From Agelas oroides (taxonomy: Eukaryota; Porifera; Demospongiae; Agelasida; Agelasidae), in NCBI GenBank assembly GCA_949130485.1, contig OX422198.1, positions 2,359,262 through 2,423,261 of the forward strand: a stretch of DNA of 64,000 nt, read 5' to 3'. Shown here piece after piece: positions 1-64,000 of the stretch; within the stretch, counting starts at the first letter, position 1; each line of letters starts with the position of its first letter. The position numbers and the translations under genes are program-made. The notes beneath the pieces are model-generated. The model did not search any database and was not told the DNA's origin. It worked only from the letters and a program-made list of their open reading frames with translations.

Positions 1-1264
1 AGTACCTCGACTGTCACCTGTACCAATGGCCACTCAAAGGATGCTGGAGTGAGATGTCAAGGTTAGTACAATTTTATAGAGTTGAATTACTGAAGGGGAA
101 TAATCACTGCTGTGAGAGCATGCTACTACCTTACATACACTTGGTAACATTTTGTTTGAATGAAGGTGTAGCAATTAGAGTGTAGCATTAACTATGTCAA
201 ATGTTCTGAACACGAATATGTTCACCTGCTTGATGTATTGTTTAGTGTCTTGCTAACTACACCATTCAGCTGTAGTTACATCACACACAGAGCTGCTATG
301 TATTTTAGCTCTTTAGTTTAACAACCATTCCAAACTGCAATATTTGCTATATTCTCTAAATAGTAATTGCAACAGGCAACTGTACATATGGTGATGTTCG
401 TCTGGTGGATGGCTCCAACCAGTATGAGGGGAGAGTGGAAGTGTGCATCAATGACCAGTGGGGGGCTGTGTGTGATGACTCCTGGGACAACACTGATGCT
501 ACTATAGTCTGCAAGCAGCTGGGATATGCATACACTGGAAGTAAGTCTATGCTTAACAGTCTTTAGATTGTTCTGATATTTAAGGCAAATTGCTCTGTGA
601 ATCACAGCTGGAAGGGCATACAGCAGTGCCAACTTTGGTAATGGTAGTGGACCAATCTTCCTGGATGATGTCCAGTGTACCTTAAGTTCTAGCCGGCTTC
701 TAGAGTGTCCCAGCAGTCCAATCCTGTCACACAACTGCCTCCACTCTGCTGATGCTGGTGTGGGTTGTGAAGGTACAACATCACTTTTTTTTGTTGGGGG
801 GTGGGGGGTGAAAGACATGACAGAATTATCAAACGTGAGTACAAACAATGCGAATTTTTACATACAGCTCCTTGCACTCATGGCCAGTTGCGACTGGTGG
901 GTAGTAACACTGCTTATGAAGGCAGAGTGGAAATCTGCTTGAATAATATTTGGGGAACTGTGTGTGATAACTCCTGGGAAGATACTGATGCTACTGTGGT
1001 GTGTCAACAGCTAGGTTATCTTACTCAAGGTTAGCAAAGATGACTAGACAAGAATTCTAGCCTAGTGTTAGTCCAAATTAGCACATTGTATTGTTTCTAC
1101 AGGTGCAAAAGCCTTCAGCAATGCTTATTTTGGTGCTGGAGTTGGTCCAATCCACCTTGAAAGTGTTAATTGCCATGGTAATGAGGCTAGTATCAATGAG
1201 TGCCCACGTAGTCCCACCGTCACCTGCGATGGCCACTCACAAGATGTTGGAGTGAGATGTCAAG
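1..1264 (+). other. SRCR domain block of the adhesion GPCR
   Basis: Exon 1 (1-61) is the last part of one SRCR domain, ending in the family hallmark VRCQ. Exons 2-3 (376-540, 608-772) and exons 4-5 (868-1029, 1103-1264) each encode one complete SRCR domain of about 109 residues. Each opens with VRLVDG or LRLVGS plus a GRVEVC/GRVEIC strand, then WGAVCDDSW or WGTVCDNSW, then VCKQLGY or VCQQLGY, and closes with GVGCEG or GVRCQ. Both domains are split at the same place by a phase-1 intron and bounded by phase-1 introns, which allows duplication by exon shuffling. More SRCR repeats probably lie upstream. Confidence 0.95.
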
Positions 1265-4200
1265 GTATGATATCACATTTCCCAACTGTACTGAGAAAAA
1301 ATCACATGGGTAATTTTGCTCACTGGAACAACGACAAAGAAAGCTGTAACTCATCTGCATGTGCACTTGGTATAGTAGAGGGGTGTGTCTGGAGAATGCG
1401 TAACCAAGCTCACCAACTCTTCCCCAATTTGTTTCCAAATGTAAAATGCTGAATCCTGTGCACAAGAGTGGTAGTTGAACCTTTGAGTAGTTATATCTAT
1501 TGTGCTACATAATGGAGGATGCATCATCCAAGAGAACGATGTAACTATGAGTAATTAAACATTATCAACTAAAATGTCCAGAGACTTAACCTCTATAATG
1601 TCCTGGGTGGCTTGATGCTCTTACACTCTCATCATTACAAGTAGTCTTCATAGAAATTTTTATGATAGTGGTGGTATGCAAATAGTTAGTAGTGTGAGCA
1701 AATAACTAGTCCTGAATCTGGATCCAGCATTGCTGCACTCCAGAATGAACTATTCTTAGCTACTGTTTGTTGGTGATGTTACCAAACCCTTTAGCATTTG
1801 ATGGCTGTCCCTATGGTAATGACCCTCGATGGAACATCACTTGGGCAAATACAGCACGAAATACAATTGACACACAGCATTGTCCAGGAGGAGTGAAAAC
1901 CAGAGGTAATGAAGTAAAAGAGCCTAACTGTCATCATACCTAATGGTAAAAGTCATGGACATTTGAATGTCATAACTACAGGCAACGCAACTCGACTCTG
2001 CATGAGTGATGGGAACTGGGCAGATCCAGATGTTTTAGAATGTGAATCTGAGCAATTTCTTCAACTTCTTTCACAGGTATACCAGCAAGTGCCATTTTTC
2101 AGATTGGTATACATAGCTATTTTTTCAATGTTTGTATGTACCCTTAGTACAAAACAGCAGAATTTTTTCCTATCCAGCTGAAGTTGCTTTTATGAGACAT
2201 TTTGGCACTGACAGTCATGTTGTGGTAAACAATCTTGCAGGCAGAAGATATAGTTTCTGGGAACAGAACCACTGCTGAGATCTTGGAAGAGAGTGCTTCA
2301 CTCACTACCCAACTGGTGGCTGCTACAGAAACCAGTGGCATATCCCTCCTGCCAACTGAGTTGAATGCCACCAACACCATCCTGTCAAAAGTGATACACG
2401 TACTGGAGGATAGTGTATCTACAGGTTCTGCACCTCCCAATGAGGTACGAAGTAAGATGTACACACATATTGATTCACTGAAAATGATAAACTGTATCCT
2501 ATCCTTTGTCCCTGCAGGCCATAGTTGATGTGCTCAGTAATACACTAGAAGAAACTAATCTAAATGGATGGAGTGATCTGCAAGTGGCAAGTTTTAATTA
2601 GACAATCACTGTACAAGTACAATGAGAGTTCATTGCTACACTTTACTGCAACCATAGATACTATAAACGGACTTGGATGGGAAACATTGCAATTTTCCGC
2701 GGGTGCAGCCGTTTTATGGGCGGGGCCACGTACATCGACATCCTCTCATGCGAGAGCGCGTAGCAACGCATAGCAATGTGCAGCTGCAGCGCCGTTGGAT
2801 GCCGAGATCATCGGAGATGTCTGGACGTGATTCTGCGCGGGAGATACTAGTGTCTGTTTCCAAAATGGAAGAGTTCCGCGTGAGAACTGCCAGGACAGAC
2901 CAAGTTTTAAAGAACATTGAGGCACTCAAAAGAGCCGTAGATGCTGCAGCAACTCATCTCCACCGCCTGTTTGCACTACTGGAAACTCAGGCTAGTTTAC
3001 TTGAAGCACAGATTGCCAGATTTAGACATAACGGATTATTACCATAGTCTAGACAGCTTGCACCACAGATAGCTACGACCGTTTATACATGTATTTACTA
3101 TTTATGCTTGCACGCTTATAGTATCTCTGTTTACACATTTCTGTAGGTCACAGATGTTGTGAAGTCTGTGAGAAAGTACCAGTCCGCAGTGATCAGGAAT
3201 GAGAAGTGCAGGGCAAAGCTCCTTAAGTTCCGAACATGTGTGCTGCCTAAAATTTTGAAGAAATATGAAGGCGTGCTTCCAGGAACTGATGATTTTATAT
3301 TGTGGCAGTGTGTACTTGACCAGATCTTCATGAAAACCTTCTTCAATGAAGGTGAAGGTCAGCCAGCGCCAATAATGCCGGAAGCTCGACAACTTACCAC
3401 AGTAGAGGAAAATGCTGTAAGGTACACAGCTGGGTTTGTAGTCCACAAGCTCTTAGGAATTTACCAAAAGAAAAAAACATCCACAGCAAGTGATTATGTT
3501 GACTGCCTCAATAGCATGACATCTAGCTCTGACAACTATGAAGGACAAGACAGCATGAAGTGGACACAGAAAACAAACAGAGGAGGACTCTGCTTAGTCA
3601 GCGACATCGCTTACTCATGCAGTCTTCCAAGAAGTTGAAATTATAACTTATCCCATGATTGAAGAAGCTTTCCAATACAGGAGGAATGTTCCAGTTGAGG
3701 ACATCAAGAGGGCAGCTGTAGAGGATCCAGACATCCAGTTTTTCTGGACCATTATTGCCGTACATATACCAGATGACTCAGCGCAAGCGTTACTCAAAGA
3801 GTTGGTAGAAGAGTGGATCACCCTTCGAGTGCATTCCTTTGGGAGGAGATTTATGGAAACCTATAAGACTACAACAAAGTCTGGAACTAAAAGAAAAAGA
3901 AGTCTGAGAAAAGAACTTCAGAAAAAGAAAAAATTGTCAGAAAATGAAAGTGTTGGTTAGTCTCATATACCCAGACTGAGTTACATTATTATGACTGCAT
4001 ATATGATGCCACACTCTGTGATAGCATAATTATGTCATGCTGCTATAGCACTGCTACAGTATATTGCTTATGCCTTAGCCTCGTTCCCAGGCCTGGGAAC
4101 AAGGCTAATACAGGCTGAGCTTTAGCTATAGATGCAGTCCATTACATTCGCAGGCTCTTCTCTGGAGCTTTTTTATCCACCATGCTGTTTACATGGTACG

Positions 4201-7200
4201 TTGCTATGGAGTAGAGGAAAACTATAATATTATAGCTGCTGAATATTGCTAAAGTGAATGTAGTCTGGGAATGAGGACAATACTGTAGTGAGACTGAGAC
4301 TTTGTATGGTTGTGTGTGTTGTAAGATTATTCATTGTGCATTGTTACGTCATTGGAATGTACTATATAAATGTATGTTCATGCATTTCTCAGTCAGTCTG
4401 AAAAGTCTGTAAGTCTGTCTGTCGAACTTATATTGAGAGTATTTCAGCCAGCCACGAACTAGACAGTAAATACTGTTACAAATACAGATAATAATAATTA
4501 CAAATTCAAGGCACGTAATGCTCTCCTCTTTGGCAAAGGTTGACTTAACTCTGCTACATTGTGTTCCAGTTTCCTCTTCTGGATGTTACTGCAGTGGCCA
4601 AAAGCCAAGGACTTCCCAACTCGAATAGCCTGTACATTGTCTAGGAACTGTTTAGCCGAAGGGTTGTCACTCCTTCCTCCCCTTGCTCTCTGTTTACCAA
4701 AGTAAATTTCTAGTGGGTCTTGATTGAAACGCTCACTCAATAGAAACTTGGGTCCAGACATTGATAGGAGGCGAGGTACAAGTTCAGTAAATGAGTATAC
4801 TGGAGAAAAATAAGACATTAATTTTGCTTAAACACAATAATCATGACATACTTTAAGAATAGTGACATACCTGTCATTCGCAATCCATCCCGGGTTTCTT
4901 TTGATAACATCATGGTGTTCTTAGCTACTGCTGAAACATCTTTTCTTGATTTCACTGAGGCCTCCCATTCTTTAAGATATCCAATGAAGTCATTCTGCAA
5001 CCACTGTTGTAAGTATGAAGACAAAATTAATTATTACATTGCCTCCATACTTCTATGCATATGCTCATTGCACAATAAAAGCAGCAGCACTAGCAAACCT
5101 TTAGCCTGGAGTCATCAGGACTCCTGTACGGCTGAAGGTCTGGTTTCCTTTTCTGCCCAGCTTCCTGAAGGCATCTTGTGTTCATACAATCAAAGAATTT
5201 ATCAAAAATTCTGCAAAACTTTTCAGTCTCCATGGTGTCATTAAGGAGGGATGATGGAGTTGAATCAAGTTCTCTGCACACAGCAAACGCATCTGCAACA
5301 GATTTGCTAAGCACCTGTACCAAATAACACAGCAAACATAGTAATACTTAAACTATAAGCACACTAGTCCAGCTAATATAGCTATCCCAAACTTCTACCC
5401 ACTTAGGATCGCTTGCAGTATCTGGCAGGTATAGGTGGGTAGGAGTTGGGGATAGCTAGCTAGACTATACACACACTATGTAAGACACACGCACATCTAA
5501 ACCGTAGTTGCAGACAATGTTTTGGTGTACGTACCTGAACAGCCAGCCGCACATTCATGCGTGAATAGGAGTTCAGATGTAGATGTTCATGCGTTAGTCT
5601 GTTGCCAATGTATAAACCACTGTGGGTAGAACACTTCTCATGCAGTTTGTGAAGATGGTGCCACAGGATATGACGACCATTGATCTGCATGAATAGAGAG
5701 AGTTAAACCTATTCTATTTATAGCCCACCACATTCATGACTAACCGTGAGGTATCTGCTTCCTTGCGAATGTGAATTAGCCCAACAGTTTCTAGTCGTTT
5801 TCATTAGGTGTGGCACATCGGTCATGAAGTAGATAAATTTGGTAGGATCATACATGTTACGAACCTTGTACACTACACCATCACGCACACCCTCCTCAGA
5901 AATGTGGTCATGAATGAACTTTCGATTGGGTTTACCACCGTCACATACAATGCAATCAACCTGAAGAGCAATCTCTTGTAGACGTCGAACAGCACCCCAA
6001 ACGATGTCGTGCAACTGTAACCCTGTTAGATCTGTTATGGAATAGCATGACACCATGCATATCATAGGGTCACTGTTATAACATACATGTAACTTGGAAA
6101 ATATTATACTCACTTCTAGTAGGAAACTGAGCAAACTCGTAGTCAAGCTTTATGAAGATCCCACGAACCATCAAGGCAAGCATATGATCAGCAGGCTCTT
6201 CTTGATGTTCCTCCAGGCAACTCCTCTCCAAATTCCGTAAATTGTTGTCCATATCTCCAGTATCCACAAATCCAATGATATCACCATCTCTAGTAAACAC
6301 CAGATCCTCCCTAATCTTCATTTCATCAAAGGCCAAGACCATATGCCTAAGTTGCAAATGGCAATAAACTAAGTGCACATTAAACAGATTTTATGCTACC
6401 CTGACCTTTTCCATTCTGGGAGATCATCCACCTTTGCCTGTTCTATAAGGGCACTCATGACCTCTGACTGAAAGCCAGGTTTCATCTTCATCCAGTTAGT
6501 ATAATCTCGGAGGGTTCGCTTTGAAGGCAGGGAGACAAATCCAGAGTCACGGATAACATTGTAGGTCCGTGGGGATGACAGCATTATATTCAAGCACCAC
6601 CGTATGAAGAGTGGGTGCCATCTGATTCCCTTGCTGCTCTTTGCTTTAGAAGTTGCAATCTATAATGACATAATTAGCTCATACTTAAAGTATAGCACGC
6701 ATATGAAAAGCAAATACAGTCATGCCCCTACAAGTGTCAAATACCTGCTGTTCCCAGAATATCCTCTTAAAATTATCCCGTGGTAGCTTCTCAATATCTT
6801 GCTGGGCATGATGTAGTACATTCTCTAGGTCATTTTGTAGGCTAGCATCAGCAACCACACCATGTTCAGCAGTCAGAGAGCGAAGTTTCTGCTGCAATCG
6901 CTGAAGTTGTCTCTGCTTGTTTCTCAATGCTTGTCGAACTAACTTTAGGTGCCGAATTTTCTGGGGGCTGTCCATGTAGCGCAAATTTCCAGCTTTTGAG
7001 GGTGTCTTCTTCTTTGAAAAGTTCGCGTACATTGACCGAAGATTATTTCGGTATGATAAGCATTCCTGGCATCGGGTACCAGTAACTAGCAGCTCACAGC
7101 CAACATGACGCACAGTCTTTGAATACGTACTCCCAGCATAGGTAACGCTGCACTTTGTATCAAGGTAAGCCGCTGTTTCTCCCTTGGTTGTCAGTAGCTT

Positions 7201-10200
7201 TCCCTTCTTGTTCTCACACATCTCCACAAACTTCTGGTCTGGGTTGCCAGGGCACACGTGCAGTGTATCAAGAAGGGTAACTAATCTCTTGAAGCTCTCC
7301 ACATTCAAAAGACTCTGAAATTCCTGTAGTACAGGGCACTGCTCCTGCTCCACACGATGACCATGTATGTAGACCGTCCAAGTGAGATCGGAAGAGACTA
7401 TTAAACACCTGGTAACAACAACTGGTTCGGATGCAGTGAATTCTTGACGTGATAAACGGATTTGTTCAAGACAGTCAGGAGTGTTATCATACCATTCATC
7501 ACCCAAGTGAACAGACGTAATGCATTCATGGAGGTCATTCTAGAACAAATAAGAATAAACGACTAGTTAACCGTATGTAACATCCCACCATAGCTCTTCA
7601 AAATATGTTGGATTCCTGAGACATTCAAAGCAGCTAGCTATGGCTATGCATGTAGCTATAGACACTATTATTAGCAGAACACTTACTAGTGTTACTTTTC
7701 TGCGAGGTTCCCCTCTCCGCTTCTTTTTGACACCAATTCGGGCCTTGCTGCGTGCACCATGCCCTGACTTCTTCCTTTTCCCTGGCATTACTGAATAAGA
7801 TTCCAATTAAACAGCATCAAAATATTACAGAGCAATCCTTGTACTAAGCATGGATGCTAACAACAACAAAATTTATCTCTTCATGATTTAGTAAATGTGC
7901 CCGCAAACTAGGGTATCACATCATGCTACTGATAACGATAAATCTGAGTAAAATACACATTAAAACCCATTGGTTTGCTTGCATTGCATATATTATTGTA
8001 CACTATCACAATGCACAGGTAGCAATAAGCTCCATAAACCTCAGACACAACTAGTATCGAAGTGTATGTGTCCACAAATTTACAACAACCGATACCAAGA
8101 CGGGATATATGTGAACAGTTGCCTTGCTTTCCCGCCTCTATCATTTTTGTCAGCCATTGAGACTCTCAATTAGTTTAGCGCTCAAAACCTACCCAAGTGA
8201 TACATAGCTCTAGCCATACCAACGTAAGAAAAGTGTTAGAACGTACCTTCCCTCCACCGCCTCTCCTGCTCAGCTGTCACTCTGCCGCGTAAAGCGCGTG
8301 GTACCATCACGTGAGAATTTTATATGGGACTAACATACGTAATTTGCAATGTTTCCCATCCATGTCCGTTTATAGTATCTATGCTGCAACAACACTACGA
8401 CTGTCTACTGTTTTTGCCATATAGTTGGTGCACAAGATATTGATAGGTGTGCCATCATTGCAATCAGTGTAGATGTTCATTGCTTCCTTCGACTTAAATT
8501 AACTTAGTTTACATTGTGTGTGTTCTTATTCTTGGATTTTCAGAGTATAAGATTATTTGACTCTTTTTTTCCCCTGCATTTTTGGAGTGGAAATATTCAA
8601 TTAATGACTTTAACTGGTTGGTCAAGCACACATAATCAGCTGGAGTAGTTTATTTGTATTGCAAGTATGCTTCTTACCATTTCTGTGTACTACTTCCATT
8701 AATCTTGCTCTACAACACCATGCATGCAGGTATCACCAGGTAGTCAGGTACTGTTGGACAATGCAGAACGCTATGGACTCTATCTTGCTAGGTCACTAAA
8801 TGACACCAACCCAGCTCAACTGCTGTCAAGAAAGAACATTGGTATGGTATATTGAGAAAGTTTAAACAGTAGGCACTTGTATGATGGATTATTTTTCACA
8901 TTTCCACTTTACTATGCAGTCATTAGTGCAAAACAGTTCGGTGACACCAACATGGATGTTTCATCTCTGGAAAATGAAGTATTCCCAACTGAGACAAATT
9001 TAATTAACTTCACTCAGCAAGTCAGACCTGCACAAATCAGCATCCCACCACAGGTTCTAATGTCAAGGAATGGCTCAGATGGTGAGGCAGAGCCATAACA
9101 GTGTTATAGTGCATGTAATGCAGGTATCAACTGTAGCTGTAGAGATAACTCACAGCAATAACAAGACTTCCCAAAAGTTGGACACCTTAAAAGCTCCACA
9201 AGAAAATCAGTACTTTTACAGACATACAGTTGTGGTAGGAGAATGCATGGTGGTGAGACTAGATTGAGCCATTTACAGAATCTGTAATAAATATGTTGGA
9301 CAGACACAGGGATGATGAGGACTGATAGAATTTAGATGTAAATTGTCAGTAATATGAGTCTTTGTCACATTAGTGTATGGAAAATACGTATGTGCTTGAG
9401 TACTTAGTGAGAACCATAATACATGCTAACTCATGCTTCACTTGTAGGGAGTGTACCAATTGCACATGTTCTTTTCCAAAACTTGGATGATTTCTTACCT
9501 ACTGCTGTGGATGGACTAAAGTAAGTGCCAACTGAACTCAGAACTCTCTTATGATTGCTACAGTGATATTTTATAATCAGAAACATGCAGTAAATGGTTT
9601 AAAATCATTGTTTCTTCCCTAGCAATAGCCATGTTGTGTCAGCCGTGTTATCATCTCAAGTGGGCAGTCATGGGACACCAACTACAGACACTCTTGAGCT
9701 GAATCCCATCTCCTTAACATTCAATTTTAAATCCGTACGCTGATACATGTACATATATTTAGGTACACTGTACCTGCATCATAGTTGACCAGTTGCAGTT
9801 GAATGCTGTTCATATATTACTCAGGGGAATGAAGCAAGCAAATTCAAGTGTGCATACTGGAATTTCTCTGAACCGTAAGTTGTGATGACTATAAATATCT
9901 ATGCTGTTAGAGTTGAGTTGAACTGAGCTGAGAATTCTGTCTTGTTTTTTGCAGTGTTGGTTCTGGTAGCTGGGTCACAGATGGAATTACAACCACTAGT
10001 AACTTGACAGTTGGGAATGTTACATCAGTGCAGTGCCAAAGCACCCATCTCACCAGCTTTGCAGTGCTAGTGGATGTGGCAGGAGGACTAGAGGTCTGTA
10101 GTTGGAGTCACAACATATGACAGAAACTTTCTGTGGCTGTTTCTGCATTCATGTGGTGAATTTTTCTTGGTAGGATATACCAGAAGTGGAACGCAGGGCC

Positions 10201-13200
10201 CTGCAGATTGTTTCATACATTGGATGCACCATTTCTACAGTCTGCCTTATCATTTCTGTAGTGTTCTTCATACTGCAAGGGTATGTCCAGTTAACTGTGT
10301 AAAAGTTAGAGTTTATTTGTATTCGTGAACTTAGATGTACTAGACAGTTAATGGAATGAGGGAGCAAGCTTGAGTATTCTATAGGCAAGGGCCCACAATA
10401 GTGTAAATAACTACTCAGTGGCAGATTAAAGAGAATGTACACTTGACTAATCATGTCTTAGACAGTGAGCTGGTTGTTAAAAGTTGTTATAATACTGTAA
10501 TCTCCTGAAAAACACCAATGAGCGATGAACTGAAGTGGTTCCTCAATGAAGGGGGGAGGCGTATTTTTCGAGAGTTGTGATATTTCTCATACTCAGTCTA
10601 GCACTATTTATGTGTGCATGCAGTGATTCTGCAATGGCTCTCTTGTCATGCGCTTGCTTTGCGATAACAGCAAATGGTGTCTGCCTTCATCTGTTAGTCC
10701 CTCCTCTTGCACAGTGCTGCTTCTTCCGTGCTTCTTGCACCCCATGTACTGCGGCATACTGAATAGGTGGACGTACTTCAAGAGCTTCATTCAAGAAAGG
10801 GAGGGTGGTTTATTTTTGAGGGTGGGCCTATTTTTGGGAGATTACAGTCACCTGTACTTGACTTCATCGTTACTACCTTATACAAACCATACCTAGTCCA
10901 GTGACTTGTGTTGATTGTTGTAACATGATGCCCTGGTACTCCTGCACCTTATTTTCCCCATTCAACACTATTGTGTGTGGCTTGCTAGTAACATCAACAG
11001 TATTTCATTCCATCTTTTTGATATGCCTTGCAGGAAGAAATTATTGCATGCTGTCCATATGTTTATTCATCTGAATCTGGCCATCTCTTTGCTGCTGGGA
11101 TATCTCACATTTATGATTGGCATCGAGACTGCCACTAGCAGCACTGTAAGTACTGAACACATTATGTAAGTATTGAACATAGCATATTAGGATACTGTTC
11201 ATTTTGATAATGACTGTTTCTAGTCGAGAATGCAGGCATAACATATATTATGTTTTAGCCCATGGGCAGCCAATTTTTAGCCGGCAACTGAGATCTCTGC
11301 TCCTGTATTAACTGTATACGCATCATCCTTTAGACAGGCCTGTAATTTTATTCAGCCCATGTGCCTCCTTCACCCTCATTTTCAGTCCACTCCCAGATTT
11401 TATCTCACAGCCTGAGAGCATAATGTAGCAGTAGCATGGGAAAGAGGCTAGTGTTTAGTGTGATTGAAAAGGCATAACTCACTATTCATCAACCATCATG
11501 CAGGGTGGCTGTGCATTTGTGGCAGCCCTGCTGCACTACCTGTTTCTGGCTGCTTTCTGCTGGATGTTGTGTGAGGGTGTCATGCTATACCTCATGTTGG
11601 TGGTGGTTTTTAGCAAACTCTCCAAGAAGTGGTGGTTCTTCCTTATCCTGGGATGGGGTGAGTGCTAGAGTATAAGATGACCTCTTTTATAAATGAATGC
11701 AAAGACTTCATATCTAGATAGATTATCAGAATTTATGCACTCATTTTTCTTTAGTTACCCCTCTTCCCATTGTGGTGACAGCAGTAGCCTCCAGGTACCA
11801 GCAGTATGGGGTCCGAGATGAAAATGGCAACCTCCTTTTGTAAGTAACCCTGCTCTAGGCCTAGTTAGGTGTAAGCGATTTTTGGAGGGGGTGGGGGGAG
11901 TGGACAGGACAAGTATGGGGCAGAATAGTTGCATGGTTGTATCCATTGTGACAGCAGTATGGAAAGTCTTCATGTTGGACATGCATGTGCATGGATTAAT
12001 GTCAGCTAGTGCAGGGCCGTACTTATCTACCTTTCTAATTATGTGTCAAAATGCAAAATCTCAACGCAGAGACTCACTTCAGCATCATACAAAATCCGTA
12101 GTGGTGTCAGTACCTGCCACTCTTTCTTTTTCTGTCAATTTGGACACCTCATGTGATAAATGGCCGTGGTGGTTCAAGAAGCGTGAATATAAACATGCTT
12201 GCTATACAGTAGCTTTGCATGAAGTGGAATTGCTGTTGCTAGTTTGTCCTAATTAGTCATCTGCCCCTTAGTGGTTGCACACTAAGTTTCCAAGAACTCA
12301 GAAGCTTTGGCAGCTTGTAGTTTGCCTTGCTGAAACAGAGAAATGGTACAAGGCCAATGGCTCATCAACTTGTAGTATATGTACATGTTTCAATGCACCC
12401 ACAAACGCATTTTGTATCACAGTTTGTGACAAGTATTACGTTTATTATTGTTTAAGTGACACAAATTACACTATTTATGTTTTTTTGTGTGTGTTTGGTT
12501 TAGCTTACCTCTGTCCCTGCCATCTTCTGTAGCTGTTGGGTGTCAGTTGAGAAGGGAACAATCTTCGCCTTTGTGGTACCTGTGCTGGTGATAATACTGG
12601 TAATTTTACTTACATGTATGTGAAACTGGTGGCCTGGCAAATGCCGGACATATGCAGAATATCTCATTAGTTACTCTGCTGATCATGCAGCTGTAGCTGA
12701 GTCAGGAACCTGCTTGATTTGCCCACACCTGTGATGACAACAACTATATATTAGTTTTAATATATCAGACAATTGGTAGACTCTCTAAGTAGGGATGTCA
12801 CGAACACACAATATGTGCAATACATGAGAAAAGCCAGACATTTGAACAAAACTATGCTATAAGCTTCCATAAACACCCAGGTTTCATGTTTGAGTCCTTT
12901 ATATACTGTAGTCTCGCGAAAGAGCACCCATGGGCAGAGACCTTACAAGTCTGCCAAAGAGGGGGGTGGGCACTCTAACCATGTTTACAGCGACTCGATG
13001 CCCTCGAAGCAAGTAATTGGACAAGCCATAACGGACAACGGAACCACCAGCGGCTTTGAAGTCGAGTCCTGACGGCACACCACACTCTGAATGGCACCAC
13101 GTCACCGTTAGCATAGCCGGTGTAGCTCGCGGTGCACACTGCATTTAGCTACGTCTGTTTACGCAAAGATGCCTTGTAGTAAACAGCTTCGGTGAAGTAT

Positions 13201-16200
13201 TACACGAAGTTTCTTACCCGTCAGATATGCATAGCGCTTGAGGCTGTGCTTTTCAAACTCCATGCGAAGCTCACTCCAGGATTGGCGCTCATTCATAAAC
13301 TTTGACCCTATACAGGAAATTGGGCCAAATGTAGGGGTTGGCCACTCTTTCACGAGACTACGGTACTTGAGAATCATAATGTTGCCCAAAATATTGCAAA
13401 ATAACAAAATCATTCAGCAAGTGCCTGAGGCAGCTAAAAGTATATCTGCAAGCAAATTCTTGCGGGCAGTGATACAAGGTACACATGGATAAAGTCAAGG
13501 TAAACACCAAGCTTTTAGAAATTTTGGTGCATGTAAACATAGCTATCTCCTAAACCACATGCAGTTACATGCCAAGTACATTGTAGACGTGTCCCTGCAC
13601 ATTAATGGTTGTTCATTTTTGTCTGTCGGCTAATTTCATATTCATACATATGCATTTGATACAAGACCCAATATCTGGAAATTGCTTACATGTGCTCAGA
13701 TCAATGTGGTTTTCCTGTGCTTTGCTGTGAGAAGCCTCTGGAAGAGCAAGCGACTTCAGTCAAGTACTAGGAAGTTGAACAAGAAAGCTAAGATCATAAA
13801 TTTGGCCAAGTGAGTAGTTGTGGATACTGTAATGTAAGCACTGCCACCATGCACAGAGCAACATTTATACTTAGTAGTAAAAATCGACCTAGCAGACTAT
13901 AGCTAAGGCCAGCATACACAGCACCATACATGGAACAACAGCTCTATTTTGGTTCTAGTCACTGTTCTATCTACATGGACACAAACAATTCATTCCCTCT
14001 TGTCAACAGGTCTACCTTGAAGGCCACTGTCATCCTCCTTCCTGTGCTGGGACTGACCTGGGTATTTGGGGTCCTGACCATGGACCACAACACCACTGTT
14101 TTTGCATGGCTGTTCACCATCTTCAACTCCATCCAGGTTTGAGTACAATGTTATAAAACACTATACACTGCAAAAGCAAAATCATATGTTTGAAGTTACT
14201 CTGTAGCTCTCACACAGAGGGAGGTTTTATACACCAATCATTCTAGTTCAGCAAGTGTAGGGCATGCAATGCAGGCTGGTATCATGTCAGAATAACAGAC
14301 ACATTAATCTACAGTGTTGCTTTCCTGCTTTGTTGCTTATTTAGCAATAAGATGTATCACTGGCAAAAATCTACCATAGCCATCCCTAACTAGGCTAGTT
14401 AGGTAAGAAGACTGCTACAACACTAAGTAGCACAAGTGCTAGTGGTATCTATATCTGTGATGATGTAACAATTCAGTAAAGGTAAACTAGTCTTCCTTGT
14501 ATAAGCCAATAGTGGCTTTAGCAATGACATTGTCGGCATATGCTGCATAAAAATATCTCTCCATTACAGGGTGCTGTGATCTTGTTCTTTCATGTGATAA
14601 GAAATGAGAAGGTGTGGAGTAAACTTGGTCCCTGGTTCACTACCATTCCTCAAAAAGCACTCAGCTCTACTATTAGGCCTGATACAGTAAGTTGCTTGCA
14701 TAAGTGGTTGTATGCTCTGCATACAAGTGATTGAGTTGACATGTGTGTAGGAGCCATCATGTCTGTCTGTATGATCAGACATACATTCCAGATCCTCCTA
14801 CATGGTCAATATAGTCTATTTTCACGGAGTGAGTCATTATCCTTTGTATGTCATGAATAGTTGGATGCTCACGCATAGAGAGGAAGTTGCTTCAAGACTT
14901 GGCAATACTTATTAGCAAAGGTTTATGGTATCTAGCACTCCAAAACATACTCAAGCATTGTTCTCTGTGTGTGCTAGAAGTGATAATATGACCATGTGCA
15001 CAAAATCAAACTTTTCATTTCACCATTGATCATCAACAAGGTTCATAGATCAATCATGTGACAGTAACAATTTCTGTAACATCACCAAACATGTTGAAGC
15101 CCCTATCATATCCTGGAATGTACTCATCCTTGGCAATATACTGGTCCCAATGTTTGTATAGTTGTTGAGCATCGACAAATTACTTTAACTTCTTGGACTT
15201 CAGTTATACTGCGAAGAAACATGCATGATAGCAGATTTACTTTGGAACTAATGATCAATTGTGGACCGGAGGAGGAACGGCTGAAAATGTGAAAACTAGA
15301 AATTTGTGATGATTTTAATTTGGCAATGTTGTCCCAGATTGACAAATTAAACCCTTTCCAAAATTTCCCACCATGTGCTACATATGTAGTAAGTCATGGG
15401 GGAGGCTGCTGTGACATCCAGTCAGAACACACACTGCAGAGACCAGTTCTTTATACCAATAGGGAAGCTGTACCACTTAAACCACAAGACAGTCAGTTTA
15501 TTAATTTTTTATGCACGCTAACACTAGCAGAAAACTATACACATTGCTATACTAGTACTTGTAAAGGAAAGACAAACCTGCACCGCAGACCTTTGCGGCT
15601 TCCTCACTTTCCACAGAGGGCAAATGAAGCAGTAAGCGTACTCTTGAGGATGTGAACACAACTTATGTTGCTGCCACTGCGTGTTATTATGTTTTCTGCT
15701 GCAGTATAGTTGTTCTTCTAGTGCGGGGTTTCATACTAATATTTTTGAGCATGCAACTTTCCACTTTGTACACTTCAATCACCTTCGCATTTGCTTGCAC
15801 ACAACTGTTCCAGCAGAGTATATATAGTAATGCAAGATGATTATGTCGAAATTATGTCATAAGTGTAGGGACAAAAGTACCTTTTCTGGTGATTTCGCCA
15901 AATTTAGTGCTTGCCAAATTTTCTTGCTATACAGTATTCCTTACTTATATTTCCAGGTACAGTCTAAGTTAGTGGAAACTTCAGTCAATGGGTGCCAGGA
16001 AATGGAGGTTGCTAGCTAATCTTTTATGGTGTATATGGCTTTTCAAAATGGTAGTTGACAACACACACTTCATCAATGTAACTCAGTGTACAACAAACTA
16101 AGTGACTGCCAGGTGTATTACTGAGGCATTCAGTACCACCTGTGCAGTACACATAGAGAATTGTAAGGATTGTGAGGGCTGGTGGTTGTCTGGTTGTCGT

Positions 16201-17532
16201 AGCTCAGTGGCAGAGCACTGGCAGCTCAAGCCAGGTGTCCTGGGCTTGATTCCCAGCAACTGCCAGCCTTTTCACATTTCTGCTCATAACATCTAAATCA
16301 CTCCATTTCCAATGTGAGGCAAGAAGTTCTAAGCATTGCATTTTTTTTGTTCAACAGTTCTCTTCAGGGATCTTCTCTACTCTACTGAAAGGTGGCACTC
16401 TCAAGTCTAAGCCGGAGAAAAATGCTAATGGTATGTAGCTATATAATTATAGTTGTCAAATATACTGTGGTTCATATAGTGACTGTGTACTACACTGCAA
16501 ATATTGCTCAGTAGTCAAAAATAATAAGTTCCACCCTTCTAGATGTTTAAATTTTGCATGTAATGCACAGAGGTCAATGAGAGTATGACCACCTATGTCA
16601 TTTGTAACTACTCTAATTATGTACATCTTACCAAAAAAAAAACAATGATTCAGTGGATTTTGAAGTCTATCCAGCTATCCCTGTTTGCTGATTTATTTTA
16701 AACCACAGCTGTGCATGAATCATGGAGATCTGACTAGCCAATTTGACCAGTCTAGCTCTGGCACTATATTCCCTGCTAGCATCTCTACAGTTTGTTGTAA
16801 GTGAAGCTGTACCCCTCACATAATTGACATTGACTCAGTCTCCATCTACTTCCAGGAAATACAATCACTCGGAATTGTTTTCTCAGATCTTGATAGTTGG
16901 GGCTTGTATCTGTATAGTTCTGTATGCATGGGGCATGGCTGTTGCTTGTGTTATCCCTATCTTGGAGATTTTGCATTCAAAGCTGTTTTAGCAAAAAGCA
17001 AGCATTATAAGATAGATGCCGAAGTCGAACCTGCATTCTCTAGCTAGCTTCATAGACAGAAGCTTTTCATTTCTTTGGTTAAAGCACTGTTAGGGGTGAT
17101 TTCTATGCTTGTGGGTTAGTCCCACAAACATGGCAATAGCAATATGCACTCTGATATATGAGGTGGAATTTGAATTCTCTATTTCACATGTTGGGGTGTA
17201 ACTATAAATATCCTATATGAGCAAACACTACTAGGCATTGGTGTAGCTTAGCTGATATTTCAATCTCTCTCCCTATAGACTACGAAATGAGTACACTTCC
17301 GAAACACTCCAGTGCAAGTGGAGGCGCCAAACCAGTGATACAGTCACAATCAGAATATGAAGAATATGAAGAGTCAAAGGTTCCACTGGATGAGGAAGAG
17401 GCCATGGAGATTGTTTCCAACTCCAATGAGAATTTCAGTCCAGAGAATTTCAAAGTCAATCAGACTGAAGTCATGATGGAAAGCACAAACTTTGGAGGCT
17501 CTTGCTACCCAGAAAAGGGGATGAACATGTAA
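1..17532 (+). CDS. Adhesion G-protein-coupled receptor with SRCR domains (3' part, 25 exons)
   Basis: Likely a plasma-membrane receptor that senses adhesion or soluble ligands. Exons were placed by GT-AG sites and matching phase: 1-61, 376-540, 608-772, 868-1029, 1103-1264, 1795-1905, 1982-2076, 2241-2444, 2518-2583, 8730-8841, 8920-9081, 9448-9520, 9623-9734, 9825-9874, 9955-10093, 10174-10280, 11034-11145, 11504-11657, 11755-11839, 12533-12599, 13700-13809, 14010-14136, 14570-14686, 16358-16430, 17279-17532 (TAA). Every junction keeps frame. Domain order is SRCR repeats, hormone-receptor motif, GAIN, GPS, 7TM and tail, the class B2 layout with an SRCR ectodomain. The start codon and upstream ectodomain lie left of the window. 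Intron 9 holds a whole P-like transposon and several other introns hold MITEs, yet the coding sequence is undamaged. I do not assign an orthologue. Confidence 0.93.
1795..2076 (+). other. Hormone-receptor-motif (HormR) domain exons
   Basis: Two exons (1795-1905, 1982-2076) encode a short Cys/Trp domain. It has tryptophans in RWNITW, a CPGG turn, then GNATRLC and [11 protein letters not shown]. This matches the HormR/HRM consensus (W...T, CP, G-x-A-T-R-x-C, G-x-W-x-x-P-D-x-x-x-C), which sits just before the GAIN domain in many adhesion GPCRs and binds ligand in secretin-type receptors. The position between SRCR and GAIN is as expected. Confidence 0.85.
2799..3960 (+). pseudogene. Second gene of the P-like element (coiled coil plus RYTAGFV-type domain), frameshifted
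   Basis: Two coding blocks lie between the left inverted repeat and the transposase. Block 1 (ATG at 2799 to stop at 3047) encodes a helical coiled-coil stretch ([35 protein letters not shown]). Block 2 starts after a possible acceptor at about 3147, reads to 3638, and resumes in another frame at 3655-3960. It has [16 protein letters not shown] and [11 protein letters not shown], motifs I associate with C-terminal regions of P/hAT-type transposase-related proteins, and a Lys/Arg-rich tail ([15 protein letters not shown]). The frame changes near 3620 between SDIAYS and [10 protein letters not shown], which reads as one continuous protein broken by a small indel; an undetected intron is less likely. 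Whether blocks 1 and 2 are one spliced gene is unresolved. Confidence 0.6.
4076..4107. repeat. 32-bp palindrome between the convergent transposon genes
   Basis: TAGCCTCGTTCCCAGG is followed at once by its near-perfect complement ending in AAGGCTA. It resembles the termini of the fold-back elements found at 20332, 50292 and 60289. No good 9-bp flanking duplication is visible. It could be a relic fold-back insertion or a structured 3' end shared by the two converging transcripts. Confidence 0.75.
4498..7788 (-). CDS. P-element/THAP9-like transposase, intact 9-exon gene
   Basis: Likely catalyses excision and insertion of the surrounding element with an RNase H-fold active site. Exons (high to low): 7788-7696, 7539-6745, 6659-6406, 6346-6114, 6031-5745, 5684-5535, 5314-5099, 5003-4871, 4799-4498. 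All phases agree, giving 820 codons plus stop with no internal stop. The N-terminus is a basic, NLS-like stretch ([15 protein letters not shown]) instead of a THAP zinc finger. Next come a Cys pair (CQECL), a coiled coil (about residues 225-275), [27 protein letters not shown] (first Asp), [20 protein letters not shown] (second Asp), [22 protein letters not shown] and the C-terminal [11 protein letters not shown] with RGGRSDNPS (acidic residues). These match P/THAP9-type transposases. Start at 7788 chosen as the first in-frame ATG. Confidence 0.93.
10493..10848. mobile_element. MITE with TACTGTAATCTCC ends
   Basis: Left TACTGTAATCTCC and right GGAGATTACAGT are inverted repeats extending imperfectly into runs like GAAAAA and CCCACCCTC. 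The element lies in a gene A intron between TM1 and TM2 exons. The end sequence resembles the elements at 12904 and 34803, so it is probably a diverged subfamily. It has no coding capacity. Confidence 0.6.
11840..12532 (+). other. Intron of the adhesion GPCR, no gene seen
   Basis: The intron separates the TM4 exon from the loop 2/TM5 exon. It contains a G-rich stretch near 11885 and a chance open frame (11882-12256) with no recognisable domain. A true acceptor is placed at 12531-12532, after CTTCTGTAG, because only that restores CWVSVEKG in frame. Confidence 0.6.
12904..13365. mobile_element. MITE, TACYGTAGTCTCG family, copy 1
   Basis: The left end TACTGTAGTCTCGCGAAAGA pairs with the right end, whose complement begins TACCGTAGTCTCGTGAAAGA. 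Further inside the right end is a GGCCAAATTTCCTG-type segment (reverse orientation) shared with the copy at 34803-35296. A TA on each side suggests a 2-bp target. It sits in the gene A intron between exons 12533-12599 and 13700-13809. Confidence 0.8.
14687..16357 (+). other. Long intron of the adhesion GPCR
   Basis: Apart from the tRNA-like segment at 16178-16268 I see nothing coding. The open frame at 15320-15655 has no start context, splice logic or recognisable domain. Confidence 0.5.
16178..16268 (+). repeat. tRNA-like sequence, probably a tRNA-derived SINE head
   Basis: The segment has an A-box-like TAGCTCAGTGGCAGAGCA (16200-16217), a perfect 5-bp anticodon-like stem (CTGGC/GCCAG) and a perfect 5-bp T-like stem (CTGGG/CCCAG) around the B-box-like CTTGATT. 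The immediate 7-bp acceptor pairs poorly and the loop lacks U33, so it is not a good functional tRNA. A 12-bp outer stem (16178-16189 with 16257-16268) encloses the whole. A pol III-derived SINE or tRNA relic is the likeliest reading. Confidence 0.55.
16358..17532 (+). other. Cytoplasmic tail exons of the adhesion GPCR
   Basis: Exons 16358-16430 and 17279-17532 encode the intracellular tail. It is rich in Ser, Glu and Asn, with an acidic stretch ([20 protein letters not shown]) and Tyr residues that could be phosphorylated. It ends CYPEKGMNM then TAA at 17530-17532. I see no PDZ-binding terminus and no recognisable domain. Confidence 0.85.
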
Positions 17533-18877
17533 GATTGGTAACATACACATACATACTTGCTGTATAATGCACATTTCTGTAATGGAATTTTCTAGCTGCT
17601 AGTATTTTCGCAAGGATTGTTGGCAATGACGGTATACTGGCAAAACTTGTCTACTAGTAATTTGTTGCTATGCATACTGTTTACAAGTAGCTGTGTATAC
17701 TGATTGTGTTGCTACTGCTGCTGCTGCATTACTTTTATTGTACACTTTGTACAATGGATTAATCAATGAAAGTCTGTATTAATAACTTCACCATGTGCAT
17801 CCCAGTACATACCATGAAGAGGAATCAACTATATACTAGCAAGAAACCTGTAAAATGTTCTAAGCACATACTCTATTAAAGGCTCAGATTTTCTGCTGTG
17901 CACATTGTGGTTATGCCAATTAGCTACACTAGATACAATACTCAAACACAGTCATAATAATTCGAGGCATTTACAATAATTGGTAATGCTTAATTGGAAA
18001 CAATCTTGCATACATCGCCAGTGTGAAAAGTCTACTTATACCTTTTTAAACTTTTGCTGGAATGCAATCAACTCTCCAGTACTCTCCAGGAAGAGGGTAT
18101 CTTGATTTGAAGCTTGCTGCATTCAATAACATTCGAGGAAGCTTTCAGCTGGCCCAGGAGCTCAGTTATTACTGAAGACCGAGGGAGAGGGGGGGGGGGG
18201 GGGGTAGGTGCACCCATCCATCCTGTCAAGTCACAACTGTTTGTTGTCTGCTATGCTACTATACTGTCTGCTGTCATCCAGAGATTTACCTACTAAAAAG
18301 GTTTCAGACAATTACCATAAAGGTCTGGATCTGTGCACCTTTCCAACAACCTTCCTGCATGGTGAACTTTCCCAGAATGTTGATGCAATCTACTATAGTC
18401 TAGCTATATTCCCCTCACACAAGAGTTACACAACCATGCATGATCCATAGACTGCATGCTTACTGTATGGTGACATAACTTTGTATTTAGTAATGTATTC
18501 GATCATCTATTCACAGGAGAACTAGAAATGTTAATTAGTAAGTACTTTTCCATAATCATAATTATAGTACACATAAACATATATATATAGCTGGATGCCA
18601 GTTTAGAAAAGTATAAGACATACAGTTGTGTTCACTACCATCCCTATAACAGGATATAACCGTTCTCCTCCCATGCAGAGCTTTGAGTATAACAAACTGA
18701 TTATTGAAGGTTGAAGGGTGTACTTCATAATTATTACAAGTCTTGTAATTCGAATAACAGCACAAAAACGTAAAACCAAGAAGGTGAACTGTAAAAACAC
18801 AAAGTACATCATGGGTAAGTTTCAACTAACTATAAAATATAAAAATTAATTCATCGTTACAAGGTCCTGTCTATTTT
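17533..18877. other. Convergent intergenic region between genes A and B
   Basis: The 3' ends of the adhesion GPCR (+) and the adaptor gene (-) face each other across about 1.3 kb. It should hold both 3' UTRs, but I cannot point to a convincing AATAAA for either. A run of about 16 G residues lies near 18190-18206. Confidence 0.6.
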
Positions 18878-20094
18878 TCAGTGTCTTTTCATGTCACGGG
18901 GATGCCCAGTCTTGGGACTACTGAACTGGATATTTTGGTAGTGTGCTTCTGACTGACCATTTGTGACTCCTGCAGGTGTAGGTGACACAGCCTTTCTGGT
19001 TTTCTTTGCCATCCCACTGATATTCATATAGTGTGTTTCCTGAGTTGTATAATCTACATTCTGATAAGGCTTAGTAGGCCCTGTTTGCTGGAAGGGATCC
19101 CATGTACCCTTTGCAGGTGCACTTGCAGACATTTCTTCCCAGTTCATGTACTCGGGTTGTTCCTCTTCAACACATTCCTGATCTTGTGATGCAAACTTCT
19201 GTTCAGATGGTGATCTTCGCTTGGTATCCAGCGGTTTCTTCTTGGGCGCAGGAGCAGGTTTAAATGGCTTCCTTTGCGGACTTTCTGCACGATCATCCTT
19301 GTTTCTGCTGCTGATTCCTGGTAATTTCCATCCCTGTGTTTGCATGGAAGACCTACTTTCATCTGTCTTCTCTGATCCAGAGGTGGTGGGAGGCAAAGGT
19401 TTATTCTTCCCCTGCCCTTGGTTGGCTTCCGGTGGCAATGATGGAAGTGGCTTATTCAGTGAAGACTGCTGAGAAGGAGGATCAGGAAAAACCTTGAACC
19501 TTTTACCATCATCCATGCTGCCACACTTCTTTGCAGGTGGTGTAGGAAGTGGTTTATTTGTAGATGGTTCACCATCATCTCTGTTTCCCCTTCTATTTGA
19601 AGGTGGTATAGGAAGTGGTTTAGTTTTAGATGGTTCACCATCATCTCTGTTTCCCCTTCTATTTGCAGGTGGTGTAGGAAGTGGTTTAGTTTTAGATGGT
19701 TCACTATCATCTCTGTTTCCTCTTTTCTTTGCAGGAGGTGTAGGAAGTGGTTTATTTGTAGATGGTTCACCATCATCTCTGTTTCCCCTTTTCTTTGTAG
19801 GTGGTGCAGGAAGTGGTTTAGTTTTAGATGATTCACCATCATCTCTGTTTCCCCTTTTCTTTGTAGGTGGTGGAGGAAGTGTTTTACTCTTGGATTGTTT
19901 GGCACTTACATCTGACTCAGTTTGCGATAATGACTCTGTACTATCATCACCTTGGAAACCAATGTCTTGTCTAACAGGAGAGTACCGCTCTTTGGTTCCA
20001 GGATGGCGTACCTTTGGGCTTGATCTTGCCTTGCGCTGTTCTCTCAGAACCTTTTGTTCCCTCAATCGCTCCTGAAGCTGTAGCATGTCGATCT
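18878..20094 (-). other. Last exon of adaptor gene: 66-bp coding repeats and four Tyr-x-Asn motifs
   Basis: This 1217-bp exon enters with two bases after acceptor TTCCAG and encodes about 405 residues. It begins with a short helical Gln/Arg-rich stretch (MLQLQERLREQKVLREQR). Six tandem 22-residue repeats follow (19530-19900 approx.), each with KPLPxPPxxxRGNRDDGEPS-like sequence. The KPLPxPP core fits SH3-domain ligands. After more PLP motifs the C-terminus has YMNW, YQNV, YMNI and YQNI. In known adaptors phosphorylated Tyr-x-Asn recruits the GRB2 SH2 domain. Confidence 0.9.
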
Positions 20095-23000
20095 CTGGAA
20101 GAAAATACAATGTGTGAAAATGCATACTGATGTTAAGATACAGAGAAAAGTATAGTGTCACATAAATATGCCAACTTATAAACTTAACCCTAAGTAATAG
20201 AGCCCAGAAACTGCCCATGGGAATATGGTGTCACGGTTGAGGTATAGCCAGACATTGTTTTGTCAACTAACTTCCCAAGGCCAATAGTTCAGACAGAACC
20301 TACAATTTTTCATTCACTTATATTATACAAGTAGCCTCGTCCCCAGGCTCTCTCCTCAAAAACGGGGAGAGCCTGGTAACATCCGCGGGAAAAGCTGTCG
20401 ACTTCCGGCGCGTCATCATTCATGTGATCAGAGCAGGACGCTCCCACTTTAGTAGTAATTGTCATGTGATTTAATAAACTACCATGCAATATCGGTACTG
20501 TATCTGGTAGCAGCGCAAGCTATTTACAATTTCGCTCTTCGTCCTTGAGCCATCCGCAGCTCTGTTGAGTTCCATAACGCACTTTTTACATGTAAACTCG
20601 GAGCTACGAAGTATAGTGAGCGAGCCGGTCCCGCAAACCAACTACAGCGAACTTCGATCTAAGACTCTCTGGACTTGCGTCCCTTCCGCACATTCAAAAA
20701 CTGTTTTTCACCAACATTTAAGGCGTAGTCGGCGCTTATAAGTTCATTTCGAGTTGACCATTTTTTGCTGAGTGGACAAAATGTCACGTGTACACGTGGT
20801 TTCGTTCTGCAATCTGATTGGTGCCGCCAGAGCCAGGCGCCGGAAGTCGACAACTTTTCCCCCGGATGTTACCAGGCTCTCTCCTCCCCCGTTTTTGAGG
20901 AGAGAGCCTGGGGACGAGGCTATTATACAAGGGGAGAGGAGGATGGATCATATCATGTAATCTCTTATGTGGTTGGGTTTGCTGTAAATAAAATACCATA
21001 AATTCATCAATACCAGACAAATATGGCCAGAGAAATTTCTCACCGAAAGATATCACGAAAGCTATTTGATACCCATACCTGATAGTCCATCTAATACTAA
21101 AAGAACATGTACACAACCTTGCCACATATCCGGTTTCTGGTCTCATTCCCAGACCAAACTATCACAAGTTTCCCTGACCAACCCATGAAAAATTTAGTCT
21201 GAGAACAAGACTACAAGACTCCAGGAATGACACCAGTCATGTGACAGTTGTTTATGTTCTGTTTCCCACAACAATCATTTCTAAGACTTATGTTAGGGTT
21301 TCTCATGTGTGGACACAAGCAGCACCTTTCATGCATCACATTCTGGACTACAAATGGCAACACACATGGGGCATACAGTGTGATTTGTCATGGCATGTAG
21401 CCAAGGACTTCAACCTGCTTGTGATGCCACAACAAGAAATGACAAATCACACTGTATGCCCCACCCAAAGTAGTACAAACCAATAGGATTGTTGGAATGC
21501 AGCTCTTCATACAGTATGTTTACATGTTAAGAATGTGTAGTTCTCAAGATTCATTCAAGTGTTGATTTAACCCTTTAAAAACCGATGACGCCTTTTGGTG
21601 TCATCAGTTTTTGGCCACATGTTATCAGTTGGCGCAATCCATTTTGAAGATAGGTTCTGCACTAGCAGAAAGGGTGGGACAGGGGGAGGTGGGTGGGTGC
21701 ACCCCTCTGGCTGACAGTGCATGGCGGCCGTTGCAGCTGCCTGTAGAAAAGCCCTGGTCAATGCCGGGTGGGCCATTTGTCTGCTTTCTTGCACAAACGG
21801 GTGTAGAAAACGCTCCTTTCACCTTGTAGGGACTCCATTTCTGGCATTTTAGGCAGCTTTTAGTCCAGAGGAGCGTTCTCTGGTCGGAGGGCCCTGACTA
21901 TCGAACGCTCACTAATGAGTAGGTGTGGCCAAGGTTATGAACCCACAGAGAATGTGTCGATAAAGCTTTGACTCAAGTTTCCAGTGCTAGCTCCAAGCAG
22001 AAGTGGAAATATGGACCAAGGAAGGTATCCATAGCCTAATAAAGACTTCCAGTAAATAGTCTACGGTTGTTAAAGAGTTAATACATCTCAAGATCACCTA
22101 ATGAATGAATCAATTGTTTTGTCTGACAATGCAATAGGGGAGTGCATGTTCATTAATGACATGCCCAGGAATGAAACTTCCATTTACCAACAAGTCTCCC
22201 TTCACCAGCTATCCCACCCTCACTGGTCACAGCAAAGGGATTTCTCCACTGCCACACACTCCATATGCCAATATGTTAAAAAATGCTTACATGTATTGAG
22301 CATGCGATGCTGCTATGAGCAAATGATGTGTAGTGTAGGTGTAAAGCAGGTGAAGTTTTATAGAAAAAAAACTTCAAGGGAGAAACCAGACATGAACTTA
22401 CTTATCATAAATAGCCAGGCACGCCTTTACAGTCTACTAATAAAGCTTATAAGCTGAGAAGGAACACTGAACTCCAAAAGGAATACTGGAAAACGTGGAA
22501 CAACAGAACAGAGGAATGAAATACACAAGCATAGAGTATGCCCCATGCACATGTCTCACAAGCCACACCCTATCAATGGTGTCTCTGGCTAGTCTCATGG
22601 GTCCGTGAAAGTCTGGCCTGCAAGACTATTCTCTGGCTGGTCTCATGGGTCCGTGAGAGTCTGGCCTGCAAGACTAGTCTCTGGCTAGCCTCATGGGTCC
22701 GTGAGAGTCTGACCTGCAAGACTAGTCTCTGGCTAGCCTCATGGGTCCGTGAGAGTCTGGTCTGCAAGACTAGTCTCTGGCTAGCCTCATGGGTCCATGA
22801 GAGTCTGGCCTGCAAGACTAGTCTCTGGCTAGCCTCATGGGTCCATGAGAGTCTGGCCTGCAAGACTAGTCTCTGGCTGGCAGTTTATCATGTCATAGTA
22901 TGTCCTATATTTTAGGGATGGGCGATTAACCGGTGTGACAGTTATATTGCAATTTTATTCATTCCAATTCCTAATTTCTACATTTGGTGATTATCGTGAT

Positions 23001-26000
23001 ATTCTTCGTATGCGTATTTTATTACAACCACGTGGCATCCTTCGGATTTTGAAGATGGCTGCCCGTGAGCATGTGTCTACCAACAGTCGGGAAGTAGTAC
23101 ACTAGGATCCCTGTTTGGCTTCATTTTTGTCTGAAAGCTACCGAAGACGGTGCAGTGATTATCGGTGTGCTCTTTGGAGGGCCCATGGCAAAGCGTTCTA
23201 GCGAAAGCAAGCAAAAAGTATCTTTAAGGTTACGATGAACAAGCTGTGCGCGCGCTTATTTATAATTATATTCATGACATATACCGCAAAGTCCGAATGC
23301 ATTCCTACCGTTACTAACTTTGCGTCAATTTTAGCGAACTACTTCTATTTTCTGCGGAAGATAACAGCTCAACGGCCTTCCGTACTAAATTTTCGAGGTC
23401 GACTCGTCAAGTTTTGCCAAAAAAGTTCTGGACAAACCGTCAGAAAATGGCCTTTTCGGTCGTGGTTTACGAAGAATGCTACTCAAAATTTTATGTAGCG
23501 CCTACATTTCGAGCGCTGCTTGAAAATTGCCATCGACTCGACCTAGATACTTGTGCTAGGAGACTAGTAACCGAAAACGGTGAGTTTGAGGGCCGTCAGT
23601 AAGCAGATATTTGACGCAAGAGAGTTTATGTGAAGGCTTCGTTCTGGATGGTGTGGATTATAAGCTGCTAGAGCTGTTATGACCAAAAGAGCATTGTGTA
23701 TAGCCTGGTCTTCAGTATCTCCATAGGCTTTTGAAGCGCTAAAATACCTCCAAGCACTCTAGAGTTATAACGCTGACATTCAAGCGCATTTATTGAATTC
23801 TGAGATAGGACAGGTTGTTCATCGTAACCTTAAAATTTTTGGCACCATCATGTCTTTACAGAGAATGTTTTTGGCACAGCTGGGTGCATAGCTGATAAGC
23901 CTCATTACAGTTTACTTGCGAAGAATGTCAACATGCTTGTTTTTTAGCTATGAATTTGAAGTGCATGGGTTCAACCCACAAATCATATATTTGTAATAAT
24001 CTGTGGCAATAATTGTGATAATCATAATTATATAGTTGACTGTATGAATTCTGGATGTCACCCATCCCTACAGTATATTTACCTTGGACGGCTCAACTTT
24101 TTATGGCAATCACTCTCGTTTGAAGGCTTTCCTTCACAAAATTGAGGCAGCTACTCAGCGAGAATTGACATTTTGGTCTCTTGGGAAGCTAGGATTTTAC
24201 TGCAGTGATTTTGTTACAGTGTCTAGCTGCTGTTCAACTGCTTCCGGCTACTAATCACAAAATGCTGAGTAACAAAAAAAAAAAAGAAACACCCACCCAC
24301 TGTTCTGAAAATAGATAAACAGGTGGATGAGTTAATTGATTTATATGGCCAAAGAAGGTGAATTCAGAAGATATCATGCACTGTTTTGAGAACTACACAA
24401 CAGACAGTCATTTCATTGCTCGGATATGAAATGCGTGGCACACGTTTTGATAAACTGGGTATCACAGACCTCCACTCTAGTCATGTGGTATTGCCAAGTC
24501 TTCAAACAATTTTTCTTCTGCATACAAGTGTCCAATTACATGCATCTTACCTGGAGGGTTCCAAGGATCATCATATTGGAGAAACAGAGTTCCACCATAA
24601 GGTCTGATGCTCTTGTCAGTACAATTCTTCATGTATGTATCCAGCAAATCCACGAGACTCTCTCCTTCTGCTTTAACAGCCTAGTTGGAAAAGCAATGAG
24701 GATCTTGTAAATAGCAGAGCAGGAACGTAGGATAATAGTGGAAATAATTAGCAGCCATGCCTACATATCTGAAACTCCACCTTGTTGCTGGAATCTACCG
24801 ACACCATTATAATGTCCTGCTATGAATTTGACCCATTCATGTTCAGCTGTCAGTTACCAAGTTTTACTTGCCATTGTAATAGAGTAAGAGTATATGAAAC
24901 CATTCTGTCATGTACTTTGATCTCATTGTTGTGTTCAAAGTGCTGTATCACTGAACTTCTGTTAAAGGTGGGGCTGACATGCACTTTGTAGATGCATGAA
25001 TATCTGATGTGTCTCTTCATGAACCCTTTAACGCTTAGCTAAATTTGTTTCACTTGAGACTCTTTTAGCATACACATGCCTGTAACGCACCATATCTTTG
25101 TTTCTGTCAAAGCTCTGACTCCAAAAACAAACCCAAGTCCACTTCCAGCCTTAGCAAGCAGACTTGTGACCTTAACCATGCCCACTCATTAACAAGCATG
25201 CAGTCAGCACTCTCCATTGGCAAACACCTGCTTGGGGCCCAAGAAGCCATCCCTGCCAGAAATGAAAGGTGAGAGTAGCGTTTTCTAAGCCTGTTCGTGC
25301 AACCAGGGCGAGATGGGCCTACCCGGTGTCAACCATGCTGCTTTTACAGCCAAGGCTAATAGCACCCTACAGGTGACCCCACCCACCTCCCCCTGTCCCA
25401 CCCTTCTGCTGATGCAGAACCAGCGCGCCAGCGCGCAGAGACTATCTTTTCTGCGCAGTGCGCAGTATGACGTTATCAAAGTGTACTATAGGGTTTAAAT
25501 GGTTTTAACTTAACTTAATTAACTTAACTTAACTTAAGTGCCATGTCCTTAATGGAAGTTCAGTGGTACAGCGCTTTCAATGTAGCAATGTAATGAATCA
25601 AAATATGCAACAGAATAATCTTCGATTTCTACACGGGACTAAATGAAAGTAGGTAACATCTCACTGATTCTTGACAAACACAAGAATTTGAGTGTATTAA
25701 TCAAATATTATGCACTTACACTCTAAAGTTACATACTACATCAGCAATTACCTGCCTTCAAAACACAGTGGCCAACTATTTACCAATAGTTACAAGTAAA
25801 GAATTTACACAAGAAATAGACTAATATACCGTAAAAATATTTTAATACTACACATGATCCAATTTAATGTAAGAAATTCAATTCCAGGAATTTATCACGA
25901 ATTCAATTCTACGTAAGCCAGAGTCTTAATTTTGACATGGTAATTTAACGTTATAGCCGTGGGCCACATGTGGACTTTAAGATTTTTCATACAAGTTTGT

Positions 26001-29000
26001 ATGCTAATCCAATTTAGTGTAAGAAAATGATTGAAGTCAACCTTTGTGGCCTTCCTACAAGTCCAAGCTCGCGTTGTGCAGCCTTCATAGGTCACAGGGT
26101 TCGATAAGGTATGTATGCAATTCGAGGAAAAGCCATCTGTATACTTACCTAGGTAGTGAAGGATGCTTTATCGGTTGCAGACTTCGACGAAGTATGGACA
26201 TAATTTGAGGAAAAGACAGCTATATATATGTTCCGCGCAATCTGAGAATTTGTGCAATCTCTAGATTGCGTTGCGCATTCTCAGAATCCCGAGATTGCGC
26301 AGCTATAGTGCGCAATCTTTTACCCCAACGTGCATGTGCAGAAACCATCTCGTGGTTCGAGAGAAGCTACTAAACAATGGCAACTTTGTGTAGTGTTGAT
26401 TCATTGCATTATATCTTGTAAAATAGCAGAGTTCAGGCAATGATAGTTTGGCTTAGCTTGGTTGAAAACAAACCTGCCTTACTCAGGACGTAGTTGGCAG
26501 ACCTGCTAGTAAAGTCTGAATAAGCTACAACGGTGGAAACACAGGCACCCGCTGTGTACCTGAAAATGATACACGGCAAAAGTTGGCTGACAGTTTCAGC
26601 GAAGGTACGTTTCAACTGTCGCAGACATAATTAGTTAGTAGACACTCAATTGAACCAGTAGCGTGTGGCATATAGCTGACTGTGGCCAACTACAATCGAC
26701 AGGCAAACTTCGAATGCGACCTACCACTCTTCCAGATCGCAATATGCCTCCTATGGAGGCAGACACCGCTTATCAAGGATGTCTTCCATCCTGTGAGCTA
26801 CACAGTAGATCACTCGCTGTCGGGCACACAGGCAAAGTTCGAAGATTGTGCACACGTGTTACGCAATCTCCAGAATTTTTAAGCATATTAAAACAATTAC
26901 CGTAGAGCTAAGGCCTCTCCATACAGGCCTGTTTTTTTCAACAAACAGCCACACTATAAAACTAACTTTGTATAATGGTGCCTACCATGGGAGCCTCATT
27001 GCCGGGCTCCTCCTAAGCTTTCGTAGCACACTGTTTATATAGTATGCTGCAAAAGCTGGAGTACCTGGGAACAACAACTGCCTATTGTACACAGTTCTCT
27101 TGAAACTCTACCATTTTTAAACTACAATAACTCACAAAACACATTCATTTAACCTAGGGCGCATCGAGCTGCTGAAGGCAGCGAGAAGGCATGCAACTTC
27201 CTGTAGTCCATGTATAGACGGCATAGTACTGAGTGTTACTAAAAATTATGTTTCCGGTTAAGCACGTGAAAAATCATACGTTCAACAGAAAGCTTTACTG
27301 CAGCAAGACGATGATATCGGTAGTACTTAGGAAGCACCATCCAAGCGGAGGAAGACCATCTCTTCCAGCCAGGGTAACTTGCCAACCGGGGTAGCGGGCC
27401 AGATTCAGCTCAAGTATTGTCAGATGCAGCTCAAACATTCTCCACTCTCAACAACAGCTCAATATATGCCACCCTATGACACCTTCTGTATCCAAGAAAT
27501 CTTCAATTTCCAGTTCGCACACTAAGTCTTCGCCAAAGACGAGCGCTGCAGACGGCCATTCTACCGAAAATGTTGCACGAGAATGTCAAAGTACACGTAC
27601 CGGAAATGCATTTGAAAGCTATACTTAGTAACACTCAGCATTTTGCCATCTATGATTGATTTAACCTATCATTCATTTCCTCATTCACACTAAAACATGT
27701 TTGGCACATGTATGTAGCAAGAATGACAAAAGAAGCATGTTAAAGCTATCCTGCTCTGCAGTTTCAGTGACACTTTTACTCCACAACTGTCTCTCACAGT
27801 AAGTGTGTCCTTCACAGTAGTTCTCTGGGATCATTGTCACTGACGCACTCAGCAAGGTCAGTACGACACAATGCTAAACCACCCAGACCTCAGCTTCTAT
27901 TTCATAGTGAACTATCACACACAAAATACAATGGAAATGAAACAGACAGTGTCACTGGAGCTCACACATGACACAAGATATAGACATAGCCTTGACCTCA
28001 GACATTTGCAGCCTGAATGGTTCCAGCTGTCCCAAACTATTCATGAATCCTTCAATGTTGAAGGTTTTAACTATGTAGGACTGTAGTACATATTCCCAAT
28101 GTACCTCCTAGACAGCATCACTATTCTGTAGACCACTGTCTAACACTAACATAGCTAACAGCATATGTTTCTGCAATCTGAAAGAGTCCAATTTCAGCTG
28201 CTTGAAGTCAACGGTTTGAACCCCTCCCCCTAATGACACCAAGCTCCTAGGAAATGAACCTGGGTACGAGGCTACCTGCACTGTTACGGTGACCAGTTCA
28301 CAGTATGGGTAAACTCATATTATTGACCTGCCACACTGGACACAACATGAATGATGGAGATCTGGATATATTTTCTCAGCTACAAATGATCACTGGTACT
28401 CACAGTGTTGTAGAGTACATATTAACACCATCCCATAGTAGCTGCTACACAAGATGTGGATCATTGATTGTTCATGCATGGTTTCAGACTCAAATATTCA
28501 TTAACTGTTTGATACACTAGTTTGTTAATAATTCATAGCTACGTATGCACATGGGGAAAGGTTTGGCAGCGGGAGTGTCTATAGGCCTAAAGCATGTCAC
28601 AACAGAAAAGCAAGTGCAACTATCATAAACATAAAGGTAATGTGCCCATCTGAAACCATCATATAGTCGTTTTTGCAGTGGACATACCATCGTTCACCTC
28701 ATACAGCACATTTCGTAACACAAGTAACTTGTATGTAGGCTTGAAAATGAGGCTTGTGGAGTGATTTTGGTTATCCAAATTTGATCGTTATAATTAACTA
28801 TTAGTGGGTATCATTTTTAGCAAGTACCACCATATTTACTATGATCTCTAAATTCAGTACTCCAGTTGGGGCACAGAGCACATGTGTAGTCTTTGAAACT
28901 AGTGTACACGAGAGATGCCCTCTACAAAGAGAGGGAGTGGACACTTTTTTAATGTTTTCTGCAATACCCATGAAAGAGTGCCAGTGCATGTATCCACCAT

Positions 29001-32000
29001 CCTACTCAATTCAGTTTAGCCAACGGCAAATATACTGAACAGCTTAAAATGAAGCCACAAGTCTTTGGAGCTCAAATCCTGGGGGTATCAACAGCAACAT
29101 GCCATCATAATGTCGCTAGTGTGCCCAAATTAGCTATGTCCACAGCCACTTCATAACCAGCTTCACTAAAACCCCCTCCCCCTCCCCTCTCCCCCCAGAC
29201 CAGGAGTTGTATATCAAGTATCATGTGCCGCATGTCCAGAAGTGTACATTGGCCAGACTGGCTGTGCCTTGGAACATCATCTAGAAGAATGCAACAGAGC
29301 ACTAACTGCAGGCATCCCTATGTCATCTGCAATTGCTGAACAAGCAATAAACGCCAACCATGATATTGACTATCTATGTGCATCGGTTGTGGCTTGGAAG
29401 CTTGGCACACCAATGACACCCCATGAACAGAGAGCAATGACTGTTACTACAACTTACAACTCCATCAATTATTCCCTGTACTAAAAAATAACCATTCTTC
29501 TAATTAATCCCCACTTGCTGTTTACCGGATGTATGTATTGCGATTCTTATATCTGTCGGTTATTATACGTACCAAAGATAATCACTGTATAGTGGTTGAA
29601 ACGTTTGTTAACTTTCTTCAAAGTACTGACTGTCTTGCTGGTATATAGTTTCGCATGTCTATACCTAGTCACACAGGCCTCTACAAATTAACGCTCCTCT
29701 GGTATGCACAGTGTTTCTCAGAACTCCACAAGTGTGATTCATTTATAGTCAGAGAGGTAGCTCAAGAGTAGGTGTTTGTTCACATGCACATTGACCCCAT
29801 GCAAACAACACTGAGCCAAATGTTGGGGCTGGGTGCATTTTTGAGGGGCTATAGTATATCTCAACAACGAAATTGTGACCCAGCTGAGTGAATGAAATAA
29901 AATTATCTCTACTGAGTGATTTGAATATTAAGCTGGGATTGTGGGTGGCTTGTTTTGAAATGTTTGGAGACAACATATCGTCCTAGAACTTACAGCTCTC
30001 TCAAAGCAGTAAATATTGCCATGCTGAAGGATTCTGTGATGATGGACACCATCAGCCCGCCTACATAAGTGGAAGAAGACATACAAAGTGAAATGGAATT
30101 CTGAGGGTAGCAGATCCTGTCAAATCCACAGCTCAGTTTAACAATAAATCATACAACACCCTCAATAGCACCTTCAGAAGTGGCCCTGATAAAATCATCA
30201 GAATGCAGGCTGTGATCTACAGTGTTCACAGTCCCCAAAGCCATTTCCCTAACGTACCAGAAGCTCATGATGTAGTTTCCACTGGCATTGATCCTGACGA
30301 CAAAGTTTCCCACCTTGCCCTCACTCTGCAGTTTCTTTTCACAATCCTGCCGGCTCATGCATCCCCAGAACCACCCATAGTTATCCAACTCCTCTGGGTC
30401 ACCCTCCTCTTCCACTTGTACCCCTAGAAGCCTATCAAACTTCCCACCATCACTCTTGGATATCGCTGTGGTTGAGGTGCTTGGAGGAAGGGGCCTGCAG
30501 AACTTGCCGTCTCCACTTGACGGAACACTTGAGGATCCTGGTCGTTGGCTGGAAACAGTGCGGCGAATTTCTCCCCCCGCACTGGGCCCAATGCCGCTAT
30601 CAGTTGAGACAACACTTGCTCTTGGGTTGTCAGTGGGCACTGGAGGCAAAGGCTGATCCAATGCAGACACCTTCCCCAAAAAGCTGTCACCTCGTCTCAC
30701 TCCATCTGATGGTAGTCGGGGTTTGCGAGTTTGTGAAGGTGGTGTAGGAGGGATCTTTGGAATATCTACGATCCTGGGAGATGACAGTGATGAGGATAAA
30801 TTGTCCGGACTGAATGTGTGTGGACTGGGGGGAGTGAAATCTGGTATTTGCTGGAACTCTCGTTTCTGGGGAAGAAGGAGAGGGGGGAAAAGGTTGACAA
30901 CACAGTTCTCTGAAATTAACAACACCCTAGAGTCCGGGGATTGTAACTACCCTTGAGTCCAGGGATTGTAACTACCTTAGAGTCCGGGGATTGTAACTAC
31001 CCTAGAGTCCGGAGATTGTAACTACCCTAGAGTCCGGGGATTGTAACTACCCTAGAGTCCGGGGATTGTAACTACCCTAGAGTCCAGGAATTGCAACTAC
31101 CTTAGAGTCCAGGGATTGTAACTACCCTAGAGTCCGGGGATTGTAACTACCCAAGAGTCCGGGGATTGTAACTACCCTAGTCTAAGAGTCCAGGGATTGT
31201 AACTACCCTCGAGTCCGGGGATTGTAACTACCCTAGAGTCCAGGGATTGTAACTACCCTCGAGTCCGGGGATTGTAACTACCCTAGAGTCCAGGGATTGT
31301 AACTACCCTAGAGTCCGGGGATTGTAACTACCCTAGAGTCCGGGGATGTACACTCAGAGTTTAGTGAAGCACTTCAGGTTTACATACTATGCTGATATCC
31401 TTTGTAATCATAATGTCCATACATTTACGTACCCCTTTAGAGCTCTCATTCATCCAATGAGACGTATGCACATTTCAAAACAACCGAATCACAAACACTT
31501 TTTGTTGGAGGGAGGGGGGTGGGGGGGGGAGCAAATTAGTGATCAGCCCTAGCAACAATGGCTACTACGCCACTGTTCTGGTCATTTTTTGTCACTGTAA
31601 AAAGTACAGCCACCATGTGGCCTGGGTTTGGCCTACTCATGATTATAGCTATTAATGGGCATACTGATTATAAGGACCTGAGTGTCACTTCATTGCCCCA
31701 CTTCTGCTCTAAAGCCTTCCTCTGTCAGGCTCCTGTGTGATGAATTCAGTACTTTTGCCCACTAGGGGCGTGACTTACTTAGTGCAGCACTGTATTCAGG
31801 ACTGGAAGTATAATGATTAGCAAGCCATCACATGGATTATCATGCCACTTTGGAATCACTGTACTCACAACAAGCATAAATTGCACTCACTAGCGCTTGT
31901 GCATTTACGTTGCTTGCTGCTCGTGCAATTATTCACAAAGAGCATTCAAATCCATGGGATTCTATAACTGACGGGGGAGGTTAATTCTAGTGGCAAGAGA

Positions 32001-35000
32001 AGGCAGGATGGATTTTAGGTCAATAAAGTACAAGTGATGTAGTTTAAATGCTGAGTGTACAAAAGAGTTAATGAGTACTAAGTTTGCAGATAACGATGAA
32101 TTTTAAGTCACTCTTACAGTGCAAGATCAGCTGTCTTGCTTTATGCCAGCCTTCTGTAGCAACCATTCAAGACCTGCTCTACTTTTCCTTTGTCGCCCTT
32201 TTGTACATGAGCATTTAGAAACTGTTATGAACAGAAAGTCGAGTTTGTTTAGTGCTCCCACACAATGATATGGCCTTCTGTTCACAGCCCGAAAACACCC
32301 CCATCCAACACTGTACTAATTGCTTGCTCATACTCAGCCCCACAGTGTTCTACATTCCCCTAGCATAGTGTTATGGCGGAGATAGCAACTTTCTTGTTGT
32401 GAGTACCATATTATTTCAATCAGATGTTGCAGCCTTCATTTGCTGTTCATTTTTGTGAAACAATTCCTTTTAAAAAGTGTTTAATGGCTTAATACCGTAT
32501 AGCGGGAAATTTTCGCGAGGTCCAAATTTTCGCGATTTTCGCGACCCACGACCGAAACGCGAAAATAAAAACCGCGAAAATTTGAACACCTGAACTCGTG
32601 AAAATTTTTCACACGTGCGTTTTGTGCACTAGTCTTGCTGCTTGACCATGGCATTGTATCGCTATTTCAAACCAGCAGACGACCTCCTACCCTCTCCCAC
32701 GGGACATCTTTCATCCTCCTCATATAATCGATCCGCCTCGACGTAGGTACAAAGAGCAAACGGAGGAGATCTTATTCGGAACGTGGCCTACAACCGTCCC
32801 ATCCTTCATTACGGCCACAGCGAAAGCATCGACCCGGTTGCCAGCTTCCCTCTCGCACGGCAATTCTTCGCCATAGACAGTGGCCCAGATGTGCTTGTAG
32901 GCATGGTAGCCTCTCACCACCGCCTCAACCGAAAAACTCACTCGACCATCAGCCACGTGTCTCAAGTGCGAGCTCGACGGAGGCGTGGCAACATGACGCA
33001 CACGTTAAGGGGCGTGGTCAATAGCTCGTGTTCTACAGCTAAACGCGAAAATTAAAACCGCGAAAATTTCTTCTGGAGGGGAAACGGGATTTTCGCGAAA
33101 ATTTGGACCCGCGAAAATTTCCCGCTATACGGTAGTTTAGGGAAAACCGTTAAGATTTAGTCTACGGCTATTGCACTACAGTAAAGCATCAAAAAACATA
33201 CTGAATGACGTACAACAGTTATTAAAAGAGAACGACAATTACTTGAACAAACAGAGTGTGTTTATATTAACAAATGGTTGTGGATCTTACATTGATGACT
33301 CTCTGCAGCTGCATAATCCATTCCTCTCTCTGCTCGTGGCTGTTACACTGCAAAAGAAACAAACAGCATTTGAATGGAATGTGTATAACGCATGGCTTAA
33401 GATGTCCATCAACACGGCTGACCTACTCTCCACTCTTCAGACATTATGTTACTGGACATTGTGCAGTAGCTATGTTTCTAGGAACGATACATTTCACTAG
33501 GTCCTTGCATGAAGCCATCCCCTGTTTCTGACTACCCTGAGCCCTTCAATTCCTGTGGTTGCCTTGACGATCAGCCAGCTATCTTGTGTGTGTCACTGTG
33601 GCACACTGCCTCTCACTGCATGAAGTTATAGTACTCATACTTCTAGCTCTCTTGGAAACATATTCCAATATTACAGGTTGTTATGAAGTACTATGGATAG
33701 AGGGGGACACCCCAATATCTCTGAGTTTGACGTAGATACAACAGTCAAGAATACTACAGGTGTTGGCAGGAACTTATGAACTGCCACTGAGGGGGGAAAG
33801 GGGGAGGGGGGGGGGGGGGGGTACTAGCACAAAAGACTGTTGCCCAATAACATATTGGTCAACAGTCTTTTGTTTTGGATTTGATTCACCCATGATTGCC
33901 CGCTAAATTACACTTGTATCACTATGGATTCTCTATGGGGCACCGTTTGTGTCAAAATTATACATCAACTTAGAATGCAGTGTATTGTTAGAGACATCTA
34001 TAAATAGAAATCTCACTACACTTATGGCCTATGAGCCTCCGCTTCACAAAGTAGCTTATCAATGCATGAGATCTATCAAAATGTTACAATATTCCTGTGG
34101 CCTTAGCCCTCCACCCTGCTTCATAACACAGCGGCACCTCACACACAGTTGACAGAGTGCAATCCCTTCTTATGTTTGTAGCAATGTTGCTGTCATGTTT
34201 TGTGCGTTCCAGAACATTGCTTTGTTATTTCAGATGACTCAGCACGGTGTACACAATTCATTTTGCTGATGCATGAACAATCAATGAACCATATCTCCCT
34301 GCAGGCCTAGATGTTATACAATATCACCCACTGCAGAGGACATGTTTCAGCCAATACCAGACCTCATCAGCTGCACTAAGGTGATCAAGAGAGATGCTCC
34401 TGACGCTAGCGGTAGGCTGGCAACCTTCAGCAGTGAGAGACAAGGAAGCAGGGCACTGCTGCTAAGTAGCTGGCATGTCCATTGTCGCTGCAGGCATTTA
34501 GCGTTCTGTGGTAGACACTTCTAACTATAGACAGCCGAGTGGCTTAAATAAACTTTTACTTCAATATTTCCATAAGGCAAGTAAAACATCTCAAAGGTAG
34601 CATCTCTTTGTGTAGCCGTTCTTCTTGTTCACAAACACTATTGCTAGTAGCATCAGGTTTCATTTGAATGTCCCCCCCCCCCACCCCCCCACCCCCCCAC
34701 CCCCCCACCCCCCCACCCCCCCACCCCTTGGAAGTCTCTCCCATCACTACAAGCTAATATAGAATGCATACAACATAGGTAGTAAATGCATAACTACACA
34801 TGTACTGTAGTCTCACGAAAGAGCGCCCACCCCCTACTTTTGGCCCAATTTCCTGTATAGGGTCAAAGTTTGCTCAAATGAGCGCCCACCCTGGAGCAAG
34901 CGTTTTGCTGCGCACTCGTCAAGTTTGAGAAGGACAGCCTATCTGAGGTAACAAACTTCGTGTTATGCTTCACTGAAGGTTATTACGAGGCTGCTTTGTG

Positions 35001-38000
35001 TAGACGGATGTAATATGCGGAGTGCACAGTGAACTACGCCATGCTCATGGTGACAGTGACGGTGCCTTTCAGAGTGTTGTATGCCATCAGGACTTGACTT
35101 TGAAGCCGCTGGCGGCTCTGTTGTACGTTATTGTTTGTCCAATTCTATGCTTCAAGGGCATCGAGTTGCTGTAAACATCACATGGGCGCTCTTTCGTGGT
35201 TAAATGCAGAAACACTTGAAAGGGCGTCCACTCCCCTCTTTCACAGACTTGTAAGGTGCTCCGCCCACAGGCGCTCTTTCGCGAGACTATACGGTACATG
35301 TATTTATCCAGTCCATGTCAATTTTCAATGACAATTCTTTCTGTTCCATACACAAAGAATCTCCTCAAGATCATCGTCAGACAGTTTCCAGGTGATTCTA
35401 TCATCAACCTGAGCTCTTCTACATAAATTTACAAAAGGGGCCTCAGATGTCATCTTATGAAGCCTAAAAATCAAACTTTTCCTGGAGGAGGATGCCCCAG
35501 ACCCCTCTAGATATTAGTGTTTCTACAAAGCGCCATCTTACTTCCTTGACCGCCCCCTTACTTTGGTATACTCTGCTTATGCCCCCCCCCCCCCCCCCCC
35601 CGCCTGAACAATTTTCTAAATGAAACCCTGAGCAACCATGAGCATGACTGAGGTTTTGGTCTAAATGGCTTCCCTAGGTGCATGCTAAATGTAATGGTTA
35701 CATACACAGGAGTTACTGAGGGTGCAATACTCGAAGGCTCTGCCATTGAAACTATACTACGTAATTTGGCAAACAGAGTCGTAAATGCGCATACCAGTTG
35801 TTGCTAAAAGCAATAAAAGCTGAATCGGTGGCAAGACAGATGGTTTTGTGCAAGACAAATGGGCGTATGTACGACGGATGAGCCAGAAAAAACATGAGGC
35901 TACAGTTAATTGAGGTGTTTCCAGTGGGGTCCTTTTATCCTGAGTACAAGCTGACATCATAGTTCCAATGCATTGACTATAAACGCATTGAGTGAGTCAG
36001 AGTTCCCAAACAGTGGGGATCAGTTCAAAGCAACAAATCCCTAGAACTGCCGTACAAGTGCTGACCACAAACAGCAGTCATCATCTGCATGTCCCACCAA
36101 CTCATCACTAGAAACTGAGCTTCACAAACACGATCACACCTGGGATCCACATACTGACTCACTGCCAAGTTATACTCTCATTCCAAAACCAGAGCAGCTA
36201 CTCCCCTAAGCCATGGCAGACAAGCGCTGGTGCAGATAATGCACAGTACAGTAGAAGACATTCAGTTATATAATGTAAAATGGTAAGCTCTATTCCTGCT
36301 CTGTCAGCAGCATCACTTCAGGAACACTCAAGCCCATGTTGGCTAACACACTACATATCTCATGAATACTGTGGTTCCAGATTGAGCATTCAGGACGTCC
36401 CACTAGACTAGACAGCCTGAAAGAGGTAGGAGTTTCATCTCAACAGAATCCATAAGCTGGCAACCACACCACCCAGTTGCACCCAGTTGCACGATACTGT
36501 TTGCAAGCAAGCAACTATAATTCAGTTATCACAATTATCATAAACAACATGCAATTGAGACACTATACACAAAGGACTGCAAAATAAACACCAGTTTGTC
36601 CAAACACCCTTTACAGACACCAAGTGGGATTTTTGGGCACACTGGTGGAGAAATCCATCGCGAGAGCCCTTGTGTAATCGTGGGCAACCATGGACACTCT
36701 GTCGTCCACAGACTTAGTTGGGGATAATAGAACAGGTAAGTGCAATTCATTGTCTGTAAAACGAGAGCACGTCACTGTCGAAGCTAGGCACCTACATGCA
36801 AGCATGGTGCAGGGCTTTCTTCAAATTTTGTGCTTACAGAGTGAAAAATCTGACTAAGCAATCCACATGCATATACTTCTGGCTTTTATTTTTTAAACCC
36901 TAAATTCTTTTCACTTGAGACTACTTTTAGCCTATACATGCCTATACATGCCTTTAACGCACCGTATCTCCATTTCTGTCCAGGCTCTGACTCCAAAACT
37001 GAACCCAAGTGCACTTTCAGCCTCAATAAGCAGACTTGTGGCCTTTACCACGCCCACTCATTAACAAGCATGCAATAGTCAGCATTCTCGGTTGGCAAAT
37101 ACCCGCTCAGAACCCAAGCCACCTTCCCTGCCAGAAATGAACCCTCCAAGAGGTGAGACTAACGTTTTCTAGGCCTGTATGTGCAACCAGGGCAGGAATT
37201 GACCCACTCGGTGCCAACCATGGTTCTTTTACAGCCAAGCCTAGCAGCTGCCATGTGCACAGCACCCTGCGAGTGACCCCACCCACCTCCCCCTGTCCCA
37301 CCCTTTCTGCTAATGCAGAACCTGGTCACCAGCGCGCAGAGACTATCTTTTCTACGCAGTGCGCATTATGATATAACCAAAAGTGCACTATAGGGTTTAA
37401 AGGGATAACTTATTAACATTGACAAGTGTGTGTGTTTGTATCGCAGACTGGGATTTTCATCAATGGTGGTAATGGTTTACAATTAGTGTCGCAATAGTAT
37501 TACGATATCAATGTACTGTGCACCTTCAATATTTTGCACACTTGCTCTACGTACATGAAACACAAAGTACTCACCTTAAAGACATATCTTCCATCTGCCC
37601 TGTTTAAGTAGAACCTATATTCTCTTTTCTTTGATCTCTCCTCTCCAACTGAATCGCTACTATCAATCTCAAGACTTCTAAGATGCTGCATGGGTGTGAA
37701 TTAAATGGAACATATACTACATGCAAGAAAAATAGATTAGGCCTGTATATACCAGTAGCAGGAAACCATAGCACACACCCATTCATAAAGGGGGGATTCA
37801 CAATTGGCATCTGGCACTCTCAGAGGCGAATGTGTAACTGAGGCAATGTCACACATACAAGAGAAACATGAGCAACATTCCTACTATGTGTTGCCTAGGT
37901 AACGAGTTATAGCCAATTATACACCCACTCATAAAGGGGATTCACCATCGGCATCTGGCAGTGGCCATATATGCACATTTTACTCACAAAAGAAACCATT

Positions 38001-41000
38001 TAACAGATTCGGAGAGATTTCCCAATTTGGGCTATCAGCTGAATCACAGTTTTGATGACCACTGCTATCAACAAACCTCCCATATAAGTAGTACTGCAGC
38101 CATGTATCTGTCTTACGCCACTTGAAATGTAAATCTTTCTATCCTGACATCACTCCCATGAGATTATGTACCAGGCGTTCCTAACCTCTCGCACCTTGCT
38201 TTCATTACTGGCAGCACGAAATGCGGGAGAAAGTGTCTGGTACGGTTTCACACATGATATTGCAGCACGTCAACATCACCTAATAATTTCATGATGCGAT
38301 TGCTTAACCACGTGATTAGGATTGCTATCTAGTACACTACTATTTAGTCTACTTGAGTACAGTCCTGAACTGTGACCGCAGTTTAAACAGAACGACAATG
38401 AAGATGTGTGCAGATAAAACTTGTCTCTCAAATTTCTGTTGTAAAGAATTTATTACAAGGCTATGAAATAGTTTGTTAGTGGAGTACTCTGGCAGGACTG
38501 ACCGACCCATAATACATGTGCAACACCATGTTCAACTGTCGACCTACATTTAGCTACACAACAGAAACTAGCAGAGATCTCACATCAACAATCTCAAGGG
38601 TATTTCACAGTTACTTCACAGTCTTCATGTGCGTGACATTTTGGATTTACATACCGTAGATCAGGAAATTTTCGCCGTTAAAATTTTTTTCGCCAGTTGC
38701 TTAGGTGGCGAAAATTAAACGCGCGAAAATGTAAAATTTAAAAGTTTAATTTTCGCCACTTGGCCACGCGGCGAAAAATAAATGCGCGAACATTTCTTAC
38801 GCAAAAATTTCCCGATCTACAGTAATGGATTTTTTTTGACAATGTGCCACAATTATCACATGCCAAACCATAGTACCGAGCTCACACTGCAAGCGATGAA
38901 AGCAAGGAGTGTGAGAGGCTGGGAGCAAGGCTAGACACTCTGTACTGCAAGTGAAAAACAGCTAGGGGGGAGGGCCCGGAAACAACACCACGTCTGTCTC
39001 ACATTTGGAGAGATACACATTTGGAGAGATGAACAGCACACAAGCGCGGACAATGTGCATTATTCATTCTAGTGTGTGTGCAGTGCTGTTGATGTTGCAA
39101 CTGCATACAGTTCAAATACACAAAGAGTTATCAGCCTGTTTTTCTACAAAATGAATTGGCCAATTAGGCAAGTTATCAATTGCAGTATCAAAGCATTTGT
39201 AAACAAGTGACTTGTGCATATACATATGTCAATATTAGCCTCGTTTCCAGCCTTTCCCTGCTAAGGAGGGAGAGAGCCTGGTACATTTTATCACATGCAT
39301 GACATCAAAGGTAGACACGACTTAATCATATAGGATGGACAAAGCAAGGCACCTACGCACATTCAAGCGCAAGCATTTTCAAGACTACTACAGTCTTCTT
39401 TTGGGTAGATATGGCTTTAGTGTGTTACCTTTGTCTTTGCTGTCAGTGATATATAGTTACCCATGTAGAACCAGTCGATTCTTGAGTCAGTGTCGATAAC
39501 TCGGTCAACAACAACGCCAACACACAACAAATCATGAAACTGCCATACGTCTTTGTACCAGCTGTGCATGGGTTGCTCTCTCCTCTATAAATCTCAACAT
39601 CTTACAACAAGACCAGTCATTTGTGTTTTTGATTGCTAGTCTATGATATATTACATGTGTTGTACAAATTAATATTCACACAGTCTCGTTCCAAGGCTCT
39701 CCCCACTAAGTGGTTCTTGTGTTTATTTTAAGTGTCTGGTGCAATAAAGCAACCTCTCCAGATCAACCAGGTAAAATCCGCTACTGGTCAGTGACATGTT
39801 CACTTCACTAGGGCAAACATACTTGTCTATAGATTCTGCCACTATCATGCAAGCCAGAAACACAGGATAGGTCTCAGACCCTGCCAGGTGATTTCCCGTG
39901 ATGTGAATATAGGTAAACACTCACAGGATATCGATGTAACTTCCAGGATGTCCAGATGCCAAATTTGACATCAAATGCAACACTAAAGGAGTCAGTCTGC
40001 CTGTCTGAACTGTGTATACTAATTTGCTATTCTAGAACAGTTTCTAAGTTAGCTGGAGCTCCATTTTACAGTTATCAGATTCAGTGGACTCAGCCTTCGT
40101 TTCCGTGGTATAACTGATTATCTGCGTGGCTTATTTCTCCGTGTACGAGTGTCCGATTACTGGTGGTGTCCGACTATCGATCGCTTACTCAATACTAATT
40201 TGCTATTCTAGAACAGTTTCTAAGTTAGCCATCTTGGCCTCGAATAGTTCAATTCATACATGTTAGGAGAACATCCACTGTACAAAATGCACATGCTCAT
40301 ACCACCAAGCAGTAATAAAGTACGGTGATGCACATAAGATGTATTTAAAATTGAACATTCTGCAGTTTACATTCTGCAATTTGATTGGTGCTGCCAACTT
40401 TCCCACAGCAGAAGTAAACACATTCCACTCATGAAATTACCAGCCTGTCTAATAGTCTGGGCTTCAACAGGCCCAGTACATGCAGGTAATGGTGAGGTAA
40501 CAAGGGGAATATAAGAAGGTTGAAGGTTACTACCCTCAAAGGAGGAAGCCATTGGTCCCAGGTGTGTATGGTTCCTTTTATCAATGACATCACCCATGGT
40601 TTACTTTCACCTTTAGTGTGGGCACGTTTCTGCCAGGCTCTTATCAACACGAGTAGTATTGGAGTCAGGCATCTGGACGGTGCTTCCATAACAAACTTAT
40701 GAATAGAGACTTCCCACCATGTTACAACTTGTATGTATCACAGTCGGTATTTTAATGGCACTAGACATCTGTGCACACAGCAAATTTGGATGGTTCTTGC
40801 TAAACAAACAAGTAGTGATAGAGACTCCCACCTTGATGAATCGAATCATAGTCAGTATTTAGTGAGACATCTTCTATGAGCACAATCTAAAGACTCAACA
40901 CAATACTACTAGGTGAATGTAGAACCATACAATGCAGCCATTAGTGCAACCTAAGCATCTACTCTCGCTAACTGGCTAGGCTAAGTCTAAACACAGCCTG

Positions 41001-44000
41001 GCTTGTCATTGTATAGTCCTTACTTGAGGCATCTTAGAGAAATAGCAGATGGGGTTCGCCATCCATCAGCCATGGATCGAAGGAGGGTCTCGGCCACTTT
41101 CTGCTTTCAGCCTCTCTATAGCTACACAACTGTTTAATAGCCCTTGTATACATACATACAGTAGATACTCACGCTCCAGCTACCTATCCTGGATGTCGCT
41201 GCAAACACAACTTCTATAGGCTATCCTTTGTTCAATAAGTGTGCACGCTCAGGCTGCTTTTTCTGACTGTCTTTCATAAGCATCATCTTTCAAAGTCACC
41301 TTGGCTGCCAAGTTGTACAAAAATCTTACTTACGGTCCGCATGCTGCCCGTGGCTATCGCGTTAAATTACAGCATCAAAACATATGGAACAACATACGAC
41401 AGATAATAATAATATTCGATGAAAAATCTCGATTCAACTCACTAGTGTGGGGCTCTCTCACACTCGCCCAATAATGTGTATACACATGGAGTGACTGTAT
41501 ACCTCACCAAAATTAGAGCTCACTCACTTACACTATGCTCTACATTACCACTCAGTATTTAATGTAGATCAGAAAATTGTCACATTATAAGGATACTTTG
41601 GGGGGAAATTTTTAGTGGTGTTAAATTTTCAGGATTACATTCCATCTGCAAAACGTTTTTACCAGGTTAAAGGTTACAATATGCACAAGTCCCTGAAGCA
41701 TGTTGCACTCCTGGCTACAGTGCACCATGAATTCTTACTGCAACTGGGATGGGTAACACTGGTTAGCTTCGAACCCAGGTTTTCTGTTCCAGATTTTGTC
41801 TTGCAGCTTTGGAGAAAAGCTGTAAGACAAAATCTGGAACAGAAAGCCCGAGTTCGAGGCTAATCCCTGGTTGTACTGCTGTTAACTGTCATGAGAGTCA
41901 TCTTTCATCAGGCACTTTTCTCTCAGGAGGTGTGTTATTTTTTGTTTGTCATTTCTGAGATGTCACTATCCCTTGTAGAGGCGCTAGCATCCAACCACAA
42001 GGGGGATTCATGGTTCCTTGGATAGACGTCATTCTTTTCTCATACTTTATGATCACATGCTTGACATGAGCCGTATTCATTGTGTCAATCACACACAATG
42101 AAATTCCTGGTTGGCCTTAACCGTGAAACTATTTTAATTGCAAACTTTCCCAATCTAAGGTAGCAGTTTCTATTACTCATTACTGATGATATCCAGTAAC
42201 CAAACAGTGGAGAAGGATGCATGGACTAGTTGATCAATTGCACCAGAACAAAAGTTACCTCCAAAATGTTAGTGTATGTGGCCATGCTTTAGCTAAACTG
42301 CAGCTAGCTCGTTACTATGCTGCAGTTGATACTTAGTGACCCTCTCCCCTCCTCCCACACTTTCAGGGTATCTTACTTTCAGGGTATCTTACTTCCTGGC
42401 GCACCTGTGCTTACATGGACAAAGTAAACATGTATACTCCAGTATACTCCAGTATATGTACACAAGTCCAGAGTCTGCCAGTGTACGTACAGTTGCCAGA
42501 ATTGAGATGGGCTAACAGAAGCTGATTCAGCCTAGGCCTATTCCTACCCGCCCCCCTCCCCCCCAACAAGTAAATAGAATCCTTAACACACTCTTATAAT
42601 TCTCAACACTTTGACCTGGGTGTTGCTGCTCACCTTGCATGACTGTGAGAGGTCCTCGTGGCCCTCATAGATGTGCAGGTGGGTGGAGCTCACCTCCAAA
42701 TAGAACAAGCTCTGCAGGAAAGATAAAAACGTGCTTGTAATCATTACTGTATGCACCATACTACACACTTCCAGTCAAATACATATCTACCAATAGCGTG
42801 TGGATGTATATTGCAAATTAGTTACAAGTATGTAAACTTTACAGTTTATCGTACTACAATTCAACACCACACTACGTCAATAAGTGCTTCATTGACACAA
42901 ATGGTCACTGTAAGTACTCTACTATTTGATAAAACACGTGTATACCCTCTTTGTGCTTCAGGTTGATCAACAGAATTGTTCCTTGAGGCACAGTGTTTAG
43001 GGGACCAACATGCACAGTAGGTATATACACGTCAGCAATTAAATTTGCAATAACCACAAGTTTCCAAATTTTGCAGTTCGGAACACATGATAATTCCATT
43101 TGCTTCTCCTTGGCTGACAGATATGGGGAAGAAATCGATATACCTCCAGATTCTGTCCAAATCTAGCCAGCCAGAGTCAAACACATGCTCAGTGGTGCCA
43201 CCGTATTTGCCCCCTTGTCTTCTCAAGCCTTCAAATTGGGATCCCATTACAGTATATGTACAAGGAGCTGCCACCTCTCTTGTGCAAACCATGAGGTTAT
43301 TGTAAATCAACTAATTGTGGGCTCGTTTTAATCTGACAGACAACAAGAGCACTCTCGCTACAACTAGCCCATCCTCCTAGATTGCTAGAGATACCTCAAT
43401 CACAAGAGATGGCCAATTAGCAAACAGTAAAGAGCTATAGATACTCGTACAGAGGAGATGAGATAGCTCAATGAGCAAACAACAACAAGTTATACATACT
43501 TCACATGCCAGTACTTCCACAGTTTCTGTTTTCAGCTTGGATATCAATCTTTGAAAAAATGTTTTCATTTTCACTCTCACAACAGCTTATCAATACTCCT
43601 GAATGGTACATGAACCTCACAATTCACATCCCATGCTCATATCTTATGATTTCTGCAAGTGATTACTGGTGCTATCTGTGCAGGTCATTTGAAGGTCACA
43701 AAAAGATTTATGGCCAAGCACATTCATCTATTCCACACAGTTTGCAATACACACAGTCATTTTTACTAACAATTATCAATTCCACTTTCAATGTATAGCT
43801 TCCCATGTCCATAAAAGGACTGACTCCTAGTAGTACATAATCTTTGTTCGGCTTCCACCCAAAGAGTGGTGTAGTTGCTAGCAGTATCTTGTACACCACA
43901 GCATCATAACAATAGTTGTACGGCTACAAACACCATCTCACCCACTCATGGAATTTAGGGCTAACATAGAAGTTATTCTGTGAGTGATCGTGGCTGATAA

Positions 44001-45270
44001 CTATCACAAACAATGAAAGTACAAAGCACAGCAGCTGTCAATAGTCAGGACTCACTAAAATCCTGGATTCAAAAATGTACACAGCTGATCCAACACCTAA
44101 CATGGAGATGTAAGCCACATAGGTTTGAATTGAAGTCCTGCATCTAGCACCAAATGGAGAGAAGCACCACAGGAAATTGGCACTGAAACTTGAGACTTAC
44201 TGGGAAACCATATGCCAGTCCCCTACAGCAGGTAAGCCTCGCTAATTAATGGCGGATTCACCAGCATTCTGTGTTCCCTCTGCACTCCTAACCCTAACCC
44301 AGTATTGCTTTACTGTTAATAGTTGTTGGAATCCCAGGCTGTGATAAGGCTCCTCCATGATCAATAACAAGGATACACACAATATTCTGGCCTTGATCAC
44401 ATCCATCTACACAGAGGGCTTAAACACAACAGATGTACAGAGACACATGTGCGGCTACAATTGTCAGTCAACTGCAATACCAGATGTGAATTTCTGCATA
44501 CTAAGCCAGTTTGAAATTCTAAGACTACATTAATTCTGAGCACACATTATTCTAAAGTCAAAAGTCTTCCAAAGCCTAAGGAACTAATCTTGACTTACAT
44601 ATGTCAGCTCACAACAACCAGTAAAGTGAAATATTCTCATTGGTTCCCATAAGTGCAATGTCGAAATGAGTACGATCACGGATACCACCAGCCCAGCTAT
44701 GTACTACCTGGTATGTACTCTTATTAATAGGTATTTCCTGTCATTCATTGGAAGGTCAAAAGAAACAGAATTCATAAGCACTATCTTTGCCACACTCTAG
44801 ACTAGAAGGCAAATCTTGCTGCTCTCCACTCTCACAGCTGATCACAGGGCGCTCACAACTGGTTGGACATTTGGAAGTGCACTGTACTGTTAATCTTGCT
44901 TCCGTGTCTAAGCTAGGTTACTCAGCAGGCTCTGCGGTGAACTGAATGTACACAGTACTTTACCAAGTCACTGGAGCTGGAGCAACAGTATTAATATGCT
45001 TCACTCTCGCATAATTTGCTGGCTGATCGACCCACTCAGTCTAGGTGCTGAGTTTAGCTAGTGACATGGCTTCACACTAATGTGAGATTCTACACTAAGG
45101 TCATAGGCCTAAACCTTACCAGCAACACACAAATCACGTACAGTAGATGAATTGAGAAAGGGGGTGGGGGTCCAATTTCACTGTCACGACTGTGGCACCA
45201 GACTCACCTCTTTCTTTTGTCCAGGTAGCTTGCCATGGAGCGCACCTTGCTGTAAAATGTCTCTGCTCAT
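18878..45270 (-). CDS. PH-SH2 signalling adaptor with proline-rich repeats and YxN motifs
   Basis: Probably a cytoplasmic phosphotyrosine adaptor downstream of receptor or non-receptor tyrosine kinases. Exons supported (high to low): 45270-45208 (ATG at 45270), 42711-42634, 37685-37575, 36712-36615 (tentative), 30865-30258, 24846-24781, 24670-24551, 20094-18878 (TGA). The first exons give a PH-like fold (KLPGQKKE, LFYLEVSSTHLHIYEG, REYRFYLNRADGRYVFK). The 608-bp exon gives a Pro-rich linker and the SH2 N-half. The two small exons complete the SH2, and the last gives repeats and tyrosine motifs. Splice phases agree except around 36.6 kb and between 30258 and 24846, so at least one exon is missing from this model. 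Layout resembles SH3BP2-type adaptors; no orthologue assigned. Confidence 0.8.
19520..19905 (-). repeat. 66-bp tandem repeat within coding sequence
   Basis: Six copies of a 66-bp unit in frame encode the 22-residue proline-rich repeat of the adaptor protein. The period is a multiple of three, so copy number can change without a frameshift. It also leaves open frames on the opposite strand and in another frame, which are not genes. Confidence 0.92.
20332..20922. mobile_element. Fold-back/Mutator-like MITE with 9-bp target duplication
   Basis: The ends are long inverted repeats beginning TAGCCTCGTCCCCAGGCTCT, and homology continues inward to GTCGACTTCCGGCGC. The 9-bp sequence TTATACAAG flanks both sides exactly (20323-20331, 20923-20931). 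The element is 591 bp with no meaningful ORF, in an intron of the adaptor gene. A 9-bp duplication fits Mutator-type transposition, which is an inference since no transposase is visible. Confidence 0.92.
21367..21463. repeat. Perfect 25-bp hairpin with 47-nt loop
   Basis: The arm at 21367-21391 (TGGGGCATACAGTGTGATTT...) is exactly complementary to 21439-21463. Total length is 97 nt inside an intron of the adaptor gene. The size and perfect stem resemble a small fold-back element or a miRNA-type precursor; the sequence alone cannot decide. Confidence 0.8.
21571..22077. mobile_element. piggyBac-like MITE (TTAA flanks), reverse-oriented copy
   Basis: TTAA at 21567-21570 and 22078-22081 flank termini CCCTTTAAAAACCGATGACG and GTTGTTAAAGAG. 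A region near 21660-21790 matches, in reverse orientation, the interiors of the elements at 25020 and 36897 (GGTGGGTGGGGTCAC-like and GCACTAGCAG-like stretches). TTAA targeting is typical of piggyBac. Confidence 0.7.
22082..22582. other. Adaptor-gene intron sequence, nothing recognised
   Basis: AT-rich intronic sequence. An open frame at 22101-22457 has no domain and no splice support. Confidence 0.4.
22583..22880. repeat. 48-bp minisatellite, six copies plus a partial
   Basis: Units start at 22583, 22631, 22679, 22727, 22775, 22823 and a partial at 22871. Each begins CTCTGGCTAGCCTCATGGGT and differs by only a few bases. As 48 is divisible by three, both strands stay open by chance; no gene is implied. 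Confidence 0.95.
22912..24073. mobile_element. Possible hAT-like non-autonomous element with nested insertion
   Basis: A left end TAGGGATGGGCGAT and a right end whose complement reads TAGGGATGGGTGAC mark about 1.16 kb. The short terminal motif is like that of some hAT elements. I could not confirm an 8-bp duplication, so the boundaries are tentative. A second element lies inside it at 23228-23829. Confidence 0.45.
23228..23829. mobile_element. TTAA-flanked inverted-repeat element nested in the hAT-like element
   Basis: Termini GGTTACGATGAACAA and its complement TTGTTCATCGTAACC are bounded by TTAA at 23224-23227 and 23830-23833. This is the structure of a piggyBac-type non-autonomous element of 602 bp. 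The open frame at 23235-23498 shows no transposase motif. Confidence 0.75.
24551..24846 (-). other. Two exons encoding the C-terminal half of the SH2 domain
   Basis: Exon 24846-24781 encodes EHEWVKFIAGHYNGVGRFQQQ and exon 24670-24551 encodes AEGESLVDLLDTYMKN... up to LFLQYDDPWNPP. Joined, they align in length with the second half of a p85-type SH2 domain (the IKIF strand through the VVELI helix). Exon two then joins the last exon (20094) in matching phase. The upstream junction to 30258 does not match in phase: it needs a missing short exon of 3n+2 bases or a sequence error. Confidence 0.8.
25020..25498. mobile_element. piggyBac-like MITE, copy homologous to 36897-37396
   Basis: Sequence from CACTTGAGACTCTTTTAGC-like start to TATAGGGTTTAAA matches 36897-37396 along most of its length, with many substitutions and short indels. 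Right-hand TTAA is at 25495-25498; the left TTAA is degraded. It lies in the adaptor-gene intron. Confidence 0.75.
25499..27210. other. Adaptor-gene intron sequence
   Basis: No exon recognised. Around 26228-26320 there are several short inverted and direct copies of TGCGCAATCT/AGATTGCGCA, a locally palindromic cluster. The open frames at 26663-27042 show no domain. Confidence 0.4.
27213..27655. mobile_element. Probable MITE with CTGAGTGTTACTAA inverted repeats
   Basis: The left TAGACGGCATAGTACTGAGT and the complement of the right end (TAGATGGCAAAATGCTGAGT) align imperfectly, and both continue with GTTACTAA. The interior has no recognisable protein. Boundaries are approximate. Confidence 0.5.
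27656..29195. other. Adaptor-gene intron sequence, nothing recognised
   Basis: No domain-bearing frame or clear inverted repeat found. A single fold-back-like end (CTGGGTACGAGGCTA) sits at about 28260-28274 without a visible partner. Confidence 0.4.
29196..29484 (+). pseudogene. Penelope-like element relic: GIY-YIG domain
   Basis: The translation runs RPGVVYQVSCAACPEVYIGQ, then TGCALEHHLEECNRAL and SAIAEQAINANHDIDY. This is the GIY-YIG endonuclease signature (VYIGQTG with downstream Arg/Glu region) found at the C-terminus of Penelope-like retroelements. No reverse transcriptase lies upstream, so it is a 5'-truncated remnant. The family's usual catalytic Arg after YIGQTG appears replaced (CALEHHL rather than RSLxxRL), another sign of decay. 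Confidence 0.75.
29485..30257. other. Adaptor-gene intron sequence between Penelope relic and SH2 exon
   Basis: No additional exon could be identified, though the phase conflict in the SH2 domain means a short exon could hide between here and 24847. Confidence 0.4.
30258..30865 (-). other. Adaptor exon: proline-rich linker and N-terminal half of SH2
   Basis: After acceptor CCCCAG the exon reads KREFQQIPDFTPPSPHTF, followed by several PxxP clusters (IPPTPPSQTRKPRLP, QPLPPVPTDNP, CRPLPPS). It then reads GWFWGCMSRQDCEKKL and GNFVVRINASGNYIMSFW. The W-start and the FVVR strand, whose Arg contacts phosphotyrosine, mark an SH2 domain. The exon ends at donor CTG|GTACGT in phase 2. Confidence 0.92.
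30927..31346. repeat. 25-bp minisatellite, about 17 copies
   Basis: The unit CCCTAGAGTCCGGGGATTGT plus AACTA repeats head to tail with a few variants (CAGGGATT, CTCGAG, one longer unit at about 31171). The array begins only about 60 bp upstream, in gene orientation, of the acceptor of the SH2-containing exon of the adaptor gene. Confidence 0.95.
31347..32492. other. Adaptor-gene intron sequence, nothing recognised
   Basis: Contains a short G-rich run near 31510-31530. I found no exon, domain or clear element end. Confidence 0.4.
32493..33134. mobile_element. MITE with TACCGTATAGCGGGAAATTT ends carrying a HIRAN-like ORF
   Basis: The left terminus TACCGTATAGCGGGAAATTT and the complement of the right terminus are near identical for about 40 bp. 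Both contain repeated TTTTCGCG/CGCGAAAA motifs. The element is 642 bp. An ORF on the - strand (33001-32720) lies inside, see the separate entry. Flanking TA dinucleotides suggest a 2-bp target. Confidence 0.85.
32720..33001 (-). CDS. HIRAN-like ORF inside a MITE
   Basis: The 93-residue ORF reads VEAVVRGYHAYKHIW, then GEELPCEREAGNRVDAFAVAV and GTVVGHVPNKIS. This resembles the HIRAN fold (a strand-rich domain with G-Y-x-Y, C-x-R-E-x-x-N-x-x-D-x-x-A-V and G-x-V-V-G-H-V-P motifs). Similar reading frames are, to my recollection, common in transposon-associated proteins of marine invertebrates. The ORF may be one exon of a larger transposon gene captured or retained in this short derivative. No further coding exon is visible within the element. 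Confidence 0.55.
   Translation of the reverse strand: MRHVATPPSSSHLRHVADGRVSFSVEAVVRGYHAYKHIWATVYGEELPCEREAGNRVDAFAVAVMKDGTVVGHVPNKISSVCSLYLRRGGSII
33135..34660. other. Adaptor-gene intron sequence with G tract and hairpin
   Basis: A run of about 19 G residues lies near 33804-33822. Just after it, 33834-33872 forms a hairpin (AAAGACTGTTG...CAACAGTCTTT). The open frame at 33171-33500 shows no known domain. Confidence 0.4.
34670..34728. repeat. C-rich microsatellite (C7A)n
   Basis: CCCCCCCA repeats about six times after a C10 run. On the - strand, the transcribed strand product of the adaptor gene, this is (TGGGGGGG)n, which could form G-quadruplexes. Confidence 0.95.
34803..35296. mobile_element. 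MITE, TACYGTAGTCTCG family, copy 2
   Basis: The left end TACTGTAGTCTCACGAAAGA and the complement of the right end (TACCGTATAGTCTCGCGAAA) are inverted repeats. Internal sequence matches 12904-13365 in the opposite orientation, for example the CTACTTTTGGCCCAATTTCC region. A TA on each side suggests a 2-bp target. Confidence 0.85.
35297..36614. other. Adaptor-gene intron sequence
   Basis: A 19-C tract lies at about 35583-35601. No coding exon recognised; the - strand frame at 35757-35960 has no domain support. Confidence 0.4.
36615..36712 (-). other. Tentative exon of the adaptor gene (end of PH region)
   Basis: The - strand frame reads SVDDRVSMVAHDYTRALAMD after a pyrimidine-rich acceptor (CCCCAACTAAG) and runs to a GTAAAG donor. 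It follows the upstream PH exon in phase 0. The final helix of a PH domain is expected here, but the usual tryptophan is absent. The exon leaves phase 2, whereas the next supported exon starts in phase 0, so either this call is wrong or another exon follows. Confidence 0.35.
36897..37396. mobile_element. piggyBac-like MITE, TTAA-flanked
   Basis: TTAA at 36893-36896 and 37397-37400 flank termini ACCCTAAATTC and CACTATAGGGT, which are short imperfect inverted repeats. The 500-bp element matches 25020-25498 throughout. It lies about 180 bp from the adaptor exon at 37575-37685. Confidence 0.8.
37575..37685 (-). other. Adaptor exon: PH-like segment
   Basis: The exon has a perfect acceptor (CCCATGCAG) and donor (AAG|GTGAGT), 37 codons in phase 0. 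It encodes HLRSLEIDSSDSVGEE and REYRFYLNRADGRYVFK. The alternation of basic/aromatic and hydrophobic residues fits strands 5-6 of a PH domain following the exon at 42634-42711. Confidence 0.8.
38652..38824. mobile_element. 173-bp MITE, TACYGTAGATC ends
   Basis: Left TACCGTAGATCAGGAAATTT and the complement of the right end (TACTGTAGATCGGGAAATTT) are inverted repeats. The interior is full of TTTTCGCC/GGCGAAAA motifs like those of 32493-33134. It is probably a short relative of that family. Confidence 0.85.
39236..42633. other. Adaptor-gene intron with repeat fragments
   Basis: A fold-back end (TAGCCTCGTTTCCAGCC) starts at about 39236. A 36-bp sequence beginning ACTAATTTGCTATTCTAGAA occurs twice (about 40018-40053 and 40194-40229) as a direct repeat. 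Near 40375-40400 there is similarity to the interior of the MITE at 20332-20922. I found no exon. Confidence 0.45.
41764..41862. mobile_element. 99-bp fold-back element
   Basis: Arms beginning TAGCTTCGAACCCAGG and ending CGAGTTCGAGGCTA pair almost completely across a loop of a few bases. The flanks AACACTGGT and ATCCCTGGT agree at 7 of 9 positions, consistent with an aged 9-bp target duplication. Confidence 0.75.
42634..42711 (-). other. Adaptor exon: PH-like segment
   Basis: The exon lies between acceptor TTTCCTGCAG and donor AAG|GTGAGC, 26 codons in phase 0. It reads SLFYLEVSSTHLHIYEGHED, fitting PH strands 2-3 (the protein's own surface strand followed by a turn). It joins the first exon (45208) and 37685 in frame. 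Confidence 0.8.
42712..45207. other. First intron of the adaptor gene
   Basis: No further coding exon or complete mobile element recognised. Many short open frames on both strands lack domain or splice support. Confidence 0.45.
45208..45270 (-). other. First coding exon of the adaptor gene
   Basis: ATG at 45270-45268 in context GGAAGGAAAATGAGC, then 21 codons (MSRDILQQGALHGKLPGQKK E) to donor GAG|GTGAGT. The start was chosen because it opens the only frame that joins the next exon in phase 0. GC-rich upstream sequence (45290-45330, several CG dinucleotides) could be a promoter, but no TATA box is evident. Confidence 0.75.
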
Positions 45271-46009
45271 TTTCCTTCCCTTTTTGAACGACTTGACCCT
45301 CCACACCGTCCACTGACGCGCGCGACTAAATAGCTTTGACTTCTGAACGCCCTTGGCTAGGCAGCTTGTGCTTTTAAGAACTAAACAAAAAAATATCTAC
45401 TCAGATCAAGTGTAAGACCTATATCAAACTCACTGGAATAATAAGTTCAGCGAGTCGGAAACAGCTCGAGTCTAGTGTCTAACAGCTATGTCAGCTTACA
45501 CGGCACGTCAACAATTGTCGGGATTCACCCAGTGCCAGCACAGCTTAGCAATCTATGAATTTTGTTATTCCTGATATAGCGTTCCCTGTCGGTCGTGTAT
45601 GAGGAGGAAGAAGCTAGGGCAATTCACTGTGGAGGACCAGGACATCTTTTGTTTTTCCTTGTATAAGGCTAGGTAGGGTGTTAATCATTGTGTATGCTGT
45701 GGGTGAATGGTGTTAATTATCCATGTATCATTGATCCTTGTAGATTAGCTATGCCATAGTTATGCTGTTTTTATTCCTTTGTATGGTAGGGCAGCCCACC
45801 GCTTTGGTCTGCATTTGTTAGAATTGTTGTTAGCCATGTATGCGGCCCTTTTGTATTAGAGCTTATAAAATGGTTGCTGTACGCCGTTGACTTCTATAAT
45901 ACTGTTGAGTTACTGGCTTATCGTGTCGAGGTCGGTCCGTTTATACATTCACCTAGTTATTTTTATGAGTTGCTTTTGCTCAGACCATACTAGCTACACT
46001 CCTTTCCTG

Positions 46010-47101
46010 TTTAGGGTTCTCATCCGACTAAAGAAGAGCTCCCTTGGCTCCCAATTCTGGTCAGACTTGCGAGGGAAAAAGAAAAACCGGAGGATCACAA
46101 GGATGAGAGGGAAGGACGGAGCAGTAGTTGAAGAAACAGAACAGATTCTGGAGGTGTTGGCTAAACATTGGGAGGAGCTAGGGAAGAGTCGTAATAGTTT
46201 GTATCCAGAGCAGGAACCAGAGCTAGTTCATGAAAGTTCAGACCTGTGCCAAGAGATAGGATGGGAGGAAGTGGTCAGGGTTTTGAAGACGCTGAAGAGG
46301 GGGAAGGCGCCAGGCCCAGATGGAATTCTAAATGAGATGTTAATTTATGGAGGGAGCAGGATGGTGGAAAGTATGAGGTGCATGTTCAATGTAACGAGGA
46401 GAAGCCAAGTATACCCACAGGATTGGAAGAGTAGTTTTGTCATACCCCTGTTTAAGGATGGCGATCCAGAGAGTGCGAGCAACTACAGAGGCATTGCACT
46501 GGGAAGCTGTGTTGCCAAAGTTTGGGCAAAGATTTTGACAGTTCGGCTGGGAGAGTATGCAGAAGAAAATATATTGACAGATGCCCAGGGAGGTTTCAGG
46601 GCAAAACGGAGGTGTGCAGACCAGATTATGATCTTGAGGGGTGCATGTGAGTTGAGGAAGAGAAAGAAGAAAAGTACCTGGCTGGGTTTTATGGATGTAA
46701 GTAAAGCATATGATACAGTGTGGAGGGAAGGGCTGTGGAGGAAAATGCGGGAATACGGTGTGGAAGAATCATTTGTTAGTTTGTGTGAGGGGCTGTATGA
46801 AGGGGTGCAAGCTAGTGTTCAAGTAGATGGGCAACAGTCAAGGTGGTTTAGAGTAGACGAGGGACTCCGGCAAGGCTGCCCCCTGTCACCACTCTTGTAT
46901 AGTGTCTATATTATGGGAATGGTGGAAGAGTTGGAGAGAGAAAACTTAGGGGTGAAAGTGTCTGGGGTATGGTGTGGAGCATTACTATATGCTGATGACA
47001 TTGTGCTGATAGCAGAGTCAGGTGAGGAGTTGCAAAAGATGCTGGATATGGTAGGAAGGTATGCAGAAATACAAGTTCAGGTTCAATGCAAGGAAGAGTA
47101 A
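46010..47101 (+). pseudogene. LINE reverse transcriptase, N-terminal part before a frameshift
   Basis: The frame (open from 45887) has the palm signatures GKAPGPDG, NYRGIALGS, QGGFR, FMDVSKAYDTVWREG, GLRQGCPLSPLL and the catalytic LLYADDIVLIAE. It ends prematurely at 47101 because the frame shifts by one base near 47078-47085; the remaining domain continues in the frame of 47061-48215. The single lesion suggests recent insertion. Confidence 0.88.
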
Positions 47102-48215
47102 GGTGATGGTGGTAGGTAAAAAGAACAGTGGTGAGAAGTGGAAAATTGGTGATGAAGAGATGGAAGAAGTAGAGTCCTTCAAATACCTGGGTGTATGGTT
47201 TGACCAGAGGATGAGGGGAAATGTGCAGCTGGAGAAGGTGGTGGAACAGGCTGAGGAATGGGCAGGCAAAGTTGAATGGATGGCAAGGGTGGATGGGGAA
47301 CTAGAGGCAGAGCGAGGTCGATTGATATGGGACCTAGTAGCAAGGCCTGGCCTGGAACATGCAGCAGAGGTGTGGTGGCCAGGGGGGAAGACAGTAGGAA
47401 AGAGGTTGGAGGCTGTACAGGATAGGTTGGGAAGAAAACTGTTGGGAGCTAGTAGAACAGTGGCAGGGGAGGCAATCCGTGGGGAAATGGGATGGAGAAA
47501 GTTAGAAGAAAGAAGAGAGGAGAAGAAGATGTTGTATGGGTGGAGATTCTGGGAGCTAGGCGAAGAGAGGTTGGTGAAGCTGATAGTAGAAAATTTGAAA
47601 GAGTCAGGTGGAGTAGGCTGGAGGGAAGAATATGAGATGTTGCTAAGAAAGTATGGCTTGGAGGAAGCCGAAGAGGAAGAGTCAGGGTCAGCAGCAGCCT
47701 GGAAGAGGAAAATAGAAAAACAGAACTGGGAAGACTGGCAAGAAGAGGTGGACAGGAAAAGTAGCTTGAAATGGTATAAGAAGGTTAAAGAAGAGTATGG
47801 GCCGGAGAAATACGTAGGTTCATGGGAGGGACATGTGGCAGTACGGTTGAAGTTCCGGTTGAGGTCAGGGTCTGCAGGGTTGTTTGAAGATAAAAAGAGA
47901 TGCGGGATGGTGGAAGAGGACAGATGTGTGCTGTGTAATGGAGGGAAGGTGGAAGATGTTAAGCATTTTGTATTGGAGTGTGAGGAGTTTGACCAGGATA
48001 GATGTTGGCTTCTGGAAAGGATCAAGGGAATTGTGGGAGCAGAGGATTGGGTGAAGGGATATGAAGAAGGTGATGATGATAGTAGAGTGAGTTTACTGCT
48101 AGGGAGAAGGGTAGATGTGAATAGGGAGGTGATGGATGACATAGACAGGTGCATAATGAAAGAGATGGTGACGTGGTGGCAGAGGCGTAAGGTGTTGTTA
48201 GGTTGGGTTAACTAG
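47061..48215 (+). pseudogene. LINE C-terminal domain after the frameshift
   Basis: The continuation carries the RT thumb region (KSKVMVVG, FKYLGVWFD) and a long charged segment rich in Glu, Lys and Arg. A Cys-His cluster (CVLCNGGKVEDVKHFVLEC) resembles the C-x2-C...H-x4-C motif at the end of many LINE ORF2 proteins. It stops at TAG 48213-48215. The open frame on the opposite strand (47018-48154) is a shadow. Confidence 0.85.
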
Positions 48216-48315
48216 CTCTTACTCCCCCTGATTACCTGGGTACCGGTGCCCCCTCCTCTTTTTCTCTCTCAGTGAACTGACACTAATAAACTACATGTCA
48301 TGGTAGCTGTATTTA

Positions 48316-49160
48316 TTTATTTATCATATCACACAGTTGTATAAGTATGTCACTTAAAAATCTGCCATGTACATGTACTGTGATGGCCCTTACGGGTTCA
48401 ACTATTCCAATTAAATCATAATCTGTGTAGAAGAGCCTCTTTCCCCATAGTGTCGTTCGAGACTACTTTCCCCAGTAGTTAGACACACCATCCATCCCTG
48501 TTGGATAGCTAGCTACACTATAGCTACCTTTGGGTAAGCAATCATGATTCCAGTGTGCTGCAACAAGGTCTAGCTACAACGGGAGAAGACCAAATGGAGA
48601 CTGGAGACAACACTCAACAGATGAGACCCGTATTTCTACTGAGATGAACACTCCTTTCCAGTTTGGCCTTCAATCATCAGTGAAAGTCTTGCAAACACAG
48701 TATCATAGGAAGCAACATACATTGTATAGAGTAGCCCAAGTTTGTCAGTGGGCTAGGGTGATTTTTGAATACTCTGAGCACCATATACTGGTCAAGAGTC
48801 TCTTGACTGGTATATAGCTAATTCAAATATGACACTGTAGTAGTCCAAGACATATGGGTCATGGTGATCCTAATCACCATCTAGCCGCTTCAAGTATAGT
48901 CCATGCATGTTTGCAGGCCATGGATATTCTTGACACATTGACATGTATAGCTACGTAGCTTAATTCAAGTTAGTACACCAGGGTATTATTGCAGGCTGTT
49001 TCTGGGTTACTCTCAACCTGCAAATACAAATCGGTCCAAATTCAATAACCACTTATAAATTTAAAGCAACAAGCAGGAGCTTCATGGTCTATATTCTACC
49101 GGTTAAATGATGAAAATAACTCCATGTAGGAATTGTTTTTACGTCCTGAATATAGTCAGA
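48316..49160. other. Intergenic sequence, nothing recognised
   Basis: AT-rich DNA with an imperfect palindrome at about 48787-48817 (ACTGGTCAAGAG...CTCTTGACTGGT-like). No gene seen. Confidence 0.4.
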
Positions 49161-49830
49161 AAAGGGGGTGGGGGCATGGTCAACTGCAGAACTTGACTCA
49201 CATATTTCTGTCCAGGTTGCAGACCTTACTGTAGAATGTGTCTATACTATAATTGTCTCTTAACACTGTAAAAAGGTTTAGGTTACTTCAGCCATGTTTT
49301 GGTCACCTCAGTTGCATTTGTTTTGTGTGCATGACGTGTAAAGTTCAAGGAATACTTATAATTTGAATCAGAGTGTAGTTGAGAAGCTTCCCTCTTTTGT
49401 TAAACTAGTATCTCTTGTCAGAAAGCCTATAAACCAGCATTTCTGGTGAAGTTTGTTGTTCCTTTATCTTACAACATCTGCCCCTGGAGAGTTCCTTGGT
49501 TGCATGGTTGTGGTAGAAATGCTAGGAAAGTATAGCCAAATAGGTCTTCTGAAAAAGAGACTACCAGTAATGAAAAAGCTCCTCAATGAACTTTCAGGAA
49601 AACCTATTTGGCAGCATTCCTTGGTCACATTGATGTAACTGAGAATGAGTTTGAAGTAACCCAAGTGTTTTTGTAAAATGAAAGTGCATCCTTCACATGT
49701 ATTGTCCATTGACAAGACTAAGTAGCTTGGACTTTCTTGAATGCTCTTGCCTCTTGGCTAAGCAGCCTGTGCCTTTAAACAGTAGAATAGCGTGCCACTC
49801 AGATAAATCCTATCCTGAAATATGCTCAAT
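49155..49830 (-). pseudogene. Degraded duplicate of the adaptor gene's first-exon region
   Basis: Two blocks resemble the 5' end of the adaptor gene. Positions 49155-49245 align with 45155-45262 (AGAAAAGGGGGTGGGGG; GACTCACAT...CTGTCCAGGT...CTTACTGTAGAATGT), covering the donor and most of the exon. Positions 49735-49830 align with 45345-45425 (GGCTAAGCAGCCTGTGCCTTTAA; ACTCAGAT). Between the blocks lies about 0.47 kb of unrelated DNA. Substitutions and small indels remove the reading frame. The duplicate lies on the far side of the LINE from the original. Confidence 0.55.
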
Positions 49831-49899
49831 CTAGCAGAAATTTTGGCATTTGCATGACCTTGTATATGTTGTATGGCATGTCTCATCTTCAGTGATTTG

Positions 49900-51240
49900 A
49901 AACCACAAAATATATTTAGCTGTGAGAGAACTATTCAACATCTTATCAGACTTGGTGAATTACCTGAAAATCTAACACCTGTTCCCAAATCAGGTAGCCA
50001 TTCAGACCCTGCAAGCTACCATCCAATTCCATCTTGAGTAAATCCCTTGAGAAGCACATGCATTCAAAACATCCTACTTGGCTATTTTGATGAACACCAT
50101 GCACCAAATTGCCACACAGCAGTGAGGGGATAACTACTCATGGAAAGTCTACTACTGCAGTTTTATTGGATGCCACTGACCAGTGGCTGACATGATATTT
50201 CCACTGTATTCTTTGCTACAGTAAAGCAACTGATACAGTTCCACACAGGCCTATGCTGCAAAAGCTCAAAAGTATGGTGTTCACAACAGCTTAGCCTTGC
50301 TTCCAGGCCTTCCCTGACTCCACTTTGGCAATATGCATGCAAACTGGAGTGGGAGAAGATCTGGGAACAAGGCTAACAGATCCTCGGATGGCTTGCACAT
50401 TATCTCTATCCTTGTTCCCAGGCCTTCCCCAACTCCAGTTTTGATTGTATAACGATGCTACATTATCTCTGGTCACATACCAAATATGTCTGTGAATGGA
50501 TCATCCATCAACATCTTACCTGTGTCATTTGGGGTGCCACAAGGGTCTGTACTAGAACCACTGCTATTCATTGACAACATACGTACGTTAACAGAACTTC
50601 AATTGTCTGATGGCAGCATGAACTGTATACAGATGATATCTGCCCCATGTAATATGCATTTGCTGACTACAAACCTTAATTCTACAAGAAGATATTGACA
50701 AGCTCTGCACCTGAGCCACCAACAAACTTGCTAAAACATGATCTATGTAGGTTGAAAGTGTCTGTCAAAAGTAAGGTGGCATATTGTTGATAGAAAGTTC
50801 TATGGTAGTTCAAAATTACTACAACTGTACCTGGCATATGTCCAACTCATTTAGAATGTGCAGAGCCAGTTTGGGACCCGTACCAACAGAGGCAATTGAA
50901 CAAAAGTTTGCTCTGAAGGTTTGCAAAAGGAACTGGCCAGGCCTTGGACTGTGACATTCTTCTAAACACTTGCAAATTGCCTATAGCTAGAAGGCAATAT
51001 TATTCTTATACCAGGTCATTCATGATAACTTTACTTTTTCACCGCTTCATCCTTTCAACTTGAGAAGTACTTCATCTATTCCCCAGACCAATAACTTGCA
51101 CTATATAACACTTACCAGTATCCTTTTTTCCTCATGCAACTGTTTTTGAAGTAATTTGCCTCCCCCTTTACACATGTAACTTCAGCTCTCTGCAATCTTT
51201 TATAATATGCATCGTCTCAACAGCTTTATCTGTAATTTCT
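49900..51240 (+). pseudogene. Decayed LINE reverse transcriptase
   Basis: Fragments in shifting frames include LGELPENLTPVPKSG, DPASYHPI, STVFFATVKQ..IQFHTG-like, LPVSFGVPQGSVLEPLLF (50530-50580) and a degraded ADD region, with many stops. VPQGSVLxPLLF is the RT palm motif of CR1/RTE-like LINEs. A fold-back element (50292-50375) is inserted in it. Confidence 0.7.
50292..50375. mobile_element. 84-bp fold-back element inside a LINE relic
   Basis: Arms TAGCCTTGCTTCCAGGCCTT and AGATCTGGGAACAAGGCTA pair imperfectly around an inner stem (CTCCACTTT.../CTGGAGTGGGAG). Flanking 9-mers ACAACAGCT and ACAGATCCT share 6 of 9 positions, so the target duplication is weak. A similar partial end recurs at about 50400-50440. 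Confidence 0.6.
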
Positions 51241-51834
51241 GATCTTATGGTTAAAGGGTAAATGCAGACTAAATGCTTCTACTGTATCTATACGCGTGCA
51301 AAATTATTATGTACAAAAACAAGAGTTATGAACTCTTGACAAAAAATATCATTTTGGCTCCTATGGCAACCATATCAAAAATTTTGCATTCCTACAAGTA
51401 CAATGTAGGTGCATGCAGACAACTGGTTACATGGTGACTCCAAATTGTGATTCACAAAACTATTGCATTTTTATGACTTATGAGGGATATAGGATTAATT
51501 TTCTGTTTCTGGTCTGCTTGTAGATCAATTTTCTCTGAGTTTCCTGATATACATAATCATGCATTTGTGTTGAATACTGCAGTATTGCACTCAGTGGCTT
51601 CATCCATCCAAGCTCACTGTTTAGGTGCACAAGTGTCTGCATTTTGTACTCTTGTGCCCAGAGCTCACCCTCGGTGATGCATTTTGTCATTGTACACCAT
51701 TTCTTTTCCACTTTGGCTTCCAAAAATAAAAGAAGGAAAGAAAGAAAGCCTAGTGACCTGGCAATTTTAGGGACTTTAGGATCAGAAACAGAACTTTGCA
51801 TGTAAACAGAAGCGTGCAGATTCGTACGGCACTA

Positions 51835-51932
51835 AATTTTAATTTATAAAGTACTAATAACAACCTAGCTCTAAAAATGCTAATACTATGTAAATAACAA
51901 CCTAGCTCTAAAAATGCTAACACTATGTGAAT
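51835..51932. repeat. Short direct duplication
   Basis: A stretch beginning AATAACAACCTAGCTCTAAA and continuing through AATGCTAA(T/C)ACTATGT appears twice in tandem with one or two differences. It lies just downstream (in gene sense) of gene C. Confidence 0.8.
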
Positions 51933-52017
51933 AGCAGTTGCACACATGCATTATTAACTAAGCTTAGCAATATTCATAATGGGCTACTAACAATACAGCC
52001 ACATGCAGTATCAAACA

Positions 52018-53847
52018 TCAGTTTTCACAGTTAATGCGGGAGCAATCCACTGCAAGGAGTTCGTCAAAGTATGGGAGGAGCATATTCAGAGGAAGTTCAG
52101 AACATTCTGTTAGTAGAACTGCGTCCCTAGCTAGGTCATCATTTGGATAGTAGCCATACGCTAGAACTCGATGAAACTGATAGCAGGCATCTCTCTGTCG
52201 AAATGGGGTACAGGTGCAGGTCTGTCCAGAAGAGGGTGGGAAGTTGAAAACTTGTCTCGCATTGTAGATGACTCGACCTTCATCGTGATCATACTGAAAA
52301 CGTATTCCGCAGTCAATATCTTCACCAGTTGATGGGTCTTGGAAGGTATAGAAAAATGTCACACCGAAAAGTTCGTTGATAAATCGTGATACATTGAGTG
52401 ATAAACCAAACGGATAAATGATACGTAGTTGCTCATTAGAACGTGGAAATGTAGTTGTATTGATGTTTCTATCGACTTGAATACTTGAATCTACCTTGGG
52501 ACCAGCAAACACCTTAGGATATATATCCCGAACAACTATACATTCATCATCAAAACGCTCTACTGTACCATCATTTGGGTCTAGGGATCCATAGAAAAGA
52601 GCAGCATTCATAAACGTATACCAACCCACACAGTTGCTGTTACGTTCACTGGTTTTATTGGCACAAAATTGTCCAGTTGGTGAAACAACTTCTATCTCAA
52701 TAGTGTTGAAATAGATCTCAGAATCCTCTTCACTGTACTGAAACTCACTCAAACAGTGAATAACTGTGCCACTGTCTGATATTGATTCCAAACTTAAGTA
52801 CGACCTATTGTCCTTTGGTGGGACAATGTTATTGGAAATGTTGATCAGATGCACATTCTCTGGGAAACGGTAAATTGCCAAAGAATCGTCAAAATTGGGA
52901 GTGCGTAGTTGAACATAGTTGTACCAGATGCTTACAGATATGGCAGCACCAGCAACAATAGCAAAGTAATCAAATACTAAGGACATCACGTAAGGGAAAA
53001 TGCAGCACTGTGAGCAGGTGTCTGGTGGGTATATGGCATCTCCAGGTTTTGGAAGGCATCTTGAACAGCATGTGCCACACTTACCTGACTTACTGGTGTC
53101 TTTTGATTTGGCTCTGACACCAAGAGTCATACACAATCGGACTGTGGAGCGAAGCAACCTGTATGCCACAGCTGCTGTGGCTGCAACAGCACTGATGCCA
53201 ATATCACGTAGCACGCCAGTCACATCCCTGTGGTCGGGTACCTTGCAAGTAGACTGTGAAAAAGCATATAGAACAGCTAGAGTCATCATGGGAACATCTT
53301 GAAACCATAGAGTGATAAAAGCGAGGGTTTCCGCGCGTGTGGTTGGGTTGCAGCCGCAGCGGTAGCAACACTTCAAGGGATCATCGATCTCATCTTCATC
53401 TCCACCCATCTTCCTTTCTCCTGGGTCGCTGAAGCCTATTTCGCTCATTTCGATTTCTTTCTCCTTCGCTAATCGATTAGTTGCGGCGTAACGCCCAGCT
53501 GACTTCGACTTGCAACAACGCTTCCTGCAGGTCTGCCAAGCCGAGTATAAGAGATCTACACCATCGTGCAGTATAGTGAGTACCGTTAGAAACGTACCGA
53601 TCGCGGCGAAAAGAAACCAAGCGCGTAACCAGTTGTCGTTATGAGGCAAGAGTGGGTTGTTGAAGCCGACTTCTTTGAAATTGAGCACGACCTCCCAGTC
53701 GGTGTAGGTATCGAACACAGCTAACCCAGTACCGATAAGAAACAAGATTATCTGGACGACCAGCAGTCCGGGGGCGAAATCTCCAGAGCACTCTAGGCAC
53801 AATCCTGTGCCGGTAGCGACGTAGTCAGCAACTTCTCTAGCTGCCAT
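52018..53847 (-). CDS. Multi-pass membrane protein with C-terminal glycosylated ectodomain, single exon
   Basis: Function not recognised. The frame encodes 609 residues from ATG 53847 (context GATCATGGCAGCT); an in-frame ATG at 54027 would add 60 residues without a conserved look, so the shorter start is preferred. About five hydrophobic helices are seen: near residues 27-48, 75-95, 165-190 (FITLWFQDVPMMTLAVLY), 205-225 and 270-300. Helix 1 runs into FDTYTDWEVV and helix 3 has a buried Asp-Val-Pro, reminiscent of XK-related proteins, but that is weak. The last ~300 residues have five Asn-x-Ser/Thr sites and many Cys (CTCTP, CSRINC), so they are likely extracellular. A Cys-rich basic loop (CRKRCCKSKS) between helices 2 and 3 is likely cytosolic. 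No introns, unlike genes A and B. Confidence 0.85.
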   Translation of the reverse strand: MAAREVADYVATGTGLCLECSGDFAPGLLVVQIILFLIGTGLAVFDTYTDWEVVLNFKEVGFNNPLLPHNDNWLRAWFLFAAIGTFLTVLTILHDGVDLLYSAWQTCRKRCCKSKSAGRYAATNRLAKEKEIEMSEIGFSDPGERKMGGDEDEIDDPLKCCYRCGCNPTTRAETLAFITLWFQDVPMMTLAVLYAFSQSTCKVPDHRDVTGVLRDIGISAVAATAAVAYRLLRSTVRLCMTLGVRAKSKDTSKSGKCGTCCSRCLPKPGDAIYPPDTCSQCCIFPYVMSLVFDYFAIVAGAAISVSIWYNYVQLRTPNFDDSLAIYRFPENVHLINISNNIVPPKDNRSYLSLESISDSGTVIHCLSEFQYSEEDSEIYFNTIEIEVVSPTGQFCANKTSERNSNCVGWYTFMNAALFYGSLDPNDGTVERFDDECIVVRDIYPKVFAGPKVDSSIQVDRNINTTTFPRSNEQLRIIYPFGLSLNVSRFINELFGVTFFYTFQDPSTGEDIDCGIRFQYDHDEGRVIYNARQVFNFPPSSGQTCTCTPFRQRDACYQFHRVLAYGYYPNDDLARDAVLLTECSELPLNMLLPYFDELLAVDCSRINCEN

Positions 53848-54930
53848 GATCGATTCAAAAGGTGAGCCGCTTGCACTTGGCTGGTATTTAATTAGTGTGT
53901 GGGGTAGTCGCTTACCACATGACCCGAGACTCTCATTAGATATGAATAAGGTGTTTCTGATCAACATCGAACTAATTTGCATGCCGACAACGGCCGAACT
54001 TTTAGCAAGCATCGTGTATTTCATCACTCGCTCTTCGCTTGGTTTAGCTCTGAGACTAAAGCAACCATGCAGCGAACGCTATTAGTATACACGCAGCCAG
54101 CTGACTACGGCGATACGGCTACACGTTGCAGTCGTGCATGAGTGGGCGTGTCTATAAATACGCAGCTGTTGTATCCAAATGTAGATGTAGTGATTTAAAT
54201 GGTGGACTTCTATATTCAAATAGACACTGCTTTTTGAATGGTGAATGTCTGTATCCAATTAATTTGAATGGTGAACCTCTATATTTAAAAGTACACTGCT
54301 ACTTGAATGGTGAATTTCTACATATAAGTATGTTAGATCTTATTTCGTGTATATTATGAAGTGGCGATGCCACAAGTAGTACCAGGGTATGCGCGAGAAA
54401 AGATCGTACATACTTAGTAGCCTGCATCCCTGTCCTCATTAGCTAATGAAATCCTGGACCCTCCATGAGTCTCAATAATGAGGGAAGAAAACCTGTTACC
54501 ATGGTGATGGCTACTAAATCCAAATGTAGACACAGTCATTTGAATGGCGAACTTGTATATTCAAATGGAATGGTGAATTTTTATATCAAAATGTAGATGT
54601 AGCAAAAAATTTAGCTGACAACAAATCGACATAGGCTATTCTGTATTACAAAAAGCATGTTTGAAGCTTCTTGTGTTGCAAATATTGCATCCTCACAGGA
54701 AATGCCCTGCTGGTATGCAGGCTGGAGGAAATGTGGATGATCTCATTCTGTAAGAATTGATCTCAGCCCCTCTAGGTAAACATACTCCAGGACCAAAGAC
54801 CAATGACAGGGCCACTTTATAGTTGGAAGTCTTCAGAGGATTCCCCCTTGCCCTTGTAGATGAGCTTGATAATTAAGACTAGTCTTGAAGCTGTTCGGAA
54901 TATTCTCAAGGGAGATGATGGCATTGAATA
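53848..54930. other. Upstream region of gene C and intergenic DNA
   Basis: Directly upstream of the ATG there is no TATA box that I can support. At 54190-54330 and 54530-54600 a short motif (GAATGGTGAA with TTTATATTCAAA-like spacer) recurs several times, a diverged simple repeat. No gene recognised. Confidence 0.45.
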
Positions 54931-55054
54931 TCTACTTAGCACACATAGAACAACAGATCGCCATACTGTCACCAGACTCAGCAGTTATAATCGCTGGGGG
55001 CTTGAATACTCACATTGGAACCCTAGGGGGTGCACTCGCGTTGGGACCCTAGGG
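54930..55054 (+). pseudogene. LINE endonuclease fragment
   Basis: One frame reads LAHIEQQIAILSPDSAVIIA then GGLNTHIGTLGG. This is the apurinic-like endonuclease motif GDxNxHxG of non-LTR retrotransposons, with Asp replaced by Gly. The frame runs directly into a partial copy of the 26-bp minisatellite and is then interrupted at about 55055 by an inverted-repeat insertion. Confidence 0.65.
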
Positions 55055-55111
55055 GGGGATTCACTTTGTTCACTGATTCTGAGGTCAGGCACGTGCACTG
55101 TGATTACGTAA

Positions 55112-55665
55112 TGCATTAAGGTAGATGCTGGTATTATGAGTCAGAGGGTATTATGGGTTCACATGTAGCTTTTACTCCTAAAGTTTCCAAACTCGACATC
55201 CATTTAGGGTACATACAGGTGCCATTATCTATCAACTTTCCCATCAAAATGTGTTTACTCTGTAGTATTTTTCAAGGTTTGATGATTTTAGGGATCCCAA
55301 ATTATGAACCCTGAACACGGTATGTTAACATTAATACCATGGTAGAATGGAAGGCGCTCTAGAGAAGAAAAATTACTATCAGCACAATAAGAGGTTATAA
55401 AATGCTAGGATACAGTTTGAAAATGTTTCAATCAATAAAGCACCTGGTGACTCATAATACCAGCAGTTGACTCATAATACATGCAAGAGTGATTTTCATA
55501 GGCTCTTACTTTTAGAACCACTGCCTAGGGGGGAAAATACGAATTTTATTTTATAAGTGGTACATTCTCAGGAGAAATGTTCCAAACCTTTAGATGGGAC
55601 TGCATTACACTAATGAGTAGTAATTCAGTTTAGCTGTCTCATAATACCAGCATCTACCTTACTCG
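55112..55665. mobile_element. Nested inverted-repeat element, AAGGTAGATGCTGG ends
   Basis: AAGGTAGATGCTGGTATTAT at the left (55112) is repeated inverted at the right (to about 55665) with one or two differences (TGAGTCAG versus TGAGACAG). The left flank includes TTAA and the right TTAC, so a TTAA target is possible. A partial internal copy (GACTCATAATACCAGCAG) lies at about 55447-55464. Confidence 0.7.
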
Positions 55666-55821
55666 AGGCGGACCCCTCGACTCGAGTGTATGTAAGAGAG
55701 GGACAGTTGGCGTGTCCGAAACACAGAAAAGCAAGGCGAGGGCGAAATTTATGTAAAGCTAGTCTAAAATGCCCCTGCAAAGTGATAGTCTGATACGTTG
55801 AGGTATAAATATGGGATCTGT

Positions 55822-55886
55822 GCCTGCCAGTGGCACACATGTATGTACAATGATTTATATAAGTTACATGTGTGCCACTGGCAGGC
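55822..55886. repeat. Perfect 22-bp hairpin
   Basis: GCCTGCCAGTGGCACACATG at 55822 onward is exactly complementary to 55865-55886, with a 21-nt loop. It is too short for a typical MITE and could fold as a compact RNA hairpin. Confidence 0.8.
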
Positions 55887-56425
55887 TACATACTCTTGAT
55901 GACACCCCAGCTTGAAGTGCTCAAGCATCTTGGCCTTGCAAACTTTGATGACAACAGATCAGCAGAATTGAAGCGATTTTACCATTTATTGCTGTTTGGG
56001 ATGATGTTTGGATGAAGTATGGCCTTAGTTTAGATCAAAAGAAGCTACATGGAAGCTACCAAATTGTTTATCAACAATGCAGAGTTTGTTGAGATTGCCA
56101 TTTTCTCCCCAAGGAGCTGGAATAACTCCATGGTGGGTGTCATTAACTTTATGCCTTGGCTGATGATCACGTATAAGCCAGACCAAACCAACCTGACAGC
56201 ACAGATTGTGTTCAGTGTCATGCACAGGGAAGGGTCAGGTGGCTTCTCAGAGGGTTTGCGTGTTTCTAGATTGCACTCAGAGGAAAAGCTGATTGCTAGC
56301 TTTTGAAAGAGAACTCCAAGTTTAAAATTGGTACCTACTCACTCTTTAGTTAAACCCACCCTTTCACCAAAAAGTGTCTGCTGACACAAGCCAACTACCT
56401 AATTGGGCTTACTCCAGATTTTTAA

Positions 56426-57084
56426 CTCTTTACCGACCGTAGCAAATTATTGCAATATTACGTAAATGACCACACAGGAATTCCGAAAGCGGCCTAGACG
56501 ACATGTTGTATACTCCGTGTTATATCTCCAGTTGCAAACAACCTACAGACTTCTGGTCAAAAACATTGGAGAGCCTTAGGCTTTGCCTAGCTTTGCTGTA
56601 GTTTTGAAGCTTACCACTAAAGAACAAGCTTGGAGATAAACCCGAACTTTTATACCGGAAGTTGCTACCTTCGGTCTGTTCTGGTGCCTGTAACTTGGAT
56701 GTTACAGTTCTGCTTCCTTTGAAATCTGTAGCGAAGTTAGAGCTTTCATTTAGCTATACATTGCTTTTTATCGCATCTTCGTAGCTTGTATACTTCTCGA
56801 GATCGGTCGCGACAAACATGGCCCAGTCGATTGCGGTAGCACGACGCGCTACGCTACGTTCAACTTCCGCCTCGTCAAAGTACTAGTTTCAATTAAAATG
56901 TGCACGATTAGCTTCCGGTGGGTGTAATGAATACTGTTAGACGCGTGTACGGTGCGTACTAAACCGCTATCTTCCGGGGGAAACACCCAAAGGCAGGTAA
57001 GTACTCATGACGCCGTTCGGCGTCATTGGTCATATGGGAACATTAATCTCATGACGCCGTACGGCGTAATTGGTCGGTAAAGAG
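56426..57084. mobile_element. piggyBac-like MITE with CTCTTTACCGACC ends
   Basis: TTAA at 56422-56425 and 57085-57088 bounds the inverted termini CTCTTTACCGACC and GGTCGGTAAAGAG. Near the right end two ATGACGCCGTNCGGCGT(C/A)AT palindromes occur (about 57008-57027, 57050-57069). The similar ATGACGCC...GGTGTCAT palindrome near the left end of the element at 21571 links the two. Confidence 0.85.
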
Positions 57085-57102
57085 TTAATCAGTAATATAA
57101 TG

Positions 57103-57499
57103 TAGTCTCGCAGGCCTGACCCACTTCCGCAAAAGAAGGGAAGGGTCTGGTGAACTGCGTATACAAGCCATGTCCCACTGGAATGTAATTAGTTGGATGA
57201 CGTAACCAGATATCAAATAATGCACTCTTGAATTACCTGTTGTGGAGTAAGCACGCTCCCTGATAAGTATAGTCGAAGTGTTTTTACAGTTCCTGCAGTA
57301 GTAGAAAAGATGCCCTGGCTCTCTTTCACCATTTTCAAGACTGCTATTGCTACTCAAACAGTCATGTAATGCATCATGTGACAAAATACTGCAATGTGAT
57401 TGTACCGCACTGTACAGTGCGGCGGGACACAGCTTGTACGTATATGCATTTCACCAGATCCTTCCCTTTTTGCGGAAGTGGGTCTGGCTTGTGAGACTA
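57103..57499. mobile_element. Fold-back/Mutator-like MITE with exact 9-bp duplication
   Basis: The termini begin TAGTCTCGCAGGCCTGACCC (left) and TAGTCTCACAAGCCAGACCC (complement of right) and match imperfectly for about 50 bp. AATATAATG flanks both sides exactly (57094-57102, 57500-57508). The element is 397 bp, noncoding, and sits 15 bp from the end of the piggyBac-like element. Confidence 0.92.
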
Positions 57500-57508
57500 A
57501 ATATAATG

Positions 57509-58620
57509 CAGGAGCAAGTAAAAGTACTTCAATTGTGCTGCTAAAAACTTGCAATTCTTCAACGCAAAGCATTTATTTATCCTTCATCTAAAAACTACAG
57601 AGCTTCGGCACAAGGATTCTGGCTTTTGTCACAAGACCCTTTCTCTGTTGGTTGGGTTTGGGCACGAGACTGGTAGACAACAAAATTAAGTAGCTAGCTG
57701 AGTGATTTACAGCCATCTGTCTGATTGGCCACACTCAACACACGAAAGCTCATCAAGTCACCAGACCCTTATCTGTGAACAGGAGGGAGACATGACGTCA
57801 CATCATATAGTGGCAATTAATGTGCTGTGACGACATTCCAAGGGCAATAATTGTGAATTAGTGCTACAAACAAGAGTGGTTCTATGAATGAAGTCATGAT
57901 GAGTGCATTTAGTTTTCAACTGTGCTGAAGCCATCTGACAGGCTAGACCTGTACATTGCTAGTTTAATGGTCGGTTGTTCATGAGAAGCAATTTTGTCTA
58001 GCCAGGCGGCTTCACTTTTGTTGAAAAATCCATGTGCCTACATTGACTTCGTCCATAGAGCACTAGTTGTAGCTTGTATTCATGGTTGTTGCTCTTGGAA
58101 TATCGTACAGCACATTGTCAATGCCACATGATCACCATGGGCCAGTGTGGCAGTGCGTATTATGTCATTGCTGAATGCTAGGAATTTCATTCTCACTAGA
58201 TCCATTAATGTGATGTTTACTATTCCCATTGTTCTCTTTAGATGCAAAACACAAAGATCCAAGTTTCCGAGACTGTCACAGATCTTTACCAAATTTGCAG
58301 ACACAGTAGCACTTTGCTTGTGTCACTGTTCTCATCTTCAGCGAGATAATACAATTTTGCATGATTTCATTTCAGTGAATCTTGTGTATATTTTACTTTA
58401 TCAGAGAGTTCAGTACTTTTCTTCTACATTGGCTGTGATTTCCATTTGCATGAAGACTTCATTCTGCAAAGCTAAACCCTACATATTGGCATGCGTAGCC
58501 TGTAACACTGCCCGTGCCAGCATAAGTTCGGTTCGGCGCGCGAATGCGCGCATCAGCATATTCTGTCACGTGGTAATCATGTGCCTTCTGTCCTCAGAGT
58601 CGGTGAACAAAGTGAATCCT
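57509..58620 (-). other. Right arm of the 3.57-kb element; weak ORF remnants
   Basis: On the - strand, 58304-58080 encodes MSANLVKICDSLGNLDLCV, HLKRTMGIVNITLMDLVR and related sequence. Other short frames flank it (QNMLMRAFARRTELMLARAV near 58500-58560; AAWLDKIASHEQ near 57990). They may be pieces of one decayed gene, but I recognise no family. Confidence 0.3.
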
Positions 58621-59025
58621 CCCTAGGGGGTGCACTCGCGTTGGGACCCTAGGGGGTGCACTCGCGTTGGGGCCCTAGGGGGTGCACTCGCGTTGGGACC
58701 CTAGGGGGTGCACTCGCGTTGGGACCCTAGGGGGTGCACTCGCGTTGGGGCCCTAGGGGGTGCACTCGCGTTGGGGCCCTAGGGGGTGCACTCGCGTTGG
58801 GACCCTAGGGGGTGCACTCGCGTTGGGACCCTAGGGGGTGCACTCGCGTTGGGACCCTAGGGGGTGCACTCGCGTTGGGACCCTAGGGGGTCCACTCGCT
58901 TTGCGACCCTAGGGGGTGCACTCGCGTTGGGACCCTAGGGGGTCCACTCGCTTTGCGACCCTAGGGGGTCCACTCGCGTTGGGACCCTAGGGGGTCCACT
59001 TGCGTTGGGACCCTAGGGGGTCCAT
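58621..59025. repeat. 26-bp minisatellite, about 15 copies
   Basis: The unit CCCTAGGGGGTGCACTCGCG plus TTGGGA repeats with a few variants (GGGGCC, GTCCACTCGCTTTGCGA). A partial copy stands at 55020-55054 on the other side of the 3.57-kb insertion. It is followed directly by LINE sequence. Confidence 0.95.
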
Positions 59026-60020
59026 GGTCAGACAGACTTCCAAATGATCATGGCATTCTGTGGAAGGAGATATTAGATGCTCATATGATGTATGTGGCCT
59101 CATTGAGTGCACTGGCACAAGGACCAGTAACCACCTACCAGAGTGGGGCCGGGAGAAAGACCACCTTTGACTGCATCATCGCCACCCAGGACTGTGCAAA
59201 TGCAATCATCTCATGTCTGACTCGCGATGATTATCTGCAGTTCTTGACGTGCAAGCTTCTGGGAAGTCACAACCTCCTGACTTTGAAGGAAACAGAACCA
59301 AAATTGACTGGAGGAAGGCAAGAAGCAGTAACGCTATTGATGCTTAAGTTGGGAAACTCCTCCTTCCCACGATTGGAATAATACATACATAGGTGGAGGA
59401 ACTAGATACTGACATTAAAACGGTCACAATCATAATAGAAGATACTGCCCAAAAAGATCTTCCTCTCAAAAACATGCAACCATTCAAGACAAAAATCTCT
59501 CTCGGTATGTAAGTGCTCAAGGATTGTCTTCATCAAATGAAAGAACGCAGGAAGTGTGGTCAGTGGCTGTCTCCTGCTCTGACAAATGAGGTAAAGAAAT
59601 TCGACTGTGAAATTACAGATGAGGAGACTGAGAATGCAATGAAGAGGGCTAAGTCTGGGAAAGCTGCAGGTCCTGATGGGATTGTCTCAGAGCACCTCAA
59701 CTATGGAGGACCTGTGCTCCTGAGGTGGTTGACTCAGATTTTAATGCCATCGTTAGTCTTGAAGAGATACCAACCAACTTCAAGTGAGGGGTTATTGTGC
59801 CACTGTACAAAGGTGCTGGCAAAGCGAAATGTGAAAGTAACAACAGGAGTGTCACACTAATGTCAGCCATCGCCAAGGCTTTTGAGTACATTTTTTTAGC
59901 CAAATGGGGCAAGGGAGCATGGCGTGCCTCACTGTCCTTGGGGAGAGTGACACTATGAGGACCCAATTGCTAAGGACAATAGCGGCCACATGCAGACATT
60001 GAACAGCTTGATCTGGTACA
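59026..60020 (+). pseudogene. Decayed LINE: endonuclease end and start of reverse transcriptase
   Basis: From 59513 the frame reads CEITDEETENAMKRAKSGKA, AGPDGIVSEHLNYGGPVLLR and WLTQI, the start of a LINE reverse transcriptase (finger motif GKAAGPDGI). Stops and frame changes follow (VPLYKGAGK-like and VTLMSAIAKAFE-like pieces at 59790-59890). Upstream frames (59085-59381) may be its endonuclease end. Probably the downstream half of the LINE whose GGLNTHIG segment lies at 54930-55054. Confidence 0.65.
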
Positions 60021-60288
60021 GCAATGCACATGGTTAGAAGCACCCCTTGGTACTTCCTTCACCGGACAAATATGCCGCAACCTAAGATCAGACACTCATC
60101 TTCAGAAGCCGAATCCCCAAGGCAGATAAGAGATCACATACTTAAGAAAGATCAGGAACTTCTCCTGATGAAAGCTGAACACCATCCTACACTTGAGCCG
60201 GCTCTCCAAATAGCAAGAAATGGGAGTTGGTTGGAAGTCTAGGACCATGCTCTAAGCAAGGTCCACATGCTAAACTCTGAGTCACTGT

Positions 60289-60333
60289 TAGCCTCGTACC
60301 CAGGCCGGTCATAACGGCCTGGGTACGAGGCTA
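60289..60333. mobile_element. 45-bp fold-back element with 9-bp duplication
   Basis: TAGCCTCGTACCCAGGCCG, a short loop, then CGGCCTGGGTACGAGGCTA form an almost perfect hairpin. Flanking AGTCACTGT (60280-60288) and AGTCAATGT (60334-60342) match at 8 of 9 positions. The element is nothing but its two ends. Confidence 0.85.
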
Positions 60334-60342
60334 AGTCAATGT

Positions 60343-62481
60343 ATACTGAGTTACTGTAGGTTTATACTGAGTTACTGTACATGTAAGTTACAGTGAGTTA
60401 CTGTAGGTTACTGTTGGTTCCAGTGAGGTAATTACTTGCAGTAACATGGAAGTTATGGAATCAGAACATAACAATTCAAAAGATGACAAATAAACATGGT
60501 GAGTTCTAAATGTGATGTATTCTTAGAGTTTGCTAGAAAGGGTCTTTTCCTCTCCTTTCTTTAGCAAGCACTTGTATGCACTCTTCACAAGTCTATGTAG
60601 CTAAAAAGAAGTGATTGTATGTGTCTATTTGGCATTGACGTCACAATTCTCTTAAATCACTCCAGCCAGGCGAAGGTCTGCTCGCAACTCTGGGTGTTAT
60701 AGTGTGGTGCAAATGCTTTCATTTTCTCAGGGTTACATATTTCATGGCACTTGGCCTGTTTACGATTAGTGACGGTGGCGCACAATCTTAGAAAGTGGTC
60801 GACAAGCGTTCGCATTATATACAAAACTATTGGTGGGTGTAGTTTCACTGTCCGTTTTCAGAGGTAATTTTGTATTGGCTAAGGTAAGTCTGGGGCTCAT
60901 CAGTGTCCGCTGTTCGAAGTTGAGAGGTGTTCGCAAGTGATCCATCTGCTGTAGAGAGGTAGTCCGCTTTTCGGAGGGTCCATTACTAGAGGTTTTACTG
61001 TAGCAGTTGAATTAGCTATGGCGGCTATCTCTAGGGCTGCTATATCACTGCAGAGGCTTTACAAGCAAGTTGGCATTGCCTAGATGCTTCTATATCCATG
61101 CATGGTACTGTAGCTAGCTCATCATTAAGTGCTTAGTTATCATAGTCTTGCGAGTCAGACTCTCACACGAAAAGCAAGAGTCTGACTTTGTGAGACTATA
61201 GTTATGGAATGTCATTATGGGCAAAAATGTGATGGTAGAAATTAGTGCTCAACCCTCGGTCTCTTTGCTTCAATCCTCATTTGTGCACCACATCCTCGAT
61301 CACTCCTAGCTCTCACAGCCTTAGTAGCAGCCTTCTATGACAGTAGTAAGTGTGGCCCTATGTATGTATGGTACTGTAGCTAATCATTAACTGCTTAGTA
61401 GCAGTGGATAGGACCAGACCGATTTAGGGAAGCCCCATTTTCTGACCATGACATCATGATATCAGACAAGGAAGTATGCTGGCAACACTGGACTTACTGA
61501 TACAGCCTCTATGGTGAGATATGAGCCCTAGAGACATAGTAGGTAGCTCCACCTAGATTGAACAGCACCACCTACACAAATTAGCTGCAACTGTGTACAT
61601 TCATTGTTCAATTCCATTTTCCATTCCAGCAACTAGAGACAACTGTATACCAACACTTCAATCACACTATGGTATATGTACCTCTAAAGAGCTTGCTTCC
61701 ACTTCAGAGTATCTTGAGCAATAATATTATGATATTATGATGCTTTGCTTCAATACTGTAAGACTCAGTTCATTAAGGCTCTAGTTCTACAAACATGAGC
61801 AATTACAAACCACATCTCTTTAGTGTGATGTTAAACAGCTGTGTGGAATTAGGCAACAGCTAATGTCTGGATCACCATCTATACTATTCATTCTTAGAAT
61901 TACTGACTGTTGTTCATCCGACTTATATACCCTGTGCACGCAGACATTTTGTACCAAGTGTATATACTGTTGTATGTTAGATTCACATGCCCTCTGTCTA
62001 CGCTAAATGCATTTTCTGTTTGAGAAAAGATGTGTGCTTTGTTTGGTGAAACCACATTCATTTTGAGTACATGGTTCACGAGTTAGTGAGAAGAATTTCA
62101 TGCAAATATTTTATCTGCAGTCCTTTCATCTACAACGTACAACTTCCACTTGCAAATAAAACTTTCCATATAAGGCACTTATGCTACGCTAGGCGGACCA
62201 CTGCATCTAGAATTGGGTTTTCGTATTCCTATAGCAGTTCAGGAATGTTCATCCAGGAAGCTGCAACTTGCTCACACTTCTAAACTCAAGTGCAACATCC
62301 AACAAATAGTCATAGGCTTAGTTCTAACCAAGCATCACCAGAATCCCCCATGCATGACGTACCAATCATATAGCCATTACTAAGGGCATATCAAACCACC
62401 ATTGACTTCATGCACCCTTGGTAATCGTTATGTCACATTCAGCAGCCAGATACACCCCTACCATTACCTACATCCTAAAAC
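60343..62481. other. Noncoding DNA, short repeats only
   Basis: A GAGTTACTGTA motif recurs four or five times at 60335-60430. No open frame with a recognisable domain. Region is AT-rich with common CTGTAGCTAGC strings. Confidence 0.45.
61143..61198. mobile_element. 56-bp fold-back element
   Basis: TAGTCTTGCGAGTCAGACTC and AAGAGTCTGACTTTGTGAGACTA (split here: GAGTCTGAC plus TTTGTGAGACTA) form a hairpin. Flanks TAGTTATCA and TAGTTATGG agree at 7 of 9 positions, an aged 9-bp duplication. Confidence 0.75.
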
Positions 62482-62610
62482 TAGTCTTGCCTGCCAGACC
62501 ATGACTTCTCTCAGCACAAATTGTTTACATTATCACATGCAGACTCTGAAACTGCTTTTGCTCCTACACACACAACACTGTAGCACTCAAAAGTCTGTCA
62601 GGCAAGACTA
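62482..62610. mobile_element. Probable fold-back element, 129 bp
   Basis: TAGTCTTGCCTGCCAGACC at the left pairs with GTCTGTCAGGCAAGACTA at the right. No matching 9-bp flanks are seen, so it is assigned by its ends only. Confidence 0.55.
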
Positions 62611-62766
62611 CTCCCAAGACAAATCTAACCTCGTGGCCAGAATTTGACGTACGTGCAGGAGAGCCTGCATGGAAACAAGGCTAGTTGGTTAGTTGAGGAC
62701 TGACCTATCAAAGCCGGGCCCATACTCATACATGAACCTTGCACCACACAACCAACACTTCCAACT

Positions 62767-63519
62767 TGCCGTCACTATTCACTGGACTACTGGACTGGAC
62801 TACTGGACTGGACTACTGGACTCACGAAAACTCTCTCTGGAACAGGAATATACCGAGATTCGACAGCGCCATACAGGAAAGACATGGTTATTTAGCATCG
62901 CTCCCAGGCCTTCTCCGCAAAACTCAGTTTTGTTTTTTTGCAAAAGCGATCAAAAATTGGAGCCAGTAATCCTGGCAACGAGGCTAAATAAAACCTAGCC
63001 TTGAACCCAAGCTCTCCGTTCCAAAGATAAAATCCGGAACGGAAAACCTCGGTTCACTGTCAATTACACAATTGGCGACGAGCTGCGGGTTCCACATTCG
63101 GCGTTCATCATGAAAAAAGGAACGTGGAAGAAGAAGACAGCAGTACTGTGAGGACAAGTAATAGTGGAGTAAAGAACACTCAGCCACTCTGGAACACCGC
63201 ATCACACACACGCTCTCCACATGCAATTCATAGTGCGCATGCGCACTTGTTGGCGGGGTCGAGATGCAGCCACGCCCAGGTTCCCGTCCAGAAACAAAAA
63301 AAAGACTGGGTGGCTGAGTACTGAAGACGACGCTACATTCAAGTGTGCAACTACAACACTGCTACAAGCCTTGTGGCCGGGTGTCTTAGCTCTGCGCATT
63401 GCTGTTCCTTTCTCCTCCAGAGGCAGTTTCTGTGAGTCCAGTAGTCCAGTCCCAGTAGTCCCAGTAGTCCCAGTCCAGTAGTCCAGTCCAGTAGTCCAGT
63501 CCACTGAATAGTGACGGCC
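62767..63519. mobile_element. Element whose inverted termini carry a CTGGACTACTGGA minisatellite
   Basis: Ends TGCCGTCACTATTCACTGG and, complementing the right end, GGCCGTCACTATTCAGTGG are followed on both sides by tandem CTGGACTACTGGA-type repeats, then CTCACxxAAACTCnCTCTGGA. CTTCCAACT flanks exactly at 62758-62766 and 63520-63528 (9 bp). The element is 753 bp with no gene. Part of another copy, left end only, starts at 63595. Confidence 0.85.
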
Positions 63520-63594
63520 CTTCCAACTGGACCAACATCCACTACAACAGTGCTGTATGTAGATTCTGTACCTCCGCAGAGAGAACTGAGAGCT

Positions 63595-64000
63595 GGCCGT
63601 CACTAAATTCAGTGGACTGGACTACTGGACTGGACTACTGGACTCACGGAAATTGCCTCTGGAGGAGAAAGGAACGGTCGAAAGAGCTTGCCTTGACCTT
63701 TTTGGACCTATTAATAGAGCGTTCAGTACGACAGTAGAACACTTAGCGCTGTCAGTTTGTTGTTTTGCTGCACGGGGTTAAAATTATGAATTATGAATTA
63801 GCGACATTCTGGCTGCACTTTACGAGAACCTTATTAACCTTTATGGTATGCGTGTCACGTCATTCGCATGCATGAAGCAATCGTGGCGCTCGGAACAAAA
63901 ACGGAATAGGCCGTTGACCAGACTATTTTTCTCTCCGCGTGCGGGAGAATAGTCTGGGCACGAGACTACTGCTGCCGTAAGTTGCCATCCGTGATCGTTG
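63595..64000. mobile_element. Left end of a second copy of the 62767-type element, and a fold-back right end
   Basis: GGCCGTCACTAAATTCAGTGG followed by the same CTGGACTACTGGA repeats at 63595-63650 repeats the terminus of the neighbouring element; its other end is not in the window. At 63922-63969 AGACTATTTTTCTC...GAGAATAGTCTGGGCACGAGACTA is a fold-back-like end. Confidence 0.55.

Follow-up and report, generated by a model that had tools for sequence, protein, structure and literature searches.

A P-superfamily transposon in the sponge Agelas oroides with a convergent partner gene that may encode the C-terminal domain of its transposase

The window analysed here, a stretch of 64,000 nucleotides of the demosponge Agelas oroides (assembly GCA_949130485.1, contig OX422198.1, positions 2,359,262 to 2,423,261), contains what is confirmed to be a genuine cut-and-paste transposon of the P superfamily; it appears to have been mobile recently and carries two convergently transcribed genes. 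The left terminal inverted repeat (TIR) starts CATAGATA on the plus strand (2653..2692) and the right TIR lies on the minus strand (8344..8383); they are identical at 39 of 40 bases, with one mismatch, and are bounded by an exact 7-bp target site duplication (TSD), CTGCAAC, at 2646..2652 and again at 8384..8390, all as the initial annotation had described. That annotation also placed the element in an intron of an adhesion-GPCR gene. Open reading frames (ORFs) with SRCR domains precede the element and an ORF with a 7tm_2 (secretin family) domain follows it (of ten ORFs, three had matches at E<=0.1). These domains fit a gene of adhesion-GPCR type, and the element probably lies in one of its introns.

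Elements with nearly identical ends are present at least 15 times in the source assembly, as four coding copies and 11 near-identical deletion derivatives of about 0.86 kb, the counts of 15 left ends and 14 right ends both being lower bounds. The search for further copies thus returned 14 besides that in the window, with termini that have scarcely diverged; copy number and the near-identical derivatives point to recent movement, as had been proposed from the window alone. Exact 7-bp TSDs flank all 14 copies having both ends, the fifteenth (L009) being without a right end, and across these 14 duplications position 2 is always T and position 6 is A in 13. The window copy itself is not pristine: a 197-bp solo LTR (TG...CA; 4284..4480), flanked by the 5-bp duplication AATAC at 4279-4283 and 4481-4485, is nested between the two genes, and gene 2 is frameshifted. 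This LTR is missing in all three other coding copies, and its sequence occurs elsewhere in the genome as pairs spaced about 4.1 kb apart. Hence the description of a 'complete' two-gene copy fits the termini and the transposase, and a second convergent gene is indeed present, but it does not fit gene 2.

Gene 1 occupies the minus strand and, with predicted splicing, encodes a transposase of 823 amino acids and a stop codon in nine exons and eight GT-AG introns, free of lesions as first reported. Exon 1 (7687..7788) is followed by an N-terminal part with conserved cysteines in exon 2 (6745..7539); exon 3 (6406..6659), aligned to P from residue 133, bears the HTH and the start of the RNase H domain, which continues through exon 4 (6114..6346) and exon 5 (5745..6031); the GTP-binding insertion domain is encoded by exon 6 (5535..5684) and exon 7 (5099..5314); and, beyond exon 8 (4871..5003), exon 9 (4498..4799) supplies the C-terminal part of RNase H and the stop. 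All nine exons belong to one open, GT-AG spliced frame, with alignment adding to exons 3, 4, 5 and 9 and Pfam to exons 6, 7 and 9. Three Pfam families (PF21787, PF21788 and PF21789) were matched above their cut-offs, with E-values of 1.8e-22 for the GTP-binding domain, 3.7e-22 for RNaseH_N and 4.7e-8 for RNaseH_C, and the best PDB match was 6p5a_A (E 2.2e-22), which bears out the initial description as P-like. The catalytic residues D391 (exon 4), D492 (exon 5) and E754 (exon 9) align to D230, D303 and E531 of P. In P and THAP9, GTP-dependent cleavage leaves a 17-nt stagger. The window transposase keeps six of eight GTP-contact residues, the list of eight being that of PMC7776569. With a predicted RNase H fold, a GTP-binding insertion and all three catalytic acids, gene 1 is a P-superfamily transposase as judged from sequence. 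A new superfamily was considered and rejected, the catalytic core being that of P.

Drosophila P and THAP9 (zebrafish Pdre2) share with the window element an RNase H domain split by a GTP-binding insertion and the same three catalytic acids; in the available sources they also share termini starting CAT (CATACCTGTCAAC in Pdre2), internally deleted copies and a related C-terminal domain (CTD). They differ from it in three respects. Their TSD is given as 8 bp in the available text of PMC7776569, whereas ours is 7 bp. The same text has THAP and CTD in one protein, whereas the window element has a CTD-like domain in a separate, convergent gene. Lastly, the N-terminal THAP domain of canonical P and THAP9 was not detected here: Pfam gave no THAP match at E<=10 in the full 823-residue transposase. 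The stop codon falls 48 residues past the RNaseH_C match, leaving no counterpart of the P CTD, and the last-exon ORFs of five relatives (L053-L056 and L059) likewise stop soon after the catalytic domain. The TSD length is in itself no novelty, and was rejected as such: P-superfamily TSDs are of 7-8 bp, and Galileo of Drosophila, another member, has mostly 7-bp TSDs (consensus GTATTAC/GTANTAC) in the available text of PMC4168063, a consensus whose T at position 2 and A at position 6 recur in the TSDs of the element described here (14 and 13 of 14). Galileo differs from the window element in its unusually long TIRs, compared with about 40 bp here, and in a transposase with a THAP domain, according to the portion of PMC3688188 available.

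Gene 2 is transcribed from the plus strand. A possible first exon (2817..3047) is an ORF with provisional boundaries, no in-phase donor having been found with confidence in the window family; the main exon (3147..3960) would encode the CTD-like protein and, when set against the other three coding copies, shows a frameshift near 3616-3619. When a profile built from 15 gene-2 proteins was compared with 177,635 PDB sequences, it gave one match at E<=10, the Drosophila P CTD chain 6p5a_B, with a sequence E-value of 0.079 and a best single stretch of E 3.5. HHalign covered 133 of 133 residues of this chain (score 26.8, E 4.5e-5, probability 41%), and none of 500 shuffles equalled that score, their maximum being 11.4; the alignment rests chiefly on Y-AGY and GGL motifs, with the rest collinear. 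In Pfam, Tnp_P_element_C was the only family to match more than one member (four of 15, best E 0.017; 15.6 bits for L057 against a cut-off of 22.6), and three unrelated families matched one member each at lower E-values, the best being Sdh5 (3.3e-4). Individually, then, the second half of gene 2 gives a weak match to the CTD that P and THAP9 bear within a single polypeptide, and together these comparisons demonstrate a statistically supported, if distant, relation to the P CTD at the level of sequence. The PDB E-value, the HHalign probability and the weak Pfam matches are what might be expected had the elements acquired an unrelated gene with a chance likeness to P; we consider this very unlikely, since the sole match in the PDB set was a P transposase chain and the alignment is collinear over its full length and scores above every shuffle. 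Gene 2 seems, rather, to supply the CTD that the gene 1 transposase is without.

Gene 2 is not peculiar to one copy: across the source genome it recurs as the partner of the transposase gene in many families that have diverged from one another. Convergent transposase sequence lies within 1.5 kb of gene 2 at 19 of 25 further gene-2 loci, and no transposase was found within that distance at four of the 25 with flanks. On a wider scale, a PF21787 match occurs within 15 kb of 26 of 51 gene-2 loci (six of the 26 non-convergent) and is absent from the other 25. Four further elements, representing three families, all have CATAGATA ends and 7-bp TSDs, the TSD script also returning 9-bp candidates for two of them (L054 and L056), and in four fully examined elements gene-2 frames of 290-383 codons stand open beside diverged transposases. 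Capture of gene 2 by one copy is contradicted by these open frames in other copies and elements and by the 19 convergent pairings. An ordinary one-gene element with a meaningless second ORF would accord with the P elements described in the available text of PMC4168063 and PMC7776569, which have one transposase gene; it is already contradicted by the same frames and pairings, and is barely credible. Gene-2 and transposase distances are correlated (r 0.84 over 94 pairs, with none of 2000 permutations as high; r 0.72 over 69 pairs without near-copies). In a tree of 19 gene-2 proteins, good support was confined to five of the 16 inner branches, and the two same-strand loci stayed unplaced. Among viral contigs, neither profile found a relative (12 pattern matches for gene 2 and 93 for the transposase); among genome contigs, the transposase profile gave 35 pattern matches and one relative, L059, the only one outside the source genome, in which gene 2 is not seen and a retroelement lies downstream of the transposase. 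The gene-2 profile offered no sufficiently conserved segment for a search of those contigs.

In one family, at locus L057, the last transposase exon and gene 2 share a strand and can be joined by GT-AG splicing into one open frame, the two parts then following each other as they do in an ordinary P protein. A 25-bp footprint-like remnant, suggestive only, adjoins gene 2 of this locus.

The integrity of gene 2 bears on its role. Three coding copies have an open transposase (the window copy, L010 and L014) and each carries a damaged gene 2, by the frameshift, by a stop codon in L010 and by an insertion interrupting the presumed first exon in L014; the main exon is an open frame of 269 codons in L009 and L014. 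Given these lesions, gene 2 may not be essential, or may be provided in trans. Its dN/dS, 0.52-0.88 in the four pairs above 60% DNA identity, two of which are near-copies (98-99.7%), gives no sign of strong constraint at this short range. On a rival reading, the 823-residue transposase works alone and gene 2 is an accessory regulator, such as a dominant-negative repressor derived from the CTD or a protein like MudrB that has some other function. Maize MuDR belongs to a different superfamily from P. It resembles our element in having two convergently transcribed genes, one of them the transposase, and its second gene, mudrB, is of unknown function in the available text of PMC3440606, whereas gene 2 of the window resembles a transposase domain. 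We judge a purely accessory role rather unlikely: gene 1 has no CTD where P and zebrafish THAP9 have one and gene 2 has a related domain, the two genes are co-inherited across families, and L057 can be spliced into the ordinary P order.

We therefore favour, with a probability of roughly 0.7, a P transposon lineage whose transposase comes in two parts, encoded by two convergent genes, with the CTD acting in trans. Gene 1 would provide the HTH, the RNase H catalytic core and the GTP-binding insertion, stopping shortly past the catalytic domain, and gene 2 a separate protein comprising an N-terminal part and a domain corresponding to the CTD of Drosophila P. In the P strand-transfer complex, the CTD sits packed between one subunit's RNase H domain and another's GTP-binding domain, in contact with both transposon and target DNA. 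We infer that both genes are expressed, that their proteins bind each other and that transposition requires gene 2, its CTD functioning in trans; the two proteins would come together on the CATAGATA-ended termini, cleave the DNA and integrate the element at a 7-bp staggered target, and they would act in trans on the 11 short derivatives and on copies whose own gene 2 is broken. A further proposal, on which we put even odds, is that the split is ancient: the CTD, which in Drosophila P acts between subunits on a flexible linker, would have become an independent, convergent gene, both proteins would be needed, and overlapping transcripts could limit transposition, with no THAP domain, no fused CTD outside one or two same-strand families, and many families in one genome. 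No description of a split P transposase was found in the literature, Repbase being outside the scope of that search.

Should gene 2 prove to be the missing CTD, the element would be a natural two-component version of P transposase, and the role of the CTD in target capture, end pairing and strand transfer would become testable by omitting gene 2. It would also mean that a domain on a disordered linker can turn into a separate gene and yet stay with its partner. It would further suggest re-examining P-like elements in other animals where the C-terminus looks truncated or a second ORF is unexplained.

The element occupies positions 2653–8383 of the window, its termini being identical at 39 of 40 bases and flanked by an exact CTGCAAC duplication. 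The transposase gene lies on the minus strand and encodes 823 amino acids after splicing of nine exons with GT-AG introns, while the main exon of gene 2 (3147–3960) lies on the plus strand, convergent with the transposase. In the window copy, one end of a 197-bp solo LTR (4284–4480) lies 17 bases downstream of the stop codon of the transposase. Relatives of this LTR are 90–99% identical to it, which indicates that part of its retroelement family is young, and they occur elsewhere as pairs approximately 4.1 kb apart, for example on contigs C7, C2, C9, C10 and C13. SRCR domains are found in ORFs before the element and a 7tm_2 domain in one ORF after it. The putative host gene region (window 601–1449 and 13903–14139) would join these SRCR domains to a 7TM segment of the secretin family.

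In the transposase, Pfam scores the two halves of a P-type RNase H domain as well as the GTP-binding insertion above cut-off. Among solved structures, that of Drosophila P transposase is the nearest. The three catalytic acids align with those of P. Six of the eight GTP-contact residues of P, as listed in an extract of PMC7776569, also align. Pfam lists no THAP domain in the transposase at E≤10. Seven residues in the N-terminal half are invariant among six aligned transposases (T170, R172, C176, C185, C188, R192 and L195, numbered as in the ORF of L054, another transposase locus of this genome), and form a candidate zinc-binding motif replacing THAP. Only 48 amino acids follow the match to the C-terminal half of RNase H. 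At the further genomic loci L053–L056, and at L059 from outside this genome, the last-exon ORF stops similarly early, with splicing past the ORF ends being possible.

Gene 2 shows a distant resemblance to the C-terminal part of P. When a profile of 15 hand-trimmed gene-2 proteins, near-copies excluded, was compared with the PDB (177,635 sequences, E≤10), the sole match was 6p5a_B, the separately listed C-terminal chain of Drosophila P transposase (E 0.079; best single stretch E 3.5). This E-value is weak, yet the chain matched belongs to P itself. Aligned by HHalign with 6p5a_B as a single-sequence template, the profile placed 133 of 133 residues collinearly (score 26.8, E 4.5e-5, probability 41%); the highest score in 500 shuffles was 11.4 and the reversed sequence scored 3.6. 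Tnp_P_element_C was matched by 4 of the 15 members (best E 0.017) and was the sole Pfam family matching more than one, thirteen other families matching one member each. Lower E-values among these single matches, to Sdh5 (3.3e-4), Zmiz1_N (0.0042) and a type III needle regulator (0.0052), were taken for chance. The gene-2 protein ends in a conserved basic stretch, and its N-terminal part of about 140 amino acids has no recognised match.

The genome was searched with the gene-2 protein of L009, another coding copy of the window family and one whose gene-2 frame is open, giving 79 matches at E≤10, of which 55 at E≤1e-3 fall in 51 loci, not all independent since near-copies were entered separately. 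Among 48 PF21787 matches found, at least one lies within 15 kb of gene 2 in 26 of these 51 loci, and the nearest is convergent in 20 of the 26. We examined 25 loci together with 1.5 kb of flanking sequence (L028–L052), drawn from 30 loci of which the other five belong to the window's own family; transposase sequence beside gene 2 is convergent in 19, on the same strand in two and absent in four. An inward CATAGA[TC] precedes gene 2 in 17 of the 25, compared with 3/25 on the opposite strand and 16% in shuffles, and is followed by GGATTG in 15 of those 17, within the 34 bases shown. Each of four elements studied in full (L053 and L054, which are one family, L055 and L056) terminates in CATAGATA, shows a 7-bp duplication and carries both genes; their identity to the window family in aligned pieces is 31–50% for transposases and 27–32% for gene-2 proteins. 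Gene-2 and transposase distances are correlated (r 0.84; 94 pairs, 15 loci), also when near-copies are removed (r 0.72; 69 pairs, 13 loci), and in neither case did any of 2000 permutations reach as high. Gene 2 dN/dS is 0.52–0.88 in four close pairs, and neither the pairing nor the distance correlation demonstrates constraint on gene 2 inside families.

Throughout the assembly (259 Mb, 141 contigs), the left 148 bp of the element match at least 15 places and the right 184 bp at least 14. Coding sequence is present in four copies: the window, L010 (5524 bp), L014 (8599 bp, including a 3-kb insert within the presumed first exon of gene 2) and L009, where family sequence is limited to the first 2548 bp. 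Eleven copies are derivatives of 852–865 bp with a common deletion junction. All 14 copies having both ends show an exact 7-bp duplication, with T at position 2 in 14/14 and A at position 6 in 13/14, resembling the GTANTAC target consensus given for Galileo in an extract of PMC4168063. The three full copies are 99.3–99.4% identical, inserts left out, while the derivatives have a mean pairwise identity of 99.1% (range 98.6–100%) and 2–6 substitutions each relative to their own consensus; this near-identity supports recent movement of the family, as the initial annotation had proposed.

Three copies, those of the window, L010 and L014, keep an open transposase frame. Gene 2 has a frameshift in the window copy, and a stop codon interrupts it in L010. 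L014 retains an open main exon of gene 2, with the presumed first exon broken by the insert, and L009 has an open main exon and a truncated transposase. Hence both genes are whole in none of the four coding copies, provided that the first exon of gene 2 is as drawn, a pattern that fits trans-complementation and also a dispensable gene 2. The L014 insert (element positions ~211–3284) is bounded by a separate pair of inverted ends, CAGTCGTTTCGCCAGCG, with an A-run flanking each, and by its structure would be another DNA transposon nested in the window-family element.

At one site covered by two overlapping loci (L057:5361–5399, L049:2432–2470), the 25-bp CATAGATGTCACTCTACTATCTATG lies between two exact copies of GTACAAA. 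It looks like a footprint left by excision of a related element, or like a minimal remnant of one, with ~17–19 bases from one terminus and 6–8 from the opposite terminus, a pattern that the 17-nt staggered cut of P-type elements might leave. One such site occurs in 278 kb (overlapping loci plus the window) and none in 20 rounds of shuffling. The sole transposase relative found outside this genome, L059, is a 4-kb contig (JACERO010000093.1) in a Nitrosopumilus MAG. Besides an ORF resembling a retroelement integrase, it carries an animal-type P transposase spread over several frames, as if split by introns. Archaea of the Nitrosopumilus type are linked with sponges, and the contig is probably host contamination of the archaeal MAG. 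Together with the SRCR and 7tm_2 domains beside the element, it points to an animal, probably a sponge, as the source of the window.

Among the papers listed by open-access full-text searching, no title or abstract opening describes a P element with two genes or a C-terminal domain of P encoded on its own; Repbase reports and most subscription papers lay outside its scope, and a catalogue entry for such an element may exist. MuDR, as described in an extract of PMC3440606, similarly has two convergent genes. MuDR, however, belongs to another superfamily.

At L057 the transposase and gene 2 lie on one strand, and removal of two GT-AG introns (69 and 73 bp) joins the last transposase exon, a short linker and gene 2 in one open frame. 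The genes follow one another likewise at L037, with a frame that appears broken. The ordinary P protein has its parts in this order too, and the arrangement supports the view that the transposase and gene-2 proteins work together.
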